64,000 nt of DNA from a virus: positions 102,844 through 166,843 of the IMG/VR virus record IMGVR_UViG_3300045993_000425, one strand, 5' to 3'. The notes under the pieces were generated by a model. The model searched no databases, was not told the DNA's origin, and was given only the letters and a program-made list of their open reading frames with translations. Below are positions 1 through 64,000 of the stretch, in pieces. The translations under genes were made by a program, and so were the position numbers. How positions within the stretch are numbered: the stretch's first letter is position 1; the number at the start of each line of letters is the position of its first letter.

Positions 1-213
1 GAGGGGTACTGCGCCGACTGGAAGTACGGGGCAATCCTCGTCTCGGACAGCTACTTCACCGAGTACGCTCAGACGTTGGCAGAGGACATCGGGGCGGTCG
101 GGAGCAAGGTGGAGTGGCCCTACACCTGCATCGACTGGGAGGCAGCGGCGCGGGACCTCAGGATGGACTACACGCCCGTCGACTTCGACGGCACCACCTT
201 CTGGTATCGCTAG
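1..213 (+). CDS. conserved phage/plasmid-type hypothetical protein, C-terminal part
   Basis: Only the 3' end lies in the window. Frame 1 is open from base 1 to a TAG at 211-213 and gives 70 residues containing SYFTEYAQTLAEDIGA and IDWEAAARDL and ending TFWYR. Short phage and plasmid proteins with a similar IDWEAAA...VDFDG tail are familiar to me as conserved hypotheticals; I cannot give a function. The next gene starts nine bases after the stop and uses an AGGAGA that begins inside it, so the two are probably in one operon. The start and any N-terminal domain are outside the window. Confidence 0.75.
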   Translation, partial: EGYCADWKYGAILVSDSYFTEYAQTLAEDIGAVGSKVEWPYTCIDWEAAARDLRMDYTPVDFDGTTFWYR

Positions 214-222
214 GAGAAACCA

Positions 223-966
223 ATGGGATACGACCTGTCCACGCTGGACCTCAAGAAGATCAAGAGCCTGCCGGTACTCGACCTACCGGCTGGCTACTCT
301 GTCCAGAAGAACCCCGGCAGCGGCTGCTTCCTCGACCCGCCTGGCTACCCGTCCTACTTCATCAGAGCCGTCTACAACAAGTACGGCAACGAGCCAGCGA
401 ACTACGACCCCTACTGCTTTGAGGTCGATGGGGTGCGGTACGGCTTCTCGCTGGAGGGGAAGGGGCCAGAGTTTCTCGAAAGCTTCTGGCTCGCCCTTCC
501 TCCGAACCACCCTCGGGTCCACGCCTGGTTCCTGGCCGTCTACCAGCACCTCGTTCACTGTTACGAAAACGAGTCAGCTACCGGGCATGACAAGCTGCTG
601 ATCTACCCGGTGCCTAGCTACCAGCTGAAGAAGGCGAAGATCGACCCTCGCTTCAAGACGGAGATCAACGAAGCCCTCACCAAGGAGGCTGAGAAGAGCA
701 ACAAGGAGCTCCTCGAGCACGCCGAAAAGGTGGGCATCCCTGAGAATCACAAGGGCTACCGGCTGATCAAGGACTTCTACCCGAACGTCCAGCCCGACCT
801 GGAGTTGATCAAGGACCCAGGAGTCAGGAAGCCTGGAGACTGGTGGGAGCGGTACTCCACGAAGCCCTCCCACGAGGACTGCCCTGGAGACGAAATCGGT
901 GGGCATCGGACTCACCCGACCAGCAATAACTGGTGCCAGCTTTGCGGCTGGAAGGACGGAGAGTAA
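223..966 (+). CDS. hypothetical protein with C-terminal zinc-binding motif
   Basis: A 247-residue protein of no family I recognise. The ATG follows AGGAGAAACC at good spacing and comes directly after the preceding gene. The first 130 residues are rich in aromatic residues and proline and look globular. Residues about 150-175 (INEALTKEAEKSNKELLEHA) are strongly helical. The tail holds a Cys/His set (HEDC, GGHRTH, WCQLCGW) that could bind one zinc ion. The next gene starts two bases after the stop codon, indicating co-translation. Codon use and direction match the early-type genes that follow. Confidence 0.75.
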   Translation: MGYDLSTLDLKKIKSLPVLDLPAGYSVQKNPGSGCFLDPPGYPSYFIRAVYNKYGNEPANYDPYCFEVDGVRYGFSLEGKGPEFLESFWLALPPNHPRVHAWFLAVYQHLVHCYENESATGHDKLLIYPVPSYQLKKAKIDPRFKTEINEALTKEAEKSNKELLEHAEKVGIPENHKGYRLIKDFYPNVQPDLELIKDPGVRKPGDWWERYSTKPSHEDCPGDEIGGHRTHPTSNNWCQLCGWKDGE

Positions 967-967
967 C

Positions 968-1141
968 ATGACAAAGACGGAAAAGACGAAGAAGGCAAGG
1001 GACATCTACCAGAAGCTGGGCTGCAACCTCATGAAGGCGACAGCCGTCTGGAGGCAGTTGGAGCCTACTGCGACTGAGCAGGAGGTCGCAGGCCTCATCG
1101 AGGACCGGCACAGCAAGCAGCAGCGAAACGAGATCTACTGA
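968..1141 (+). CDS. small hypothetical protein, 57 aa
   Basis: The ATG at 968 lies two bases after the upstream stop, with GGAG eight bases before it. The protein starts MTKTEKTKKARDIYQKLGC. It is helical and highly charged, with a lysine-rich start and the phrase LIEDRHSKQQRNEIY at the end. I do not recognise the family. The stop overlaps the next start (TGATG), so the small genes from 223 to 1596 form one translationally coupled group. The same frame stays open further upstream, but the ATG with the ribosome site is the sensible start. Confidence 0.65.
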   Translation: MTKTEKTKKARDIYQKLGCNLMKATAVWRQLEPTATEQEVAGLIEDRHSKQQRNEIY

Positions 1142-1596
1142 TGGACGCCCCCGAGATGACAGAGTCCCGTCTGGCTGCCTATCTGGAGGCAGGCAAGCAA
1201 GCGGCTGAAAACAGCTCCCAGCCTGCTCAGGCGAAGGGCAGGAAGACCAGGCGAGCCAAGGAGGAGGTGGCAGCCGCGCGAGCCGCCAGGGCAGCCTATG
1301 AAGCTGAGAGGGTGCTCTACGAGGGGCGCTACCGGCTGCGCTCTGAGATCCTCGAGCGGATGCTGGAGGGTGCCTGGAAGGGAGCGACGGTGTCAGAGAC
1401 GGATACCGAGCACGTCTTACAGCTAGCAGGGGCGGAACTCCACCTCCGCAAGGGCAACATTGACCTAGACGGCTGGAGCAAGCAAGCGTGCGAACGAGGG
1501 ATCCATCACCGGACGGCTCGTGATGACTATGGATTTGAGAACAGGACTTGCTTCTGCCAGAGCAGGAAGGGTCGAAAGGCTATCAAAAGCACTTGA
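1141..1596 (+). CDS. hypothetical basic helical protein, 151 aa
   Basis: Starts at the ATG of a TGATG overlap with the preceding gene. Residues 20-60 are alanine-, lysine- and arginine-rich and predicted helical (KTRRAKEEVAAARAARAAY), followed by ERVLYEGRYRLRSEILERM. The C-terminus is basic and contains CFCQSRKGRK. It could be a nucleic-acid-binding or structural small protein; nothing identifies a family. It is the last gene of the first block: a promoter-like sequence begins at 1593, overlapping its stop, and the next gene is probably transcribed from there as well as by read-through. Confidence 0.65.
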   Translation: MDAPEMTESRLAAYLEAGKQAAENSSQPAQAKGRKTRRAKEEVAAARAARAAYEAERVLYEGRYRLRSEILERMLEGAWKGATVSETDTEHVLQLAGAELHLRKGNIDLDGWSKQACERGIHHRTARDDYGFENRTCFCQSRKGRKAIKST

Positions 1597-1621
1597 CCGC
1601 TAGCTGGCTGTCTGGTAGTAT
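1593..1621 (+). promoter_or_regulatory. early-type sigma70 promoter
   Basis: TTGACC at 1593-1598, a 17-base spacer, then an extended -10 TGG-TAGTAT ending at 1621. It matches six other copies in the window in spacing and -10 box and stands 26 bases before the ATG of the next gene. Confidence 0.75.
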
Positions 1622-1647
1622 CCTTCTCACCTCAGACAAGGGAGCCC

Positions 1648-2067
1648 ATGATGGTAGCCAAGAACATCACCCCCTCGCTCGCCTCCATCCTGCGGCTCCT
1701 CCTCGACCAGGGTGGGTCGCGCCGCCTGGTCTACAAGAATGGGACCCGTCTCCAGCTGCGGGGGCTCGCCGGGAAGCTGATTCGGCTCCAGAAGGCTGGG
1801 CTGGTCGAGAACGTCAAGACGGAGAACTACAAGACCTACGAACAAGAGGAGGTCTTGGTCCTCCAGGCTGCCCACTTGGCAAGTGTCGAGGAGTCCAAGA
1901 ACCACAACGCTATGGTCCTAGCCAAGAATGGGGTGGTCGAGAACCCAATGTTCGTCGGTCCCTACTTCGGACCCAAGGTCGGTGACAAGATCTTGGTCGA
2001 GGTGGAGTGGCACCACTTCGTGACTGCCGCCGGTTGCGAGGCTCTCAACGCTTTCGAGCAGAAGTAG
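1648..2067 (+). CDS. hypothetical protein, possible winged-helix N-terminus
   Basis: A 139-residue protein behind a conserved early-type promoter. Two ATG codons are adjacent (1648 and 1651), and GGGAGCCC precedes both. Residues 8-55 (SLASILRLLLDQGGSRRLVY ... LAGKLIRLQKAGLVENVK) have the helix-helix-turn-helix and wing spacing of a small winged-helix domain, so DNA binding is possible. The second half (FGPKVGDKILVEVEWHHFV) looks beta-rich. No family is recognised with certainty. It is the first gene of its own transcription unit, and another promoter of the same type follows directly after its stop. Confidence 0.65.
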   Translation: MMVAKNITPSLASILRLLLDQGGSRRLVYKNGTRLQLRGLAGKLIRLQKAGLVENVKTENYKTYEQEEVLVLQAAHLASVEESKNHNAMVLAKNGVVENPMFVGPYFGPKVGDKILVEVEWHHFVTAAGCEALNAFEQK

Positions 2068-2096
2068 TTGACGGCTGGTTCCCGTTCTGATAGTAT
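2068..2096 (+). promoter_or_regulatory. early-type sigma70 promoter
   Basis: TTGACG at 2068-2073, a 17-base spacer, and an extended -10 TGA-TAGTAT at 2088-2096, starting directly after the stop codon of the previous gene. The downstream ATG at 2123 has AGGGGAGAA before it. Confidence 0.85.
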
Positions 2097-2122
2097 CGCT
2101 TTCACCTTCAGGGGAGAACACA

Positions 2123-2992
2123 ATGACCAAGACCAAGCTGACCGATGCCGCCAAGGAGCTCGACCTCACCATCAGCAACTACATCCTCTGCAAGTTCGAG
2201 GAAGAGGGAGCCCCGCTCTACGAGAGCCGCAGCGACACCGAGGTGGGTCAGGCCTACCTGAACCTCGACCTGGAGGACGGGGAGGTTTCGGTGACGACCG
2301 GTCACTACCAGGGTGACGGCATCCCCATGAGGGAGTGGCACGGTGAGATCCAGAGCTGGAAGTTCGGCTCGACCTGCATCTCGGGGGAGCAGCTGGAGAA
2401 GCTGGTCCAGAAGGCCCTCCCGCTGCTCGCCCGCGTCAACGACGGGGGGTACATCGAGTGGGATGGCAGCAACCACGTCGGTCAGCTGAACGAGGATGCC
2501 AGCGATGCAGAGCGGGAACTGGAGGACCTGCTGGAGCAGGTGGAGGGCGACATCGAGGCCTGGCAGGCTGGCGACTGGTTCTGCGAGTACCGCGACTCCC
2601 AGTTCCTCCAGGAGCTCTCCGATGCCGGCAGCGTCGAGGCCCTGATCGAGCAGTTGGAGTCGGAAGTCGACCACGACACCGTCATCGAGGGGCTCTCCTC
2701 CTACATCGAGGAGCGGGTGGAGGAGTTCCTGAAGGCCATCGAGGAGTGGATCGAGGACGACCGCCTGGTCGAGGTCCGCTACCGGCTGACCGGGCAGGAC
2801 CCTGAGATGGACGAGGAGAGCGGAATCTGGGAGGGGGAGTCGAGCGAGCAGGCCCTCTCCAAGCACATCGGGGGCATCATCGACTGGCCCACCGACGAGC
2901 GGCCAGAACTCAAGGCGAAGGTCGTCGGGCTGACCATCGATGTAGACAAGGACGGGGACCTCCTGGCGCACTTCACCGTCGAGACGATCTAG
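2123..2992 (+). CDS. acidic hypothetical protein, 289 aa
   Basis: Very acidic throughout, with runs such as LEDLLEQVEGDIEAWQAGDW and IEERVEEFLKAIEEWIEDD. The middle (residues 125-215) is probably helical. The start has a good ribosome site (GGGGAGAACACAATG) and lies 27 bases after a conserved early-type promoter. Highly acidic early phage proteins are often DNA mimics or bind host factors; that is only a possibility here, because no family match is evident. The last strand-like segment (VVGLTIDVDKDGDLLAHFTV) ends the protein, and the next gene starts at once with a GTG. Confidence 0.75.
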   Translation: MTKTKLTDAAKELDLTISNYILCKFEEEGAPLYESRSDTEVGQAYLNLDLEDGEVSVTTGHYQGDGIPMREWHGEIQSWKFGSTCISGEQLEKLVQKALPLLARVNDGGYIEWDGSNHVGQLNEDASDAERELEDLLEQVEGDIEAWQAGDWFCEYRDSQFLQELSDAGSVEALIEQLESEVDHDTVIEGLSSYIEERVEEFLKAIEEWIEDDRLVEVRYRLTGQDPEMDEESGIWEGESSEQALSKHIGGIIDWPTDERPELKAKVVGLTIDVDKDGDLLAHFTVETI

Positions 2993-3238
2993 GTGGCTGC
3001 TTACTTCATCGTACCTGCCCCTGGTAGCTATGGGGGCAGGACGAGGGTGATCTCCAGCCATCACACCCTCAAGGCTGCCGAGAGGGCCTTGGGGTCGCAG
3101 AAGGGGCATGCAGTGCAGTACTGCGTCAGGAGGGGCTGGCTGGTGAAAGGCGATCCCTTCTACCAGGCAGATCTCGCCCGCTTCCCGGTAGTCTACCCCT
3201 ATTCTCCATCGAATGTTGACACGCCCGTCCCGTTTTGA
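2993..3238 (+). CDS. small hypothetical protein, 81 aa
   Basis: Begins with a GTG directly abutting the previous TAG, with no clear ribosome site of its own, so it would depend on translational coupling. The protein (AAYFIVPAPGSYGGRTRVIS ...) is basic, with GHAVQYCVRRGWLVKG and an aromatic/proline-rich end. The last codons overlap the -35 box of the next promoter, which is unusual but common in this compact region. The family is unknown, and the coupling-only start makes this less certain than its neighbours. Confidence 0.5.
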   Translation: MAAYFIVPAPGSYGGRTRVISSHHTLKAAERALGSQKGHAVQYCVRRGWLVKGDPFYQADLARFPVVYPYSPSNVDTPVPF

Positions 3239-3244
3239 TAGTAT
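3216..3244 (+). promoter_or_regulatory. early-type sigma70 promoter
   Basis: TTGACA at 3216-3221, a 17-base spacer, and an extended -10 TGATAGTAT ending at 3244. A 43-base gap containing AAAGGAGAA separates it from the ATG of the next gene. Confidence 0.9.
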
Positions 3245-3287
3245 CCCTTCATCAGTCAGCCAGCCGGTACAACCAAAGGAGAACACA

Positions 3288-3908
3288 ATGGCCAAGTTCA
3301 CGAAGGCGTCCGCGAAGAAGTTCATCAAGAACGCCAAGATCACGGTCTACGTCAGCAAGCGTAGCGAGTACAACTGCTCGCACGCATTCATCGTCTTCCA
3401 GGAAGGTGAGGACAAGGGCTGGGGTCTGGCTCGGCAGTTCCGCATCGAGTTCCAGGCCAATAACCTGACCCACGCAGAGGATACGTTCTCAGATGTATCG
3501 CCCTACAAGCTGTTCGACTACGGGAACGTCCCGTTCGGCGGCTTCTACGGTGGGCACCTCGACGTGGGGCACGATCTCTCCTTCGACTCCGACTGGTCTG
3601 AGAAGCTGGTCGTCCCGCAGTTGGTCTGCAGCCTCCTTCAGGAGCAGATCCGCAACTGCAACCTGCACCTCGTCACCGAGTGCCAGCTGGGCGGGATCTG
3701 CGAGGCCATCGAGAAGCTGGGTGGCACCTACACCCTCGTTCGCCGGAACCACAACGACCGGGAGATCCTCGACATCCACTCCGATGAGATCAAGTTCGGA
3801 GTCGGGGCAGAGAAGGTCGCTCAGATCCGGGCCAACCTCGCCGCCAGGGACGCAGAGGTGAGGGCGAAGAGGGCGGCAGAGCTGGGGCTGTCCGAGGAGG
3901 TGGCGTAA
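3288..3908 (+). CDS. hypothetical protein, 206 aa
   Basis: The start MAKFTKASAKKFIKNAK is chosen because AAAGGAGAACACAATG precedes it; the frame is open further upstream but across the promoter. The N-terminal third is beta-rich with conserved-looking aromatics (HAFIVFQEGEDKGWGLARQF). The centre is glycine-rich (NVPFGGFYGGHLDVGHDLSF), and the C-terminus is an alanine/arginine helix. I do not recognise the family. The stop overlaps the next start (TAATG), so the following zinc-ribbon protein is co-translated. It is the first gene of a unit read from the promoter at 3216. Confidence 0.75.
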   Translation: MAKFTKASAKKFIKNAKITVYVSKRSEYNCSHAFIVFQEGEDKGWGLARQFRIEFQANNLTHAEDTFSDVSPYKLFDYGNVPFGGFYGGHLDVGHDLSFDSDWSEKLVVPQLVCSLLQEQIRNCNLHLVTECQLGGICEAIEKLGGTYTLVRRNHNDREILDIHSDEIKFGVGAEKVAQIRANLAARDAEVRAKRAAELGLSEEVA

Positions 3909-4144
3909 TGGCACTCTCCACCCTCGACCAGCAGGCCCTGAAGGCCCTCCTGGCTGGCAACCAGGAGAAGACCAAAGAACTCTCCAACTACGCTCGCCAG
4001 GTTCGAGGGAACACGCTTCCTTGCCCTGCCTGCGACGACACTGGGCCTCACGACGACAACGGAGAGAACGGATATGATCGGATGCTCTGCTGCCGGAAGT
4101 GCGGCGAGCACTGGGATGTCTACACCGAGGCTGTGTACTGGTAG
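3908..4144 (+). CDS. small zinc-ribbon protein
   Basis: A 78-residue protein starting at the ATG of a TAATG overlap. An N-terminal helix (LDQQALKALLAGNQEKTKEL) is followed by a four-cysteine ribbon: CPAC at about residues 39-42 and CCRKC near 60-64, the spacing of a typical zinc knuckle pair. It could bind DNA, RNA or a host protein; no enzyme motif is present. It is one of at least six small Cys-pair proteins coded on the plus strand of this window. Confidence 0.7.
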   Translation: MALSTLDQQALKALLAGNQEKTKELSNYARQVRGNTLPCPACDDTGPHDDNGENGYDRMLCCRKCGEHWDVYTEAVYW

Positions 4145-4187
4145 TTTGTACTAGATATCTGACAGGTAGTACCACAAGGAGAACAAC

Positions 4188-4577
4188 GTGAAGAATCTGA
4201 CCAAGGCGCAGCTCATCAAGAAGACCGAACTCACCGACGCTATCCAGAAGGCACAGGAGGTACTGGAGGCGAAGATCGCAACCTTCAACGAGATCAAGGC
4301 CACTGAGTGGTGTGAGGTGGAGGATGCTCTCGCCAAACTCAACGACGAGGTCGAGGAGTTCAACGACTTCCGGCAGGAGATCGTGGACGAGCAGAACGAG
4401 TACTACGAGGGGAAGAGCGAGAGGTGGCAGGAGAGCGATGCGGGGCAGGACTACGACGCCTGGCGGCAGGAGTGGGACAACGAGATCTCCACCGCCAACG
4501 ACATCGACGAGCCCGACGACGCCACGTTCGACGAAACCCCCGCTGACGACATCGAGAACCTTCGCGAGGAGCCGTGA
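4188..4577 (+). CDS. acidic coiled-coil hypothetical protein, 129 aa
   Basis: Starts at a GTG with AAGGAGAACAAC before it. The first 80 residues form a long charged helix, probably a coiled coil (LTKAQLIKKTELTDAIQKAQ, then EDALAKLNDEVEEFNDF), followed by a strongly acidic tail rich in Asp. No catalytic motif is seen. The stop overlaps the next start in GTGA, beginning a chain of tiny coupled genes that runs to 5423. The function is unknown. Confidence 0.7.
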   Translation: MKNLTKAQLIKKTELTDAIQKAQEVLEAKIATFNEIKATEWCEVEDALAKLNDEVEEFNDFRQEIVDEQNEYYEGKSERWQESDAGQDYDAWRQEWDNEISTANDIDEPDDATFDETPADDIENLREEP

Positions 4578-4705
4578 CCACAATACTGACCATCGTCATC
4601 ACCCTGGCCGCCAGCCTTGTCATCGACATCCTGGCGGCTGTTTTCATCCTCCGCAGCCGTAGCCGGTCACAGCAGCTAGTCAACTTGATCAAGAGGTGGC
4701 TATGA
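4574..4705 (+). CDS. single-pass small membrane protein, 43 aa
   Basis: Starts at the GTG of a GTGA overlap with the previous stop. Nearly the whole N-terminal half is hydrophobic (TTILTIVITLAASLVIDILA, then AVFIL), followed by the basic RSRSRSQQ, so it would span the membrane once with the basic tail probably in the cytoplasm by the positive-inside rule. The next tiny gene starts at the ATGA of its own stop. Small membrane proteins of this sort in phages can be holin-like, spanin-like or host-modifying; nothing here decides. Confidence 0.5.
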   Translation: MTTILTIVITLAASLVIDILAAVFILRSRSRSQQLVNLIKRWL

Positions 4706-4758
4706 GCATACAGGAAGACGATAACGCCGCCCGAGCCGCCCTGAAGGAGGAGCCGTGA
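4702..4758 (+). CDS. micro-ORF, 18 aa
   Basis: ATG at 4702 in an ATGA overlap, coding MSIQEDDNAARAALKEEP, and ending in a GTGA overlap with the following gene. The two 4-base overlaps and the AAGGAGG it supplies for the next gene suggest it is translated, mainly to carry ribosomes along the message. A function as a peptide is not supported by anything visible. Confidence 0.35.
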   Translation: MSIQEDDNAARAALKEEP

Positions 4759-4994
4759 ACCAGATCGGATGCGACATGTGCGTGCATGAACTTATCGCCA
4801 TGCAGTTGCGTGAGCGGGTGAAGGTGCTGGAGGCTGACTTCCAGAGCTGCGCGCACGAACTGGAAATCTCAGACGCCGCTGCGGACAGGGCTGTGGCCCG
4901 CGCCTCCCAGCTGGAGGCGGCGCTGGTGTGCCCCTGCGGAGGTGACTACGGCACCCACAGGTGCATCCGCTGTGACTCGGAGGTGGGGCCGTGA
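4755..4994 (+). CDS. small coiled-coil protein with zinc-ribbon tail, 79 aa
   Basis: GTG start in a GTGA overlap, with GAAGGAGGAGCC directly before it. It has CDMC at residues 6-9, a helix with heptad-like hydrophobics (AMQLRERVKVLEADFQSCAH), and a tail with CPCGGDY and HRCIRCDSE, which makes a likely zinc site. After its stop, again in a GTGA overlap, a 13-codon reading frame (4991-5032) leads into the next gene. No family is recognised. The arrangement resembles compact early operons of large phages. Confidence 0.6.
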   Translation: MNQIGCDMCVHELIAMQLRERVKVLEADFQSCAHELEISDAAADRAVARASQLEAALVCPCGGDYGTHRCIRCDSEVGP

Positions 4995-5028
4995 GCCTGC
5001 TATCAAACACGTCTCTAAGAGGTGGGCT

Positions 5029-5298
5029 ATGACTGACAATAGCGATGAATCTCACAAGCGTTATGAGTTCATAGAACTGCACGCTGAGATCTATCGCCTG
5101 CGCGCAAATTGTGAGAGTCTAGAAGCCATCGTAACCGACCTGCTAGTTGGAGCCAGAGATCTCAAGTCTAGAAACGAGCTGCTGAAAACAGCACTACATG
5201 AGATTGTGGCCATAACCAGCGATGCCGACACAAACCATAGAGTTTTCACAGCCATGACAATTGCCAGAGCTGCTATTGAACAGGAGAATGGGCTATGA
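5029..5298 (+). CDS. small coiled-coil hypothetical protein, 89 aa
   Basis: The start MTDNSDESHKRYEFIELHAE is chosen at 5029, where the ATGA overlaps the end of a 13-codon reading frame (4991-5032) that may be a coupling peptide; GAGGTGGG supplies the ribosome site. The protein is almost all helix, with a leucine/isoleucine heptad pattern (IYRLRANCESLEAIVTDLLV), so an oligomeric coiled coil is likely. AT content is a little higher than in its neighbours. The stop overlaps the next ATG. Function unknown. Confidence 0.6.
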   Translation: MTDNSDESHKRYEFIELHAEIYRLRANCESLEAIVTDLLVGARDLKSRNELLKTALHEIVAITSDADTNHRVFTAMTIARAAIEQENGL

Positions 5299-5423
5299 GC
5301 GACAAGGCTGAGATCACATGCCCATTCTGCCGGTCGAGCGACATAGCAGAACTCTGGATCCTCGACCGGCTCCTTCACCTTCGCTGCCTGGCTTGCTGGG
5401 GTCTTTTCTGCAAGGCTAGCTAG
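5295..5423 (+). CDS. tiny zinc-ribbon protein, 42 aa
   Basis: ATG at 5295 in an ATGA overlap with the previous stop. The peptide MSDKAEITCPFCRSSDIAEL continues to HLRCLACWGLFCKAS and a TAG. The pairs CPFC and CLAC, about 26 residues apart, are a classic treble-clef or ribbon zinc site, which argues that this short frame is real. It is the last gene of the tightly coupled chain from 4188; a promoter-like sequence follows twelve bases after its stop. Confidence 0.55.
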   Translation: MSDKAEITCPFCRSSDIAELWILDRLLHLRCLACWGLFCKAS

Positions 5424-5434
5424 CAGCAATCTTG

Positions 5435-5463
5435 TTGACAGAAAACCCATCGATATGTTATTC
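5435..5463 (+). promoter_or_regulatory. probable sigma70 promoter
   Basis: A perfect TTGACA at 5435-5440, then a 17-base spacer to TTATTC (or 18 bases to TATTCA). The -10 box departs from the TAGTAT family seen elsewhere, so confidence is lower. The next gene starts at 5502. Confidence 0.5.
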
Positions 5464-5501
5464 ATCTATCATGCTGCAACGACGCGGCTAGGGAGATACC
5501 A

Positions 5502-5741
5502 ATGGCGAACGAATTGACGGCAGCAGAGCAGGCATACGAGGCGGCACTCATCGGGTGCAAGCGTGCGGCCTATGCTATGCATCGCGCCGCCGACGAGGCC
5601 ACCCAAGAGCAGTACGCGGCACTCAAGGTGCGCCATGTCATGTCACGGGCCACTCTGGCCGCCGCCTCCGCGTCGATGGGATCGTCGGTGAACCGCGAGG
5701 AGATCGAGTCCCGCGTGGCGACGATGAGGATCTCCCGGTAA
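5502..5741 (+). CDS. small helical hypothetical protein, 79 aa
   Basis: ATG preceded by AGGGAGATACC. The protein (MANELTAAEQAYEAALIGCK ...) is alanine-rich and predicted almost wholly helical, without cysteine pairs or charged clusters that point to a function. It is probably read from the promoter at 5435. The gene converges on the first giant minus-strand gene: the two stop codons are two bases apart, with no terminator hairpin between them, so transcripts from the two strands may overlap here. Confidence 0.65.
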   Translation: MANELTAAEQAYEAALIGCKRAAYAMHRAADEATQEQYAALKVRHVMSRATLAAASASMGSSVNREEIESRVATMRISR

Positions 5742-5743
5742 GG

Positions 5744-8700
5744 CTAGCAGCCAGACCACAGTTTGTTCATGCCCTCTGACAGGTTGCCGTGGATGTCTCG
5801 CAGCTGCCGCAGCCTAGTCATAGGGCATTCAGTACCAACCCCATAAAGTCTAAGCGTTTTCTCGATGACATTCTCATTCAGGTCGAGTAGCCACTCCCTG
5901 AGGTCGATATCGTCCTGACCAGCCAGCTTAGGCATGTAGACAAGCCGGTCCTCTGGGGCCATCTTCATGAAGTCTAGAGGAGCCCATGCTCGCAGGATGT
6001 AAGGCACGAAGCTGCTAGGGTCAGTTCCAGGCGAGTAGTCCGTACCGGCGAAAGCTGACCCATGATCGATGAGGGCGATAGCACCGGCTGGCTCGACCAG
6101 AATGTTCTGGCCATGAGCATCAGTCTCCCCAATGACCCAGAGGTAGCAGGCTAGCCGGTGTAGGAGGCCTGACTTCAGGTAGGGGATGAGCACCTCAGAG
6201 GCTAGCTGCTCTGCCTGCCTGTTCTGCTCGTCCAAGGGCTTGAATTGCGCCCCTAGCAGCCTCATGGCGGCGGTTTCGCGCCCATTGATGAGGAGCAGGT
6301 CGCAGTGGGGGATCGACTGCCCTAGCCCCATCTCCTTCGCAATATGGTAGGCTGCCGCTTCCCTGGCCGACTGGCTGGCGGTTTCCTGCCTGACTCCAGC
6401 AGCCGGTGAAAGTTTCCCACTGCCTGGCTTGAGGAGCCAGATGCCACCAGACTTAGGGTCACGAGCAGCTAGAGCCCCCTTGGAGTGCTTGCCGTTGAGG
6501 TTGAGAGGCCAGACGAGGCCTTCCTTCGCCGCTCTCCCTACCTCGAGTGCTGTGTCACGCGCCTCGAGGACAGCCGGTGTGACAGTCTTGACCCAGTGCT
6601 TCTCCTCTTCAGCCTTCCCAAGGTCCCTTCCGCCAAGCTCTAGGACAGCCTCCAGGGCTCGGAGGTTCTGTTCGTTGTCGGCTAGCTGGACAGCGAAGAG
6701 GACAGCCTTCTTCTTGTCTCCAAGCACCCTGTAGGCAATCTGGTACTGGTCATGGTCGAACGGCCTACCGGCGGCCAGGAAGATAGCTGCACTGACCAAG
6801 CGGTCTAGGTCTGGGTCGTGCCCAAGCTGCCTGGAGGCCTGGATGATCTCCCAGGACTCAAGCTTACCGGCTTCTGGGTCGAGCCCGAGTAGCTGCTCTG
6901 ACTTCTTGGTCTTGTTGGGACTAGCAGGAGCCATCTGAAGGCTGTGACGGTCCGGCTTGCCGGGAGTGCCTTGCTGCACCTTTAGGTCTGGCTGTGTCTC
7001 TAGTGAGTCCCACAGAGCGTAAGACTCTGGTGAGTTTGTGGTGTCTGACCATACCGTCCCGAACCTAGAAGCTAGATGGCGATACAGAGCAGTAGCGACC
7101 CCTTGTCGCTGGAACTTGGGATGGACGACTGTATTGAAAATGGTCATTCCGGTTCTATTCGAGATACCTCTTAGGGTTGCGATGGTCGGTCGCTCTTCGA
7201 TGTGAGTTGGCACGTCTGTTGCCGTGACATTGAAGCGGGACCACGGGATATCTCCTTCGTCCTCTGAGTCTCGATAGTGATGTACCCACCTGCCTTCCCC
7301 CAAGGGGTGAGTGTCGATGTAGGTATCAGGGGTTCCTGGGCGAGCGTCTTCGGCCTGATACCTAGCCTCATTGTCTGGCCATGAAGGGTACTCTAGTGGC
7401 ATCTTTCTTAGCCGCTCTGACTTCCGAGTACTATCAGGTGCAGGAGGCAGCTGACCCGGCAATCTGCGGCGACGAGGGATGGCTCCAGCAGCTGCAATGC
7501 CACCAGCAATGCCCAAGCCAACAGCACCCAGACCGAATCCGACCCGGCTGCCGGTTTGGGCTCCTTCGTAGGTAGACAGGGCGGCCTCTCGCATCTCGGG
7601 ATCAACCGGCATAGGAGCGTGGTCCCAAGCTCTCTTCTCTGACTCCAGAGTGGCCCCACTCAAGGTATTCGCTATAGTCCCCGGTGCAGGAGGGTTGGGG
7701 TCTAGGATGTGACCTGCCTCATGGGAGACTGCACTCGGGTGAGCAGTGTCATTGGCAAAGATGTGCCCCTCGGATGGAATCGAGAAGGGGCTCATCTTTA
7801 CGGAGGTCTTGAACTTCGCCCAGCGTGCTTCCTCCTTTGGGGTGGTGGGAGCTCGTAGGTCTGCTGGGGTAGTCAGCTTGATCCCAGGAAGCTTGGAGGC
7901 ATTGCGGTCGAATATGGCTCGAGTCGGCTCTACTTCATGTGCGTGCCTGGCATTGACCTGACTCCAGTGCTTGGCCTGAGTCAAACTGCCAACCCCACTA
8001 CCCGCCTTGGCTCCCGCTAGCCCACCGGCAGTCGCCATGCCAAGAGCAAGCGCACCTATGACTCCATTACGGATAGCTCCCTTCTCAAGAGAGTCGTCGC
8101 TCTCGGCAATGGAGTCGATCAACCCGTAAATCCAGGTCAGGTTGACCTCGTCCACCTTGGCCTTGTCGGCTGTCAGGGATGTCTCGACAGTGACCGTCAG
8201 AGGGCAGCCCAGATGCTCGAAGACCCCTTGCGTCGTATTGTCAATATCCTTGCAGATGAGCAAGCCGTCTGGGTCTACTGTCCCTTTATTCCCCTCGACA
8301 TCGTAGAGCTCGACCTTCTGCCCAGCCGCAGCCGGTAGAATCTCGGCAGCCTTCTTAGCCACCTCTCGGAGCTGGTCATCGAAGACATAGGCATAGGTAG
8401 ATGGAGGTAGGTCTTTCTTGTCTAGGTCAGAGTCCTGGTGGAGGTCTACCATCGCATCCGGCGTAGGGATGGAGATGATGTCCTCATAGAAGGCTTTAGC
8501 CTCGTCTGAGGCATCAGGAGCTACTCGGACATCGTCATACCGCCGGTCAGCTACCTCGAGCACCCATTTCCCTTTGACCCGGTACTCGATCAAGTGGTTG
8601 GAAGGCGTCCCATCCTTGATGTTTCTCTTGCCTCGCCCCCAGCCGGTAGGATTGTAGAGGGGGTAGATATTCAGACCCACACCCTTCTCCTTGGCGTATT

Positions 8701-9136
8701 TCAGGATGTCAGGAAGCCTCTCGAGGACTGTCAGGGGGCCAACTTGCTCCTCCCCATGTACCCCAGAGATGATCGTCAAGTGCTTCTCACCCTCGGTCAC
8801 CAGCTTGACGAGGGGTAGACCCTCCACCTCGCCATAGCTATCTGAGCCAGCCACCTTCTCCCACTCCTTCAGGAAGGCCTTGTAGGGAGTCTTCCAATCC
8901 TTGGATGTGAAGACGGAGGGCTCAGGCTGCTCTGCCTTGTGGACAGGCTCCTCATGGTGATGGTGCGCCTCATGCTGCAAGGTGCGCCTCAAGGCCTTGA
9001 TGCAGTCAACGTCCTTGGTAGCGATGACTCTGGCGACAGCAGCATCCACCTCCCCCTTGCTCGAGGAGGGATCGAGGATGACTCTCTCGGCATCGATGAG
9101 GATATCGATAGGCTTACTTGTTGTCATGACGTTCAT
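5744..9136 (-). CDS. polyvalent protein: M14-like peptidase, zincin, GNAT and kinase-like domains
   Basis: A 1130-residue multidomain protein. Residues about 100-330 look like an M14/AstE-AspA metallopeptidase: ISGVHGEEQ (zinc HxxE) near 124, the arginine-rich NPTGWGRGKRN, VDLHQD near 232 and VTVETS near 316. A Gly/Ala-rich segment follows, then SHEAGHILD (HEXXH, about 470) of a second metallopeptidase-like domain, and a second Gly/Ala segment. A GNAT-like acetyltransferase (HPKFQRQGVATALY) lies near 680. The C-terminus carries a HipA/Fam20-like kinase fold: WLLKPGSGK, GETDAHGQNIL near 1009, LIDHGSAF near 1024. TRKSER, TKKSEQ and GKAEEE mark linkers. GGGAGG precedes the ATG. Last gene of the giant minus-strand block, converging with 5741. 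Domain calls are from motifs; roles in host manipulation are inferred. Confidence 0.85.
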   Translation of the reverse strand: MNVMTTSKPIDILIDAERVILDPSSSKGEVDAAVARVIATKDVDCIKALRRTLQHEAHHHHEEPVHKAEQPEPSVFTSKDWKTPYKAFLKEWEKVAGSDSYGEVEGLPLVKLVTEGEKHLTIISGVHGEEQVGPLTVLERLPDILKYAKEKGVGLNIYPLYNPTGWGRGKRNIKDGTPSNHLIEYRVKGKWVLEVADRRYDDVRVAPDASDEAKAFYEDIISIPTPDAMVDLHQDSDLDKKDLPPSTYAYVFDDQLREVAKKAAEILPAAAGQKVELYDVEGNKGTVDPDGLLICKDIDNTTQGVFEHLGCPLTVTVETSLTADKAKVDEVNLTWIYGLIDSIAESDDSLEKGAIRNGVIGALALGMATAGGLAGAKAGSGVGSLTQAKHWSQVNARHAHEVEPTRAIFDRNASKLPGIKLTTPADLRAPTTPKEEARWAKFKTSVKMSPFSIPSEGHIFANDTAHPSAVSHEAGHILDPNPPAPGTIANTLSGATLESEKRAWDHAPMPVDPEMREAALSTYEGAQTGSRVGFGLGAVGLGIAGGIAAAGAIPRRRRLPGQLPPAPDSTRKSERLRKMPLEYPSWPDNEARYQAEDARPGTPDTYIDTHPLGEGRWVHHYRDSEDEGDIPWSRFNVTATDVPTHIEERPTIATLRGISNRTGMTIFNTVVHPKFQRQGVATALYRHLASRFGTVWSDTTNSPESYALWDSLETQPDLKVQQGTPGKPDRHSLQMAPASPNKTKKSEQLLGLDPEAGKLESWEIIQASRQLGHDPDLDRLVSAAIFLAAGRPFDHDQYQIAYRVLGDKKKAVLFAVQLADNEQNLRALEAVLELGGRDLGKAEEEKHWVKTVTPAVLEARDTALEVGRAAKEGLVWPLNLNGKHSKGALAARDPKSGGIWLLKPGSGKLSPAAGVRQETASQSAREAAAYHIAKEMGLGQSIPHCDLLLINGRETAAMRLLGAQFKPLDEQNRQAEQLASEVLIPYLKSGLLHRLACYLWVIGETDAHGQNILVEPAGAIALIDHGSAFAGTDYSPGTDPSSFVPYILRAWAPLDFMKMAPEDRLVYMPKLAGQDDIDLREWLLDLNENVIEKTLRLYGVGTECPMTRLRQLRDIHGNLSEGMNKLWSGC

Positions 9137-12100
9137 AGTCGAGGCCTCCCATAGGAGACTGATAGTAGTATGGGTTCTCGTCCTCTAGGATATGTGTTGG
9201 CGCGTCAAGTAGATGGAAATGCATTTCCCGAACCAGCGAATCGAACATACCACCACGAATCGGAGTCTTTAGGTCAAACCAACCAGAAGAGCCAGTTGTT
9301 GGATGTAGGATGTGTGAGAACTTCCTCGCAGCCCAGACATACCTGTGCCTATCAGTAGAAGCTGGCGGCAGGAGGCCAAATCTCCGATGCAGGAACATCT
9401 GGGAGAGGAACTTCAACCTCTCAGAATGAGACAGCTTCTTGCATTGCAGCGCATACCAGACGACCATGTGGTTTAGCTGCTTGCGCTTCCCTTCCAAGCC
9501 TACCACCGTATTGTCGGGCTTGTTGTCACTGTATGTCGGGTCATCGAGTCCCTCAATGTGTGCGACTAGAGCCCCGAACCTCTGTACCCAACCAACGTAG
9601 GCACAAGCTCGCCTCGCTTGGATGAGCTGTGGCCTCTTGGCTCCCTCTGGCAAGTCATCTGGGTATACACCACCAGGGTAGTCATCTTTGTCATATGAGT
9701 TTTCAGCATGGAGCAACCCACCTCCATCCCCCCACTTCCAAGGAGTTCTGTCGCTCCCTAAGATGTGTCTTATGAACTCAGGAGTGTAGTGCTGGGCCAA
9801 GATCTCCGTCGTCGCCTCCTCTAGGGCCTTGGCGCTATCTGAGTCGTAGTCGTGATATTGGGAGGCACCATGCATGGCTTCGTGCAGGTAGACAGTTACA
9901 GCATCATCATAATCCCACAGGTTCGCACCCGAGTCAGCATCCGACAGTACCTTGGCGAAGTCAGACGCATCCTGGCGACCCATCACGATCTTGCCAGCCC
10001 AGGTGTGATGAGCTCTGGCTTCAGGCAGAGGCAATGCCCGGTCAATCGCACCACCTAAGCGGTTGCCTACAGGATTGCGTGCCCCCACCATAGCAACAAC
10101 AGCTCCACCCAGCTTGATCAGAGCCGACTGGTTGCGAGTGAAGTCATCAGCCCTGTTACCATCCACATCTTCCTGGTCATAGTCCCAGATGGGCTTCCCT
10201 TGGATGTGGGTCGTCGGCTTCCAGTCATCCTTCAGGTCAGGAGCATGGCTCCCCCAAGCCGGTAGAGGGAACTCGATCTCGTGGTTCGGCTTGGAGTCAT
10301 AGGGCTCACCTGACCAGTACAGCTTGGGCTGTGGAGGCAGAGGAGCAATAGCTGGTGCAGGGACGACCTCCACCTTGGGCTCAGACTTGGGCGCCTTCTT
10401 GCGAGGCTTCTTGGCCTTAGGCGGCTCTGCCTTCTCGAGTGCGCCGATGTTGACCTCAGAGCAGGGCACAGCCTCCACCCAGTAAGCCCTTCCATCAGGG
10501 AGTTTCCCTCGAGGTGGCTGGTCGGTGCGGAAGAAGACCAGCTGGCTGCCTGGGGGCAGAGCTAATTGGAGCTCCTGGTAGAGAGGGATCGAGGATGGCC
10601 AAGCTGTTACGGCTTTCCCTTCCACCACCTCGTCTGTCACCTCTGTCGGGATGAGCCTGTCAGCTAGATGCTGCGCTGCGGCAACGATAGGCATGATCGT
10701 CATCCAGCCTGGCACCTCTCGCTTCCGCTCTGCGATCCACCCATGCAATTGAGACAACCAGACGGCCTGCTGGTCATCATCTGAGGATTTACCCAGTTTG
10801 TTCCTCTCTGCATGAGCCGCAATCTCGGCAGGGTTACGCCACCAGTGACCTCCACCCCATCTCTCCTCTACCTGCTGCCTAATGAAACCAGCAGCACCGA
10901 ATGCCCTCTGGGACCCAATGTTGTTGGTCGCAATAAATGCGCGAGCTGGCTTGTCCCCAATGTACTGCTTGAGAGCCCTACCCGCATGACCATTGCCTCG
11001 AGCGGCTGGAGTGATATAAGTCGCACCAGCTCGAATAACACCATCCTCAGTCCTGGGTGTGAAGAAACCTACCGGCTTACCAGCGTGGTCCAGAATGGGG
11101 TGGCGATAGGCTCCATCCTCTGAGTCAACATGCCCACGCAGCTCTGGGTCATTTGAGGCCTCATCGATTAGGTGAGCCAGATTTGGTTGCTCCCCCTTCG
11201 CCAATCCAGCCGGTAGCGGCTTGATGAGGTGTTTCTCTGACCTGTCCTTCTCATACTGCAACCGGAACTGAATCGCCTTCTGAATATCCCTGTAAGCCAC
11301 AGACTTGGCATCAGCCGGTAGGGACTCGTGAAGGAGAGCTATAGGAACCTTCCTGTTGCTCAAGACGGCCTTCCTGACCTTAGGGCTGGTGTGGTTGGCC
11401 AGGAGGGAGATGATCTCAGGGCTCAGGTTCTTCTGTTGAGCCAAGTCCCGTAGCTGAGACTCGATGTTATTGGAGTTTCTGGGATGATTGAATAGCCGGT
11501 ATGCGACCGCCTGAAGGCGAGGAGATATCCCGATATTCACCATCCTCCGACTGAGATCGTCAGCATTCGTCTGTAAGTCGTCGACACCTACACTAGAGCT
11601 TCCAAACCTGTCGAGAGCGGCCTCAATCGCCTCATCACTAAGGCGATGGTTGTGGAGTAGCATCTCAGTCAAGAGATTCTTTGTGCCGACATGCTGCTGG
11701 TGGTTGATCGGGTTCCGACACTTGCTAGCTAGAGACTCCACCGCAGCAGCAGACAGTGGAGCGTTTGCCACCATCTGATTCCCCATGCCAACGGCTGTTA
11801 CCGCTTGCTGGGCGCGAAACAGTCGGTCTGCCTGCTGCTCTGTAAGGTTTGGGTTTCCAGCTAGCCAGTCAATATGATTCAGAGGCTTGCGATTGCTGTG
11901 GTTCTTGGTCGCCCAATCTACCATTTCATCTAGGAGTGAACCCGACACCAGATTGGATTCAACCAAGGGTTGAGGAGCCTCCTCTGGCTTGATTCTCCTC
12001 CATAGCCTTTCCATGTGGGCACTTGTTGCGTTTGGGTGCATGGTCAGGCGTGTGACACCCATGTGGTCATCTGGAGGCACCCGATCGGCAATCAGATTGA

Positions 12101-13076
12101 GGTCTTCCGATGTCAGAGTTTTTGCTCTAGCTGACTCACTATCTGTTCTGGCCAGATCTTCCTTGAACTTATCAAAATGCCTTCGTCTTGATGCAAGGTC
12201 GCCCTTTTTCAGGCCCCTCCACCAGCTGCTGCCGTTATTCAGTATCGACCGCCTGATGTCCTCTGCTCTCGCCTCATATCTAGTGCCTGAGTTGGACACC
12301 AGATACTCATTCTCGTGATTATCGTCACAGTACGAACGGTGGAAGTGCGGATACGCGAACCAGATGTCTTTCAAGGGCACCCAGGCATGGTGCATATTCG
12401 AGCCGAAGCCGGTATCGACTTGGTCAGCGAAGCTCGACAGAGCATGCTCTTGGGTCATTAGGTGGGTGTCGAGCCCCCTAGTGAGGGCGACGTGAGTTTC
12501 CCCATTGATGAGCCGAGTATTCAGCCCACAGCCCCCAAGGATGTCGTTGTGAAGTTCCTGCCGGTGGTCAAGCAGGTCCTGCATGAGACGCGGGTTCTTC
12601 TGAACCCAGAGGTGAAGCTGCTTACTAGTGAGGTGCTTGGTCCTGCTGTTCGCCTCACCTGTCTGGATCAGCTTTAGGAAGTCCCTATCGAGGGTGTGAC
12701 CCGTCTCTGGGTCATCATAGGCTGCCAGATTGTTGAAGCGATGGACGAAGTACTTGGCTACGACAGCCGGTGGCTGGTGGGGGCTCGCCTTGTAGGCCCT
12801 AAATAGATGCTGGGCGGTAGACTCACCCTTGTCGAGGGCTGTGGCACGCTCCCAAGCATCATCATCGACATCAATCGAATCCCACCCACCATTCGTCTTC
12901 CTCTTGGTGTTCGGGTCGACAGGGGTTGGGTGACCTGACTCTAGGTGCTGTTGCTTGAGGTCTGCCCTGGAGGGATGCCTTAGCCACCTCTCCTGGGCGC
13001 GATTCTGCCTGACCATCTGGTCTGCATGGTCAAGACCAACGTCTGCATTTTGGCTTGCGCCTGACTTGTCTGGCAT
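9114..13076 (-). CDS. polyvalent protein: ART-like, helical-repeat, GNAT and zincin domains
   Basis: A 1320-residue protein. Around residues 180-265 VALTRGL, EHALSSFAD, HHAWVPLKDIWFAYPHF and ENEYLVS fit the R-S-E layout of ADP-ribosyltransferase-like toxin domains. Residues about 320-640 hold degenerate helical repeats (LLANHTSPKVRKAVLSNRKV) like HEAT or variant leucine-rich units. Residues 640-740 are GNAT-like (ITPAARGNGHAGRALKQYIG, then RAFGAAGFIRQ). A Lys/Pro-rich linker (PPKAKKPRKKAPK) leads to a C-terminal domain with the zincin motif TVYLHEAMHGAS near 1063 and a possible third ligand in LEEATTEILAQ. It overlaps the next gene by 23 bases. No strong ribosome site is seen before its ATG. 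Activities are predicted only. Confidence 0.8.
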   Translation of the reverse strand: MPDKSGASQNADVGLDHADQMVRQNRAQERWLRHPSRADLKQQHLESGHPTPVDPNTKRKTNGGWDSIDVDDDAWERATALDKGESTAQHLFRAYKASPHQPPAVVAKYFVHRFNNLAAYDDPETGHTLDRDFLKLIQTGEANSRTKHLTSKQLHLWVQKNPRLMQDLLDHRQELHNDILGGCGLNTRLINGETHVALTRGLDTHLMTQEHALSSFADQVDTGFGSNMHHAWVPLKDIWFAYPHFHRSYCDDNHENEYLVSNSGTRYEARAEDIRRSILNNGSSWWRGLKKGDLASRRRHFDKFKEDLARTDSESARAKTLTSEDLNLIADRVPPDDHMGVTRLTMHPNATSAHMERLWRRIKPEEAPQPLVESNLVSGSLLDEMVDWATKNHSNRKPLNHIDWLAGNPNLTEQQADRLFRAQQAVTAVGMGNQMVANAPLSAAAVESLASKCRNPINHQQHVGTKNLLTEMLLHNHRLSDEAIEAALDRFGSSSVGVDDLQTNADDLSRRMVNIGISPRLQAVAYRLFNHPRNSNNIESQLRDLAQQKNLSPEIISLLANHTSPKVRKAVLSNRKVPIALLHESLPADAKSVAYRDIQKAIQFRLQYEKDRSEKHLIKPLPAGLAKGEQPNLAHLIDEASNDPELRGHVDSEDGAYRHPILDHAGKPVGFFTPRTEDGVIRAGATYITPAARGNGHAGRALKQYIGDKPARAFIATNNIGSQRAFGAAGFIRQQVEERWGGGHWWRNPAEIAAHAERNKLGKSSDDDQQAVWLSQLHGWIAERKREVPGWMTIMPIVAAAQHLADRLIPTEVTDEVVEGKAVTAWPSSIPLYQELQLALPPGSQLVFFRTDQPPRGKLPDGRAYWVEAVPCSEVNIGALEKAEPPKAKKPRKKAPKSEPKVEVVPAPAIAPLPPQPKLYWSGEPYDSKPNHEIEFPLPAWGSHAPDLKDDWKPTTHIQGKPIWDYDQEDVDGNRADDFTRNQSALIKLGGAVVAMVGARNPVGNRLGGAIDRALPLPEARAHHTWAGKIVMGRQDASDFAKVLSDADSGANLWDYDDAVTVYLHEAMHGASQYHDYDSDSAKALEEATTEILAQHYTPEFIRHILGSDRTPWKWGDGGGLLHAENSYDKDDYPGGVYPDDLPEGAKRPQLIQARRACAYVGWVQRFGALVAHIEGLDDPTYSDNKPDNTVVGLEGKRKQLNHMVVWYALQCKKLSHSERLKFLSQMFLHRRFGLLPPASTDRHRYVWAARKFSHILHPTTGSSGWFDLKTPIRGGMFDSLVREMHFHLLDAPTHILEDENPYYYQSPMGGLDYERHDNK

Positions 13077-13106
13077 CAGAGGCTAGATTGCGGCTGATCG
13101 AAGGTG

Positions 13107-13370
13107 CTAACCGTGCCTGATCCAGGGGTCTTCGGCTTGCTTGAGGTAGTCCTCTGGGATCTGGTTCGGGTCGACATTAGGCCTATAGGGCTCGACCTTG
13201 ACCTCGAGGTCGCCACGCTTGTTGGCGACAGCCACAGCCTCCTCGAGGCTCCTAGCCGTTTCTGCCTCAGGCACATGGAGGTCGATCCAGTTTCGGATGG
13301 TCTGGTGGTCACCAAATACAGCCTCCTGGCGGCCTTCTGTCAGGTGTAGTACCGTCAATTTAAGTAGCAT
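13107..13370 (-). CDS. small hypothetical protein between giant genes, 87 aa
   Basis: The start MLLKLTVLHLTEGRQEAVFG overlaps the stop of the upstream giant gene by 11 bases, and I prefer it to an earlier in-frame start that would overlap further. The protein has an alpha/beta look (DHQTIRNWIDLHVPEAETAR, then SLEEAVAVANKRGDLEVKV) and a proline-rich acidic C-terminus ending in PWIRHG. I do not recognise it. It lies inside the polyvalent cluster and is evidently co-transcribed with it; the next gene starts 31 bases after its stop. Confidence 0.6.
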   Translation of the reverse strand: MLLKLTVLHLTEGRQEAVFGDHQTIRNWIDLHVPEAETARSLEEAVAVANKRGDLEVKVEPYRPNVDPNQIPEDYLKQAEDPWIRHG

Positions 13371-16300
13371 CTTTGGCTCTAGGAGAAAGTGGAGAAACCG
13401 CTTGATTTGCTTGGTGATTCTCAATCCTATCAAAACCCATCAGCTTGATGGCAACGTCGTCCTGGTGGGCTAGGTTGCTCATGATCTCAGCCGGTACACC
13501 GCTGCTGCAATCGACCCACCGCCACTCCTCGACCTCATTGTCGGGGTCATTCGCAGAAGTGGGCTCCCCATCAGAGACGCCGAAGAAGATCGAGACAGGA
13601 ACCTCTCCCTTAGGCCCACCATTCGCCTGCCCGACCTCTCTGAGGGTCTTCACCTCTAGGCCAGCCTCTTCCATCAACTCCCTCTTGGCTGCGTCCAGTG
13701 CCTGCTCTCCTGCCTCTACATGGCCACCAGGGAAGGTCCAGCCTCCAGCCTGTCGCCTTCCGAAGAGGATACGCCCATCCCAGTGCTCGATGATGCAGGT
13801 AACGGCAGAGGTCATGGAGGGAGACAACTCACCCTTGCCTAGACTAGGCTTCATTGGCATGGGCTTCATTGGCATGGGCTCCCTAGACCTGATCCCGATG
13901 TCGGAAGGTCGCAAGTCCCCAGGAACGTATCCATTGCGCTCTGGATAGGGGGTAGGGGCAGGGACAGCCGGTAGATATCTAGTGTCACCAGCTAGGTGAT
14001 TGGTGGTGTTCCTCGCGACCCTGACTGGAACCTCCTTCAGTCCAGCAATTCCAGCTGCGATCAAGCGGTGATGACCCTCTCCCAAGGTCAAGGTCTTCTC
14101 TCGCTGGTGATAGGTCAGCATCAGAGGCTCCCTGATGCCGTTCGTCTTGATGTCATCAGCCAGTGCCCTGTTCTGGGCTGCATCGTTCCGGCGATCTACC
14201 TGAATGTACTTCAGAACTTCGTCAATAGGAACCAGTTCAGTATGGTCAGACCAGTTACGTTTCATCGTGCTGTGGGCCTCCTCAGTGAACCGTCCACTCG
14301 CGTCTCGCCACTCTGGAGGCTCCTGCGAGCTCGCCTTCCTGATGTCATTGGTCATGACAGTATCTATAACACGTTTGTCCATCTTTGGACTAGGGCCAAA
14401 TGAGTCTATTTCAGAGGAGGACTTGCCGAGGCCATACTTGTACGGCTTCCCATATTCAGGGTGGTCTGGGTTGCCCTGGTCATACCCCTCCAGCTCGTGG
14501 TCCCTCGTGACAGAGACATGAGTCCTGGCAGCAGGGCCTGAGTGATAACTTCCGAGGACAGTATGGCATCCGAAGTGGTTTCTAGCATGGGCGTTGAAAG
14601 CTTCCACCATCAGCTTCCCAAACCCCTTCTTCTTCATGTCCTCGTCCCGAATCTCCTGGTAGTCGATCCGAGCCGTCTTAGGTGCATCCCAATCAATCCG
14701 GCCATCTAGGACGCCTAGCCGGTTGCCTGAGGGGTACAGGAGAGCGACGGACTGCATTCGTGGCTCAAGTAGAGGCTCCCCAGCAGGCCATCCATCCTGC
14801 CTCTCTCTGACCTCTCTCGTCGTGAGCTTGTCAGACCAATGTCGGACGTGCAGCTTGAAGCCCTTATCCTGGTACTCCTTCGGGAGGCGGAAGCTGTAGT
14901 CATGGCTCGTCACTACCGGCTCATCCGCTTTGGGTGCCCCAGGAGGAACCGGGATGGTAGACAAGGCCATCTTCTCGAGGTCCTCGCCCTTGCCCAGACC
15001 GTACCTGTAGGGCCCGAAGCGATTGTCGAAGCTTGACTCATTGGAATTGTGCTGGATACCATTCCTCTCGGGTTTCAGGTCCCTGGCCCGATAGGGTAGT
15101 TCATGCACCCTGGCCATCTTGTTGTGGACCCTGTTCGCATCAGTCGAGTGGTACTCACCTTGGACCGTATGGCAGCCGTGGTGGTTGCGGACATGGGCGA
15201 GGAAGGTTTCGTACATCAGACTACCCAGCCCCCTCCCCTTCAGGTTGTTGTCTATTAGATCGGTATAGTCAATCTCAGCCACATTGGGAGCAGACAGATG
15301 TGCCTGCCCAGACACCTCGCCAACCTTGTTGTTGCCTTTGTCCAGCAAGTTCGCGTTGATGTGGTACACTCTAGGTCCATTCCCGATTGGTCCCTTACTG
15401 GAAGCAGGGGTGTTATTCACCACCAGCCGGTATCCAAGCCTTTGATACTCCTCAGGAAGCCTCTTGGTGTAGTCATGCTGGATAGCTCCCCTAGCCTGCT
15501 GGAATGGGGTCAGAACTGGGTTACTTACTAGTGGACCCACGGGAATGGTAGACAGGGCCATCTTGGTGAGGCTAGCTGGCAGCTCTGACTTGAGCTCCAT
15601 CTCATGCGGCCCAAACATCCCATCGAATGCCGTATCGCCCTTCTTCCTTCTAGCCATCTCAGAGGGGGTAGGGTGTGGATTCAGGACTGGCTTGTAGTCC
15701 AGCCCCTGCTGCCTGGCTACGCTTGCTCTCGCCCTCGAGGCTGCTGTGCTGTGGACACCCGAGACATCCGTTGTGCAGCCATGGTGATTCTTGGCATGGG
15801 CCATAATAGCCGTATACATCGAACTGCCCATGCCTTGACCCTGGAAGCCGTTGTCGAGGTCCGAGAGCCCGATGTTGAGAGAGCCCTGCTGGTAATTCAT
15901 AGGCTGCTTGCTATTTTGGTGCTCATGCAGGCGACCAACTACCTGCCCGAGGACGTTGTTCTCCTTGTCGTACATGGTAGCCGAGATGTCGCCAGCCTCA
16001 GGGAAACCTCTCTTGTATGTTTTGGCTGACTCGACTATTAGCTGGTGCCCTGCCTTCTGGTGCTCAGGCTTCAGAAGGTGGGAGTAGTCGAACGCTTGAG
16101 TGCCATCACTGCCAGCTGTTCCAGTAGGCTTTCCGAGGGCAATGTTGGCTAGGGCCATCTTCTCGAGGTCTTCCGAGTCGGACTTCTTTACTGGAGGAAG
16201 AGGACGCCCATTGATTGCAGACCTCACCTGCTGGTCATGGTCGAATGGGCGGTATGTGATGTGAGTCTGAAGCTCGTCGGCACCATGGTCTTCAGGGTCT

Positions 16301-17196
16301 GCCAAGTGATCGTATTCTCTACTCAAAGCTTGGATCTCGCCTGGATCTTTCCCGAGTAGGTTTGGAGCAGCCTCGGTCACACCCTGGAAGATGTCTCTGT
16401 GGATAATACCATCATAGCCAAGTCGCTTGCCTACAACTGGCGTCCTGGGGGCATCCACGAAGGCGAAGGTGTCAGCCCTGATGTTGTCAGCATGCTTGAA
16501 AGCTGACTTCGTATCTGTCTCCATGTCCTTGAAGTCATCCCTTGCCTGCATGAGAGGGGTGGACATGTGCATGAAACCAGACTGATCTTCGTAGGGAACC
16601 TTGTTCCAGGGGTCCATCCCTGCATTGACCTTGAAGCTAGACTCTCCATCCATATTCATATCTTTGACATGACGTTTGGATAGGTAATTCAATACCTTGA
16701 CCGCTTCTTCGTGTGTCATCCCATTCGGCTTACCATATTTCATCGCTCTCAGGTAGTGACCAAATGACATTTGAGGACCATGCTTAGTCAGGTCTAGTGG
16801 GTTCTTGAGCACCATATGGACAGGGAACACATTGGCTCCCTCTCCAAACTTGCTGCCGCCCTTGTAGGAAGGTCCTGGGGTTCCCGAGTAGATGCTGCCG
16901 ATGTCGGACGAGTCTGTGTATGAACGAGTCGAAAGAGCACCATGCGGGTTGCCAGCTCGCCTAGTGCCCCGATACAGGACGATAGGCTTACCTTTACTGT
17001 CAACCAGCCTGGAGCCAGCGAACCAAGAAGGGTCGGGTTCGACAGCCTTCATAAGCTCACCCGCACTTACAACATACTCAGACCTCTTATGCAGCCGGAA
17101 ACGCCCATTGGCGCTCTTTTCGGGAGAAGCCGGTACATCGGGCTCATCCGACCCCTTCGTCGCTTGGTGAGCCGCCTTCCTCGCTTTAATCTTCAT
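13360..17196 (-). CDS. polyvalent protein: ART, three GNAT-like units, ParB-like and Nudix domains
   Basis: The start MKIKARKAAHQ (17196) is chosen because it overlaps the upstream stop by 11 bases and has AGGAAA before it; that gives 1278 residues. Residues about 55-270: KPIVLYRGTRRA, STRSYTDSSDIGS, VLKNPLDL and LGYDGIIHRD fit the ART-PolyVal type of ADP-ribosyltransferase. Three GNAT-like units follow (about 369-542, 572-737, 764-928), each with a GxGxG loop such as QGQGMGSSMY and a YHST-like motif. Near 980-1065 is a ParB/Srx-like domain (LGEGHHRLIAAGI). Near 1129-1175 is an intact Nudix box (GGHVEAGEQ...RELMEEAGLE), so pyrophosphohydrolase activity is likely. Linkers read KKSDSEDLEKM and GKGEDLEKM. 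Substrates unknown. Confidence 0.85.
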   Translation of the reverse strand: MKIKARKAAHQATKGSDEPDVPASPEKSANGRFRLHKRSEYVVSAGELMKAVEPDPSWFAGSRLVDSKGKPIVLYRGTRRAGNPHGALSTRSYTDSSDIGSIYSGTPGPSYKGGSKFGEGANVFPVHMVLKNPLDLTKHGPQMSFGHYLRAMKYGKPNGMTHEEAVKVLNYLSKRHVKDMNMDGESSFKVNAGMDPWNKVPYEDQSGFMHMSTPLMQARDDFKDMETDTKSAFKHADNIRADTFAFVDAPRTPVVGKRLGYDGIIHRDIFQGVTEAAPNLLGKDPGEIQALSREYDHLADPEDHGADELQTHITYRPFDHDQQVRSAINGRPLPPVKKSDSEDLEKMALANIALGKPTGTAGSDGTQAFDYSHLLKPEHQKAGHQLIVESAKTYKRGFPEAGDISATMYDKENNVLGQVVGRLHEHQNSKQPMNYQQGSLNIGLSDLDNGFQGQGMGSSMYTAIMAHAKNHHGCTTDVSGVHSTAASRARASVARQQGLDYKPVLNPHPTPSEMARRKKGDTAFDGMFGPHEMELKSELPASLTKMALSTIPVGPLVSNPVLTPFQQARGAIQHDYTKRLPEEYQRLGYRLVVNNTPASSKGPIGNGPRVYHINANLLDKGNNKVGEVSGQAHLSAPNVAEIDYTDLIDNNLKGRGLGSLMYETFLAHVRNHHGCHTVQGEYHSTDANRVHNKMARVHELPYRARDLKPERNGIQHNSNESSFDNRFGPYRYGLGKGEDLEKMALSTIPVPPGAPKADEPVVTSHDYSFRLPKEYQDKGFKLHVRHWSDKLTTREVRERQDGWPAGEPLLEPRMQSVALLYPSGNRLGVLDGRIDWDAPKTARIDYQEIRDEDMKKKGFGKLMVEAFNAHARNHFGCHTVLGSYHSGPAARTHVSVTRDHELEGYDQGNPDHPEYGKPYKYGLGKSSSEIDSFGPSPKMDKRVIDTVMTNDIRKASSQEPPEWRDASGRFTEEAHSTMKRNWSDHTELVPIDEVLKYIQVDRRNDAAQNRALADDIKTNGIREPLMLTYHQREKTLTLGEGHHRLIAAGIAGLKEVPVRVARNTTNHLAGDTRYLPAVPAPTPYPERNGYVPGDLRPSDIGIRSREPMPMKPMPMKPSLGKGELSPSMTSAVTCIIEHWDGRILFGRRQAGGWTFPGGHVEAGEQALDAAKRELMEEAGLEVKTLREVGQANGGPKGEVPVSIFFGVSDGEPTSANDPDNEVEEWRWVDCSSGVPAEIMSNLAHQDDVAIKLMGFDRIENHQANQAVSPLSPRAKDAT

Positions 17197-20100
17197 TGGC
17201 TTTCCTGACCTTGCCTCGCCACATCTTCCTGCCCTTCCAGGGACCGTCCTGGGTAGGGAACTCCCCGTACTTGGCCTCCTTGAAGCCCCAGAGGCGTCGA
17301 GGAAGCTCATCATAGGAGAAGCGGAAGTGAACCGGCAGTGGGTCCTTTGGGTCTAGACCAGAGATTGGAACTTTGAACTCAGGATGCGGCCAGTGGATGT
17401 CCCCATAAAACTCTCGGTTGCGGAGGTGCTGTAGGAAAGCCTCAGAGATGAGCTCATTAGGGTGCGTGCCACCGTAAAGAATCTCCTGGATACGCTTGAG
17501 CTGTTCTGGAGGGTATTGATTGTTGTAGTCATTCCTGAGGGCCTTTTCATGCTGCTCCCTATCTCGCTCCACGTTCTCTCGAGGTTGCCTCTCTTCGTAC
17601 TCCCTCTCGCGATTGATGAGACTCTCCCTTACATTCGCAATATCTTCCTCTGTCCAGGGGTGATGGGTGTGCTCATTGGCTACATCGTACTTGTTGCCCT
17701 TCTCGTCAACGTAAACAACGTATCCCTCACGGTCATTGTACTCATGCACTCCCTCAAGCATCTTGGGGCTAAACCTCCTCCCATTCGAGATGACGGGCTG
17801 GCAGTTACCCACCTTCAAGCCTGACTCCATCAGATGGGCCATCCTCAAATCTGCCTTCTTGGCGTAGTCAGCTTCTGGGTCGTCTGGGAGGATGGTATCA
17901 TCAGGGAACATATTCAATGCCCTCTGCTTGGCCTTTGACTCCATCCTCTTCGTCCATTCATGCCCGAGGTCGCTCTGCACCTCGTCTACATGGATGGGCT
18001 TGTGCTCCTGCTTGTCCTCATCCCACTCGCCACCCGTAAACCTGACCCAGCCTGCCGTCTTCGGAGAGCCCACAGGGTTGACAGGGTGCCCGCTATTGTA
18101 CCGGGAGTTGAATAACCCCTGGAATAGCTCCATGAGCCCTTCCTTCTTCAGTTGGACCATCCGCTCCATAGGGAAGTCCAGCCGGAAGACGTTGCTCTCC
18201 TGGGCTGAGTGCTGCTGGGTAGGGAGGAGGTCATCAGGCAATACCTCACCCTTGACCTTCCTCATACCATTGCAGCTAGGACAGGTAACCGATGTCTCCT
18301 CCTCGAACTCACCCTTTCCATCGCAGATGTGACAAGGTCCCTTGAGTCCAGCAGGTAGGGCTACACCGGTCTGAGCACACATCAGGCAACGATTGACCCT
18401 TGGCTCCTCATTGAAGCAGCGTCGACATACCTTCGCCTCCGAGCTGCCGGTTCCTACGCAGGCGTGGCAGTCAGCTTCCCCAGCACTCCCGGTCCCATGA
18501 CAGGTTTCACAGTCTTTAGGCAGAGTACTGACGTGCTCTAGGGCTGAATCGAGGTCTGGCCTGTTTCCACGCTTTGTACCATTGCACTCACTGCAAGGGA
18601 CCATCACCGTGGTAGGAACGTGACCCTTCCCGTGGCAATGCTGGCACCACTTCATGTAGTCAGACTCACCCTTGCCCCAGTGCCCCTTCGAGAACCGCCA
18701 GGTTTCCTCTGGCTGCTTGTCGATCTCGGCTTGGATGGACTCTACCGACACATGGCCTGGATTCCTGCTGTCTCTAGGCCAGTTCCCTGGAGGCATCTCC
18801 TTGTGATGGACCGATGTCTTCCCCTGCTCGAGGATGTGGTCCCTAGCTGCCCTGAGCTTGTTGGTACGCAGTCTGAAGGTGATGTTCTCGTCCTCTTCCT
18901 CACCGAAAGGCTGGGTCCAGCTCTCGTCCTTCTCTGTCTTCCTCACCTGCCCTGCCCACATCTTCACCCTGCCCCAAGGCCCATCCTGAGTCGGTAGATC
19001 ACCGTAATGCGCCTCCTTGAAGCCCCAGAGCCGCTTAGGGAGCTCGTCGTAGGAGAAGCGGAAATGTACCGGCGGCTCATCCTCTGGACGCCCCAGAGAG
19101 ATGGGTGCCTTGAACTCTGGGTGCGGCCAGTGGATATCCCCTGTATAGCCCTGGTTCCTGAAATGCTGTAGGAATGCCTCGGCAATAAGCTCGTTAGGGT
19201 GGGTTTGACCAAACAGAATCTGGTTGACTCTCTCCAGCTTCTCGGGTGGGAACTCCTTGTCGAACTGAGCCTGTAGACCAGCAGCGTGCTTGGCTCGCAT
19301 CTCCTCGATGACAGCCTTGGGCTTCCTCTTGTCATTGATCATCATGCTGGTGACGACCTGAGACTCGAGGCTGGCGATGTCCTCCTTGGTCCAGGGATGG
19401 TGGGTGGTTGCATCTGGAACTGAAGTTACCGTGCCATCAGGATGACTAAAGCGAGTGTCTCCATAGAAGGCCTTGATCGTTTCGATCCCATCCTTCATTT
19501 TAGGATAGAATGCCATCGAACCACCGACCCTACCTCCGTCCACATACAGTGGCTTGAACGTGCCTTCTAGCGACTGTTGGGTCCGCATAAGAGCATCCCT
19601 GACTGCCTCCTCTGCGAACTTGGCATACTCAGCCTTGACATCATCAGGCAAGATCATCTCGTTTGGGTATTCCTCGATGGCCTTAGCTCTAGCCTCTGAG
19701 CCTGCCTTCTTCGTCCAGCTCTGACCATAGTCGGACTGCACCTCGTCTACATGGATAGGCTGTCTCTCACCATTCGCACTCACCTTATTGCCACCCGTGA
19801 AGCGAACCCACCCAAGCGTAGGCGCAGCACTATTCTCGCTTACAGGATGCCCTGCACCCAGAGAGGCCTTGTACATATTGCCGAAGAACTCCTCCAGCCC
19901 CTCGTCTCGCAGCTGCTGGAGGTGCCTGTCATGCAGGTCGAGCCGGAAAACGTTGCTCTCCTGGGCTGAGTGCTGCTGGGTAGGGAGGAGGTCGTCCTTG
20001 TTTGGGGTTCCTCCTGTGATCATCCCGCTGCCCTCGCAGTCAACGCAGGTTTCGTTGATAGGCTCTAGCGTGCCATCACCGTGGCAATGATGACAGTAGT

Positions 20101-23100
20101 TTATATAGTTGCCAGGGATGTTGACACCGGTTCCCGCACATGCTTCGCAGTCGTCGACCCTGTCTGCTGCATTGCGGCACTCTCTGCACCTGTCCAGGCC
20201 ACTAAAGCACTGCCCCATGCAATAATCGCAGTCGTCACCGCTGACCTTGACTACACCCTTTTCTTTGCACTCACCACAACCCTCTCCCCCTCCCTCACAG
20301 TCAGGGCACTCCTTGTGCTCATTGCCATCGCCACCACAGAACTCACAGTCCCCACACTTCTGGCCGATATCGGTGATGTACTCGCGAGCCAGTGCTAGTG
20401 TTAGGCCTGTCCTACCAGTCCCATCACATTTCTTGCACTTAGGCACGATTCTGTCGGTGATCCCATCACCACCACAAGTGTCACAGACTTGATGACCGAG
20501 GCCATCTTCCGCCTCCCCATAGTACCCCTTGGAGAAGTTCCAGACATGCGAGGGCTGCTTGTCGATTTCAGCCTGAAGGTGCTCTGCCGAACAGTGTGAG
20601 GGATTCTTGGGGTCCCGTGGCCAGTTCCCAGGAGGCATCTGCTTGTAGTGGATCGAGGGCTTACCCGTAGCCAAGATTTGGTCCCGGCCGAGGCGCAGCT
20701 TGTTGGTCCTGAGCTTGAAGCTGATCTCGCCCTCATTCGGGTTTGAAGGGTCACTGCCTTCAGTCCAGCTCGCATCCGTCTCTGTCTTCTCGAGGTTCTT
20801 GTGCAATTGGTTATCCAGCTGCTGGCTCCCATAGCGGAATAGCTGGTCGCTGAAGTCTCTATGCACCTGAGGGTCCACCATCCAGCTCTTGATTGCCTGG
20901 TTCTCGTCCCTGTCAGCGTCAGTCTTGGCTTCCAGGTTCCGACCCAGCTCAGAGTCCTGGTAGAGGGCGAGGTTGTAGGCATTGACGTGACTGATGATGT
21001 CCTTGTGCCGGTCTAGCCAGTTGAGGGTCCTACCATATGTCTCTTGGTTCTCCCCAGGTAGCCCCACCATGATGTTCGGGATGAGGCTGACACCAGCCTG
21101 CCTGAGCTTCCCTGCCGCCTCCTCGAGTAGCTTCTCTGAGGCTGGCTTCTTGTGAGCCCTCAGGATTGGGTCATTGAAGGTTTCTACCCCTAGCTCGACG
21201 TGCCTGATGCCAGCAGCCTTCAGGAAGTCAGGAGTCATGTTCTTCATGGCAGCTGCTGTCGTCTGGATTACGAACCCCTTGAAGTTAGGGTTCTTCTCCT
21301 TGATCTTCTGGTAGATCTGAGGGAGCAGCTTATGGTTGTCAGCTTGGCCGAACGTCTTGTCATTGAGGTAAATCAGCTTTGTTGGCAGGTGCTTAGAGAT
21401 GGACTCCACCTGCTGCATGACCTCATCGGTGCTCTTCTCCTCTACCTTCTTGGGGACGCAGCAGAATGTGCATTGGTGCCTGCATCCATCCGATAGGGTC
21501 AGCCTGGGGATAGTCGGAGTCCCTTGGAAGTGTCTGTAGTCATGGCCAGGATTGTAGGGAAGTCCGAACTCCTCTACGAAGCTCCGCATGTCAGGATGCA
21601 CCTTGACATTGTTGAGCCCAGCGAAGTGGCTCATGTCGGTGTAGCCCCCTACCGCGATCTTCTGGGTAGGGACAGCCTGGGCTAGCTGCTTGATGAAATC
21701 CTTGTTGACATCCAACGCACTGAAGGCGACATGAGAATACCCAGCGTCCTTGATCATCCTGGCTGCTTCCTCTGGGTTTCGGACTGTCAGATGGTCTGCA
21801 TTCGGGACACTATGGGCCAGATGCGCTTGCCATTGGGGGATTTCCCAGAAATCCTGAGGTCTATCATAGCCTTCCCTGTTTGCGTACAGCTTGTCATAGT
21901 AGGCATCTGAGTCATCCCTCTGACGGTTCCCTTGTAGGAGGTCAGATGAGAACTGCACCATCAGGACTCGATTGGAGTTGCTACCAGATGGATGCTGCCG
22001 TACCCACAGGTTCTGGTCTTGGGTAGGTGATTTGAAGCCCTGCGGCGGCTTTGGCTTCGCTTGGCTTGCCTGCTGGTATGTCTGGTGGGGACTCGTGTGC
22101 TTCGAGCCAGGGACCTCTCCTCCTGCCTCCTGGTGGGCTTCCTTGGGCTGTACCCTTCCAGTAGGTGTACCTAGCGTGACGAGCCCCTTGCTGAGACGCT
22201 CAGGCTCAGGTTCTGCCCATCCGTCCCTATGAGGGCTCTGGTTCAGGTGGCTAGAGAGGACAGCCTTGACTGCCTCCTCGAGCCCTTCCCTTGTGTCCTG
22301 TAGGTTTACCTTGAAGCCTCCACCGCTACCTTCGACACTACCTACCAGCCGTCCACCCTTGCTGACACTAGCGATGTGGTTGGAGTTGATAGCGAGCTTG
22401 TACCCTTCAGCCTCAAGCTGGTGAGGAAGCTGGTGGATGTGCGAAGTGACTACACCCTCGTTCTTCGCTAGCCTTACCCGATATGGACCATACCTGCCAT
22501 CGTAGTCGCTGATAGCTCTCGGATTGATCCACTCTGAGAAGTCATTGTAGGAGCCATCTACTGAGTTGCTCCCATAGTTAGGCTTGGCGGTGTAGACGAG
22601 GTTGTGCTTGTCTGCTAGACGCTCCCTGGTTCTGTGGGCAGAGGTCGAATGCACATCTCCTACCTCCTCCTTGACCCCGAGGTGCCTGACAGCATGCGTC
22701 ATTGCAGCCTCGTATAGAGCCGTTCCTAGCCTATTCTCTTTGCTCCTGTGGTTCGCCTTGACGCAGACATCAATCGTCTTGAGGACCGGCTTGCCATTCT
22801 CCATCTTGATTTCGCCATCCCACATACCTACAGGGACAGAATGGTCCAATGGCTTGACATGAGCTACCAGGCTCTTCAGTTGGGGCTTGTACCTAATGAG
22901 TAGCTGGTACTTGGATCTGGCAGGAATGGGTAGGTGCTCGGAGTAGTCATAGACATGCTCTCCGGTAGGATACTGCCTGACCAGCTTACCCTCTGGTAGT
23001 TCCTCAATTGCCTTCTGTAGCCTTGGTGAGACTGCTTCTCCGTCCTTCTCTCCCTCCTCGGCGGCTTCCTCGTTGCTCCTTACGTTGTCAATGATAGATT

Positions 23101-25579
23101 TTGCGTACTTCGATGGTCTATCCCAGCCAGTTAGTGGACCCTCTGCGACACCCTTGCTGTAGTCAGGAGGAGTCTCAAACTGGTCCCAGGTCGGGTCTAG
23201 GACAGTCTTCGTCTTGGTGTGGAATAGGAAGTGGTGGGTGTCGCCCTCGTGATGGACCCACCTCATCTGCCAGCCTGTCCTGGGAGCCCCGATGAGATGA
23301 GCCAGAGCCTCGGCACCTACATAGCAATAGCCTTTCGTCGGATGCTTGTCGCCACGGTATCTTGGCTTCCGCATCTCGTCTTTGAAGCTATCCCTGACCC
23401 CATGCATCGCTGCCAGGATGTGGTCAGGTAGGTCGATGTGGCTTGCAGGCTCTGGGTAGGGAGCCTCTGCCTTCCTGATTTTGCCACGCCACATCTTTAG
23501 GCCCCTCCAAGGTCCATCCTCGGTAGGGAAGTCATCATCCCCATACAGGCTTTCCTTGAATCCCCAGAGGCGGCTTGGTAGTTCGTCATAGCCGAAACGG
23601 AAATGGACCGGCAGCGGCTTGTCGGGACTCAGTCCAGAAATTGGGGCCTTGAACTCAGGATGGGGCCAGTGAATGTCTCCTGTGTACCCCTTATCGCGGA
23701 AGTGCTGGAGGAAGGCCTCTGAGATCATCTCGTTCGGGTGTACTCCACCAAACAAGATCTCCATGATCCGAGCCCTCTTTTCAGGTGGCAAGTCTCTGTT
23801 TTCACGGTCCTTGTACCTTTGTGCTATCTCAGCACGCAAGATACGCATCCTTTCCAGGGTTGGGCGCTCGTCCTGGCTTCTCAGATGCTCAATCATCTCA
23901 GCCCTTACCCGAGCCAGAGACTGCTCAGTCCAAGGCTGGTGAGTCTTTTCACTTGGATAGTAGTGAGGATTGCCATCAGCATCGATCCAATCGATACCGG
24001 GCTTATTTACGCCAGGATTCAGATCTGGAAAGAACTGCGTACTACCAAACGAACCGTGACTAGAGGAACCCTCCAAGCTCGGAAATGAAACAGTACCTAC
24101 TGGATGATACACCAACAACTCATCAGCTTTTTTCGCATACTCCTCTTCTGCGTTAGCTGGCCGAGCCTTGGAGTCGGGGTAATTATCTTCTGCCACCTTA
24201 TCCCAGTGCTTGCTCCTGTCCTTTGCCCACTTCTGCCCGAAGTCCGATTGCACCTCATCGACGTGGATCGGGTTTCTGCGGTGGTTCTCATGATCCCAAT
24301 CGCCACCAGTGAATCTAACCCACCCTAGATGGTCATCTCCACCAGGGTGTGACTCATAGTGGCTCAGGTCATGCATATTGCGAAATACATCCAGAAGCCC
24401 CTCACTCTCGAGTTGCTTCAAATGTTCCGCTGTCAGGCCAAGCAGGAATGCGTTCGACTCCTGATTTGAGTGCTGCTGCGTGCTTTTCAGGCTCTCTCGA
24501 GTGGGCTCGTACTGAACGTTACCTTTTCCCTCACAGGTAGGGCACTTGCTTCTGACAATGTCGCTGCCGGTTCCACCGCAATGATCGCAATTTCCTCTAT
24601 GACCGATAGGTACATGAACACCTGTCGATCCACAGGTCTCGCAGTCTTCCTTCAGCTCATCTTTATTGTGGCAAGACCGGCATACCTCTAGAGGTCCGAG
24701 CCCAAGCCCTTCACAGCTAAAGCACTGGTTGCCATCGATGTCCTTGCCTACTCCTTCACAAATGGCGCACTCACTTCCATTCAGATTCATGTACCGTTTT
24801 GCATCAACGTAATGACAGTACGATTCATCTTTGCTTGTGCCCGACCCATCGCAGGCAGAGCAAGTATGGTTAACACTGAGCGTTCCAAAATTACAATTGT
24901 CCTCCGGGCAAGGCTTAATCCAATCGCTAGGCCCCTTGCCATAGTAACCAGTCGTTACCATGTAGCGATGCACAGGCCTCTTGTCGATTTCGGCCTGGAT
25001 GGCTTCTACGGATACATGACCTGGGTTGTTAGGGTCGCGTGGCCAATTGCCTGGGGGCATCTGCTTGTGGTGCAAGCTCGTCTTCCCCTGCTCGAGGATG
25101 TGGTCCCTAGCCATCCTGAGCTTGTTGGTTCGGGTCTTGACGTTGACAAGTACATCGTCATCAATGCTCCAGTTGGCGTCCTTTTCGGTCTTCTCAACCT
25201 GCTCGACAGGAACCACCTCATACCCATCGATATACTCCACCCCCTCCTTGGAGGCTGCATCCCAGCGGTGGCTACCATCGAGGATGCGGTAGGCACCTTC
25301 TGGCTGGGCGAGCCGCTGGACGATGACAGGAGGGAGTGTCTCCCCAGCCCTGAGCATCTTGCGGTACAGGTCCCTTCGCTCAGGCCGGTGGACCATGTTG
25401 TAGGGGGTCGAGATCTTGACGGGAACCTTCACAGACCGAAGTTCCTTGCCGGGGCCGCCGAAGACATCCTCTAGCTGCTTGAGGTAGTTCTCGTCCCACT
25501 TCCCCCTGAGCGGATTCTGCTTGCTAGGGAAGCGGACACCATTCCTATCTTCGTACCAGTCTTGTTGTTCATCAGCCAT
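17186..25579 (-). CDS. giant polyvalent protein: ParB-like, triple DnaJ-zinc modules, radical SAM
   Basis: At 2797 residues this is the largest gene here. Residues 50-130 form a ParB-like domain (YRILDGSHRWDAAS). Three long repeats (about 130-705, 1598-2215, 2216-2797) each hold a string of CxxCxGxG DnaJ-type zinc motifs, an HVDEVQSD segment, and a HPNE(L/M)ISEAFLQH...GDIHWPHPEFK segment. Between repeats 1 and 2 lie a possible papain- or transglutaminase-like domain (about 712-830, VHHEGDTHHFLFH then VLDPTWDQF), a GNAT-like unit (about 870-1035), and a radical-SAM enzyme with CRHQCTFC (CX3CX2C, near 1364) after a B12-binding-like fold. LEKTETD and VRKTEKD separate modules. The start has AGGA and follows the upstream stop by nine bases. 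Substrate and partners cannot be read from sequence. Confidence 0.85.
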   Translation of the reverse strand: MADEQQDWYEDRNGVRFPSKQNPLRGKWDENYLKQLEDVFGGPGKELRSVKVPVKISTPYNMVHRPERRDLYRKMLRAGETLPPVIVQRLAQPEGAYRILDGSHRWDAASKEGVEYIDGYEVVPVEQVEKTEKDANWSIDDDVLVNVKTRTNKLRMARDHILEQGKTSLHHKQMPPGNWPRDPNNPGHVSVEAIQAEIDKRPVHRYMVTTGYYGKGPSDWIKPCPEDNCNFGTLSVNHTCSACDGSGTSKDESYCHYVDAKRYMNLNGSECAICEGVGKDIDGNQCFSCEGLGLGPLEVCRSCHNKDELKEDCETCGSTGVHVPIGHRGNCDHCGGTGSDIVRSKCPTCEGKGNVQYEPTRESLKSTQQHSNQESNAFLLGLTAEHLKQLESEGLLDVFRNMHDLSHYESHPGGDDHLGWVRFTGGDWDHENHRRNPIHVDEVQSDFGQKWAKDRSKHWDKVAEDNYPDSKARPANAEEEYAKKADELLVYHPVGTVSFPSLEGSSSHGSFGSTQFFPDLNPGVNKPGIDWIDADGNPHYYPSEKTHQPWTEQSLARVRAEMIEHLRSQDERPTLERMRILRAEIAQRYKDRENRDLPPEKRARIMEILFGGVHPNEMISEAFLQHFRDKGYTGDIHWPHPEFKAPISGLSPDKPLPVHFRFGYDELPSRLWGFKESLYGDDDFPTEDGPWRGLKMWRGKIRKAEAPYPEPASHIDLPDHILAAMHGVRDSFKDEMRKPRYRGDKHPTKGYCYVGAEALAHLIGAPRTGWQMRWVHHEGDTHHFLFHTKTKTVLDPTWDQFETPPDYSKGVAEGPLTGWDRPSKYAKSIIDNVRSNEEAAEEGEKDGEAVSPRLQKAIEELPEGKLVRQYPTGEHVYDYSEHLPIPARSKYQLLIRYKPQLKSLVAHVKPLDHSVPVGMWDGEIKMENGKPVLKTIDVCVKANHRSKENRLGTALYEAAMTHAVRHLGVKEEVGDVHSTSAHRTRERLADKHNLVYTAKPNYGSNSVDGSYNDFSEWINPRAISDYDGRYGPYRVRLAKNEGVVTSHIHQLPHQLEAEGYKLAINSNHIASVSKGGRLVGSVEGSGGGFKVNLQDTREGLEEAVKAVLSSHLNQSPHRDGWAEPEPERLSKGLVTLGTPTGRVQPKEAHQEAGGEVPGSKHTSPHQTYQQASQAKPKPPQGFKSPTQDQNLWVRQHPSGSNSNRVLMVQFSSDLLQGNRQRDDSDAYYDKLYANREGYDRPQDFWEIPQWQAHLAHSVPNADHLTVRNPEEAARMIKDAGYSHVAFSALDVNKDFIKQLAQAVPTQKIAVGGYTDMSHFAGLNNVKVHPDMRSFVEEFGLPYNPGHDYRHFQGTPTIPRLTLSDGCRHQCTFCCVPKKVEEKSTDEVMQQVESISKHLPTKLIYLNDKTFGQADNHKLLPQIYQKIKEKNPNFKGFVIQTTAAAMKNMTPDFLKAAGIRHVELGVETFNDPILRAHKKPASEKLLEEAAGKLRQAGVSLIPNIMVGLPGENQETYGRTLNWLDRHKDIISHVNAYNLALYQDSELGRNLEAKTDADRDENQAIKSWMVDPQVHRDFSDQLFRYGSQQLDNQLHKNLEKTETDASWTEGSDPSNPNEGEISFKLRTNKLRLGRDQILATGKPSIHYKQMPPGNWPRDPKNPSHCSAEHLQAEIDKQPSHVWNFSKGYYGEAEDGLGHQVCDTCGGDGITDRIVPKCKKCDGTGRTGLTLALAREYITDIGQKCGDCEFCGGDGNEHKECPDCEGGGEGCGECKEKGVVKVSGDDCDYCMGQCFSGLDRCRECRNAADRVDDCEACAGTGVNIPGNYINYCHHCHGDGTLEPINETCVDCEGSGMITGGTPNKDDLLPTQQHSAQESNVFRLDLHDRHLQQLRDEGLEEFFGNMYKASLGAGHPVSENSAAPTLGWVRFTGGNKVSANGERQPIHVDEVQSDYGQSWTKKAGSEARAKAIEEYPNEMILPDDVKAEYAKFAEEAVRDALMRTQQSLEGTFKPLYVDGGRVGGSMAFYPKMKDGIETIKAFYGDTRFSHPDGTVTSVPDATTHHPWTKEDIASLESQVVTSMMINDKRKPKAVIEEMRAKHAAGLQAQFDKEFPPEKLERVNQILFGQTHPNELIAEAFLQHFRNQGYTGDIHWPHPEFKAPISLGRPEDEPPVHFRFSYDELPKRLWGFKEAHYGDLPTQDGPWGRVKMWAGQVRKTEKDESWTQPFGEEEDENITFRLRTNKLRAARDHILEQGKTSVHHKEMPPGNWPRDSRNPGHVSVESIQAEIDKQPEETWRFSKGHWGKGESDYMKWCQHCHGKGHVPTTVMVPCSECNGTKRGNRPDLDSALEHVSTLPKDCETCHGTGSAGEADCHACVGTGSSEAKVCRRCFNEEPRVNRCLMCAQTGVALPAGLKGPCHICDGKGEFEEETSVTCPSCNGMRKVKGEVLPDDLLPTQQHSAQESNVFRLDFPMERMVQLKKEGLMELFQGLFNSRYNSGHPVNPVGSPKTAGWVRFTGGEWDEDKQEHKPIHVDEVQSDLGHEWTKRMESKAKQRALNMFPDDTILPDDPEADYAKKADLRMAHLMESGLKVGNCQPVISNGRRFSPKMLEGVHEYNDREGYVVYVDEKGNKYDVANEHTHHPWTEEDIANVRESLINREREYEERQPRENVERDREQHEKALRNDYNNQYPPEQLKRIQEILYGGTHPNELISEAFLQHLRNREFYGDIHWPHPEFKVPISGLDPKDPLPVHFRFSYDELPRRLWGFKEAKYGEFPTQDGPWKGRKMWRGKVRKANED
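17189..18933 (-). repeat. long coding repeat, copy 3
   Basis: Third copy, from FRLRTNKLRAARDHILEQGK to the C-terminal KMWRGKVRKANED. It directly abuts copy 2 with only the linker VRKTEKDESW between, consistent with tandem duplication. Confidence 0.8.
18940..20785 (-). repeat. long coding repeat, copy 2
   Basis: Second copy, from KLRTNKLRLGRDQILATGK to KMWAGQVRKTEK. Its zinc string has the most CxxCxGxG units of the three (for example CDTCGGDG, CEFCGGDG, CHHCHGDG). It follows the radical-SAM domain directly. Confidence 0.8.
23470..25190 (-). repeat. long coding repeat, copy 1
   Basis: First of three diverged repeats of about 570-620 codons inside the 2797-codon gene. It starts near TRTNKLRMARDHILEQGK and ends at LKMWRGKIRKAEAP. 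It has the CxxCxGxG zinc string, HVDEVQSDFGQ and GDIHWPHPEFKAPIS. Boundaries are approximate. Confidence 0.8.
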
Positions 25580-25588
25580 TTTGTAGTC

Positions 25589-26455
25589 CTAGACGTTACT
25601 ACTGAACATCCCCTGGCCGAACTTCTTCTTCAGTTTGTTGAGGAGAGCTGCCTGGTCTGCCATCAATTTCTTGATTCGCTCCTCATACACCTGCGAGCCA
25701 CCCGTATTGACCGACTGCTGGGCCCCATCTAGCCCTACCGAGAACTGTCCTACTCGGTTTGTGGCCTCAATCTCAGATAGTACATTGATGGCTGCTGTAC
25801 ACCCGATTAGTTCATTAACAATGAGAGGCACCCTTCCCTCTTGGAAGCCACTGATGTAGTCAATCTCCCACAAGGCTGGCACCCACCCCATCGAACCCAG
25901 GATGGTTAGGAATGCGCTACCACCAGCCCCAGGTGTAGGAGATGGAAGAACACCACCAGATCCAGCCGGCAGAAGGGGGAGGATGTTGACTTGCCCCCTC
26001 TGGAGGTTCGCTGACTCAAGCCATGCTGGGTCGATGCGGTAGATAATGCCGAGGTCACCAGACGGGCGGATGACGAGGCTCACCACCTTGGTTACCGGCT
26101 TGTTGGGAAGCTGAAAATACCCTAGAGCGTAGTACTCCTGCTTGTCATAGGGCAGCCTCTTGACGTGCTCCACAGGCTGAATGTCGACACCAGCCATCAG
26201 TTCGATCTGGTTGACACCTCGAGTAATGGCATCCTTCAACATCTCATCCGAATAGGCATCCCGCTTCCTGGTGACAGGATTCGGAAGGAAGCTGTAGAGA
26301 GGGATGCCGAAGAGGAATCGCTTCTTGAGCAGGTCTACAGTCAACAGAGGCTCGACCCTACTGAAAGCGGACCCGGCATCTACTACGCCGCCCATCTCGC
26401 TGCCTACAGACCTCTTCTCTGTGCCTGTGAAGATCGCCACCTTAGAACTCGCCAC
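25589..26455 (-). CDS. putative virion structural protein, 288 aa
   Basis: A 288-residue protein starting at a GTG that overlaps the upstream stop by 14 bases; no strong ribosome site is visible, so coupling is likely. It is beta-rich with proline turns, has a Gly/Ser/Pro loop (LLPAGSGGVLPSPTPGAGGS) and a helical C-terminus (YEERIKKLMADQAALLNKLK). Position after the capsid block and before the polyvalent genes, and the overall look, suggest a head-completion, neck or baseplate-type protein. I cannot place it in a family. Confidence 0.6.
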   Translation of the reverse strand: MASSKVAIFTGTEKRSVGSEMGGVVDAGSAFSRVEPLLTVDLLKKRFLFGIPLYSFLPNPVTRKRDAYSDEMLKDAITRGVNQIELMAGVDIQPVEHVKRLPYDKQEYYALGYFQLPNKPVTKVVSLVIRPSGDLGIIYRIDPAWLESANLQRGQVNILPLLPAGSGGVLPSPTPGAGGSAFLTILGSMGWVPALWEIDYISGFQEGRVPLIVNELIGCTAAINVLSEIEATNRVGQFSVGLDGAQQSVNTGGSQVYEERIKKLMADQAALLNKLKKKFGQGMFSSNV

Positions 26456-26843
26456 TCAATGGAGCGACAACGATAGCCTGCTCCACCAACCCATTCGTCA
26501 CTACCAATCCCTCAGTCAGTGTCAGCTTCAATGACCGGGTTCCAGGCAGGCTCTCTGTAGCAGCAATGCTGAAGGTCCAGATGGACAGGTCATTGACATA
26601 AGGCTGCGTGCAGGTCTTGGTCAGCGTTAGCCCACTGTCGATGGACCGCAGCACAACGACTACGGTCGCCCCAACCTGAGGGATGTACCGGCGGCCAGGA
26701 GGAGAACAGTCCCAAGACACAGACCTGTCAACTAGCTGGAAATACACCTGTACGGTATCGCCCTCCATCGCTTCCAGTTGGTCAGCGACAGAGAAGTGAT
26801 TGACATCTACGACATCGTTGAGAAGGTTCGCAGACAGGAGCAT
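26442..26843 (-). CDS. small beta-rich protein, probable virion component
   Basis: A 133-residue protein with alternating hydrophobic strands (DTVQVYFQLVDRSVSWDCSP, then LSIWTFSIAATESLPGTRSL) and few helices. It resembles small immunoglobulin-like or jelly-roll virion proteins in character, but no specific family is recognised. It begins with an ATG 15 bases after the lytic transglycosylase stop and overlaps the next gene by 14 bases, so the three are one translational unit. There are no cysteine pairs, signal peptide or membrane segment. Confidence 0.6.
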   Translation of the reverse strand: MLLSANLLNDVVDVNHFSVADQLEAMEGDTVQVYFQLVDRSVSWDCSPPGRRYIPQVGATVVVVLRSIDSGLTLTKTCTQPYVNDLSIWTFSIAATESLPGTRSLKLTLTEGLVVTNGLVEQAIVVAPLSGEF

Positions 26844-26858
26844 GGTGACCTCGCCCCT

Positions 26859-27443
26859 TTAGATTGCTGCCCTCTTCTGAGCCATTAGACGGCTCCTGGC
26901 TCGCATTACAGCCTTGGGGTAGGCCTCTGCCTCATGTGTCCACTCAAGCCTGCCAGCGAGCATCTCCCTGGCTCTACCGGGGCCCTGGTTGTAGGCCAGA
27001 AGGATGTGCTCAGGCTGCTTGAAGCGACTGGACAGGTAGGTGAGGTACTCGATCCCCACCTTCACGTTGTCCACAGGGTCGAACCTGTCCACATCTGCGT
27101 CCATCCTGTCAGCCATCCACTCCCAGGTAGACCTGACGAACTGCATCAGACCACCGGCACCTGTAGGGCTCTCAGCGTCAGGATTGAAATTGGACTCCAC
27201 CTCGATGACAGCCAGAACGAGAAGAGGGTCGATGCCTCGATAGGAAGCCGCCTCTACCTGAGCAGATAGCTGGTGGATGTCTACCCCCTCTAGACCATCC
27301 TTGGATGACAGGTAGCGGTGTACCCAGCTATCAGGACGGACAGAGGTATGAGACAGAGGGGCTGGTAGCTCTGCGACTGAAGTCGCCCAGAGAAGGAGGA
27401 ACAGAGTAAGTCGGAGTTTCGAGCGCCACCCGATCCGAGCCAT
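26859..27443 (-). CDS. lytic transglycosylase (SLT family) with signal-like N-terminus
   Basis: A murein transglycosylase that cuts the N-acetylmuramic acid-N-acetylglucosamine bond with formation of a 1,6-anhydro ring. The 194 residues show the SLT signatures in order: VIEVESNF with the catalytic Glu near residue 75, GLMQFV, and ILLAYNQGP near 150. Residues 9-28 (KLRLTLFLLLWATSVAELPA) form a hydrophobic signal or anchor. The ribosome site GAGGGGAGGGACAG is very strong. Lying among head genes, it may be a virion-carried enzyme that opens the wall during entry, or an exported lysis enzyme; the N-terminal segment favours export. Confidence 0.9.
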   Translation of the reverse strand: MARIGWRSKLRLTLFLLLWATSVAELPAPLSHTSVRPDSWVHRYLSSKDGLEGVDIHQLSAQVEAASYRGIDPLLVLAVIEVESNFNPDAESPTGAGGLMQFVRSTWEWMADRMDADVDRFDPVDNVKVGIEYLTYLSSRFKQPEHILLAYNQGPGRAREMLAGRLEWTHEAEAYPKAVMRARSRLMAQKRAAI

Positions 27444-27456
27444 CTGTCCCTCCCCT

Positions 27457-27720
27457 CTAGGTTTCCAGCAGAACCACCAGCCCCTCTAGACGCTGACCTA
27501 CTAGCTGTCCTGAGATGGAGACGCGAGCCCACTCTGGGTTGACATCTAGGTCGAAAGATTCTGGACGGTGTTTGTCCAGCGTGACCTCTACCTCTAGACC
27601 ACCATCGCAGAACGACACCAGGGCTGCCCCCAGTGCCTGCCCAGATGAGTCTTGGACAAGCACCGGGTTCTCCACCTGTATGCCTACGACGATCTTTTTG
27701 AAGACGACCAGATCGGACAT
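27457..27720 (-). CDS. small beta-rich hypothetical protein, 87 aa
   Basis: I prefer the ATG at 27720 (MSDLVVFKKIVVGIQ) because GGAGG lies four bases upstream; an earlier GTG at 27744 overlapping the Hsp20 stop is possible. The sequence alternates strands (ENPVLVQDSSGQALGAALVS, then LEVEVTLDK) and ends GLVVLLET, so a small beta barrel or sandwich is likely. No family is recognised. It is coupled to the small heat-shock gene upstream and followed 13 bases later by the lytic transglycosylase. Confidence 0.6.
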   Translation of the reverse strand: MSDLVVFKKIVVGIQVENPVLVQDSSGQALGAALVSFCDGGLEVEVTLDKHRPESFDLDVNPEWARVSISGQLVGQRLEGLVVLLET

Positions 27721-27743
27721 ATGACCTCCGATCTGCTCTAGCA

Positions 27744-28073
27744 CTACTTGATCTGGATGCTGGTTCCCTTGGCCTCATCGGATAGAGTAAACACTATCGT
27801 CAGAAGCCCATCCTCCAGTGTAGCCAGGGGATTTACCCAGTGTCGCTTCAGACGAACTAGGTGCTTTACTTCTCGCTCACCCTTGCGCCCTTTGATCGTC
27901 AGCTTCCCGTCGACCAGCTCGACCTTGAGCTCGCCCTTCTTGAAGCCTGGAACCTCGACCTCGACCGTCAGCTTCCCTTCACCTAGCAGCACCTTGACTC
28001 GGTCTGACACTGGTTCCGGCCACGCAAAATGATTCATCGGGTACAAGCCACTGATCCACACGTTGTCTGCCAT
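27744..28073 (-). CDS. small heat-shock protein (Hsp20/alpha-crystallin family)
   Basis: A 109-residue protein in which residues 25-109 form an alpha-crystallin domain: LTVEVEVPGFKKGELKVELV, the strand pair DGKLTIKGRK, then a GLLTIVF strand where the family has G-x-L and a short C-terminal tail ending SIQIK. Hsp20 proteins hold unfolding proteins in an ATP-independent way. The N-terminal arm is short (about 24 residues), as in other phage-coded members such as those of cyanophages. AGGAGG precedes the ATG, and a likely promoter lies at 28091-28118. With GroEL and a GroES-like protein also coded in this window, it points to a phage chaperone set. Confidence 0.85.
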   Translation of the reverse strand: MADNVWISGLYPMNHFAWPEPVSDRVKVLLGEGKLTVEVEVPGFKKGELKVELVDGKLTIKGRKGEREVKHLVRLKRHWVNPLATLEDGLLTIVFTLSDEAKGTSIQIK

Positions 28074-28090
28074 ATAGGCCTCCTAGCAGA

Positions 28091-28118
28091 AGGATAAACA
28101 CATCTGATAGTGTGTCAA
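28091..28118 (-). promoter_or_regulatory. probable promoter for the Hsp20 unit
   Basis: On the minus strand TTGACA (28113-28118), a 16-base spacer and TATCCT (28091-28096) lie upstream of the Hsp20 ATG at 28073. The -35 box is perfect, the -10 box is a moderate match. Confidence 0.5.
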
Positions 28119-28519
28119 GCGTTGCCCATCTTCCATTGCATCCGATTCGGCTCATTGTATCGAAACCGGATCTCATGATGGTCTTCCTCTTGGATCTTGC
28201 CAGCTAGGATAGCCGCCTGGTCGCAGAAGTCCTTGTCGCTGACGAGCAGCTTTGGTAGGAGGTCATCAAAGAAGTCATCAGGCAGCCTAGCTAGCAGATT
28301 GATTGCCCGGTCTACCCTGCCCACCTTGGCTTCATTTGTAGCTAACCCCACCACTTGCTTCATGAAAAGGCTGGGAAGTAGGTCGCCATCCTTCAGCAGG
28401 CTTCTCAGGATGAGTAGCTGGTTCTCGGTTTCTTTCTCTGTCTTCGCCTGGAGCAGGACATCGATCATGCCCTTGGTGGGATTCTCTTGCTCTTCAGTTC
28501 GCTTTCGCTCGTGTCCCAT
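28115..28519 (-). CDS. hypothetical helical protein, 134 aa
   Basis: A charged, helical protein beginning MGHERKRTEEQENPTKGMID. It continues as a series of amphipathic helices (ENQLLILRSLLKDGDLLPSL, FDDLLPKLLVSDKDFCDQAA), giving the look of a small helical-repeat protein, and ends NEPNRMQWKMGNA. I do not recognise it. It overlaps the upstream small gene by 55 bases, which is long for this genome, and its last codons overlap the predicted Hsp20 promoter. Confidence 0.65.
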   Translation of the reverse strand: MGHERKRTEEQENPTKGMIDVLLQAKTEKETENQLLILRSLLKDGDLLPSLFMKQVVGLATNEAKVGRVDRAINLLARLPDDFFDDLLPKLLVSDKDFCDQAAILAGKIQEEDHHEIRFRYNEPNRMQWKMGNA

Positions 28520-28656
28520 GTTGGCTCCTCTAGTCCAATCAGCCTACCGATGACCTCGTCCAGACATGACCTGTGGTCTACCGCCATTTCATCTGCGACC
28601 AAGCGGAGAGCCTGCTCTACGGGCAGCTTTTCAGCCTTCTTGCACACCTGACACAT
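28465..28656 (-). CDS. small CxxC-containing hypothetical protein, 63 aa
   Basis: I choose the ATG at 28656 because TGGAGGTTCCG gives an excellent ribosome site; an upstream GTG would destroy that spacing. The protein starts MCQVCKKAEKLPVEQAL. With one later cysteine (HRSCLDEVI) and a histidine beside it, it could bind a metal ion or resemble the N-terminus of zinc-finger adaptor proteins. It is first in the unit downstream of the capsid terminator and overlaps the next gene in another frame. Confidence 0.55.
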   Translation of the reverse strand: MCQVCKKAEKLPVEQALRLVADEMAVDHRSCLDEVIGRLIGLEEPTWDTSESELKSKRIPPRA

Positions 28657-28714
28657 CGGAACCTCCACTATGTTCTAGCAGAACGAACACCAGCTAGACT
28701 GCCTCCACAAACGC

Positions 28715-28740
28715 AAAAAGGCCCGGTGAGAACCGGGCCT
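28715..28740 (-). terminator. Rho-independent terminator after the major capsid gene
   Basis: A perfect 9-bp stem (28719-28727 with 28732-28740, AGGCCCGGT type) with a 4-base loop. On the minus strand the stem is followed by TTTTT, so it stops transcripts coming from the capsid gene, which ends 30 bases upstream. Confidence 0.93.
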
Positions 28741-28769
28741 CTTCGCTGCTATCTAGCCAGGATTACTGA

Positions 28770-30227
28770 CTAAAGAGCACCAACCAGGTTATCCACGATC
28801 ACGTTCTTGCGGGGCTGGAAGCAGGCCAGCGTCAGGAACCGGAAGTGGGCCTCAGGGGTCGAGAGATCCGAAACCGCGAGCTTGAGGCGGCTGTAGGGGC
28901 TCAGTTCCTTGATGCCCATTGTGTCGGGCTGGAGGAGGAAGCCGGTCACGAAGCCAGGGAGCCGGTTGCCGAGGTCGAGGAACGTGGTCGTCCCACCGCT
29001 CGCCGCTACAACGCGGCCGATGAAGCGGAAGTTGACAGCCTTCGTTCCCGCACCAGCCGCAGAGCGGTAGATGTTGTAGAACTTGGCAGTCACGTTCGTG
29101 ATGATGAGACGCGCCGAGCCGGTCGGGCCAGTGATGGCTACCTTGTGGATACCAGCGGTGTCGCCACCGAGGCCGAACGGAGCCGACTCACCAGCCTCGT
29201 TGCAGGCAGTGACGATGTAGCGGTAGGTGCCGGTCGCGAGCGCACCAGCTACAGTCGCACCGTAGTCAGTCAGCGCACCGGCACCGACAGTCGGAGCCGA
29301 AGGGGAGGTCGTGCGAGCACGCGCCCAGGTCGTCTTGCCCGAGAGGAAGCGGCTGGTTTCGATCTTGACGACGCCACCGTGGACATACTGGCGGGAGAGG
29401 TCCGCACCAGAGACATCGACAGCCGAGCCACCAGCCATCATGCGCTGACCGATTGGAGCGAAAGCCCCGTTGACGGCCCCGATGAGGGTCTTGTTGTAGG
29501 CCGAGGCGACGAGCGGGTCAACGTATAGGTCCTTCGCCTCGCCCATGTTCATCTGGCTACGAACGTGCGCGTCTTCGACTACCGACTGAGTGAGAACGCC
29601 ACCGCCAGTGAGGACGATAGAGAGGTTCGAGCCGAACTCCTCGAGCATCAGGTCATGGCTGTTGAACTGGTAATCCGAGGCGCGAACCTGGATGTCGACA
29701 CCGTGGATGTTCGGGAGAGCCGGAACCGCTAGCGGGTTACCATCGAACACGCCCGCGTTGCTGAAGTCAGCGTAACCCCGGAAGATGTCGTACTCCACAT
29801 CCATTGCGATCTTCTTCGCAGCGTCCTCGGCAGCCCGCTCATCAGCCTTCTTGCCGTCAACCGTTTCGACAAGATTCGCAACGACGGTCGTGCGACGAAG
29901 GTGAGAGTAGAAGGCCATCGGTACGACTACCCGGATGATGCTGCTGGTCTCTTCCTGACCGACTGCGCCTTCAAGCTGCGCCGAGCCGCCGAACTGGCCG
30001 TAGTCCAGCTGGCGATCGAATTGCGCGAGGGTCGACTTGCAGCTCTCGACCTTGATCACCTTCTGGAGCTTGATGATGTCTTCCTTCCAGCATACGTTCT
30101 GAATGACTGGAGAAAGGTCTTCGATCTGTAGCGCGGAGCCCTGAGTCTGCGAACCAGGGAAACCACCCTGCTGACCACCTTCGAGTGCCTTCACTAGGCC
30201 CTGGAGATTACCGATGAGATTTTCCAT
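28770..30227 (-). CDS. major capsid protein, HK97-like, with Ig/FnIII-like insertion
   Basis: A 485-residue protein placed directly downstream of a scaffold-like gene and followed by a strong terminator, as major capsid genes often are. The N-terminal region (SSIIRVVVPMAFYSHLRRTT) and the later MDVEYDIFRGYADFSN, with a following domain of strands and helices, fit the HK97 fold. Near residues 310-420 a Thr/Ser/Gly-rich stretch (ALATGTYRYIVTACNEAGES) reads like a fibronectin-III or Ig-like domain inserted before the last strands, as in capsids with surface decorations. The end is FQPRKNVIVDNLVGAL. No clear Glu-x cleavage site is seen at the N-terminus. AAAAGGA precedes the ATG. Confidence 0.85.
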   Translation of the reverse strand: MENLIGNLQGLVKALEGGQQGGFPGSQTQGSALQIEDLSPVIQNVCWKEDIIKLQKVIKVESCKSTLAQFDRQLDYGQFGGSAQLEGAVGQEETSSIIRVVVPMAFYSHLRRTTVVANLVETVDGKKADERAAEDAAKKIAMDVEYDIFRGYADFSNAGVFDGNPLAVPALPNIHGVDIQVRASDYQFNSHDLMLEEFGSNLSIVLTGGGVLTQSVVEDAHVRSQMNMGEAKDLYVDPLVASAYNKTLIGAVNGAFAPIGQRMMAGGSAVDVSGADLSRQYVHGGVVKIETSRFLSGKTTWARARTTSPSAPTVGAGALTDYGATVAGALATGTYRYIVTACNEAGESAPFGLGGDTAGIHKVAITGPTGSARLIITNVTAKFYNIYRSAAGAGTKAVNFRFIGRVVAASGGTTTFLDLGNRLPGFVTGFLLQPDTMGIKELSPYSRLKLAVSDLSTPEAHFRFLTLACFQPRKNVIVDNLVGAL

Positions 30228-30275
30228 TTTGCTATCCTTTTCCTTTGCAGCGAGTGTGCCGGCCAGCAGGCGCGG

Positions 30276-31157
30276 TTACTTCGTTTCCTTGAAGATGTCA
30301 GCCAGAGCAGCCCGGTCGACGTTGCGGCAGTAGAAGCCAGTGATGAGATCACGGTCCGATTTCGCGAGCTTCGGGTCGGCAGTCTTGACCTTGAGAGCCT
30401 CGTGAAGTTCAGCCGAAGACATCTCGGTGAAGGCCTTGCCCTTGCGGGGCGATTCCGTCTTGGCCATCGGGATGAAGGTCAGACCATTGACAGCCTTGCG
30501 CTGCGGAGCGGTCGCGAGTTTGCCGAGGCCTTCGACGACCTGAGCCATCTGCTCCATCGACTTACGCAGGGTCGAGAGCTCACCCTCGAGCTCCTTGACT
30601 TTCGCCTCGCTCTTGAAAGCACCAGGAGGAGGAGCCGAGGGACCAGCGGACGGACCAGCCGAGGGGCCGGGACCAGCCGAGGGACCAGGAGGAGGACCGG
30701 CGGGCGGGCCACCAGGACCACCAGCACCCTGACCAGCCTTCATCTGAGCAGCAGCCTGAATCGCCTGGACGTGCATCTCGAAGTCCTGGGGAGGGAGCTG
30801 GGCATAGAGGCTAGTAAGCTCCTCAACAGAGGGAGCCGCACCTTCCGCACCGGCAGCCGGATCGGCCGAGGGAGCACCCTCTGGGCCAGCCGGAGGAGCA
30901 CCTTCAGGGCTCGCGGACGGGCCAGGAGGAGGACCAGCCGAGGCAGACGCATCAGGGCTACCCTCAAGACCAGCCGATGGGGAGGCCTCGGGTGAAGCCG
31001 AGGGGGAAGCCTCGGGGCTGCCTTCGGACTGCTCATTGAACTTCTTCAGGTTCGTGCGCTTCGCCTCATTCTTGGCGATGGTCGCAAGTTCGGTCTGAAC
31101 CTGATTGACGAGGTCGAGAAGCTCTGCTTCCGACATTTTGAATCCTGGGGTTGCCAT
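30276..31157 (-). CDS. scaffold-like head assembly protein, Pro/Ala/Ser-rich
   Basis: A 293-residue protein directly upstream of the capsid gene. Residues 1-40 form a helix, residues 45-105 and 140-180 are low-complexity Pro-Ala-Ser-Gly repeats (SPEASPSASPEASPSA), and between and after them lie helices, including a coiled coil (KVKELEGELSTLRKSMEQMA). The C-terminus is a compact charged region (SDRDLITGFYCRNVDRAALA). This make-up (helices, disorder, short C-terminal domain, position) fits a scaffolding or capsid-binding protein. It contains FKSEAK and AKTESPRK, candidate protease sites. GGAGAG precedes the ATG. Confidence 0.65.
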   Translation of the reverse strand: MATPGFKMSEAELLDLVNQVQTELATIAKNEAKRTNLKKFNEQSEGSPEASPSASPEASPSAGLEGSPDASASAGPPPGPSASPEGAPPAGPEGAPSADPAAGAEGAAPSVEELTSLYAQLPPQDFEMHVQAIQAAAQMKAGQGAGGPGGPPAGPPPGPSAGPGPSAGPSAGPSAPPPGAFKSEAKVKELEGELSTLRKSMEQMAQVVEGLGKLATAPQRKAVNGLTFIPMAKTESPRKGKAFTEMSSAELHEALKVKTADPKLAKSDRDLITGFYCRNVDRAALADIFKETK

Positions 31158-31193
31158 AGTAGTCTCTCCAGTAGGGTCGTTGTCAGGAAACGA

Positions 31194-31682
31194 CTAGACC
31201 GAAGCCTGGCTGCCCCATTCGATGCTGTCGAAGGTCGTGATGAGAGTACCGCCGGCGATGTCGGCCTGACCGATGATCTTGGAGCCAACCGAGCGGCCCG
31301 AGGGATCGAATCCGTAAACCTCGACGCGCATGCCAGTGCGGACGAGTTCGCCAAAGACAGTGAGCTCAGTGGCGCGGCTGGTGCTTCCGGCGGCGGCGGT
31401 ATCGAGGACGACCTTGATGACGTTGGGCGAGTAGACTCGCTGGGTCAGGCCGAGAGCATCAACCGCACCCGAGAGAGCGGCAGGCTGCGAACCGAACTTG
31501 ATGACGGCTTCAACCGAGCTGTCAACCGCACCGACAGTGCCGGGGAACGCAACGGTCAGGTAGAGGTCGCCATTGCCGTCGTAGGACTTGGAAACCGGAA
31601 CCGGGTCGAGAGCAACCGCAAGACGCAGGTTGAGACGCTCCTGAAGGGACTGCGCCTGGATTTCGCTTTTCTGAGTAGCCAT
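31194..31682 (-). CDS. putative virion structural or decoration protein, 162 aa
   Basis: A beta-rich protein with short strands and glycine turns (SKSYDGNGDLYLTVAFPGTV, TSRATELTVFGELVRTGMRV), low in cysteine and charge, and starting MATQKSEIQAQSLQERL. Its place just upstream of the scaffold and capsid genes suggests a head protein such as a decoration protein, but no family signature is seen. GGAGT precedes the ATG. The GC-rich hairpin-like GCGGCACGGGCCGC lies about 25 bases before the start, in the leader. It is the first gene of the capsid operon. Confidence 0.6.
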   Translation of the reverse strand: MATQKSEIQAQSLQERLNLRLAVALDPVPVSKSYDGNGDLYLTVAFPGTVGAVDSSVEAVIKFGSQPAALSGAVDALGLTQRVYSPNVIKVVLDTAAAGSTSRATELTVFGELVRTGMRVEVYGFDPSGRSVGSKIIGQADIAGGTLITTFDSIEWGSQASV

Positions 31683-31782
31683 CTTGGACTCCTATGAAAT
31701 GTTTCGCGGCACGGGCCGCTTGCATCTCAGAGATTCTCATTGGTTAAGATAGCCCGGTTTTGTGGCGGCAATCTTCTAAACC

Positions 31783-32088
31783 ATGAGAACTTGTACCAGA
31801 TGTGGGATATCGCATACCGATGTACACCATACTCGCTGCTCGGAATGCAGAAGGAAGACTCGAGCGGCAGGCAAATGGCCAGAATGCACCATCTGCGGCT
31901 GGCACCGTAGAGAGGAGTCCCAAGGTGTCTGCTGGCGATGTAGTGGACTGCGGAATTGCACGAAGTGCCTGGAGAGACTTCCTATTCTACTCTTCCAGAC
32001 TAAGAGGCGAGTGTGCCGAGCTTGCCGACAAGAAGCTCGTACTTCCTCTTACGATGCGGACTTCCAGGTGCTCTCTCGCTCTTCTTGA
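31783..32088 (+). CDS. multi-zinc-ribbon small protein
   Basis: A plus-strand frame of 101 codons in an otherwise minus-strand head region. It holds five or six cysteine pairs at regular spacing: CTRC, CSEC, CTIC, CWRC, CTKC and CRAC. Such a pattern is very unlikely by chance and is typical of zinc ribbons, including the N-terminal parts of phage HNH proteins (CSECRRKTRA resembles them). No His-Asn-His motif is present. There is no good ribosome site, and its last 89 bases overlap the tail of the GGDEF gene on the other strand. It may be a small DNA-binding protein or a remnant of a homing-type gene. Confidence 0.5.
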   Translation: MRTCTRCGISHTDVHHTRCSECRRKTRAAGKWPECTICGWHRREESQGVCWRCSGLRNCTKCLERLPILLFQTKRRVCRACRQEARTSSYDADFQVLSRSS

Positions 32089-32788
32089 CCATTGGATCAA
32101 GGAGTCCTGCACCAGCAATGGGGCTACGAAGGAGAGGGGCTTGGTTCTTGACGCTGTCTGGGATCTCAGGCTCGTCCCCTACAGGAACCGGACCAGCGGA
32201 GCCAGGGAGCAGCGAATGAGCGTGATTTTTAGCCTGCCCTGGAGGTCTGCCAGCTGCCTTCTTTGCATTCTTGGCATGGATGAGAGCCTGCTCTGCTTGA
32301 TCTGGACTGTCAGCTAGGCCTACGCTGACGCTGTGACGATGCTGCCCCATGATGGGAGGAAGCTGGTCGAGCTCTTCTCGCATTCTACGAACGAAGGCAT
32401 GGGCCTGCTCTGGCTTGTCAAAGTGCGCTCGGAACTCGTCACCACCTACTCGATACAGCTTGCCGCTATTGGACCGGCTAGCGCGACTGATGGCTCCACC
32501 CATCGCCTGGATGGCTTCATCACCTACCGACTGCCCCCACAGCTTGTTGACGACCCCGAAGTCATTGAAGTCGATCATTACATGGACACCAGGCCTATCC
32601 CGACTCAGGAAGTCTTGCGTGTAAGCCAACTTGTTGCCTACGCCAGGAACCATCGTGTCAATAAACAGATGCCGTGCAACGACCTTGGCTGATTCAGGAG
32701 CGACCTGACGCAACAACTTCAGGTGCCGCCCCAGTTCCGATTCGATCTTCCAGAGCTGCTCGCCTGGTTCTCTTTTCGTGATCTGCAT
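32000..32788 (-). CDS. GGDEF-domain protein (diguanylate cyclase-like)
   Basis: A 262-residue protein with a GGDEF domain at about residues 40-170, the fold that makes cyclic di-GMP from two GTP. The key loop YRVGGDEF is intact. The metal-binding segment reads MIDFNDFGVVNKLWGQ, and VGDEAIQAMG follows, so the first Asp and the substrate Asn are kept while the usual second Asp of DxD is Asn. No membrane or sensor domain is present; the C-terminal 90 residues are basic and low-complexity, with KKSERAPGS. TAGGAG precedes the ATG. It lies in the head operon between the protease polyprotein and the capsid genes, an odd place for a signalling enzyme. Confidence 0.8.
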   Translation of the reverse strand: MQITKREPGEQLWKIESELGRHLKLLRQVAPESAKVVARHLFIDTMVPGVGNKLAYTQDFLSRDRPGVHVMIDFNDFGVVNKLWGQSVGDEAIQAMGGAISRASRSNSGKLYRVGGDEFRAHFDKPEQAHAFVRRMREELDQLPPIMGQHRHSVSVGLADSPDQAEQALIHAKNAKKAAGRPPGQAKNHAHSLLPGSAGPVPVGDEPEIPDSVKNQAPLLRSPIAGAGLLDPMVKKSERAPGSPHRKRKYELLVGKLGTLAS

Positions 32789-32796
32789 AAACTCTC

Positions 32797-33090
32797 CTAC
32801 TCGAACTGGAACTCAGGCACAAGGTCTTCGTGATTGCCGTCTTTGATGTCATCCTCATGCACCACTTGCCAGTAGGCACTGTGCTCCAACTGCTGCATAC
32901 GGCTCAGGATGCGACCAGTCAGAGGACCAGGCGGAATCATTCCCTCGAGGAAGTCGTCGTGGTCCTCGAGGATGCTGATGACTCCACCAATGATGGCAAA
33001 CCGCCCCATCAGTCGCCTCTCGACATGAGGGTACTTATCCGCATAGACACGATAGATTCGGTACACACCATTCATTCCGACTTTGCTCAT
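32797..33090 (-). CDS. hypothetical protein, 97 aa
   Basis: A small protein (MSKVGMNGVYRIYRVYADKY ...) with an acidic C-terminal half (EDDIKDGNHEDLVPEFQFE). The centre (FAIIGGVISILEDHDDFLEG) is hydrophobic but too short and polar-flanked to be a clear membrane span. There are no cysteines. The ATG follows the protease polyprotein stop by 12 bases, with a weak GAGAAACC ribosome site, and its own stop is eight bases before the GGDEF gene. The family is unknown. Confidence 0.6.
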   Translation of the reverse strand: MSKVGMNGVYRIYRVYADKYPHVERRLMGRFAIIGGVISILEDHDDFLEGMIPPGPLTGRILSRMQQLEHSAYWQVVHEDDIKDGNHEDLVPEFQFE

Positions 33091-33102
33091 TGGTTTCTCA
33101 GT

Positions 33103-36100
33103 TTAGGTGGCTGGGAACTGCTGCATGGCTACGATACCTTTTGTAGCAGGGTTGCCAGCGAGGAAGGGAGAGAAGAACAGTTGGGCCCGACTCTGGTCTG
33201 GTAGTTTAGCGATCAACTGCAAGTCTCGCAGCCTACGAATCGCCTCACGCTTGGAAGGAGTCGGAATGCCAAGCCTGGTCATGTGGTTGGCTAGGTCGGT
33301 CGACTTGAGTTTACTGATCCAGTTGATGGTGGATGGGTGAGGAGCATTAAATGCCCAAGCGTCGAAAGGATTAGCACGGCTGTTCTTCACCGCTCTATTA
33401 CCTCCGAAGCCCCAGTAATCAGGGATCCAAGGAGTACCCTTACCCCCGCCGAGCGAAAGACCGTTGTCGATCAGATGGATACCTCCAGGTGTCACCATCC
33501 AGTTACCACTGTGACGGTCGTTGTTGCCCAAGATCATATCCATCAAGGCTAGCCTGTCGAGGAGCCCAGACCTGAAATGTTCAGCTACTTGGTCCCTGTG
33601 TCCATTGCCTCTATGTTCAGCCCCATCGACACGCAACTGACTGGAGTAAGGCTCACCATGTCCTGGGTGCAAGAAAGCTGCTGTCACAGGTACATGATCT
33701 CCTAGCCCGAACACCTTGTGGGCCAGTTCGTAGAATGCGGCCTCTCGATGGGCTGGGGTGTAGTCATCAAAGCTAGCATGACCGAAGTAATCCATAGTCG
33801 GACCAGCTGGCTTGACCCACCCTACATGACCAGCAGTGCTGGCTAGCCACTTGGCGTCCCCACCCTCCCGCTCAGTCAACCCCATCCTCTGCCCTATGAG
33901 GTTCTTTTCACCATCTTCGTCCAGATCGATGCCGTCGATCAATGCAATCTGGCCTGGAGAATGAGCATGGTGAGGGATGCCGTGCCTGGATGCGCTGACG
34001 ACGAGCCCGCTGCCTACCTGCCTGGGGTGCCTGATGACATCGAAGTGCGTACTGCTAGTGATATGCTCTGGCAGGATAGCGAGAGTACCCTTGCTATCCA
34101 TGACGAAAGTCCGACGATTGATACCTAGCGGACTAGTCGGATCACCCAATTTGACGAGATGGGTCTCCTGCCCCATCTTAGGACCAGCAGCCCAGCGAAT
34201 GGCACCCAACTCAATGTTCTTGCCCTTGTACTTGATGACCTTTGGAGCCGCTGGCGGATTGACAGGAGCGGGTTGATTGCCTGGGTCGGTAGCCTTCCTA
34301 AGCTGTGCAGCTAGCCGCTCACCCTTGGATAGCGAATGCGAGAGGATGTGCGGAAGCATAAAAGCGTAATAGGCAAACATGGCTGGGGTGGTTCCAAACT
34401 GAAGTTCGAGCTCATGCATGACATGAGCGCACCGAGCAGGCATTGAGCCGCCATCCGACCAATCTGTTTCGTCCGAATCATTGCTCGCCTTGCTTTCATC
34501 CTTGAGTAGCTTCCGGTCGTATGGGACTCCATACCGATCTAGCATATGCTTGGCAGCCATGAAGAAAACCCGATGGTCTGTACCGGCGTTCTCTGCCTGG
34601 TTCTGCCAGCCCCTCTGAAGTTCATGCGGCTCAATAGAGAGCCAGTGCAACCAGAAGCCAGGGAAGAGGGCCTGCTCTCCGATGTCCTCTCCATACCGGC
34701 GGCGGATCTTCTCTCGAGTGAACTGCACCGCTGGGTGCCGGTCATAGTAGTACTTGTCGATATCCTGCCAGAGAGGCTCGTGCTCTGCATTCAGCATGCT
34801 CGACTTGACTTGCTCGATCTGCGGGTCGCCATTCATGAGGCCAAAGGTGTGCCTGAGGAAGTGCGTGTCAGGTACGACGACATTGCCGCTGCCGATCATG
34901 CCAAGGAGATAGCGGAGAGTCTTGACCGCAAAGCCTGAGGCGACAGGCATACCTGGGTCAAGTCCCTTGTTTCTGGAGCTATTCCTGTCCTTCTCGTTCT
35001 GCGACTTCAGCTCCAGGATGTGTCTGCTGATCTCGCGACCATCTGCACCATGCTGACCCACCATTCCACTCAGAAGCTGGTGGAAGGCGTGGTAGTCCTC
35101 AGTGCGGTCCCATTTTCCATCCGAGGGAGGATTGCGACCCTCGAGGCCTACTGGGCGTAGATACGGCTCCCCCTTCGTCTCACCTTCCTTCGTCCAGGCA
35201 GTAGAGCGACGACTGTCTCGGATGGAGAAGAAATCCTTCATGAACTCAGGCATCATGTGACCAACAGATGCCGCCTTGAACTCCTTGAAGTACTGGTCCT
35301 TGAGGTCCTGGGGAAGCTCAACCGTAGGGTCCCACTTGTGGTTGTGCATCATGTCAATAACGCGAGCAAAAGCAAGCTCTTGGAGCGGGACGGCCGTGTT
35401 ACCAGTGATGAATACCTGACCAGATCGTCTGGCAACGAAGAAGCTGTTCGGCACTACAGGACACCAGACTGGTACTTTTCCGACGAACTCCCGCCTGTGG
35501 CTGCTTTCGAGTCGAGTGAACTTGCGCTGCTGTACACTCACATTGAAGCAGCCTGTCATCTTCGGGATGTTCTTCATCTTGTCAGACTTCGGAGAATACA
35601 TCGACATATCGCGCCAGTAGCTGTATGCCACACCACCAGTTAGCGTAACCAAAGCCTGGAAAGCGTCAGCCTGCTCTCTTCTACCAGTTGTCAGCGTTTT
35701 CCTGGCCTTCCAGTTGGAGTGCTCCTTGTGCTGATTGATACAACCGTCACCCAAGATCATGGACTCCTTGAGTCGTTCCAGAGCGTGACGATCTAGATCA
35801 ACAAGAGTGGCAACTGTAAGCGTTCTATCTGGACACCTAGATATTAGCATGTTGCTTAGGCGAGTCCCAATTCGCCATACATACTTGCCATCCTTCGGGA
35901 AACTGTACCGAGTCCACTCACCATCTCTGCCAGATGGACCAAGCCTAGACAACAGAGCATCGATCCTGGCGCACTTCTCTGGATTGGCTGTTGGGCTCTG
36001 AACCAAGAAGCATCCTTGACGATCCGGCTTGGTCTTGTTCTTGAAATGCCTAATGAATCCATCTGTGACAAACCAACCAAGAAGCTCTGCTTCATCTCCA

Positions 36101-37875
36101 GTAAGAGACGACACGCTAGCTGGTTGATACTCACCGGTTCTGTGAATCTGGTCATTTGCCGTACCAATAGTTGCACTGGTTTTTTCTCTGACGACGCCTC
36201 TTCCAGTAGTGACCAACCATCTATGATCAGGGGTCGTGATGACATTGAACGAGCGACTCTTGAACTCAACAAGAGGCCCTTCGTAGTCAGGGAAGAATCG
36301 GAGATCGGTTGGTTTTTGCCATTCGAGAGCGTTTGTTTCAGCGTTCTTCGTCAAGATCTCATCATCCATCCGAAGATCAAAACCAGGAACCCACCCACGC
36401 TTGGTCAAGGCTTCTGTCTTATCGTCAAGACAGTTGGGACTCATGGTAGAGAAGAGCGCAGATAGAGCCACGACACCATGAGGGAGCCGTCCCTCTCGAG
36501 TCAGCTTGTGGAGGGCGAACCAGTGGTCGAGGGCCCGGTTGTGGATCTCATTGATGCCGGGATTGCTCAAGATCTGCATGTAGTGGTCATCATCCGCTTC
36601 TGGGATGTAGATGCGTAGAGGACTCGGGGTCCACATCAGAACCTTGCCGTCAGGCCCCCTCGGCTTTCCCTTGACCTGCTTCTTCGCGAAGTAGACAACT
36701 CCTGTCCTTTTATCGAAGTAGGTCCTAGTCCTGTCCATCTTGCGACGATGGATGTCATCCTTCTCCGCAGGAGGCAGCGAAGGGGCAGGCTCGCCAGCAG
36801 CTTGGGCATCCTTGATGTCCCTGACGACACCACGATAGGCCTTCTCGGGGTCTGGTGCATTCTTGGGAACCGTGACCGTCACCTTGTGAACGACACCACC
36901 TGGAGGGTCGAGGATGGTGTCTCTGACCGGAGGTGCCTTCTCTGCTTTCGGCTTCTTGACCTTGGGTTGCTCCTCGTCCTTGCGGAGGTGCTTGAGGCGT
37001 CCCTTGACAGATAGGTCGTCTACTAGGTCGCTGAAGTGATCAACGAACTCGTCGGAGGCATCAGGCAGCTGCGATTTGAGGTAAGTCTTGAAGGGACCGT
37101 GCTGGAACTTATCATAGTCCCTCAGAGCAGCCTTGGCTCGGTTCTTCTGCTCGCTGGTCGCCAGGTTCTCTGTCTCGAGCGCAGCTTGACCTGTCTGAGC
37201 TCCCGGCATCCCACCCTGCATCTTCCGAAGACCAGCTAGAGCAGCGACCAGCATCTCAGCGGGTGTCGTCTGGTCGACCCACAATCCCTCACCCAGGCGT
37301 CGAAACAGGGTTCCCTCGCCCTTCGCTGTCTCCTCTAGGAAGGAAACGTCGGTCTTAGCTCCACCTTGCTCTGGGTCGAGGAGGACTCCTGTCACAGCGG
37401 ACTTGTTGGCTGGCTTCATCGTTGCGGCACAGCGACGAGCGATGGTCCTCTTCAGGACATTCCCGTCTCGCTCGAGAGTGCTTCCCTCCACTGACCAGCG
37501 GATCGAGAGTGGCTCACCGGCAGCCGCCTGGTCGCGAATGATAGCAGCGGCAGCCTTGGCGTTCTCATGACCTGAGGCATCGAAGAGCCTGACCACCCCA
37601 TAGACGAAGGGAACCTTGCAGGCCTCCCAGTAGGTCTTCTGGCGGTCGTCATCGCAATCCTTGGCACCGAAAATCTTCTTTGCTTTGATGAACTTACCGA
37701 TGATGCTAGATGGACCCTGGTCGTCACCGGCATGCTCCCAGTTGAGTTCAGCACCATTCTGGAGGCTAGAGATATCTGCCCCCTCAACGAGGAGGATTTC
37801 CCCTGAGCTATCAACGTGCTCTGAGCACACGATGCCGTCGATCACTAGTCCCTTGCTGCCCTGGCCATCGGCCAT
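33103..37875 (-). CDS. prohead protease-polyvalent protein with intein and kinase-like C-terminus
   Basis: A 1590-residue precursor, 1245 after removal of an intein at residues 482-826. Residues 1-190 resemble an S78-type prohead protease: GIVCSEHVDSSGE, LNWEHAG with a likely catalytic His, IIGKF, and LSIRWSVEG with a likely catalytic Ser. A charged linker (KPKAEKAPP) leads to a helical domain containing the conserved-looking ALFSTMSPN/TAVPLQELAFARV, which the intein interrupts. The C-terminal 250 residues are HipA/Fam20-like: ILGNNDRHSGNWMV and HLIDNGLSLGG hold the usual catalytic and metal residues. LSKGERLA marks a linker. The start has GGAG and faces the plus-strand promoter at 37946. Protease and kinase activities are inferred from motifs. 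Confidence 0.8.
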   Translation of the reverse strand: MADGQGSKGLVIDGIVCSEHVDSSGEILLVEGADISSLQNGAELNWEHAGDDQGPSSIIGKFIKAKKIFGAKDCDDDRQKTYWEACKVPFVYGVVRLFDASGHENAKAAAAIIRDQAAAGEPLSIRWSVEGSTLERDGNVLKRTIARRCAATMKPANKSAVTGVLLDPEQGGAKTDVSFLEETAKGEGTLFRRLGEGLWVDQTTPAEMLVAALAGLRKMQGGMPGAQTGQAALETENLATSEQKNRAKAALRDYDKFQHGPFKTYLKSQLPDASDEFVDHFSDLVDDLSVKGRLKHLRKDEEQPKVKKPKAEKAPPVRDTILDPPGGVVHKVTVTVPKNAPDPEKAYRGVVRDIKDAQAAGEPAPSLPPAEKDDIHRRKMDRTRTYFDKRTGVVYFAKKQVKGKPRGPDGKVLMWTPSPLRIYIPEADDDHYMQILSNPGINEIHNRALDHWFALHKLTREGRLPHGVVALSALFSTMSPNCLDDKTEALTKRGWVPGFDLRMDDEILTKNAETNALEWQKPTDLRFFPDYEGPLVEFKSRSFNVITTPDHRWLVTTGRGVVREKTSATIGTANDQIHRTGEYQPASVSSLTGDEAELLGWFVTDGFIRHFKNKTKPDRQGCFLVQSPTANPEKCARIDALLSRLGPSGRDGEWTRYSFPKDGKYVWRIGTRLSNMLISRCPDRTLTVATLVDLDRHALERLKESMILGDGCINQHKEHSNWKARKTLTTGRREQADAFQALVTLTGGVAYSYWRDMSMYSPKSDKMKNIPKMTGCFNVSVQQRKFTRLESSHRREFVGKVPVWCPVVPNSFFVARRSGQVFITGNTAVPLQELAFARVIDMMHNHKWDPTVELPQDLKDQYFKEFKAASVGHMMPEFMKDFFSIRDSRRSTAWTKEGETKGEPYLRPVGLEGRNPPSDGKWDRTEDYHAFHQLLSGMVGQHGADGREISRHILELKSQNEKDRNSSRNKGLDPGMPVASGFAVKTLRYLLGMIGSGNVVVPDTHFLRHTFGLMNGDPQIEQVKSSMLNAEHEPLWQDIDKYYYDRHPAVQFTREKIRRRYGEDIGEQALFPGFWLHWLSIEPHELQRGWQNQAENAGTDHRVFFMAAKHMLDRYGVPYDRKLLKDESKASNDSDETDWSDGGSMPARCAHVMHELELQFGTTPAMFAYYAFMLPHILSHSLSKGERLAAQLRKATDPGNQPAPVNPPAAPKVIKYKGKNIELGAIRWAAGPKMGQETHLVKLGDPTSPLGINRRTFVMDSKGTLAILPEHITSSTHFDVIRHPRQVGSGLVVSASRHGIPHHAHSPGQIALIDGIDLDEDGEKNLIGQRMGLTEREGGDAKWLASTAGHVGWVKPAGPTMDYFGHASFDDYTPAHREAAFYELAHKVFGLGDHVPVTAAFLHPGHGEPYSSQLRVDGAEHRGNGHRDQVAEHFRSGLLDRLALMDMILGNNDRHSGNWMVTPGGIHLIDNGLSLGGGKGTPWIPDYWGFGGNRAVKNSRANPFDAWAFNAPHPSTINWISKLKSTDLANHMTRLGIPTPSKREAIRRLRDLQLIAKLPDQSRAQLFFSPFLAGNPATKGIVAMQQFPAT
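35398..36432 (-). other. intein in the prohead protease-polyvalent gene
   Basis: A 345-codon insertion. Block A is CLDDKTEALTKRGWVPGFDL, block B carries TPDHRWLV, and two LAGLIDADG-like segments are ELLGWFVTDG and LKESMILGDG. The end is VFITGN before Thr+1. Joining the flanks gives TMSPN-TAVPLQE, a smooth helical sequence. Cys1, the B-block His, the last Asn and Thr+1 are all present; the penultimate residue is Gly, not His, as some inteins have. Confidence 0.88.
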
Positions 37876-37945
37876 ACGCGCTCCGTTCGGATGACCCGCA
37901 GAGTGGAGTCTTTCCGATAGATTGCCTCGCTATAGCAGTAGCATG

Positions 37946-37974
37946 TTGACACCCGCGCAGTGGTTTGATAGTAT
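37946..37974 (+). promoter_or_regulatory. early-type promoter, leaderless arrangement
   Basis: TTGACA at 37946-37951, a 17-base spacer, and extended -10 TGATAGTAT ending at 37974. The ATG of the gene comes only six bases later, so the transcript would start at or next to the start codon. Confidence 0.9.
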
Positions 37975-37980
37975 CCGTTC

Positions 37981-38310
37981 ATGACAACAACTCAACTCAC
38001 CGCAGCAGGGCTCAAGGTGGAGTTCACCGAGCACGTTGCCGATTTCGACGTGAACCCATTTCTGGGCATCCTTCGCTTCGGAAAGGTGGTCTCCCAACGC
38101 AAGGACAAGTCGGGAGCCATCAAGGTCGGCTTTGAGGACGGAACCGTCTGTTTCTACTACAAGGGCATCCGCATTCAGGAGGACAAGATGGTTCCCTCTG
38201 GTTACTGGGGGCGGTGGCGTGCCTACACCTACGACACAGAATGCCGGGGCATCTATCACAGCAAACTGAGGGATGTGGTCGAGGAGATCAAGAAGATCGC
38301 AGTGAAATAA
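37981..38310 (+). CDS. hypothetical protein from a probable leaderless transcript, 109 aa
   Basis: A small protein beginning MTTTQLTAAGLKVEFTEHVA. The middle (HVADFDVNPFLGILRFGKVV) and the later VGFEDGTVCFYYKG look like a small beta domain, followed by a Trp/Tyr-rich stretch and a lysine-rich helix. There is no ribosome site before the ATG because the -10 box ends six bases upstream, so translation would be leaderless. An internal GTG in LKVEF is a weaker alternative start. The next promoter of the same family starts four bases after the stop. Function unknown. Confidence 0.65.
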   Translation: MTTTQLTAAGLKVEFTEHVADFDVNPFLGILRFGKVVSQRKDKSGAIKVGFEDGTVCFYYKGIRIQEDKMVPSGYWGRWRAYTYDTECRGIYHSKLRDVVEEIKKIAVK

Positions 38311-38314
38311 GATG

Positions 38315-38343
38315 TTGACCCCCGCACGGCTTTTTGATAGTAT
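38315..38343 (+). promoter_or_regulatory. early-type sigma70 promoter
   Basis: TTGACC at 38315-38320, a 17-base spacer, and extended -10 TGATAGTAT ending at 38343. A 40-base leader with AAGGAGGGC follows before the ATG at 38384. Confidence 0.9.
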
Positions 38344-38383
38344 CTTTTCAGTTCGCAGGGCAGACCAACCGAAGGAGGGCACA

Positions 38384-38854
38384 ATGGCTGACTTCAAGGT
38401 GACCGCAGACGAGGCTCGCGACATCCTGGTGGGCGAAGTGGAAGACCTCTACCTCGATGTCCGCGAGGACCTCTTCTCCAAGGGTCGGTCTTGGGAGGAC
38501 GGGGAGGAGATCGCGGGGTTCCGCTACTCGGTCGTCGCGGAGCAGCGGAACGGCCGCCGGTACACCCACATCATCTCCTTCGCGACCGGGCACGACTGCG
38601 CCACCACCTCCCGCTGCGACGGGGAGTGCAGCATCCCCAAGGAGGAGCAGGGGCTCACCAAGAACCAGGCGAGGGCGAAGGCAGAGTACCTTCTCGCCCG
38701 CATCGAGGTCGCCCGCGCCGCTCGCTGCTGGGACGGTCCTTGGAAGAACAAGAACTGGGTGGAAACCCGCCCCTCCTACGGCTCTGAGGTCTACGCCAAC
38801 GAGGGATGGTCCGCCGAGGAAGCTCGCCTAGAGCAGGAGAGCGAGTTCGACTAG
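38384..38854 (+). CDS. hypothetical protein, 156 aa
   Basis: The start MADFKVTADEARDILVGEVE follows an AAGGAGGGCACA ribosome site; the open frame upstream of it crosses the promoter and is ignored. The N-terminal half is helical and acidic, followed by a strand-rich part with CATTSRCDGECSIPKEEQG, which could hold one metal ion. The C-terminus is acidic. Codon use is strongly GC-biased, as in the ParB-like gene downstream. The family is unknown. It is probably an early protein, since it lies behind its own copy of the conserved promoter. Confidence 0.7.
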   Translation: MADFKVTADEARDILVGEVEDLYLDVREDLFSKGRSWEDGEEIAGFRYSVVAEQRNGRRYTHIISFATGHDCATTSRCDGECSIPKEEQGLTKNQARAKAEYLLARIEVARAARCWDGPWKNKNWVETRPSYGSEVYANEGWSAEEARLEQESEFD

Positions 38855-38868
38855 GCAGCAGGTTGATG

Positions 38869-38897
38869 TTGACAGCCGCGCGCAGCTTTGATAGTAT
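38869..38897 (+). promoter_or_regulatory. early-type sigma70 promoter of the parB-like operon
   Basis: TTGACA at 38869-38874, a 17-base spacer, and extended -10 TGATAGTAT ending at 38897. The ATG at 38931 has AAAGGAGAACACA before it, the same leader end as at 3288. Confidence 0.92.
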
Positions 38898-38930
38898 CTC
38901 TCTTCAACGCAACGAACAAAGGAGAACACA

Positions 38931-40079
38931 ATGGCTGACTCGAAGCAGAAGATGGACGGGCGGCGGGCGACCTACTTCCGAGTGGAGTCGGACGACAAGT
39001 TCAGCGAGATCAAGCTGGTCGTCGACCGGAAGCACCCCCTCTTCGACGGGCGGGCTCTCCTCGCCCCGAACGAGGCTCTGGTGAACTCAATCGCCATCCA
39101 GGGGGTGCTGGAGCCCATCGAGGTCATCGAGGCCCCCCGCGAGCCGGGAAACCCCAAGCGGATCTACCACATCGTCTTCGGGAGGCAGCGTTTCAACGCA
39201 TGGAGGGTCGCCTGCGAGCAGCGCAAGGCAAAGGGGCTCGACAGCCTCTCCCTCCCCTGCCTCGTGTCGCATGGGCAGAGCAACGACGAGAAGGCCCCTC
39301 TGGAGGCGGTGGCGAAAATGGCTGCGGAGAATATCCGCACGGCTGACACGCCTGTCAACATGGCGCACAAAATCGCCGCTTTCCTGAACATCGAGGACGA
39401 CGAGCCCCGCGCCGCTGTCTCGTTCGGACTGACGGTCGCCGCAGTCCGCAACCACCTCGCCCTCTTGAAGCTGCCGGAGGAGATCCAGCAGAAGGTCGAG
39501 ACGGGCGAGATCGGCATCACCGCTGCTCTCATCCTGGGCAAGCTGGACAAGGAGCACCTCAAGGAGACGCTCGCGACCATCGAGCCATCGGTTCCTTGGG
39601 AGAACAGGGAGATCAAGGTCGCCAACCCGGCAGCCCCCACTCCGACCAAACTCAGCATCGCGGACGCCCACAAGGCTCTGCGGGCCTCCAAGGGCAAGAA
39701 GGAGAAGCCGCTCGGTCCCGCTCGCCGCGATGTCGAGAAGGTCCTCGACACCGTCATCGGGGCTCAGGACAACGAGTTCAACCTCGGTGTCCGAGCCGCC
39801 CTCCGCTACCTGACCGGCGAACTCCCCAGCGAGCGGCTGCTGGCGATGGTCAACGAGTCCCGGCAGGAGACGAAGTCCCGGCAGGAGACGAAGGCCTTCG
39901 AGGTCGGTCAGAAGGTTCGTCTCTCTCGCGAGTTCTTGGTGAAGAGCGGGCGGCAGCCCAGCCCCACCGTCTGGGAGGTCGTCTCAAGCCCTGCCTCGGG
40001 TCGGGTCGAGGTTCAGGAGGTGGGCACCGACAAGGTGACCCACCTGCCCATCGCCAACCTCGAGGCTGTCGCGTCATGA
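38931..40079 (+). CDS. ParB-like DNA-binding/CTP-domain protein
   Basis: A 382-residue protein with the two ParB hallmarks. The N-terminal domain (about residues 35-95) has LVNSIAIQGVLEPIEVIEA and VFGRQRFNAWR, the counterpart of the GERR motif. A helix-turn-helix follows (about 145-190): HKIAAFLNIEDDEPRAAVSF, then TVAAVRNHLALLKLPEEIQ. ParB-family proteins load on DNA at specific sites; in phages they act in partition, transcription or as nucleases. The C-terminal third is basic with an exact six-residue duplication (SRQETKSRQETK) and ends in a small beta domain. It is read from the promoter at 38869, and its stop overlaps the next ATG. No parA is seen in the window. Confidence 0.85.
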   Translation: MADSKQKMDGRRATYFRVESDDKFSEIKLVVDRKHPLFDGRALLAPNEALVNSIAIQGVLEPIEVIEAPREPGNPKRIYHIVFGRQRFNAWRVACEQRKAKGLDSLSLPCLVSHGQSNDEKAPLEAVAKMAAENIRTADTPVNMAHKIAAFLNIEDDEPRAAVSFGLTVAAVRNHLALLKLPEEIQQKVETGEIGITAALILGKLDKEHLKETLATIEPSVPWENREIKVANPAAPTPTKLSIADAHKALRASKGKKEKPLGPARRDVEKVLDTVIGAQDNEFNLGVRAALRYLTGELPSERLLAMVNESRQETKSRQETKAFEVGQKVRLSREFLVKSGRQPSPTVWEVVSSPASGRVEVQEVGTDKVTHLPIANLEAVAS

Positions 40080-40324
40080 TTCAGTTCAAGACGCTCGACC
40101 GCCCCGGTCAGTGCCAAGGCTGCGGGGCACACACCCAGGAGGACCTAGATCCAGACCTCCTGACGAAGAAGCTGTGCCTCCTGGGTCTGGGAGGCATCAA
40201 CAACGTCCCTGGCCGCCTCATCATCCTATGCGGAAGCTGCTGCACGCAGTTCAGGGCACATCTGTGGAAGTGGATCAAGTCTGAGGGGCAGGACATGATG
40301 TCGGTGGGTCTCCACAAGAAGTAG
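40076..40324 (+). CDS. small zinc-ribbon protein, 82 aa
   Basis: ATG in an ATGA overlap with the ParB stop. The cysteine pairs CQGC (residues 13-16) and CGSCC (about 52-56) are about 36 residues apart, a plausible zinc ribbon, and the part between them is hydrophobic and glycine-rich (LCLLGLGGINNVPGRLIIL). The C-terminus is basic. No enzyme motif is present. It is presumably an accessory of the ParB operon. Confidence 0.65.
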   Translation: MIQFKTLDRPGQCQGCGAHTQEDLDPDLLTKKLCLLGLGGINNVPGRLIILCGSCCTQFRAHLWKWIKSEGQDMMSVGLHKK

Positions 40325-40359
40325 GACAAGACAGCCACTCTGTGGTAGAAGGAGGCGAG

Positions 40360-41346
40360 ATGGACACACTACTGTACTCTGGCGAGCCTCCTTGGCACAA
40401 CCTTGGATTCCGACTCGACCGGCCTATGGCTGTCGAAGAAGCCTTCCGCCTTACCCTCGACTGGAGGGTGATCGAGACTCCACTCTACTACGCCAACCCT
40501 GTGACAGGGGAGGCAGTCAAGGTCCACACCAGCAAGGCTCTGGTGCGTAGCAGCAACGGGAAGGACCTGGCGGTCGTCGGAGCCAGCTATTCGGTATTTC
40601 AGAACCAGGAGCATTGCAGCTTCCTCCAGCACCTTTTGGGTCCTGATGGGACGGTCGAGGAGGCTGGTGAACTAGCTGGAGGCAAGAAGATCTGGCTTCT
40701 GTGTCGGCTCAAGGGGCAGATCGAGGTCGGATCTGAGAGGCTCGACAAGTACGTCCTGAGCGTAACCAGCCACGATGGGTCGATGTCTCACTCGATCATC
40801 CCTCTGGTAATGCGGAGATCCTCCCAGAGTTGCTGGGAAGCCAACTTGTCCGGTCAACCTGATGTCAAAATCAGGCACACTAGCAGGATGGACCAGATGG
40901 TCATCGAGGCTGCGAAGACAGCCAGGCTGACCGACCAGCGATTCCAGCAGGTGGAAGCCGAATGCCACAAGCTGGCAGGAGACAGGTTCTCTACCAGCCA
41001 GATGGCGGAAATAGCTGACCGGCTGTTCCCTGAGACTCCTCTAATGAAGTCGGGCAAGATGGACCACCAGAATCTGCACATCTCTGACAGGAACCAGGCG
41101 GCCAGGGACGCTCTCCTGCACCTGTACAAGGATGGGCATGGGCAGCACCACCACCCAGGCAGCCGGTGGGCAGCTCTAGGAGCAGTGACTGAATACGCCT
41201 GCCACCACAGGCCTACCAGGGTAGCGAACGGAAGTCGGGACGAGAGAGCGGTACGAGACACAAGGCTGCAATCAGTCTGGTTCGGAGCCAGCAGGAAGCT
41301 AATCAGGAAGGCGCGAGAGCTAATCCAACCCAAGAGGACACCATGA
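40360..41346 (+). CDS. DUF932 phage/plasmid-like protein
   Basis: The start MDTLLYSGEPPWHNLGFRLD is chosen because GAAGGAGGCGAG lies directly before it, giving 328 residues. The opening PPWHNLG, the segment YSVFQNQEHCSFLQHLLG, and the C-terminal layout match the DUF932 family (phage/plasmid-like protein TIGR03299), found widely on phages and plasmids and of unknown biochemical role. The region VLSVTSHDGSMSHSIIPLVM fits the family's central beta domain. The middle of the C-terminal part is His-rich (GHGQHHHPGSRW). The stop overlaps the next ATG in ATGA. Confidence 0.8.
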   Translation: MDTLLYSGEPPWHNLGFRLDRPMAVEEAFRLTLDWRVIETPLYYANPVTGEAVKVHTSKALVRSSNGKDLAVVGASYSVFQNQEHCSFLQHLLGPDGTVEEAGELAGGKKIWLLCRLKGQIEVGSERLDKYVLSVTSHDGSMSHSIIPLVMRRSSQSCWEANLSGQPDVKIRHTSRMDQMVIEAAKTARLTDQRFQQVEAECHKLAGDRFSTSQMAEIADRLFPETPLMKSGKMDHQNLHISDRNQAARDALLHLYKDGHGQHHHPGSRWAALGAVTEYACHHRPTRVANGSRDERAVRDTRLQSVWFGASRKLIRKARELIQPKRTP

Positions 41347-41654
41347 AAACAGGCACAGGCACCGTGAGGCGATTCGTCGGAGACAATTCTGCTACCTTCA
41401 TCGGCATCGAGAGGGGGATCCAGGGTCCTCTGGGGGCGATGGATGTCCAGCCCAGCCTGAGAGGCAACGAGCACTACTGGTCGAGGGGATCCGCTTTCAT
41501 GCCTGCCCTTCCTGCCCTGGTAGACGACCTCCTCAAGCGGTACGGCACCAGAGAGGGTGACTACACCGACATGCAAGCCATCATCGGGCAGCCATGTCGT
41601 TTTGAGACGACAGAGTGCGGCCTACTAACCAGCCTGACTGTACTGGTGAACTAA
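41343..41654 (+). CDS. hypothetical protein, 103 aa
   Basis: ATG in an ATGA overlap with the DUF932 gene. It opens MKTGTGTVRRFVGDNSATFI and continues as a small mixed protein with a helical LPALVDDLLKRYGTREGDY and an end rich in Thr and Leu. No family is recognised; tight coupling on both sides suggests a partner of the DUF932 protein. The stop overlaps the next start (TAATG). Confidence 0.6.
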   Translation: MKTGTGTVRRFVGDNSATFIGIERGIQGPLGAMDVQPSLRGNEHYWSRGSAFMPALPALVDDLLKRYGTREGDYTDMQAIIGQPCRFETTECGLLTSLTVLVN

Positions 41655-41872
41655 TGACACTCATGTCAGCAGAGAAGGCTAGGAGGACGGTCTGCTCGCT
41701 TGCCGGTGGCGAAACCTGCCTGGTCGGATTCGATGAGTGGCTAGCTGTCGAGGACTTCGGCTGGTACGTTCGAGACATCCGAGAGCACATGCTCTCTCCA
41801 CAGAGGACTGTCACATTCGATGCACTAGAACATCACATCCCTGACGGTAGGGAGTACAACGTCAACAAGTAG
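41654..41872 (+). CDS. hypothetical protein, 72 aa
   Basis: ATG in a TAATG overlap. The protein (MTLMSAEKARRTVCSLAGGE ...) contains FDEWLAVEDFGWYVRDIREH and ends GREYNVNK. It is soluble and aromatic-rich, without known motifs. It is coupled to the previous gene and followed after 33 bases by the HNH nuclease gene, whose GTG has a weak site. Function unknown. Confidence 0.55.
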   Translation: MTLMSAEKARRTVCSLAGGETCLVGFDEWLAVEDFGWYVRDIREHMLSPQRTVTFDALEHHIPDGREYNVNK

Positions 41873-41905
41873 CACCCGAGGGCATCTCGTGCCAATCTAG
41901 GGTGG

Positions 41906-42658
41906 GTGCGGGATGCCTACCCATTCGAGCGATTCCGAGCTCTAGTTGAGCAGGCGCAAGACCTTGCCCCGAAGCACCAGTTGGGCGAGTGGAAACAACA
42001 AGATAGCTACCCAGCTACCGCCTTCGCGAACTGCAAGACCTGCGGCATGGGTGTGGTTGTAGACCTCGAGCCGCTAGCCCCCTACCTGGCGATAGACGGT
42101 GAGGCAATGCGCCGGGAGTGCATCAGCCAAGAGCAGCACCACCAGGACAGAATGCTGCATAAAAGGACGGTCAAGTTCGACAGGACTGGTCCGACCTGTG
42201 CCTTCTGTCTCAGGTTGCCCTCTGTCTCTGGTGGGTTCTGCTCCGACAGTTGCCGACACGAGGCCAGGCTCAGACTTAGCCCTCAATACGCCAGGAGCTG
42301 CTGCTTCGAGAGGGACCGAGGCATCTGTAGGAGGTGTGGCAAAGATACAGAGAGGCTTGCCAGGAGGCTAGCTACTCTCGCTCTGAGAAGAAGCAGAGCC
42401 TACTACAAGCTTAAGCAAGAGCTACTCGACCTGGGCTACCCTCCAGGCCGAATAGCTAGTGCCAGCCTCTGGGACTGCGACCACATCAGACCGGTACACC
42501 GCAAGGGTGGAGCCTGCGGCATGGACAACCTACAAACACTATGTATTCCCTGTCACCGTAGGAAGACCAGTGCTGACTTCAGACCTACAGTAAGACGAAG
42601 TCCTGGCTTTCTGGAGAGCCCTGAGTGCCTCGATGGCCTGAACGGCGATCTTGAATAG
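41906..42658 (+). CDS. HNH endonuclease with extra zinc motifs
   Basis: A 250-residue protein starting at a GTG. The C-terminal 110 residues carry an HNH/beta-beta-alpha-metal nuclease: CRRCGKD, then LWDCDHIRPVHRKGGACG with the catalytic His, MDNLQTLCIPCHRRKTS with the Asn, His and second zinc pair. The N-terminal half has more Cys pairs (CKTC and the CAFC...FCSDSC set), so it may bind two or three zinc ions. HNH proteins of this kind cut DNA as homing enzymes or help packaging; isolated next to early genes, a homing role fits best. Its last 120 bases are overlapped by a minus-strand gene. Confidence 0.8.
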   Translation: MRDAYPFERFRALVEQAQDLAPKHQLGEWKQQDSYPATAFANCKTCGMGVVVDLEPLAPYLAIDGEAMRRECISQEQHHQDRMLHKRTVKFDRTGPTCAFCLRLPSVSGGFCSDSCRHEARLRLSPQYARSCCFERDRGICRRCGKDTERLARRLATLALRRSRAYYKLKQELLDLGYPPGRIASASLWDCDHIRPVHRKGGACGMDNLQTLCIPCHRRKTSADFRPTVRRSPGFLESPECLDGLNGDLE

Positions 42659-42805
42659 TTCCTGCTCTGCGTAGGAGCCTGGAACCCGACCTTCTGTGCA
42701 GATGATATCGCCACCCATGCCGTACTCAAGGTCCCACCAGACATCCTGAGTCATCCCACCCTGCCCGAGATTGCCGTACCAGCCAGCTAGAGGTCGGTCA
42801 GCCAT
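42539..42805 (-). CDS. hypothetical protein overlapping the HNH gene, 88 aa
   Basis: A minus-strand frame whose ATG overlaps the stop of the receiver-like gene by eight bases, with GAGG a little upstream. The protein MADRPLAGWYGNLGQGGMTQ... has a helical YAEQELFKIAVQAIEALRAL typical of a real small protein. Its C-terminal 40 codons run antiparallel to the end of the HNH gene, beyond that gene's catalytic motifs, so both can exist; it could also be an artefact of the shared GC-rich frame. Confidence 0.45.
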   Translation of the reverse strand: MADRPLAGWYGNLGQGGMTQDVWWDLEYGMGGDIICTEGRVPGSYAEQELFKIAVQAIEALRALQKARTSSYCRSEVSTGLPTVTGNT

Positions 42806-43214
42806 TGACGGTAGCCTCAGGGACAGCGACAGGAAGAGAGGCTCCCACCTCGAAGGGCTGGTAGGCTGTCGGGATTTCCAGTTCGGTCAGAATGTCGACC
42901 ATTCGTCGGGCTCCAGCTGGGTTCATCGAGTGAATGACGGCAGCCTTCGGACGACGCTCTGGCTTCAGCCCAGTGATGAACATGCAGACATCAGTCCCTG
43001 TCAGTTCCACCCCACCGTAAGCACCAGCAAGAACTGACCTCTTTCCGAAGTCGTTGAGGTCGTGGTCGAGGTAGACGCAGTCGTAGACCTGTGCGCGAAT
43101 GGCATCGCAGGCCTCATCGTATGTCGAGACTGCATCGCACTTCTGGCCAGCCATCGCTGCCAACTGAAGGAACACCTCTGTGCGCTGCGGCGAATCATCG
43201 AGAAACAGAATCAT
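42798..43214 (-). CDS. receiver-like (cREC) protein
   Basis: A 138-residue protein with the layout of the cyclic-phosphate-processing receiver domain: MILFLDDSPQRTEVFLQLAA (paired Asp), DCVYLDHDLND (Asp-His-Asp where response regulators have the phospho-Asp), then the strand AAVIHSMNPAGARRMVDIL with the H-SMN motif. This family, common in phages and in RNA/nucleotide repair contexts, is thought to act on cyclic phosphates rather than accept a phosphate. No output domain is present. AAGGAGG precedes the ATG, and the gene faces away from the plus-strand promoter at 43248. Biochemical role here is inferred. Confidence 0.75.
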   Translation of the reverse strand: MILFLDDSPQRTEVFLQLAAMAGQKCDAVSTYDEACDAIRAQVYDCVYLDHDLNDFGKRSVLAGAYGGVELTGTDVCMFITGLKPERRPKAAVIHSMNPAGARRMVDILTELEIPTAYQPFEVGASLPVAVPEATVNG

Positions 43215-43247
43215 GACGACCTCCTTGCACCTCTTCTAGCACTATCG

Positions 43248-43276
43248 TTGACAGGGCGCAAGGCTTCTGATAGTAT
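43248..43276 (+). promoter_or_regulatory. early-type promoter, leaderless arrangement
   Basis: TTGACA at 43248-43253, a 17-base spacer, and extended -10 TGATAGTAT ending at 43276. The first ATG (43284) is seven bases later, as at 37981. Confidence 0.9.
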
Positions 43277-43283
43277 CTTTCAC

Positions 43284-43472
43284 ATGAACAAGATTCTGCG
43301 AGCGGGGACAGTCATCCAGATGGTCTACCCGGATGGCACGGTCGGATGCGAGACAATCTTGCGAAGGTCGGTGGAGGTCAAAGTCGTCTCCACCGGGAAG
43401 ACCTACGGGCTGTACCGCAGGAGCAACAGCACCGAGGACATCCTGGTTGTCAAAAAGGAGGGACGACGATGA
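43284..43472 (+). CDS. small hypothetical protein from a probable leaderless transcript, 62 aa
   Basis: MNKILRAGTVIQMVYPDGTV... is a basic, strand-rich peptide of 62 residues ending DILVVKKEGRR. The ATG is seven bases after the -10 box, leaving no room for a ribosome site, so leaderless translation is expected; a second ATG (VIQ-M) at 43320 with GGGGAC upstream is the alternative. The stop overlaps the next ATG in ATGA. The shape suggests a small SH3-like barrel, but this is only an impression. Confidence 0.65.
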   Translation: MNKILRAGTVIQMVYPDGTVGCETILRRSVEVKVVSTGKTYGLYRRSNSTEDILVVKKEGRR

Positions 43473-43840
43473 GGACGACTCTAGATACAAAAGAGAAGAT
43501 CGAAAGATATTGGCCTGGGTCGAGGCTGACCTTTCACGGCAAGATCTTGTCGGCTAGGACTGTCGGCTTCATGCCGCAACTGAAGGTCAACGGAGTCGCT
43601 GTCTTGCCCAGCTACTGGGTCTGGGACCTGCTGGTCAAGACATCCTCTGGGCAGTACCAGTGTTTCAGAGGCGATCCTTCCGACCCAACCACCGTGTTTT
43701 CATTCGGGGATTGCAGCCGTCGCCGCAAGGATGCGGAGCAAACGTATGAGAATATGCTCGACCTCGCTCACCCCATCCCGCCTAGTAGAGGCGGTGGATG
43801 GCTGCTCGATGGAGAGCAGCATGGTATCAAAACTCCTTGA
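43469..43840 (+). CDS. hypothetical protein, 123 aa
   Basis: ATG in an ATGA overlap, with AAGGAGGGACGACG before it. The protein (MRTTLDTKEKIERYWPGSRL ...) has a strand-rich centre with Trp and Tyr (VLPSYWVWDLLVKTSSGQYQ), a single CSRRRKD motif and a glycine/proline tail. No family is recognised. It is co-translated with the preceding small gene from the promoter at 43248. Confidence 0.65.
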   Translation: MRTTLDTKEKIERYWPGSRLTFHGKILSARTVGFMPQLKVNGVAVLPSYWVWDLLVKTSSGQYQCFRGDPSDPTTVFSFGDCSRRRKDAEQTYENMLDLAHPIPPSRGGGWLLDGEQHGIKTP

Positions 43841-43871
43841 CTCAGGGATGGGCGAGGAGTATAAGGAACCC

Positions 43872-44093
43872 ATGAACGCAACGATCAACATGGTGGTGGT
43901 GACCAAGATGACCTTGGCGGCGGGTACGAAGTACTCCGTCGAGGACACCGTCAACGACTGCCTCTCTGAGAAGATGACCCTTGCGGACGACGCGGATGTT
44001 GAAGCGGTCTGCAACACCGACTTCTTCCACCTCTACACGCTGGCAGGCAAGACCATCTTCGTCGCTGTCGAGGACGAGGTGGTTAGCCAGTAA
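43872..44093 (+). CDS. hypothetical protein, 73 aa
   Basis: The start MNATINMVVVTKMTLAAGTK is chosen for the GAGGAGTATAAGGAACCC before it; an in-frame ATG at 43848 is possible. The small acidic protein contains TVNDCLSEKMTLADDADVEA and ends TIFVAVEDEVVSQ. It is alpha/beta in character and not recognised. It converges on the MuF C-terminal gene, overlapping its stop region by 11 bases, and is the last plus-strand gene before the long minus-strand operon. Confidence 0.65.
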   Translation: MNATINMVVVTKMTLAAGTKYSVEDTVNDCLSEKMTLADDADVEAVCNTDFFHLYTLAGKTIFVAVEDEVVSQ

Positions 44094-45084
44094 CTACCGG
44101 AACATGGTCGAATCCGACCTGTCTGGCAGCCTCTAGGATGTGGTGCCCATCAACCACCTCATGGAGCACCTGCCCATCCCCCAAGTCGATCTTTCGAGTC
44201 CTGATGGGTCTTACCTTGCCTGGTGTCTCGACCAAGGCCTTCGCATCCCTGGCTACCTTCCACTGATCTGCTGGAAGGACAGCTACCCCAGACACTTGGT
44301 CAATCGGGACATGGATGAAGCCATCCTGAGACGGCTTCCAGGTCTTCATCGGCTTAGGCGCGTTTGGGTCTTCTAGATGACCAGCCTCAATGTATCTAGC
44401 CATCATCTGGGGACCTACAGCCTTATTGGCAGCGATCTTGTTTCTGCTGACCGCAAAAGCATACCTTGGCTTCCTGATAAACTCAAAGCCAGCCCCTCCA
44501 GCATACCTCTCGACCATGTCGTCGTCCATCACACCATCGCAATGACTCTGCTGGATCGGAACAGCGAATCCCCACCCCCTGTGAATCAATTTCTTGGGAT
44601 GATCTCCGGTCCCCGTGTTCTTCAGCTCCCAACCCCAAGGCTTAAGGTACTCAGCGAGATCCTCTGCTCGCATCCCCTTCTGGAGGGACTCGCTCTTGCC
44701 CATGTGGCGAAGGCGTGGCTCCTCTCCTCGAGGGACTCTCTTGAAGTTTCTCTGGAATGCTACTTCGTCGTGCTTCTCGCCAATCCAAGTGACTAGGCCC
44801 TCGGTAGTAAAGCCGAATCCTGGGATCAAGGTAGTGAGGGCGCAGCGGCAATGAGGGTGAAGGAGGCTCCAGCTAGGCCTATCAGTCCCCTTCTTGTGGT
44901 AGCCAGTCTCTACCTCGCTGGAGAGCCAGACTCGAGGTGTCACCCCATCTGGTAACATATGGATCGTCCTGCATTCGTCGCAGTTGTGATTGATTATTCC
45001 ATTTTCAGAGCGGTACACACCGCCCTCGACAGTTAGTTCAACAACCGTCGCCACCCTCTTCGACTTCTTCGTTAGGCGACCCAC
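44083..45084 (-). CDS. MuF-like head protein, C-terminal part, with C-intein half and ParB-like tail
   Basis: Starts at a GTG with GGAAGGGGG eight bases before it. Residues 1-34 are a C-terminal intein half (VEGGVYRSENGIINHN). After it, CDECRTIHML, HPHCRCAL and nearby residues form the zinc-binding end of Mu gpF/SPP1 gp7-type head proteins. The remaining 230 residues contain a basic region with GKSESLQK and, at the end, a ParB/Srx-like domain (VDGHHILEAARQVGFDHVPV). The chain needs trans-splicing with the product of 45072-46352 to give a whole MuF protein, since KDDRL-CDECR joins the two halves in the usual motif. It overlaps the upstream gene by 13 bases in another frame. Confidence 0.88.
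   Translation of the reverse strand: MGRLTKKSKRVATVVELTVEGGVYRSENGIINHNCDECRTIHMLPDGVTPRVWLSSEVETGYHKKGTDRPSWSLLHPHCRCALTTLIPGFGFTTEGLVTWIGEKHDEVAFQRNFKRVPRGEEPRLRHMGKSESLQKGMRAEDLAEYLKPWGWELKNTGTGDHPKKLIHRGWGFAVPIQQSHCDGVMDDDMVERYAGGAGFEFIRKPRYAFAVSRNKIAANKAVGPQMMARYIEAGHLEDPNAPKPMKTWKPSQDGFIHVPIDQVSGVAVLPADQWKVARDAKALVETPGKVRPIRTRKIDLGDGQVLHEVVDGHHILEAARQVGFDHVPVVTG
44983..45084 (-). other. split intein, C half (34 codons)
   Basis: From the GTG to the final HN before Cys+1. VELTVEGGVYRSENGIINHN holds blocks F and G. Its length is typical of a C-intein, and it has its own ribosome site. Confidence 0.88.
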
Positions 45085-45824
45085 TTCTGAAACCCCCTTC
45101 CTTCTTCGATGAAGGCTCTGACTGTTGTCACAATGTCACTATCCTCAAACTGGTCCTTGCGGCACACTAGCCTGATTACCCGAAAGCCAGCCTTCCTGAG
45201 TCGTTGATCTCTGGCATAGTCGATCTTTGCCGTAACCGAACCTCCGCTCTTCTTAACAAGCCGGTCTCTCATATCGTGTCCAGAGCCGTCGTATTCAACA
45301 ACCACACCGTAGTCAGGAGCGTATTGTGCAACCACATATCTAGCGTAGAGGTCCCAGTCATGTACCTCCATTCCGTATCGCTCAAGGACTGCCGCCCGAC
45401 CTTCAGTTCTAATCAGAGTGACGATATCGTTAATATTACTACGCCAATACGACCAACTATCTGCGTGTCCACGCATAAACGATTTAGCCCTGAAAGAATG
45501 AGACAGTCGCTGTCTTTCTCCCTTACCAACCACCTCATCGGCAAATACCACATCATGAGACTCGTTGAGTAACCGAGCCTCGATGAAACAGTACGTCGGC
45601 CCAGCCTTGATCAGCACCGGATGATCTGGCGTGCAGCAAATCCTGCGTCCATTGTCGAACTCAAGGTCCAGCACTTCAGACTCTTTCTTTTCTGTATGCA
45701 AGACCTTGCGTCCTCGACCGACCCCAGGAGAACTAGGATTATCTAGAAGGTCTCCTTTGACCAACTCACCGACCGGTTTAGCCCCCTTCCTGAAAAGACA
45801 TACCTTTTCCGATTGTTCCAAGCA
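45072..45824 (-). other. split intein, N half plus homing endonuclease
   Basis: From Cys1 (45824) to the TAA: about 100 codons of splicing domain (blocks A and B, with TPDHP), then a linker and the EDxHD nuclease of about 135 codons. In known fractured-gene split inteins a similar nuclease lies as a separate frame between the halves; here it is fused to the N half. Confidence 0.85.
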
Positions 45825-46352
45825 GAGCCGGTCGTCCTTGACCGGGATGAAGAACACTACCGGATCATCGACACCTAGTCCACTATTGATCTGGATGATC
45901 CCATCCCTGAGCCCCATCGTCTTGGCGTTCTCGTTGCTCGTGACGACGACTCTCTCTACGTTGCTCCTGATGGAGTCCCACAGCTCGTGCATTTCACTTT
46001 CACAAGTATTCTGGAACTCATTTGAGTCAATACGCCCACGATGTAGGTCTTGGAGGAGGGATTGGATGCTGTGCCTGGTCTTCGCCTTTGCCTCGCCTCG
46101 GTGCTTCTCGATGTATTGCCTGGCGATCTCAGCCACCCCACTGAGGAGGTCGGTATCCACCCTACCCCCTTCCGCCTCAGTCGCGCTAGCAAAGATTCCA
46201 GGGAGGCTGTAATCCTTGTGTGTCGTGATGAACAGGTTCCGACCCGTCAGCCCATGCCCCAGGAGGCGGGTGATCAGCGAGTCAAAGAGCAAGTCCACCT
46301 TCTGGTCAATGGTGCGACCAGCTGCGGCTGTCAGCTTAGGAAGCCTCGGCAC
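45072..46352 (-). CDS. MuF-like head protein, N-terminal part, fused to N-intein half and EDxHD nuclease
   Basis: A GTG start with GGAGCC upstream, directly after the portal stop. Residues 1-176 are the N-terminal helical part of a MuF/gp7-type head protein, ending VKDDRL. At residue 177 an intein N-half begins (CLEQSEKVCLFRKGAKPVGE), with block B CCTPDHPVLI near 240. From about residue 285 the chain becomes a small nuclease-like domain: VVVEYDGSGHD matches the E-D-x-H-D motif of Vsr-like homing endonucleases, and DQRLRKAGFRVIRLVCRKDQ is the usual following helix-strand. The frame ends at KWVA, with no C-intein in the same chain; that lies in the next gene. N-extein length fits what the other half lacks. 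Confidence 0.88.
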   Translation of the reverse strand: MPRLPKLTAAAGRTIDQKVDLLFDSLITRLLGHGLTGRNLFITTHKDYSLPGIFASATEAEGGRVDTDLLSGVAEIARQYIEKHRGEAKAKTRHSIQSLLQDLHRGRIDSNEFQNTCESEMHELWDSIRSNVERVVVTSNENAKTMGLRDGIIQINSGLGVDDPVVFFIPVKDDRLCLEQSEKVCLFRKGAKPVGELVKGDLLDNPSSPGVGRGRKVLHTEKKESEVLDLEFDNGRRICCTPDHPVLIKAGPTYCFIEARLLNESHDVVFADEVVGKGERQRLSHSFRAKSFMRGHADSWSYWRSNINDIVTLIRTEGRAAVLERYGMEVHDWDLYARYVVAQYAPDYGVVVEYDGSGHDMRDRLVKKSGGSVTAKIDYARDQRLRKAGFRVIRLVCRKDQFEDSDIVTTVRAFIEEGRGFQKWVA

Positions 46353-46353
46353 A

Positions 46354-49300
46354 CTAGGCTCCAGCCTTCGGGATCTGCCTGTCAGCTACATCGCTGACGA
46401 TCTCAGAGACATCCTTGATCATCTGCTTGGCTTCTGCTCGCCAGGCGTCCATGATCGCTCTGTTGGTGGCAGCGATCTGCTCCTTCAGCTTCTTCTTCGC
46501 AGCCGGTAACTGGTGCTCGCCCTTCTGGAGCCCCTGGCCGACAGCCTGAATCGCCTGGTCGATGCCAGAAGCTAGTTCACTGCCCTGAGATGGACCACCC
46601 TGCTGGGAGCCTCCATCCTGGGCAGGAGGTGCCCCACCCTGCTGTCCTGGGTCGCCACCCTGCTCTGCCCCACCACCCTGGCCTGGAGGCCCGCCTTGGG
46701 GCTGCTGGGCCTGTTGCTGGGCTTGCTGCTGTTGAGCCTGCATCTGAGCTTGTAGCTGCTGCCATTGCATCCACATGGGGTTCTGGTAGAAGGCCTTAGC
46801 TGGATCCTTGGAGGCATCCTTGACCCCCATCAGACGCTCCTGAATCTCCCCAAATGTCAGGTACTGGGTGATGTTCTGCCAAACCGTTGGGTTAAGAGGG
46901 AAGGTTCCGGTCAGTTCTGGCCCAACCGGGTCTTTCTCCACCTTCTGGAGGATTTCATCGTAGGTCAGGTGTAGAGGAGCATCCTGCTGGAGGCGAACGG
47001 ACTCCTTCTCCTCTGTATCGATATCTAGACCGACTAGGTGGATGCGGCAGATCTTGGAGAGCTCACGGTCGATGAGGGGTAGGATGTCGGCACTGAGCCA
47101 ATCCTCGAGCTGTGCCAGTAGGGGGCGGATGCCGACATCTCTGGCTGCGGTCAGCTTATATTCCTCATTGGAATTGTGAACTACCGCACCATCTAGGATA
47201 AAGGAGTGGTCCTCAGAATACATCTCGATATCGACCATAGGCACTGTCACACCCAGGTCTTGCAAAGCCGTCACCTTCTCAATCCGACACTCTTCAAACC
47301 AATCAGGAGGCGATACCTCACACAGCCCAAGAACACGACGCACAAACTGCGACGAACACTTCGTTCTTCCCTTGATTGCGGAACCAACGCTGTCCCGCAA
47401 CCCCTTCTCCAGCCCACCAAACAGCGAGGAATCAGCACACATCTTAAGAAGCCGCAACGCAACGCAACGAGGAAGGTCCCCGATGTTCCAGTTCTGCTTC
47501 CTGTTCTGCTGCTTGCGAGGTTGAACGAACCCGATCTGCTTCCAGAACTCCGCTCTGTCCTTAATCGAAAGTTTGTAGCTGAAGCGAACCTCACCAAATG
47601 ACTCTCGCCAGAGTCCTTTCAGTGCGAGAGTTCTAATTCCAAGCCCAAGCAACAACTGTCTCGTCTGATCTCGCAGAGCATCATTCTGACATGTCAGGAT
47701 TACTGAACCATTGGATGTGCGATGACCATCGGCAGAGAATAGCCCCCTTAGGTAGGCTTGCCGATATTCAGCAGGAAGAGCATGAACAAAGGAAGGGATC
47801 ACCTTTCCAGATGTAGAATCACCGAACCCTAGAGACATCAACCACCGAACAAAGTCAGTATCGTAGACCACATTCTGGATATTGTGGTCTGACACGCTCG
47901 CAAAACCGTACTTGATCTTTACTGCCTCCACCTTCTCGGAAGATAGCTCACTTCTCTGATTCTTGTTATTGAGTCCCCAGGCTGTCAGTACCTCATGATG
48001 GTGCCTCCATACATCAACCTCATTGTGGTGCTGGTATAGCAACTTGAACTGAGCCCCCACTCTGCTCTTTGGAGGGACAATGCAACCATCACCAGCAGCC
48101 CAACCGAGGATTTCCATCATGTCCACGGTTAGCTTGCGCCCCTTGAACGAAGGAATCTCACTTTCGCTACCATCAACCATCTGTCCATTGACGAGAACCC
48201 AGTCACCAATGACCAAGTCCTCTTGTCGCTTCCATGCAACATCACCAGTATCGTCAACTACACGAAACCGATGATCTGGAGATGTCTGGATGATGACACC
48301 ACAAGCGAGCTCAGTCTCTACCAGCCTCTTGTCGCCAGACCGGAACATCCTTCCCGGCACCCACTTAGAACCACTCCAGAACTCTCCTTCCCTAGCGTCT
48401 AGCCCATCAAGAAAAGAAAACGCCGAAACAAGCCCAAGATTTTTGACCAATACATGACCAGTAAAGGGGAAGCATTCAGAAAGAGACTGGCTATTGGAAC
48501 CTCGAGTATTGTGTACAACCACGCCTTCAGCCATAAAGACATGGCTATTATCGTAGACTTCGATGTCCACCATCTCGACTACATCGTCACTTCTATCGCA
48601 AGACAAAACCGACTCAAACGAATACTCCGATACCCAAACTGGCAGGGGTTGTCCATGCTGTTCGGCGTATCGCTCAACGATAGAGCGGCACCGATAGGGA
48701 GTCTTGGGGTCGATCAGAATGTGGCGGATGTCATCACGATCCGCTCCTGACACATCTTTTCTGGCCCTGATCTCGTTCGCAAGCCGAATCGCTACAGAGG
48801 CCGGAATCTTGTCCCACTTACCAAGGCTATCGTGCGGTTTCTTCTGTTCCTTGTGAGGCTGTAGGAATCCGATGACTTCATCGTATTTCCTCTTGTCCTT
48901 GATGAATAGCTTGGACTCGCCAGCGACTAGAGTCCTCTTGGGCTTGCCTGGAACGCCACTCCACTCCCTCTTGTGCGTACCTTCGCAGGCGCGAGTCCTG
49001 ATCCCGAGGCTCAGGAGAAGCATTTTGACATCGCTTCTGAGAACGTCATCAAAAACAGTCACCGAAGGGGTTCCTGACGGCTCCCTAGTCCCATCAGCTG
49101 AGAACAGCCCACGAAGGAATGCCGCCCGGAGATTTCTCGGAAGAGAGTGCAAAAACGAAGGGATCCTCTTGCCGTCAGCCGAGGGACGGAACCCAAGCTC
49201 GATCAACCAGTCTACGAACTTCGTATTATGGAGTGTCGCACTCAGGCGCACAGGAGCGATGGTTTTTACGTCGCAAGCGTCCTTGTAGTACTGAACATCA

Positions 49301-51141
49301 TCATCGCTGAAGTGCCTGTCTCGAACTGTTGGTGTCAGTCCCCAGGAGGTCATGGCAGCTACATGACGCTCTCGAATCCAGGGTTCTTTGACGTGATGGT
49401 AATAGAAGTGAAGCTCCTTGCTGTGCTTTACCTTACCGTTCTTACGAACCAGCAAGGAACCATCTCCAACCAGCCAACCAAGCACCTCCAACATCCCTTC
49501 ATCCAACGTCTTGCCATGATAAGAAGGAACCTTACCGGCTCCAGGAACTTCATTCCTGTTGACGAGAACAAAGTCACCCTCGTTCAGATCTTCCTGACGC
49601 TTCCATACAAGACTGCCGTCATCAGAAACGATTCGGAACAAGTGGTCTGGAGATGTCAGTAGTTTAGAACCATTCGACAGCTTGGTAGTGCAGACCCTGC
49701 GAGGACCGCTGACGAAGGCTCGAGCGTCTACAAGTGCCTCACCTGTCCATACCTTGAAGCCAGAGGCCTCCTTCTTGTCGCCTAGAATCTCACCAATTGT
49801 CCTACATCCTTCATTGGTCCATACGCGAGTGTCGCGATGTACGCAAAGGTGCTGATAGCCCGGCACTTCTTCAGGAGAAATCTGGAAAGCAGCCATGATC
49901 GTCCTGGCATTGCTGTCTGCCAGGAACTGGAACTCCATATCCCTGCCACCCGAGTCAATCGGCTGCCAAGTCAGTTCATCCTCTGGTCCGATACCGAACA
50001 CTGGCATCCGCCAGCTGTTACTGGCTCCATTGATACTAGCGTTGAATTGCTGCTTGACGGCTTGCACCACCTCGACATCGACATCGTTGGACTTGATGAC
50101 CAGCATACCTCGGCTGGCTCGACCGTTCTGGAAGTATACCCGATTGTGAGTCCCGATATTGATATGCGTGGTGACCGCATTGATGGCACAATCCAGAGGG
50201 GTAAGAGGATACCCCTGAAGCTCGATGTCAGTCACAGGATAGAAGTTATGGACCAACATCTCGTCATGTGCGAAGGCCTGCATGGGGCGGCCCTCGATGA
50301 CCTGCACCCAGGAGTACTTGTCTGCCTCGAATAGTTCAGGCTTTAGTTTCTCATTCTTGAGGCGAGACAGGAGAGCGACAGCCTCCTCCCGAACCCGCTG
50401 GCTGGCCTCTCTGTTATGAGAAGCGAAGTAGATGGTGCCCGCATCGGTGGGACGGAAGGAGTGGAACTTTCGCTCATCTGGCCTAGCTGGGTCCACTACA
50501 TGAATGACCTCTGTCGCAGCTCTACCCACCACGATGCCATTGCGAGTCGTCATGTACAAAAACTCACTGAAGCTGCACCGGTCCTGGGTGTCCCATCCCT
50601 CGAGGTGACCACAAGTCAGGAGCAGCTTCTCGGCACGGTCGATCCTCTCCTGTAGGATGTCCTTCTTTTTGTCATCCAATTGGTCGAAGATGGCAGGGTC
50701 TGGCTCGATGACGAAGCCCTTGCTGTGCCGGTCACGCTGCTTCCGGCCGAACTGACCAACGTGATTGCTTCTGGTGTGAACGATTGCCGCAACCAGATCG
50801 TCCTGAATCGCGATTCGTTTCAGGAGGCTGTCTGGAACAAGCTGTACCTTGGCACGATAAATGCTTGCGTATTCGGTAATGCGGCTTGGGTCGCGCTCAA
50901 AGGCCAACCGCTCGATGCTGTCATCGGTTCCATTCAGGACGTTCAGGATGCTCTTGGACAGTGCTCCCTCATGCCTCCAGCCACCAGGCAGGGCTGGTAC
51001 ATCCTGCTTCATGACAGGCTGGGTGACATATCTGATACCCATGCCTCGGCGCACCTGTACATCGTCCGTCTTCTGGAGAGGGCGGTCGATAGCGATCTGC
51101 TGAATCAAGTCTGCGAGCAATGGCTTAGGCGGCTTAGGCAC
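46354..51141 (-). CDS. portal protein with two inteins
   Basis: A 1595-residue precursor; removing inteins of 446 and 434 residues leaves a 715-residue portal protein. Extein features: IVHTRSNHVGQFGRKQRDRH, NIGTHNRVYFQNGRASRGML, and the motif PGYQHL-TRGSNSQSLSE-SNEEYKLTAARD, which is the conserved clip/stem segment of phage portals with both inteins set in it. The extein C-terminus is Gln-, Gly- and Pro-rich (QAQMQAQQQQAQQQAQQPQG) and ends in a helix. The GTG start has AAGGATAG upstream. It follows the terminase gene and precedes the MuF gene, the standard order. The portal is the ring through which DNA is packaged; without splicing it would be non-functional. Confidence 0.9.
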   Translation of the reverse strand: MPKPPKPLLADLIQQIAIDRPLQKTDDVQVRRGMGIRYVTQPVMKQDVPALPGGWRHEGALSKSILNVLNGTDDSIERLAFERDPSRITEYASIYRAKVQLVPDSLLKRIAIQDDLVAAIVHTRSNHVGQFGRKQRDRHSKGFVIEPDPAIFDQLDDKKKDILQERIDRAEKLLLTCGHLEGWDTQDRCSFSEFLYMTTRNGIVVGRAATEVIHVVDPARPDERKFHSFRPTDAGTIYFASHNREASQRVREEAVALLSRLKNEKLKPELFEADKYSWVQVIEGRPMQAFAHDEMLVHNFYPVTDIELQGYPLTPLDCAINAVTTHINIGTHNRVYFQNGRASRGMLVIKSNDVDVEVVQAVKQQFNASINGASNSWRMPVFGIGPEDELTWQPIDSGGRDMEFQFLADSNARTIMAAFQISPEEVPGYQHLCVHRDTRVWTNEGCRTIGEILGDKKEASGFKVWTGEALVDARAFVSGPRRVCTTKLSNGSKLLTSPDHLFRIVSDDGSLVWKRQEDLNEGDFVLVNRNEVPGAGKVPSYHGKTLDEGMLEVLGWLVGDGSLLVRKNGKVKHSKELHFYYHHVKEPWIRERHVAAMTSWGLTPTVRDRHFSDDDVQYYKDACDVKTIAPVRLSATLHNTKFVDWLIELGFRPSADGKRIPSFLHSLPRNLRAAFLRGLFSADGTREPSGTPSVTVFDDVLRSDVKMLLLSLGIRTRACEGTHKREWSGVPGKPKRTLVAGESKLFIKDKRKYDEVIGFLQPHKEQKKPHDSLGKWDKIPASVAIRLANEIRARKDVSGADRDDIRHILIDPKTPYRCRSIVERYAEQHGQPLPVWVSEYSFESVLSCDRSDDVVEMVDIEVYDNSHVFMAEGVVVHNTRGSNSQSLSECFPFTGHVLVKNLGLVSAFSFLDGLDAREGEFWSGSKWVPGRMFRSGDKRLVETELACGVIIQTSPDHRFRVVDDTGDVAWKRQEDLVIGDWVLVNGQMVDGSESEIPSFKGRKLTVDMMEILGWAAGDGCIVPPKSRVGAQFKLLYQHHNEVDVWRHHHEVLTAWGLNNKNQRSELSSEKVEAVKIKYGFASVSDHNIQNVVYDTDFVRWLMSLGFGDSTSGKVIPSFVHALPAEYRQAYLRGLFSADGHRTSNGSVILTCQNDALRDQTRQLLLGLGIRTLALKGLWRESFGEVRFSYKLSIKDRAEFWKQIGFVQPRKQQNRKQNWNIGDLPRCVALRLLKMCADSSLFGGLEKGLRDSVGSAIKGRTKCSSQFVRRVLGLCEVSPPDWFEECRIEKVTALQDLGVTVPMVDIEMYSEDHSFILDGAVVHNSNEEYKLTAARDVGIRPLLAQLEDWLSADILPLIDRELSKICRIHLVGLDIDTEEKESVRLQQDAPLHLTYDEILQKVEKDPVGPELTGTFPLNPTVWQNITQYLTFGEIQERLMGVKDASKDPAKAFYQNPMWMQWQQLQAQMQAQQQQAQQQAQQPQGGPPGQGGGAEQGGDPGQQGGAPPAQDGGSQQGGPSQGSELASGIDQAIQAVGQGLQKGEHQLPAAKKKLKEQIAATNRAIMDAWRAEAKQMIKDVSEIVSDVADRQIPKAGA
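47173..48474 (-). other. portal intein 2 (434 aa, LAGLIDADG type)
   Basis: Starts CFPFTGHVLVKNLGLVSAFS, with SPDHRFRVV as block B, MEILGWAAGDGC and LRGLFSADGH as nuclease helices, and VDIEMYSEDHSFI/GAVVHN at the end. Ser is the +1 residue. It shares many phrases with intein 1 (WKRQEDL, LRGLFSADG), so the two are related. Confidence 0.95.
48508..49845 (-). other. portal intein 1 (446 aa, LAGLIDADG type)
   Basis: Starts CVHRDTRVWTNEGCRTIGEI (block A), with SPDHLFRIV as block B, LEVLGWLVGDGSL and LRGLFSADGT as the two LAGLIDADG helices, and VDIEVYDNSHVF/GVVVHN as blocks F and G. Thr is the +1 residue. All splicing residues look intact. Confidence 0.95.
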
Positions 51142-51196
51142 GGTTCTATCCTTACCAGGGGCGTTTTGTCTCTAGATTGCCTGCGAGTGGCTACTC

Positions 51197-53155
51197 TCAG
51201 AATAAAGCAGTAAACAGACCCTTCTTGATCTTCTTGGAAGAGCCAGTAGCCAAGACACCGGGCTCCAGCTTCTGACCCGTCAATTCCCCAATTTTCTGGG
51301 TCATCCAGTTGTCTGGCCTCAAGTCTGCCTGCCTGGTCTGCTCGACAACCTTCTGCTCAGAGGCTCTACTGGTCGAAATCACCTTGCCAGACTTCTGGAA
51401 GGTGTTCTGGACCATGTATCGGATGGCATCGCAGATGTCGTCCTCGTTGTCGTCTGGGATGTCGGTGGCGTTGCCAGCTTGGTCTAGCTTCCATTTGTAC
51501 CCAGAGAGTCGCTTGGCTAGGTGCTCACAGCCGTCATCCCCTCTAAGAAGATATAGTTCCGGTTGGCGGCTACCTGTCGGCATCATCTTGGACCTGACAG
51601 CCTCAATGCCTCCGATAACATCCTTCTTGTGGGTCCGCATCTTGTAGCCGTGGCGTCGAAAAGTGGCAATGTATGCCGGGTATGCGGTATCAGGCCAACA
51701 GGTTGGATCCCATCTTTTGATCCTAGAGTCGCATAAGTCGAGGCACTGGCTCGGTTCAAGACCTGGGATCTCAAATGCATCTAGGATGAAGAGGCGGCGA
51801 CCGTCTACCCACCCAGTGACGACAGCAAAGCAATGCGTATACCCCCAGTCGATACCTACTACGCACTCGGCCCCCCTCGATTGCAGGAGGCGAATCAGTT
51901 TGTCTCTATCGACATAGGCTGGTGGCGACTCTCCCGTGAGCTCTGTCCACATCTCAGCGGGACCTAGCATGTGCTGCTCACGGTTGAAGTGCGGATAGAC
52001 AGCACCGGCATTTCCAGGCTTTCGGCATAGAAGCTCTGCCTGGGCCATTTCGTTCGACACCTCATCGAACTTTGCGATGGTGTCGCTGACATCCTTCAGG
52101 AGTTTGGCGTTACTGTTCTGGGAGGCTAGTCTCCCCTGGCAAGCTGCTAGGATGCTGCACCGGCTGCATCCATCGTAGGCCTGCATTTTGGCGCACTTGG
52201 AGGCTGCTTTCGGGTCCCGATTCTTGAGGTCATCAAACTCACCGGGGGTGTAGGTCCTTAGAGTTTCATCAGAGTAGAACATCTCCTTCTTTGGGAGCTT
52301 GGTCTTGCACTTCTCCTCTGGGCAGCGAGCGGACACATCCAGCACGTTCCAGTGGCGCAGGATTGTCTTCGTCTTCAGTGCCTCGTCAATCTCCCTCTGT
52401 ACTAATCCTCCTCCAGATTTTCTCGTGCTGGTGAGGACCGTGATAGGAGGCTGCTTGTTTCCATTGACATCGACCTGCATGGAAGGGATGAGCTTCGCCT
52501 GGTCATATGCCTTAGGGAACCGAATTAGGTCAACTTCGTCAGCTGAAAGCCAACTGGTGTGGTCCGAGTTGGCTGATTGTGGAGTGTTTACAATCACCTT
52601 GACGTAGTGGACATGTCTTGTGTAATCATGTCTACCTTTCCTACCGTCTAGCTGCTTCCACTCGTTTCCGGTCAGGATGGAACCGTCTGTTTTGTTCTCA
52701 AACCAGAGGACGGCTACGGTGCGCTTATTGTTTCCGACGAGGAACTCATCAAGGTGCTCCCGCTCGAGGAAGCTTCTCAGGTACTCCTGGGCCTTACTAG
52801 CCTGCTGCTCGATGGCAGCTAGGTGGACTACATTGCGGTCCATATGGAGCATGGCGAGCAGCTCCAGGGCAGCAGCTCCGAGTGTCTTGTAACTGTCTCG
52901 AGAGGCCCAGATCATCACACGTCGGGAGTCGGAACCATCTTCCATCTTCAGCGACCGGCGATTGACTCCAGCATCGTAGATCTCCCACAAGGTGTCCAGG
53001 GTGCTACCCGTTGATAGTTCATCAATTCGGCTGTCTGGGAAGTCAAGCCCGAGATACATCCGTAGCCACTGCCCAAACCCATCTCGACTCTGGCAGGGAG
53101 TCAAGACCAGCTTTCGGAGTAGCTGAACCTCGGGATCGAATGGATTGGAAGCCAT
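51197..53155 (-). CDS. terminase large subunit
   Basis: The packaging motor: an ATPase and a nuclease that cuts the DNA concatemer. In the 652 residues, the Walker A position near 84-91 reads ASRDSYKT, with Tyr where Gly is usual. Walker B near 200 is WLSADEVDLI. The RNase-H-like nuclease begins near 432 with VVGIDWGYTHCFAVVTG and its first metal Asp. Between them is an unusual eight-cysteine region (CPEEKCKTK, then CAKMQAYDGCSRCSILAACQ) that could hold zinc or an iron-sulfur cluster. GAAGGGGAGGGAG precedes the ATG, which overlaps the upstream stop by one base. The gene order upstream-small-large-portal-MuF is classic. Confidence 0.92.
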   Translation of the reverse strand: MASNPFDPEVQLLRKLVLTPCQSRDGFGQWLRMYLGLDFPDSRIDELSTGSTLDTLWEIYDAGVNRRSLKMEDGSDSRRVMIWASRDSYKTLGAAALELLAMLHMDRNVVHLAAIEQQASKAQEYLRSFLEREHLDEFLVGNNKRTVAVLWFENKTDGSILTGNEWKQLDGRKGRHDYTRHVHYVKVIVNTPQSANSDHTSWLSADEVDLIRFPKAYDQAKLIPSMQVDVNGNKQPPITVLTSTRKSGGGLVQREIDEALKTKTILRHWNVLDVSARCPEEKCKTKLPKKEMFYSDETLRTYTPGEFDDLKNRDPKAASKCAKMQAYDGCSRCSILAACQGRLASQNSNAKLLKDVSDTIAKFDEVSNEMAQAELLCRKPGNAGAVYPHFNREQHMLGPAEMWTELTGESPPAYVDRDKLIRLLQSRGAECVVGIDWGYTHCFAVVTGWVDGRRLFILDAFEIPGLEPSQCLDLCDSRIKRWDPTCWPDTAYPAYIATFRRHGYKMRTHKKDVIGGIEAVRSKMMPTGSRQPELYLLRGDDGCEHLAKRLSGYKWKLDQAGNATDIPDDNEDDICDAIRYMVQNTFQKSGKVISTSRASEQKVVEQTRQADLRPDNWMTQKIGELTGQKLEPGVLATGSSKKIKKGLFTALF

Positions 53156-53793
53156 TACTCCCTCCCCTTCTCCATAGCGGCTCGCATCAACTCAGCTTGC
53201 TTTGGAGTCAGGCGACCGCTTAGGGCACCGACTATCCCAACATCTTCCATCTTTTGTTCAGCACCACCAACCATCCGGTGTGTAACCGTCCTTGACTGAT
53301 CCGCTCCGACCAACTTAGCAACAGTCTCAATCACAGACTTATAGTTGCCAAAGCTTTCGATGCGGAAGTCACCCAGGTCATCGGGGTTACCACTAGCCAG
53401 GTACTTCTTGAGCTTCTCACCATGCTCACGGTGAGCCACAGCCAGCACCAAGCTTAGGAACTGTAGTGCTTCGGCTGCTGTCTGCCTCAGGAGCCCATTC
53501 GTCTCGCTGAGAAGTTCTGCCGTGTACTGGTCCCGACGCTCGTCCCACCGACCATCTACTCGAGCACAGCAGACCATCCCGAGGCTCAGGCCGGGATTCA
53601 GAACAGCGATAGCATCACAACCAAGACCACGCAGGTACAACTCATAGAGCCGCTTGTTGAAGTCTACAGACACCCTAGCCTTGCCAGACCTGAGGAACTT
53701 GTCATAGGCTACCTGCTCATCGACCGTGAAACGCTCCAAAGATGACTTCGCTGTCAGCTCTGGGTCTGGCTTCCTGATGATTTCATCCGACAT
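53155..53793 (-). CDS. probable terminase small subunit
   Basis: A 212-residue protein immediately upstream of, and coupled to, the terminase large subunit. The N-terminal part has a helix-turn-helix-like stretch (GLGCDAIAVLNPGLSLGMVC, then WDERRDQYTAELL), and the rest is helical (LQFLSLVLAVAHREHGEKLK). Small terminase subunits are DNA-recognition proteins of about this size and make-up with an N-terminal helix-turn-helix. The name rests on position and shape, not on a specific signature. The ATG lies behind AGAGGGC. Confidence 0.6.
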   Translation of the reverse strand: MSDEIIRKPDPELTAKSSLERFTVDEQVAYDKFLRSGKARVSVDFNKRLYELYLRGLGCDAIAVLNPGLSLGMVCCARVDGRWDERRDQYTAELLSETNGLLRQTAAEALQFLSLVLAVAHREHGEKLKKYLASGNPDDLGDFRIESFGNYKSVIETVAKLVGADQSRTVTHRMVGGAEQKMEDVGIVGALSGRLTPKQAELMRAAMEKGRE

Positions 53794-53795
53794 GA

Positions 53796-54269
53796 CTAGC
53801 CCTCTTCACCGAAAATAGCCTTGGCTGCCTTCGCCTGGTCAAAGCGTCCATACCGGCGGAAATCGTTGACGATATTGACCCCCTCCTCGGTGTCAACCAG
53901 GGCTCTGCCAGGAACAGGAGCCTTGCGCTCTCCTACGAACAGTTCCTTTGCCCTACCTCTCTTGCCCTTGGACTTCAGGATTAGGAGCCAGTCATCCCCC
54001 AGGAGCTCATGCACCCAAGTCTCGAATGTCTTGAACCGCTTCTCCATGTCTTCTGGTAGTTCGCCGGATGGAACGATGACACAAGTGACGATTCTAGTCT
54101 CGCTGTCATGCCCTAGCTGGTGAGTCTCACAAGGGAACAGAACGAGAGGCCACAGCTTCAATTGGTGAAGCTGTGCCTCGTGGATGCCACCCGTCATCTG
54201 CGTCATGAGGCGTAGCCTAGCTAGCTGCTCCTTTACGCTGGGGTCAGCATTGTCCTTAGGCGAAGGCAT
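53796..54269 (-). CDS. hypothetical protein, 157 aa
   Basis: Between the phosphoesterase and the small terminase, with a 14-base overlap upstream and two bases downstream. The protein MPSPKDNADPSVKEQLARLR... has a strand pair (HQLKLWPLVLFPCETHQLGH), a helix MEKRFKTFETWVHELLGDDW and a basic LKSKGKRGRAKELFVGERK. It could be a small packaging-associated or nucleic-acid-binding protein; no family recognised. Confidence 0.65.
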   Translation of the reverse strand: MPSPKDNADPSVKEQLARLRLMTQMTGGIHEAQLHQLKLWPLVLFPCETHQLGHDSETRIVTCVIVPSGELPEDMEKRFKTFETWVHELLGDDWLLILKSKGKRGRAKELFVGERKAPVPGRALVDTEEGVNIVNDFRRYGRFDQAKAAKAIFGEEG

Positions 54270-55236
54270 CTACTGCCCCCTTGACCATGCTCGCCAGGAC
54301 ATCCTTATCGGTTCCATTCTTGGGCTTGTAGGCATCGAAGAACTTCTTGAACGCTACAGACAACCCATCCGACTCCTTCACCTTCGCATGATGGAGGTCG
54401 GTAGCAAAGATCCGAAAGCGAACATCGGCCGCCTTCAGTTGTAGCTTCCTCTTGGTACACCATGCCTGAGAACCGACCAAGTCGACGCAGACCTTGTCAC
54501 CACTCTTCACCTTGTCCATCTGACTTTCCACCGAGAGGCCGCCCTCTACCTCATTCTCGGACAGATTCCAGATGCGGCGAAGGCTAGACCCTGTCGGGAT
54601 GTGAACTGGCGTATTGCTGCCATCCAGTACCCAGATTGCTCTTTCGATGTTGGCATCTGATACTGTCTGCCACCTCGGAGCACCTGGATACCAGACCTTC
54701 CCAAACTTTCCTGGGGTGTGAATGTGCCCACTGATGATGGTCTTCTGCGTCACCTTGTTGGGATCGATTGCATCCTTAGCGAAGAAGCCATTGTCATAGG
54801 ATGCACCATCGAATGTCTGATGACAGATTAGGGTGTCGCCACCTAGACTGTTTGCTGCTGCGATGAACTCGTCCTGGTCGTGGCAGTAGGAGACGAACGA
54901 CAATCCGCCGATCTCGATAGGGGAGTCGATTACCTTGATGGCTCCACTATGTACCTGCATGGCATGGGCTACAGCCATGCGGTCCCCTGGCCGGTCGTGG
55001 TTCCCAACCAAAGCAATGACAGAGGCCTCAGTTTCAACGATCTGCTTGAAAGCCTGAATCCAGAACCGCTGCACCTCGACGTTGACGATGGCATGGGTGT
55101 GATACTGGTCACCCAGGAAGATGACCGTATCGATTTCTCGCTGGCGACAGACCCTCACGATGAGTCGAATCAGGTTGCCGCAGTCCTCGAGGTCATCTGG
55201 CTTCGCATGAACATCGCCAACCAGTAGGTACTTCAT
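54256..55236 (-). CDS. calcineurin-like metallophosphoesterase
   Basis: A 326-residue enzyme with the metallophosphoesterase signature in full: GDVHAK at residue 7, FLGDQYH near 40, VGNHDRPGDR near 78, and ISGHIHTPGKF near 168, all from the N-terminal 190 residues; two metal ions are expected. The C-terminal 130 residues form a separate domain rich in Lys (KRKLQLKAADVRFRIF). The layout recalls phage Mre11/SbcD-like nucleases (T4 gp47), but no gp46/SbcC partner is coded nearby, so nuclease or phosphatase remain both possible. The ATGA overlaps the upstream stop. Confidence 0.85.
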   Translation of the reverse strand: MKYLLVGDVHAKPDDLEDCGNLIRLIVRVCRQREIDTVIFLGDQYHTHAIVNVEVQRFWIQAFKQIVETEASVIALVGNHDRPGDRMAVAHAMQVHSGAIKVIDSPIEIGGLSFVSYCHDQDEFIAAANSLGGDTLICHQTFDGASYDNGFFAKDAIDPNKVTQKTIISGHIHTPGKFGKVWYPGAPRWQTVSDANIERAIWVLDGSNTPVHIPTGSSLRRIWNLSENEVEGGLSVESQMDKVKSGDKVCVDLVGSQAWCTKRKLQLKAADVRFRIFATDLHHAKVKESDGLSVAFKKFFDAYKPKNGTDKDVLASMVKGAVDAFA

Positions 55237-55484
55237 GACGCTCTACCTTCCGCCTTCTCGATGGCAGCTCTGGCTTCCCCCTCGGCGTTTTCTTCCTGTG
55301 CTAGCAGCTTTTTGATAGCGTCGTAGAGGTCTGGAGCGGCTGAGATCAACTGTGCATTGGCTCTGGTACGCTTGCCTGGGTCAGGAAACGAACAGATGAC
55401 CCCAGGTCGACCAGAGGGGATGACCTCATCCACGGCACCTCTGTACTCTAGAATTGCCCAAGGACCAGGCGTATGTGCGGACAT
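55233..55484 (-). CDS. conserved phage hypothetical protein (HTPGPW type), 83 aa
   Basis: I start it at MSAHTPGPWAILEYRGAVDE because small phage proteins with an MSAHTPGPW opening and an ANAQLISAAPDLYDAIKKL end are widespread, and AGAAAGGTC precedes this ATG. An earlier ATG at 55550 overlaps the methyltransferase stop and is possible. The family has no known function. It is coupled to the phosphoesterase downstream. Confidence 0.75.
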   Translation of the reverse strand: MSAHTPGPWAILEYRGAVDEVIPSGRPGVICSFPDPGKRTRANAQLISAAPDLYDAIKKLLAQEENAEGEARAAIEKAEGRAS

Positions 55485-55536
55485 CGTGATGACCTTTCTG
55501 GCACTCAGGATCTTCCTCATCCCCTTGATGAGTGCC

Positions 55537-58500
55537 TTAGCTGTGATCATTCTCTTCAGCCTCTGCTGCCATGACCGCTTCGATACGACGACCCAGCCAT
55601 CTGATCACGGGAACAGCCATGCTGTTGCCCAAGGCCTTGTAGCGGGGACCATCGGCTTTCTTTCCGAAGGGAAGCAACGTATAGGAATCTGGAAATCCCT
55701 GAAGCCTCTCACACTCCTTAGGGGTCAGACGACGAACGGCAGCACCTACCCGAGTACCTGGAGCGTTCTCAACTTCTGTTGGAGACACGATACGAACCCC
55801 TCGATCAGTCTTCTTCGCCTCCGCTACAGTCGTCAGCGAGGGAGCTACATCGATAGGTACGATCTGAAGCTCATTGCCTGATTTCGAAGCCGGGAACATG
55901 TCGAAGACCACTGAATTGGGTTGCCCCTGAGCCTTCAGAGTCTGGTGCGGGTCTTCCATGTCGAGATGAGCCACATTGCCTCCTGAGCCTTGGTTAACAC
56001 TAACTAGCTGACCGATGGGGTTGAACATCACAACAGCGGGAGGGTGAGCCCCAGAAGCAAGAGGGTGACACGGGTCACCAGGCTTGGGGCTGGAGCGATT
56101 GGCAGGATGCGTGAGCTGGGTAGTGTCGAAAGCCAGAAGCACAGCAACAGATGGAACGTGGTTTGTTGCGCTGATCGAGTGGCACGGCACTCCAGGCACA
56201 GGATTGGATCTGTTTTCCTTATCCGAGATGTGTCCAGTGTCGAACGGAATCACCGCATACACAGTGGGAGGAGTGCCTGTATCTAGGGGATGCACCACCG
56301 CATGACGGTCGACGCAGTTCAGGGTGTAGGTGGTGCCATCATCAAGCACCTCACCGTACTGAGGACCATTCTCAGGCTCTCGGCCGATGGCTGCACCCTT
56401 GATGCAGTAGGTAGGAACTACCACAGAAGGACCACAGCCTCCATTCGCATGAGACTGATCGTGGTTGCCAGCACGAAGAGTTGGTGACACCTCTCCCGCA
56501 TCGCCACCATCGCTTTTGCTGGAGAACGCAAGGACACACAATCCATCGGTCTGGAAACCGGGAGACGGAGTCTGAGAAGCACCCCGGCTCGACCTTGCCA
56601 TCAGGGGAGGGACGACAGTCTCTCCGAATACATTGCAAGCACCCGGCCCATCCGAAGAAAGGGCATCGCTGACCCTGGCATCAGGCTTGATCCCGATCTG
56701 GTTGCTGGTCTGGCTGTTGCGAAGTTGGCGAGGACTTATGAAGCCAGGAGACAGTGACGGAATCAAAGCACCGTTCTTGTTGATGTCCCCATTATCTGAG
56801 GCTCCGCACATCCCACCACCTGCGGTCAGGGATTCTGCGATGTCTGGAACAGCGGATGCCTTGGAGACGACAAAGGTGTCCTGAGCGTCCCTGCCGGTTC
56901 CGAACTGGTTTCCGCTGGGACCACCACTCAGGCAGTAAGCGGGGTTGGGGAATCCGACAGGCTGGAGTCCTCCTCCACACTCGAAGTCTGTTCCGAGCCC
57001 GCCACCAGCTGTAGAGCGTGAGCTAATTGTTTCGGTAATACTTTTCCCCGCTTCTCTGCGCGACGGAGGATCCCGAGGCACGCCTTCTTCGATAGGTAGT
57101 AGCGCGTCTCCACAGGCCCATCCTCCAGAACCTGCTCGAGAAAGCACAAAGACACGTCTGCGCCGCTGGGCCACTCCGAAGTACTGGGCATCAAGGACTC
57201 GCCACGCTGCCGTCCTTTTGGGTCCAGTGACCAGACCCGAACGGCTCCATTTGCCGTCTGGGACGATGGGCTCTTCTGCACCGACCAATCCCGCCAAGAA
57301 ACACCCGAATGCGTTGTCTTTGGAGGTGAGGACTCCTGGGACATTCTCCCAGAGGATCCAGGCTGGCTCTTGTCCTGCGTCAACTCTTCGGCGGTCGATG
57401 GCATCTGCGATCCTCACAAACTCAAGTGAAAGGTTTCCACGCTGGTCAGAAAGTCCCTTACGAAGTCCCGCCACCGAGAAGCTCTGGCAGTTGTGAACCA
57501 CGGCTCCGTTGAGGATGTAGGAGTGATCTTCCTCTACTTCGATATTATACACCGTCTGGGTAGTTCCAGAGGAAACAAAACCAGAAACACGCCGCAGTAG
57601 ATGTTGGTCGATCTGATACGACTTCCTAGAAACAGATGCGTGGTGAGCAGACATCGTCCAGTACGACTGCTGATTGACGGTTCGACCTTCGATGACAGTG
57701 GTTGGCTTTTTCTCGTTCCAAACAAGGCTTCCAACCCATCCAAGAGTCTGGACTAGGTCACGCATCCCGAAAGCCAGAGCAGGAGACACCGAATTAGCAA
57801 CCCAGTGAGTGTCTGATACCGTATGCCCATCCGTGGCCCGATAGCCAGACACCAACTCACCACGGTTCTTATCCGACAATACCCAGGAAGGAATCCTCTT
57901 CCCTTCTGAATACATCCCAAAGTTGGACTGAAGCCACTTCGCAAGCTCAGTGTCGCAGATTTGAATCTTGTGAACCGTTCTTTCCTGAGACACAGAGTAC
58001 CGAAGCTTTGGGAACGACCGCTTGAATACCTCTAGCTTGGCAGCAGACAGTCCCAACAGAACCATGCATCGTTCACCTTGCCAACGCACCCATCCATCAC
58101 CAAGATACCAACCAGCCATCTCCATAATCTTTGCCGATGTCAGGGCAGAGGTCGGAGACGTTACAGAGTGTTCATCACCGAACTTGGTTAGAGCAACCCA
58201 GCAGGCCCTATCGCTAGATGTGGTCTCCTGACCAACCAGCTCAGAAGCAGGAATCCAACGAGAATCAGAGATGGTCTCAATCCTTGCGTACTTGCCGTTG
58301 CGGCGAGTGTTCTGTGAATTGACCACCCTAGACAGGTAAGGGTGATTCGGTGTGGTGACATGGTCTGGCTGACCAACCGCCGACAAGTTGCCCACAAGCT
58401 TCTCATCTATGCCGACCCGAACCACTCGTCGCAGTCTACCGAGAGATGTCACAACCAAGTCACCAGACTTCACTTCCTCAATTGGAAGGTATCCATCGCT

Positions 58501-58752
58501 AGTCAGAACCAGATGACCAGCAGTGAAGCACGGTGTCCCTCCTACGAAAACATCTGGTGCCTCGATTTCACCGGCATCCAGCTTGGCAACAAGGGTCGTC
58601 ATGTCTCCAAGGTTTGGCACCTGTGGGTAGTGGTGAGCTAGAACCTGACTCGGGAACTTCTCGATCTCCGAGAACCACACCGGCTGCCACCCAAGGGGCT
58701 CCCAAGCAGCACTAGGAGCCTCAATGCCGCTACATACCGACCCGTACTTCAT
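55537..58752 (-). CDS. cytosine-5 DNA methyltransferase with intein in the catalytic loop
   Basis: A 1071-residue precursor, 724 after loss of a 347-residue intein (residues 75-421). The extein shows MKYGSVCSGIEAPSAAWEPL (motif I, SAM binding), VGGTP-CQSFSVAG (motif IV, PC with the catalytic Cys), WENVPGV (ENV), AQRRRRVFVLSR (QRR), and at the end LTPKECERLQGFPDSY and ALGNSMAVPV (motifs IX-X). The long variable region between VIII and IX (about 420 residues, Ser/Gly/Pro-rich) is much larger than usual for target recognition. It methylates cytosine in phage DNA, probably against host restriction. The intein must be removed to rebuild the Pro-Cys. ATGA overlap with the GroES-like gene. Confidence 0.93.
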   Translation of the reverse strand: MKYGSVCSGIEAPSAAWEPLGWQPVWFSEIEKFPSQVLAHHYPQVPNLGDMTTLVAKLDAGEIEAPDVFVGGTPCFTAGHLVLTSDGYLPIEEVKSGDLVVTSLGRLRRVVRVGIDEKLVGNLSAVGQPDHVTTPNHPYLSRVVNSQNTRRNGKYARIETISDSRWIPASELVGQETTSSDRACWVALTKFGDEHSVTSPTSALTSAKIMEMAGWYLGDGWVRWQGERCMVLLGLSAAKLEVFKRSFPKLRYSVSQERTVHKIQICDTELAKWLQSNFGMYSEGKRIPSWVLSDKNRGELVSGYRATDGHTVSDTHWVANSVSPALAFGMRDLVQTLGWVGSLVWNEKKPTTVIEGRTVNQQSYWTMSAHHASVSRKSYQIDQHLLRRVSGFVSSGTTQTVYNIEVEEDHSYILNGAVVHNCQSFSVAGLRKGLSDQRGNLSLEFVRIADAIDRRRVDAGQEPAWILWENVPGVLTSKDNAFGCFLAGLVGAEEPIVPDGKWSRSGLVTGPKRTAAWRVLDAQYFGVAQRRRRVFVLSRAGSGGWACGDALLPIEEGVPRDPPSRREAGKSITETISSRSTAGGGLGTDFECGGGLQPVGFPNPAYCLSGGPSGNQFGTGRDAQDTFVVSKASAVPDIAESLTAGGGMCGASDNGDINKNGALIPSLSPGFISPRQLRNSQTSNQIGIKPDARVSDALSSDGPGACNVFGETVVPPLMARSSRGASQTPSPGFQTDGLCVLAFSSKSDGGDAGEVSPTLRAGNHDQSHANGGCGPSVVVPTYCIKGAAIGREPENGPQYGEVLDDGTTYTLNCVDRHAVVHPLDTGTPPTVYAVIPFDTGHISDKENRSNPVPGVPCHSISATNHVPSVAVLLAFDTTQLTHPANRSSPKPGDPCHPLASGAHPPAVVMFNPIGQLVSVNQGSGGNVAHLDMEDPHQTLKAQGQPNSVVFDMFPASKSGNELQIVPIDVAPSLTTVAEAKKTDRGVRIVSPTEVENAPGTRVGAAVRRLTPKECERLQGFPDSYTLLPFGKKADGPRYKALGNSMAVPVIRWLGRRIEAVMAAEAEENDHS
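57490..58530 (-). other. intein at the catalytic Cys of the methyltransferase (347 aa)
   Basis: Starts CFTAGHLVLTSDGYLPIEEV, with block B TTPNHPYLS, LAGLIDADG helices MEMAGWYLGDGWV and VSGYRATDGH, block F YNIEVEEDHSYI, and GAVVHN at the end. The +1 Cys is the methyltransferase nucleophile. Confidence 0.95.
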
Positions 58753-59051
58753 GACTGCACCTCCACCATGACGACAGCGGTGGCAGGAACGAGAATCGCC
58801 TCTCGACCATCAGGGAGCAGGTGCTTGCTGGTTCCGTATGGAGCCTTGACATCTCGCCCAGGTACGAAGACCTTGTCGCCAGGACGAAGCCCATCGGGAC
58901 CGTGAACGAGGACTGTCAGACCGACTAGCCCCTGTAGGTTCTGGATCTGCATCAGACCACTAGAACGGACCTGAGTCACCGCTCCCGTGAAAGGAAACGG
59001 CTCCGTTGCGACGAGTCCGTTGGATGTCCTGAGTGTCCGAGATTCTGTCAT
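58749..59051 (-). CDS. GroES-like protein
   Basis: A 100-residue protein whose size and C-terminal two-thirds fit a GroES beta-barrel: VLVHGPDGLRPGDKVFVPGR (as in GDIVIFNDG), then PDGREAILVPATAVVMVEVQ, which lines up with the GroES end EEVLIMSESDILAIVE. The mobile-loop region would fall in RSSGLMQIQNLQG and is not obvious. A phage GroEL is coded at 63008, which makes a co-chaperonin plausible. It is coupled (ATGA) to the sigma factor upstream and to the methyltransferase downstream. The call is tentative; other small beta-barrel folds are possible. Confidence 0.5.
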   Translation of the reverse strand: MTESRTLRTSNGLVATEPFPFTGAVTQVRSSGLMQIQNLQGLVGLTVLVHGPDGLRPGDKVFVPGRDVKAPYGTSKHLLPDGREAILVPATAVVMVEVQS

Positions 59052-60133
59052 GCCTCACTACTAGCAGAAAGATCGACATCTACTCCCCGCAGCCGGAGCA
59101 CCTTGACCTCAAGAACAGGAAGAGACGAGATCTCTCGCGTGAGGATGTCTGCCTCCTGCTTGTACTCTGTAGCTATGTCTGGACGATTCGCATCAACGTC
59201 AGCCCAGTTCTCGATGACTCTAGAGCACAGGTCGTCATCTTTCGTGTGTGTATTGCCAGTACTAGCCAGCAGACCTGTCTCTGTCGTGACGTTGCTAGCG
59301 GACAGGATGTGGAGCATGTCCTCCTGCGTCGTCAGCTTGTCTCCAACCTCCGTCTCCATCTCATTGAGTGAGCGATGAACTGAACCGTAGTCGACGGGGG
59401 CATCCTTGGGCTGCCTTCGCATCAGCTTCCGAACACGATAGAGGATCTTCCTATCGTTGGGGAAGAAGTGTACGAATGTCGCGCTGTTATCGTCGATGAA
59501 GTTGCCCAGCATTCGACCAATGACGACAGCCCTGAAGGTCTTCTTGTAGGGGCCAACGTACTTGTCCACTGCCTCACTTAGGCCTACTGCGGCGATTTGG
59601 TTGAAATCCATCAGGTCCAGGTGCGACTTCTTGTTGCGTCCCCAGAAGATCCTCGCTTGGCTGATCGCTAGGGGTAGGTTGCACTGGATGAGTTGGTGTC
59701 GCAGCTCTCGGATCTTCTCGACCACCCCAAGCATCCGCCTCCCATTGCGCTCAGACTCCCAGCCACCTTGGCGAAGGATGAACTCGATGAAGGTCCAGTT
59801 GAAGTTGAAGCGAGTCAGGGCAATGGGGTCCTTATTCCGCAGAGCCACAGAGATATGAGCCTTGAATGTGACATCTCGCTCTCTGAAGTAAGGCCTAGCA
59901 GTCAGGATGTTTTTGCACTGGTCCACGAAAGCCTGGTAGACAGAAGCACCTCGAGTGTGTCGGACGAGGAGCCGCCTGAGCTCTGTCTCAAGGGTGACTA
60001 GGTGATTGACCTGCCACTCCTGAAGACTGTCTGTATTCTCCCCGTACTCAGCCAGGATGGGCTCCAGCTGCTGGAGGTAGCGGATGTACTGCTCATCGAG
60101 ATGGTACTGCTCAAAGCGATTGTCTGGTCGCAT
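59048..60133 (-). CDS. sigma70-family RNA polymerase sigma factor
   Basis: The start MRPDNRFEQYHLDEQYIRYL is chosen over an upstream TTG because GAAAGGAC precedes it; length 361. Residues about 165-235 show sigma region 2: NLPLAISQARIFWGRNKKSH, DLMDFNQIAAVGLSEAVDKY, and FRAVVIGRMLGNFIDD, with the core-binding DL and the -10 recognition helix. Region 4 is weak (ISSLPVLEVKVLRLRGVDVD). The N-terminal 150 residues are helical and unlike housekeeping sigma factors. Large phages code such factors (T4 gp55, SPO1 gp34) for late transcription. The promoter it uses is not identifiable here. ATGA overlap with the GroES-like gene. Confidence 0.75.
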   Translation of the reverse strand: MRPDNRFEQYHLDEQYIRYLQQLEPILAEYGENTDSLQEWQVNHLVTLETELRRLLVRHTRGASVYQAFVDQCKNILTARPYFRERDVTFKAHISVALRNKDPIALTRFNFNWTFIEFILRQGGWESERNGRRMLGVVEKIRELRHQLIQCNLPLAISQARIFWGRNKKSHLDLMDFNQIAAVGLSEAVDKYVGPYKKTFRAVVIGRMLGNFIDDNSATFVHFFPNDRKILYRVRKLMRRQPKDAPVDYGSVHRSLNEMETEVGDKLTTQEDMLHILSASNVTTETGLLASTGNTHTKDDDLCSRVIENWADVDANRPDIATEYKQEADILTREISSLPVLEVKVLRLRGVDVDLSASSEA

Positions 60134-60178
60134 TCGTCTAGTCCTTTCGTACAGCCCCAAAAACAGCCCCGAGGCTAG

Positions 60179-60241
60179 ATATGAGCGATTTCTGGCTTGG
60201 GTTCACACCAACCAGCCAACAAGCATCAACATCGCTCATAT
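60179..60241. repeat. inverted repeat upstream of the sigma-factor gene
   Basis: Arms of 11 bases (60179-60189, ATATGAGCGAT, and 60231-60241, ATCGCTCATAT) are perfect and about 40 bases apart, with a second weaker inverted pair inside (TGGCTTGG/CCAGCCA). It lies in the 153-base gap between the helicase stop and the sigma start, so it may be an operator or an mRNA structure. The rest of the gap shows only a weak TGATAGTTT box. Confidence 0.6.
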
Positions 60242-60286
60242 TCGACGACAGAGCCCTTTTCAGGGGTACTGTACTTTTGATAGTTT

Positions 60287-61858
60287 TCATCCGTCTACCC
60301 ACTGCACAGAAGGGTAGATTGAGGCATAGATCTCTGCCCTGGCTACTGCGTGCCGGTAGACAGGGGACTTTCTGTCTCCAGTACCCGCATCATCGAAACG
60401 GCTAGTACTCAGGATAGGAGCGAAGTCAATGAAGTTGCAGGTTAGTTTCTGGGATCCAGACTTGGTCGGAACTCCAACTCCTCTGGGACCACCTCGAGTG
60501 CCTCGACCCACAGCTTGAGACACCTGAATCTCAGACTTGCCACCCTGGAGATAGATAATCGTCTCAGCAGCCCTGACATCTGTCCCAGTTCCAATGCAGC
60601 TGGTCCCAACGAGGATAGGGAACTCCCTTGAGTTGAATTGGTCTACCAGGGCTGTCGGGTTGCTACGCTGGTACTCAGCGGGTAGCTTCTGTTTCGCTGT
60701 TTGAGTCCCGTCCTGCCCATGAGCGAAGCGACAGGGATACTTCAAGCGAGAGTGAATCAGAGGGAATTGCTCAAGTTCATCAACCAGAACGACTACTTGG
60801 TGCCCTAGCAGCTTGACAGACATATTCGCTAGCTGGCAAGCCTTGTCTAGGATATTCTTGTTGTAAAGCAGGTGCTTCTGAGTCATCCGGTTGACATCCT
60901 GGTGATCGAAGTCAATGCCTGAGGGAATCCTGACCATCCTGAAATTAGGTCTAGCTAGCCATCCCTCATCGACTCCCTGCTCGACTGTCTTCTCGTAGAC
61001 AACGGGACCTGTGATCCCCTTGAGCAGCATCTCAGAGCCATCTCCTCGCATGTGAGTAGCTGTGAAGAAAAAGCGATAGGGAGCTTTGGCTAGTAATCCA
61101 GTGCAGACTGATTCCACGGTAGCAGCGGGAGTTAGGTGACATTCGTCTGCGATGAACACCTGGCTTTCAGAAAACCACTTCCAAGCTTCTGAGCCGCGTA
61201 AGACTTTAGTCAGAGAAGCAGCGATCCCGATAGTGATCTGCTTTAGCTGCTTTTTGCTGTCGCCATACATCCCAACGAGCCTATAGCCGAGATGGTGCTG
61301 AAACTCCCTGAGCAACTGACTAGCGATTGAGCGACTTGGAGCCATGACTACAGCCCTTAGGCCTAAATCGTGACACAGCTCTAGGATGACTCGACTCTTG
61401 CCTAGTCCTGTACCTACGCTGACAGCAGCGTGCTTTGCTTGTAGCAGGGCTTCTTTCATCTCCTGCTGGAAAGGGCGAGAGGGGTGCTTTGGCTTCTGTG
61501 ACCAAGCTAGTTGCTTTGCTTCAGGGTAGCTTACCTGCCTGACGACAGGGAGATGTCCTAGAACTACCGATAATTCCTCTGCAATTCCAGAGTAGGTTGA
61601 GGGATCTTCGTAGTCGTTCTCGGTGAGGAGTACTTTCTTGCTTTGGGATTTCAGCTGGGCGAGGTGTTCTGACCAGCCATCAGCGTCTCTGAGTTTCCAG
61701 TTGAGTCTTCGCTTGTGAGTCTGGATCTGAAAGTCGATTGAGCGGTCGTGGTAGGTGAGATAGCTTCTTGCCATGTCGAGTTGAGCTGGAGACAAGCCAG
61801 ACAAGCTGACGACAGCGGGCTGTTGGATTCTCAAGCTTGGCTGAAGTTCCTGGTTCAT
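60287..61858 (-). CDS. superfamily 2 DNA helicase (DEAD/H type)
   Basis: A 523-residue helicase, similar in size to T4 UvsW. The motifs are in order: HAAVSVGTGLGKSRVILEL (Walker A, near 142-150), RAVVMAPSRSIASQL (Ia), FIADECHLTPAA (DECH box), FFFTATHMRG (III), then in domain 2 VLVDELEQF, GTSCIGTGTDVRAAE (V) and QAVGRGTRG (VI). The N-terminal 110 residues are an accessory domain. Such enzymes unwind branched DNA in phage replication and repair. AACAGGAG precedes the ATG. Upstream is the AT-rich intergenic region; it is the first gene of the minus-strand operon as seen here. Confidence 0.9.
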   Translation of the reverse strand: MNQELQPSLRIQQPAVVSLSGLSPAQLDMARSYLTYHDRSIDFQIQTHKRRLNWKLRDADGWSEHLAQLKSQSKKVLLTENDYEDPSTYSGIAEELSVVLGHLPVVRQVSYPEAKQLAWSQKPKHPSRPFQQEMKEALLQAKHAAVSVGTGLGKSRVILELCHDLGLRAVVMAPSRSIASQLLREFQHHLGYRLVGMYGDSKKQLKQITIGIAASLTKVLRGSEAWKWFSESQVFIADECHLTPAATVESVCTGLLAKAPYRFFFTATHMRGDGSEMLLKGITGPVVYEKTVEQGVDEGWLARPNFRMVRIPSGIDFDHQDVNRMTQKHLLYNKNILDKACQLANMSVKLLGHQVVVLVDELEQFPLIHSRLKYPCRFAHGQDGTQTAKQKLPAEYQRSNPTALVDQFNSREFPILVGTSCIGTGTDVRAAETIIYLQGGKSEIQVSQAVGRGTRGGPRGVGVPTKSGSQKLTCNFIDFAPILSTSRFDDAGTGDRKSPVYRHAVARAEIYASIYPSVQWVDG

Positions 61859-62384
61859 CGAGTCTCCTGTTGACTAGTAGCAGAACTTGGTTCCCCCACA
61901 CCCCCTCCAAAACTTGGCATGACTCTTGCGCTTTATAAAGCAAGATCTCTTGTAGTATTAGATCTTAGATCTAAGTAGTAGATCTAGATCTAGTATAATA
62001 CTTATATTAGTAGTTATGTAGGGGGGGTGTGGGGGGGGGATTTTCAGCCGGTTTCCTGAAAAACTCCCACGTTTTCGGCGGCGGTTTTGATAGTTTCTCC
62101 GCCGCAGATCTGTCTCTCGCTTCCGAATATCAGCCCGAGCTTCTCAATTCTCACAGATAAAGACGTTGGCCTGATAGGGTTTACACTAGCTTTTGGGCTT
62201 TTGGCGACTTGGAATCTAAGGCCAAGGTCATGTGGGATACATAGGGATTAACCCCATCAAGCAAAGAACTTGATTGATATTCGTACATCTTCACAGAGAA
62301 CCAGGCTGAAAACATGGTGTTCGATTCACCGGCACATCGGTGCGCTAAAGAGGCCTCAAGGAGCCTTTGTGCTACTCGTCAAGT
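61859..62384. other. AT-rich intergenic control region, possible replication origin
   Basis: About 525 bases between divergent genes. At 61943-61991 are five AGATCT hexamers (starts 61943, 61960, 61967, 61980, 61986), within an AT-rich core that continues to TATAAT (61994-61999) and beyond. A 13-base inverted repeat, CCCCCACACCCCC at 61893-61905 and its complement at 62023-62035, flanks that core, the right arm in a G-run of 7 and 9. Two hairpins follow (62041-62062, TTTTCAG/CTGAAAA; 62078-62105, GCGGCGG/CCGCCGC) with TGATAGTTT in the second loop. From 62160 no structure is clear except a tRNA-like T-arm at 62315-62331. No coding frame here looks real. Confidence 0.55.
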
Positions 62385-62999
62385 ATGCCCCTGTCCACGC
62401 GAGAAGTACTGAACATGTTCTCCACTCCCCCGGAGCTTGTTCCGCCCCCAGCTCCCAAGCCGTCTGGTCGCCCTGTAGGTGACTTCGCTGCCAAGGTCGA
62501 GCACCTGCACTACGTCCTCGACCAGAACAGCATGCATGACATCGTGAAGATCTCTGACAACGAACTCGCTAGAGACCTGGGGTGTTCACTTACCTCGATC
62601 AACGTCTACCTTCGTGCTCTGCAACGAGCCGAGCCTCCTCGAATCTCTATTCGCGGCAGAGGCAAGAAGAGAGTCATCACCGTTCTTCGCCAGTCTTCCG
62701 TAACCAGGCATGTCCAGCTTGGTGAGGGTCCAGTTCTGTATTCCTATTCCGCTGACAGGGTGGGAGGTCCCAGGCACGGTGGCAAGGTGGCAAGCCTCAA
62801 TCGCCTGATGGAACTCCTAGAGGCAGAAGGCTGCGCGACCAAACCCACTGTACTTACGAACAAGTACCTAGCTGAACGTCTCAATTTCCAGATCGGCTGG
62901 CTGGACTCCTTGCTCCGAGAACTCAAGAGCGGTCCCAGCCCTCGTATCGTGATTCAGCCTGGTGGGAGCCTCACCCGCACTATCTCCATCGTTTCCTAA
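62385..62999 (+). CDS. double winged-helix DNA-binding protein
   Basis: Two similar winged-helix domains: KISDNELARDLGCSLTSINV ... PRISIRGRGKKRVITVL (about 50-105) and VLTNKYLAERLNFQIGWLDS ... PRIVIQPGGSLTRTISIV (about 150-204), each ending in a short strand pair after a P-R-I-x-I turn. The repeat is the sign of a tandem duplication. A proline-rich N-terminus precedes it. The start is uncertain: AAGGAG lies three bases from a TTG at 62367 and 21 from this ATG, and an ATG at 62415 has GAGAAG at good spacing. It is probably a transcription or replication-initiation regulator, standing beside the structured intergenic region, and is upstream of GroEL. Confidence 0.7.
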   Translation: MPLSTREVLNMFSTPPELVPPPAPKPSGRPVGDFAAKVEHLHYVLDQNSMHDIVKISDNELARDLGCSLTSINVYLRALQRAEPPRISIRGRGKKRVITVLRQSSVTRHVQLGEGPVLYSYSADRVGGPRHGGKVASLNRLMELLEAEGCATKPTVLTNKYLAERLNFQIGWLDSLLRELKSGPSPRIVIQPGGSLTRTISIVS

Positions 63000-63007
63000 G
63001 GAACACC

Positions 63008-64000
63008 ATGACAGCGTACCAGAAAATCAAGACTCCCTCCAAGTCCATCCATGTTCGCTCTGATGCCCTTAGGGCTAAGATTCTGGACACTGTGGACAAG
63101 ATCTCCGCTATCGTCGGCTCTACTCTGGGTCCAGGTGGGGCAGCCGTCCTGATCGAGCGTCAAGACTTCGGGCTGCCTCCGATGGTGACCAAGGACGGTG
63201 TGACTGTATTCCAATCCTTGGGTTTCGATGACCCAGTTGCTCATGCCATCATGGAGTCCGCTAGAGACGCAGCCGTCAAGACTGTCGGGGAGGCTGGAGA
63301 TGGCACCACTACCGCTACCGTTCTAGCTGCTGCCCTAGTTCGCTACGCTCAGGACTTCCAGCAGGCGAACCCAGAGCTGCCTCCACAGCGAATCGTGGAA
63401 CGTCTGCGAGATACGTTTGAGACTGTCCTCCTGCCTGTCATCGAGAAGATGGCTCGCCATGTCAATGTCGGCACAGACGATGGTCGTAGGACTCTTACTT
63501 CTGTCGCTAGCGTAAGTGCCAATGGTGACACCCGCCTAGCCGATGCCGTCATGCAGTGTTTTGACCTCGTCGGTGACAAGGGCACCGTCACCATCTCCGA
63601 GAGGTCTGGACCTCCAGGCTACGAAGTCGAGAAGATCGAGGGCTACCCTGTACCTGTTGGCTATGAGGATAGCTGCGCTAAGTTCATGAACATCTTCATG
63701 AATGACCCAGCATCGGGTCGGGCTCATCTCAGCAAGCCGTACTTCATCCTGTACAATGGGGTCTGTGCCGATGTTCAGGTGGTTTACGGGCTCCTAGACC
63801 GCATGCAGGGAGCCTGGATGAACAGGCCAGGGGCTCCAGAGCATGACGACAGCCGCCCTTTCCTTACCAGTCCCAACATCGTCCTGGTGGCTTGCGGCTT
63901 CTCTGAGCAGGTGCTGGGGACACTCGCTCTGAACTTCCGAGAGGCATCCACCATCAACGTCCTGCCCCTCGTCGCACCTCGCTCGATCTTGCAAAATGGC
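63008..64000 (+). CDS. groEL: GroEL-like chaperonin, N-terminal 331 residues
   Basis: The frame runs open from an ATG with CTAAGGAACACC before it to the end of the window; the rest of the gene is outside. The sequence has the GroEL nucleotide-binding signatures: TLGPGGAAVLIE, VTKDGVTVFQSL, GEAGDGTTTATVLAAALV, then a divergent apical part (KFMNIFMNDPASGRAHLS). Asp of GDGTTT, needed for ATP hydrolysis, is present. Host-type GroEL has about 548 residues. Jumbo phages and others carry such genes to fold capsid and other proteins; with the GroES-like gene at 58749 it may form a phage chaperonin pair. It follows the winged-helix gene by eight bases. Confidence 0.92.
   Translation, partial: MTAYQKIKTPSKSIHVRSDALRAKILDTVDKISAIVGSTLGPGGAAVLIERQDFGLPPMVTKDGVTVFQSLGFDDPVAHAIMESARDAAVKTVGEAGDGTTTATVLAAALVRYAQDFQQANPELPPQRIVERLRDTFETVLLPVIEKMARHVNVGTDDGRRTLTSVASVSANGDTRLADAVMQCFDLVGDKGTVTISERSGPPGYEVEKIEGYPVPVGYEDSCAKFMNIFMNDPASGRAHLSKPYFILYNGVCADVQVVYGLLDRMQGAWMNRPGAPEHDDSRPFLTSPNIVLVACGFSEQVLGTLALNFREASTINVLPLVAPRSILQNG

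What the first reader, a model, noticed from the sequence alone, without database searches (positions are those of the whole stretch)
44083..46352. MuF head gene fractured by a split intein with a fused EDxHD homing endonuclease
The two frames overlap by 13 bases. The upstream one ends in an N-intein plus nuclease (VVVEYDGSGHD), the downstream one starts with a 34-codon C-intein (to HN) and has its own ribosome site (GGAAGGGGG, then GTG). Joining N-extein VKDDRL to CDECRTIH restores the MuF motif. Known fractured genes carry a separate Vsr-like nuclease frame between the intein halves; fusion of the nuclease to the N half looks like an intermediate stage in the evolution from a whole intein to a split one.
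Basis: partly seen in the sequence, partly recalled or inferred. Interest (0 to 1): 0.85.

Follow-up and report, generated by a model that had tools for sequence, protein, structure and literature searches.

The report
Split phage intein with fused, decaying nuclease
A phage head-protein gene is cut into two overlapping reading frames by a self-splicing protein element (a split intein) whose DNA-cutting part is fused to the first half, and a second, distantly related phage has the same break with a complete nuclease, so the arrangement is real and old rather than a sequencing error.

Summary
On the minus strand, frame 46352..45072 is an N-extein (176 aa), N-intein, helical stretch and Vsr-like nuclease piece. 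Frame 45084..44083 is a 34-aa C-intein and the C-extein. They overlap by 13 nt. Joined, the exteins give 475 aa and align gaplessly across the splice site to uninterrupted MuF proteins (one also 475 aa).

A diverged phage contig (L006) has the same split at the same codon with the same 13-nt start/stop overlap, which rules out a sequencing error and argues against programmed frameshifting.

Against L006 it lacks about 155 aa, including the first catalytic Glu and Asp, so it is probably dead; L006 keeps all four residues. The fused-nuclease split occurs in two MuF lineages that are not sisters (AU p 6e-6), each with intein-less close relatives, which fits an old mobile element. 'Intermediate stage' is plausible but its direction is not shown.

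Verdict: a naturally split, predicted trans-splicing intein in a head-morphogenesis gene; a new variant of the 'fractured gene' arrangement (nuclease fused to the N-half instead of free-standing). Splicing itself is untested.

The parts
45825..46352 (-). N-extein: first 176 aa of the MuF-type head morphogenesis protein, directly downstream of the portal gene
   Evidence: Aligns with intein-less MuF proteins L015 51%, L016 46%, Mx1 33%
45504..45824 (-). N-intein (Hint N part), C177 (CLEQSEK) to block N4; block B TPDHPVL
   Evidence: TIGR01445 over cut-off; C1, T and H of block B conserved in L006; Hint fold in the L006 model
45315..45503 (-). helical region between Hint and nuclease, shared with L006 (..H.WD.Y.R......Y.P)
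   Evidence: Alignment with L006; predicted helical in L006 model
45075..45314 (-). C-terminal remnant of a Vsr/EDxHD-like nuclease (VVVEYDGSGHD..ARDQRLRKAGFRVIRL); N-terminal part with the first E and D absent
   Evidence: PF04480 positions 42-98 only; about 155 aa shorter than L006; phrog_12131 homing endonuclease, positions 236-294 of 313
45072..45084 (-). 13-nt overlap: start codon of the C-half (GTG) inside the end of the N-half, TAA of the N-half
   Evidence: Same length and layout in L006 (ATGGCGCGTCTAG)
45093..45101 (-). GGAAGGGGG, Shine-Dalgarno-like, 8 nt before the GTG
   Evidence: Sequence; duplex -11.5 kcal/mol with the anti-SD
44983..45084 (-). C-intein, 34 aa, basic N-terminus (MGRLTKKSKR), block F TVVELTVEGG, block G NGIINHN
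   Evidence: 53% identical to the L006 C-intein; codon-position identities 65/71/24%
44083..44982 (-). C-extein: C+1 (invariant Cys of MuF CxEC) to the stop, 299 aa, with metal-site-like CDEC..H..HPHCRC and a C-terminal tail
   Evidence: Alignment A8: C1, C4 and H8 invariant in 12 MuF proteins

Best explanation
A naturally split intein sits at the codon for an invariant Cys of a MuF-type head morphogenesis gene. The phage makes two polypeptides: N-extein + N-intein + nuclease remnant, and C-intein + C-extein. The second is translated from an overlapping start with its own ribosome site, probably coupled to termination of the first. The two intein parts associate, fold as one Hint domain and trans-splice, giving a 475-aa MuF protein and releasing the intein halves with the nuclease piece. 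The element entered as an EDxHD-type homing intein; the ancestral nuclease (intact in L006) cut intein-less MuF alleles. In the window phage it has lost its N-terminal catalytic part and probably no longer homes, while the split remains because the phage needs the joined protein. Shown: anatomy, homology, conservation of split and overlap, empty alleles, loss of nuclease residues. Inferred: trans-splicing, past homing, nuclease inactivity.
For: Two frames with 13-nt overlap and SD-like site. Intein N-domain over cut-off; splice residues C1, T/H of block B, H-N and Cys+1 all present in window and L006. Joined exteins align gaplessly with uninterrupted MuF proteins, 475 vs 475 aa. Independent diverged copy L006 with identical break and overlap; there the C-half frame is closed by a TGA 6 nt before its ATG. 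Codon-position constraint in every segment, read in its own frame. The L006 N-intein+nuclease model matches the I-Bth0305I catalytic domain and Hint domains, prob 1.00; the nuclease profile hits 3hrl E 2e-6 and 3r3p E 0.02. MuF identity from BFVD fold matches, PF04233 E 0.001 for Mx1, and position after the portal gene. Charge pattern N1 +3, N2 -4, C-intein +3, as described for split inteins that associate electrostatically (PMC11923092).
Against: No splicing has been measured. The C-intein is not recognised by TIGR01443 on its own; its assignment rests on position, motif and L006. Only two split copies are known here. The L006 model is low confidence (pLDDT 59) and its fold matches have weak E-values. 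MuF Pfam matches are below the curated cut-off.
Confidence: 0.85

Rival explanations
1. A sequencing or assembly indel splits a normal whole intein.
For: A G5 tract lies just before the overlap in the window, and the C-half frame is open back to 45138.
Against: L006, a different contig at 35-53% identity, has the break at the same place with the same 13-nt overlap, an ATG start and no homopolymer between the TGA and TAG that bound the overlap. Two independent errors at the same point would be needed.
Confidence: 0.02
2. Programmed -1 frameshifting makes one continuous polypeptide that splices in cis.
For: AGGGGGTTT upstream of the overlap in the window would allow a -1 shift.
Against: In L006 the shift would have to occur inside CACATGGCGCGTCTAG, after a TGA in the C-half frame; nothing slippery is there. 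The RTG start and overlap are conserved; the G run is not.
Confidence: 0.04
3. The halves do not splice; they work as two subunits, the intein parts being remnants.
For: Two separately translated frames; nuclease eroded.
Against: All splice-site residues kept in both copies; the C-intein is constrained at codon positions 1 and 2 (65/71% vs 24% at position 3); without splicing the MuF CxEC motif would stay attached to an intein fragment and cut off from its N-terminal domain.
Confidence: 0.06
4. Same mechanism, opposite history: an ordinary fractured gene with a free-standing nuclease whose frame was later fused to the N-intein, rather than a whole intein that broke.
For: Free-standing nuclease genes between split halves are known (MIJ3 PolB, PMC6892783; Dassa 2009 from memory).
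Against: Whole inteins carrying the same nuclease type occur in this contig (contig 76868-78922) and at another MuF site in L043, so a broken whole intein is at least as economical.
Confidence: 0.35

Closest known systems
Fractured genes (Dassa et al. 2009, doi 10.1093/nar/gkp095; paper not held, recalled from memory)
   Same: Phage gene broken by a split intein at the homing-nuclease position; Vsr-like nuclease at the break
   Different: Nuclease is fused in frame to the N-intein, no free-standing gene; halves overlap by 13 nt; host gene is a MuF head gene, not a DNA synthesis or repair enzyme
Naturally split inteins split at the nuclease site (gp41-1, NrdJ-1, Npu DnaE)
   Same: About 107-aa N-intein and 34-aa C-intein; the L006 N-intein's best PDB sequence matches include gp41-1 (E 0.1) and NrdJ-1 (E 0.16), both weak
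   Different: Those N-halves end at the Hint domain (own knowledge); here 143 aa of helical region and nuclease remnant follow
EDxHD homing endonuclease I-Bth0305I (3R3P)
   Same: L006 nuclease has the fold and E/D/H/D by alignment
   Different: Intein-borne rather than intron-borne; the window copy lacks the N-terminal E and D
Whole MuF inteins at the HPHC Cys (L043, L047, Gordonia phage Lennon gp16)
   Same: MuF host gene; L043 has the same nuclease type
   Different: Different insertion site; single continuous frame
Artificially split PI-PfuI
   Same: Reported to work in trans while keeping its nuclease domain (PMC7090010 citing Iwai 2001)
   Different: Engineered, not natural; its nuclease is of another family (own knowledge)

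Membership tests
Naturally split intein | N- and C-intein on two separate frames, each joined to an extein | tested here: met
   repeated in L006
Naturally split intein | Splice residues: Cys1, block B TxxH, penultimate His, terminal Asn, Cys+1 | tested here: met
   C177, T241/H244, H33, N34, C35 in window; all conserved in L006
Naturally split intein | Trans-splicing activity | not testable with these tools
   needs expression of both halves
Fractured gene (Dassa 2009) | Conserved gene broken in two by a split intein | tested here: met
   uninterrupted MuF homologues L015, L016, L077, Mx1
Fractured gene (Dassa 2009) | Free-standing endonuclease gene between the halves | tested here: not met
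   nuclease is in frame with the N-intein; halves overlap by 13 nt
EDxHD/Vsr homing endonuclease | Vsr-like nuclease fold | tested here: met
   L006 model vs 3r3p prob 1.00 and 1vsr 0.99; window copy has only the C-terminal half
EDxHD/Vsr homing endonuclease | Catalytic E, D, H, D all present in the window copy | tested here: not met
   E and first D lie in the segment missing from the window; present in L006 as KPEQ and KVDLF
EDxHD/Vsr homing endonuclease | Cleaves the intein-less allele | not testable with these tools
   needs nuclease assay
MuF head morphogenesis protein | MuF fold, next to the portal gene | tested here: met
   BFVD matches MuF-like/head morphogenesis proteins; portal at 46354-51141
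MuF head morphogenesis protein | Reaches Pfam's curated cut-off for PF04233 | tested here: not met
   20.1 vs 29.6 bits for Mx1; the own-contig search finds none

The most novel reading that the evidence does not exclude
A split intein that is itself the mobile unit: N-intein and EDxHD nuclease in one chain and C-intein in an overlapping frame move together between phage lineages as one DNA element, so homing carries the broken state to new hosts and fixes gene fracture, after which the nuclease decays (window) and leaves an ordinary nuclease-less split intein.
Probability: 0.45. Interest if true: 0.78.

Novelty: new variant of a known kind. Interest (0 to 1): 0.62.

Why it matters
How whole inteins become split ones is an open question. 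Here the break lies between nuclease and C-intein, at the same codon in two diverged phages, once with an intact and once with an eroded nuclease. That makes the order of events (break first, nuclease loss later) directly testable. It also adds a head-morphogenesis gene to the known hosts of split inteins and two candidate split inteins for trans-splicing tests (C-halves of 34-35 aa).

Tried and rejected
Sequencing error and programmed frameshift: rejected through L006. Further split copies: scans of viral contigs with the N-half alone, the C-half, the L006 N-half, the N-half alignment, the nuclease alignment, MuF N-extein and C-extein alignments and a C-intein DNA pattern and one scan of bacterial genomes gave only L006; the pattern hit L156 is a tail gene without an intein. 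Geobacillus virus E3 and LR756501 nuclease matches are weak and were not pursued. L006 nuclease alone against PDB by phmmer: no match; the profile was needed. PDB fold search with the MuF model gave nothing useful; BFVD did. Co-conversion: L006 vs L077 identity drops to 35/60 in the 60 nt before the site and is 48/60 after it, only suggestive. Dassa 2009 and Taylor 2011 are not held, so the comparison with fractured genes rests partly on memory and on papers that cite them; the searches I ran of the held library showed no MuF split intein and no natural split intein with a nuclease fused to the N-half, which is not proof of absence.

Full report
What is there. The window is the end of a 166,843-base phage contig. 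On the minus strand, right after the portal gene, frame 46352..45072 (426 aa) overlaps frame 45084..44083 (333 aa) by 13 nt. The first carries an N-extein of 176 aa, a Cys177-led intein N-domain (TIGR01445, over cut-off), a helical stretch and a Vsr/DUF559-like nuclease piece. The second starts at a GTG with GGAAGGGGG 8 nt upstream, has a 34-aa C-intein ending HN, then CDEC of the host protein. Own-frame constraint is seen in every segment against L006: codon-position identities for the C-intein are 65/71/24% and for the nuclease piece 58/65/38%.

What the host gene is. Joining the exteins gives 475 aa, which align gaplessly across the splice point with uninterrupted proteins in L015, L016 (475 aa), Mx1 and L007. 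These are MuF-type head morphogenesis proteins: the Mx1 protein matches PF04233 at E 0.001 (below cut-off), a model of the family (pLDDT 80) matches MuF-like and head morphogenesis proteins in BFVD, and the gene follows the portal gene, or lies one gene after it, in the loci read in detail (window, L006, L015, L016, L077, Mx1; L007). The intein sits immediately before an invariant Cys.

Why it is not an artefact. L006 (IMGVR_UViG_2140918008_000058) encodes the same gene with the same break. Its N-half ends ..TWRV-stop and its C-half starts MARL.. with ATGGCGCGTCTAG, again a 13-nt overlap. The two copies share 35% (N-extein), 41% (N-intein), 47% (nuclease C-part), 53% (C-intein) and 51% (C-extein) amino acid identity. 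In L006 the C-half frame is closed by a TGA 6 nt before the ATG, so neither a homopolymer error nor frameshifting at a slippery run accounts for it.

The nuclease. L006 has a full Vsr-like domain: SKPEQ, KVDLF, EYDGSGH and FSRD supply E, D, H and D by alignment with L043 and the 3r3p profile match. Which residues are catalytic is inferred from these alignments, because the I-Bth0305I paper is not held. A low-confidence model of its N-intein plus nuclease finds I-Bth0305I (3r3p) and hedgehog/intein Hint domains as top matches, prob 1.00. The window copy lacks about 155 aa present in L006, with the E and the first D; only VVVEYDGSGHD and the C-terminal part remain. It is probably catalytically dead.

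Distribution. Among the 80 best MuF loci from a C-extein scan, only L006 itself has an intein at this codon; the N-extein loci agree. L077, 86% identical to L006 in the C-extein, is an empty allele. On a MuF tree the window groups with intein-less L015, L016, L119 and L135, and L006 with L077; holding window and L006 together is rejected (AU p 5.7e-6). So there were at least two changes of state: transfer between lineages, or an old presence with many losses. The data cannot choose, but repeated loss would have to be very frequent.

Evolutionary setting. Whole inteins with a Vsr-type nuclease exist in this same contig (a structural gene, contig 76868-78922) and at a second MuF site in L043; a nuclease-less canonical split intein interrupts TerL in the L007 phage. 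The window and L006 fit between these: whole intein, break between nuclease and C-intein, nuclease decay, bare split intein. These inteins sit at different sites, so the series is an inference, and fusion of a formerly free nuclease is not excluded.

Mechanism proposed. Two polypeptides are made from overlapping frames; the intein halves associate (N2 lobe net -4, C-intein +3) and trans-splice. [quoted passage not shown] Splicing is predicted from residues, not shown.

Against what is known. MIJ3 PolB (PMC6892783) shows the usual layout, a separate nuclease gene between the halves. Dassa 2009 could not be read here. By the free-standing-nuclease criterion this locus is not a classical fractured gene; it works like one. 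Verdict: new variant of a known kind.

Noticed in passing
window 46354-51141 (-): The portal gene carries two whole LAGLIDADG inteins close together; L077 has one at the second of these sites, L006, L015 and L016 have none.
   Followed up: partly
G000 contig 5000-7126, 86430-88049, 76868-78922 (outside the window; L012, L011): The same phage contig has a mini-intein in a ribonucleotide reductase, an HNH-like intein in ThyX and a whole intein with a Vsr-type nuclease in a structural gene: with the portal and MuF, at least six inteins.
   Followed up: partly
L007 1303-2112 and about 2264-3751: TerL of a related phage is broken by a canonical split intein with no nuclease between the halves.
   Followed up: partly
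L043 6649-7734; L047; L154 (Gordonia phage Lennon gp16): A second MuF intein site, at the Cys of HPHCRC, holds whole inteins with EDxHD, LAGLIDADG or no recognised nuclease.
   Followed up: partly
L015 and L016 MuF C-terminal tail: The tail of the intein-less relatives contains a HicA-like domain (PF07927, E 5e-8 and 1e-6); the equivalent window stretch does not match.
   Followed up: partly
L006 last 60 nt of the N-extein versus L077: DNA identity drops to 35/60 just before the insertion site while it is 48/60 just after; the L006 sequence there (FIPVKD) resembles the window clade. Possible co-conversion trace.
   Followed up: partly
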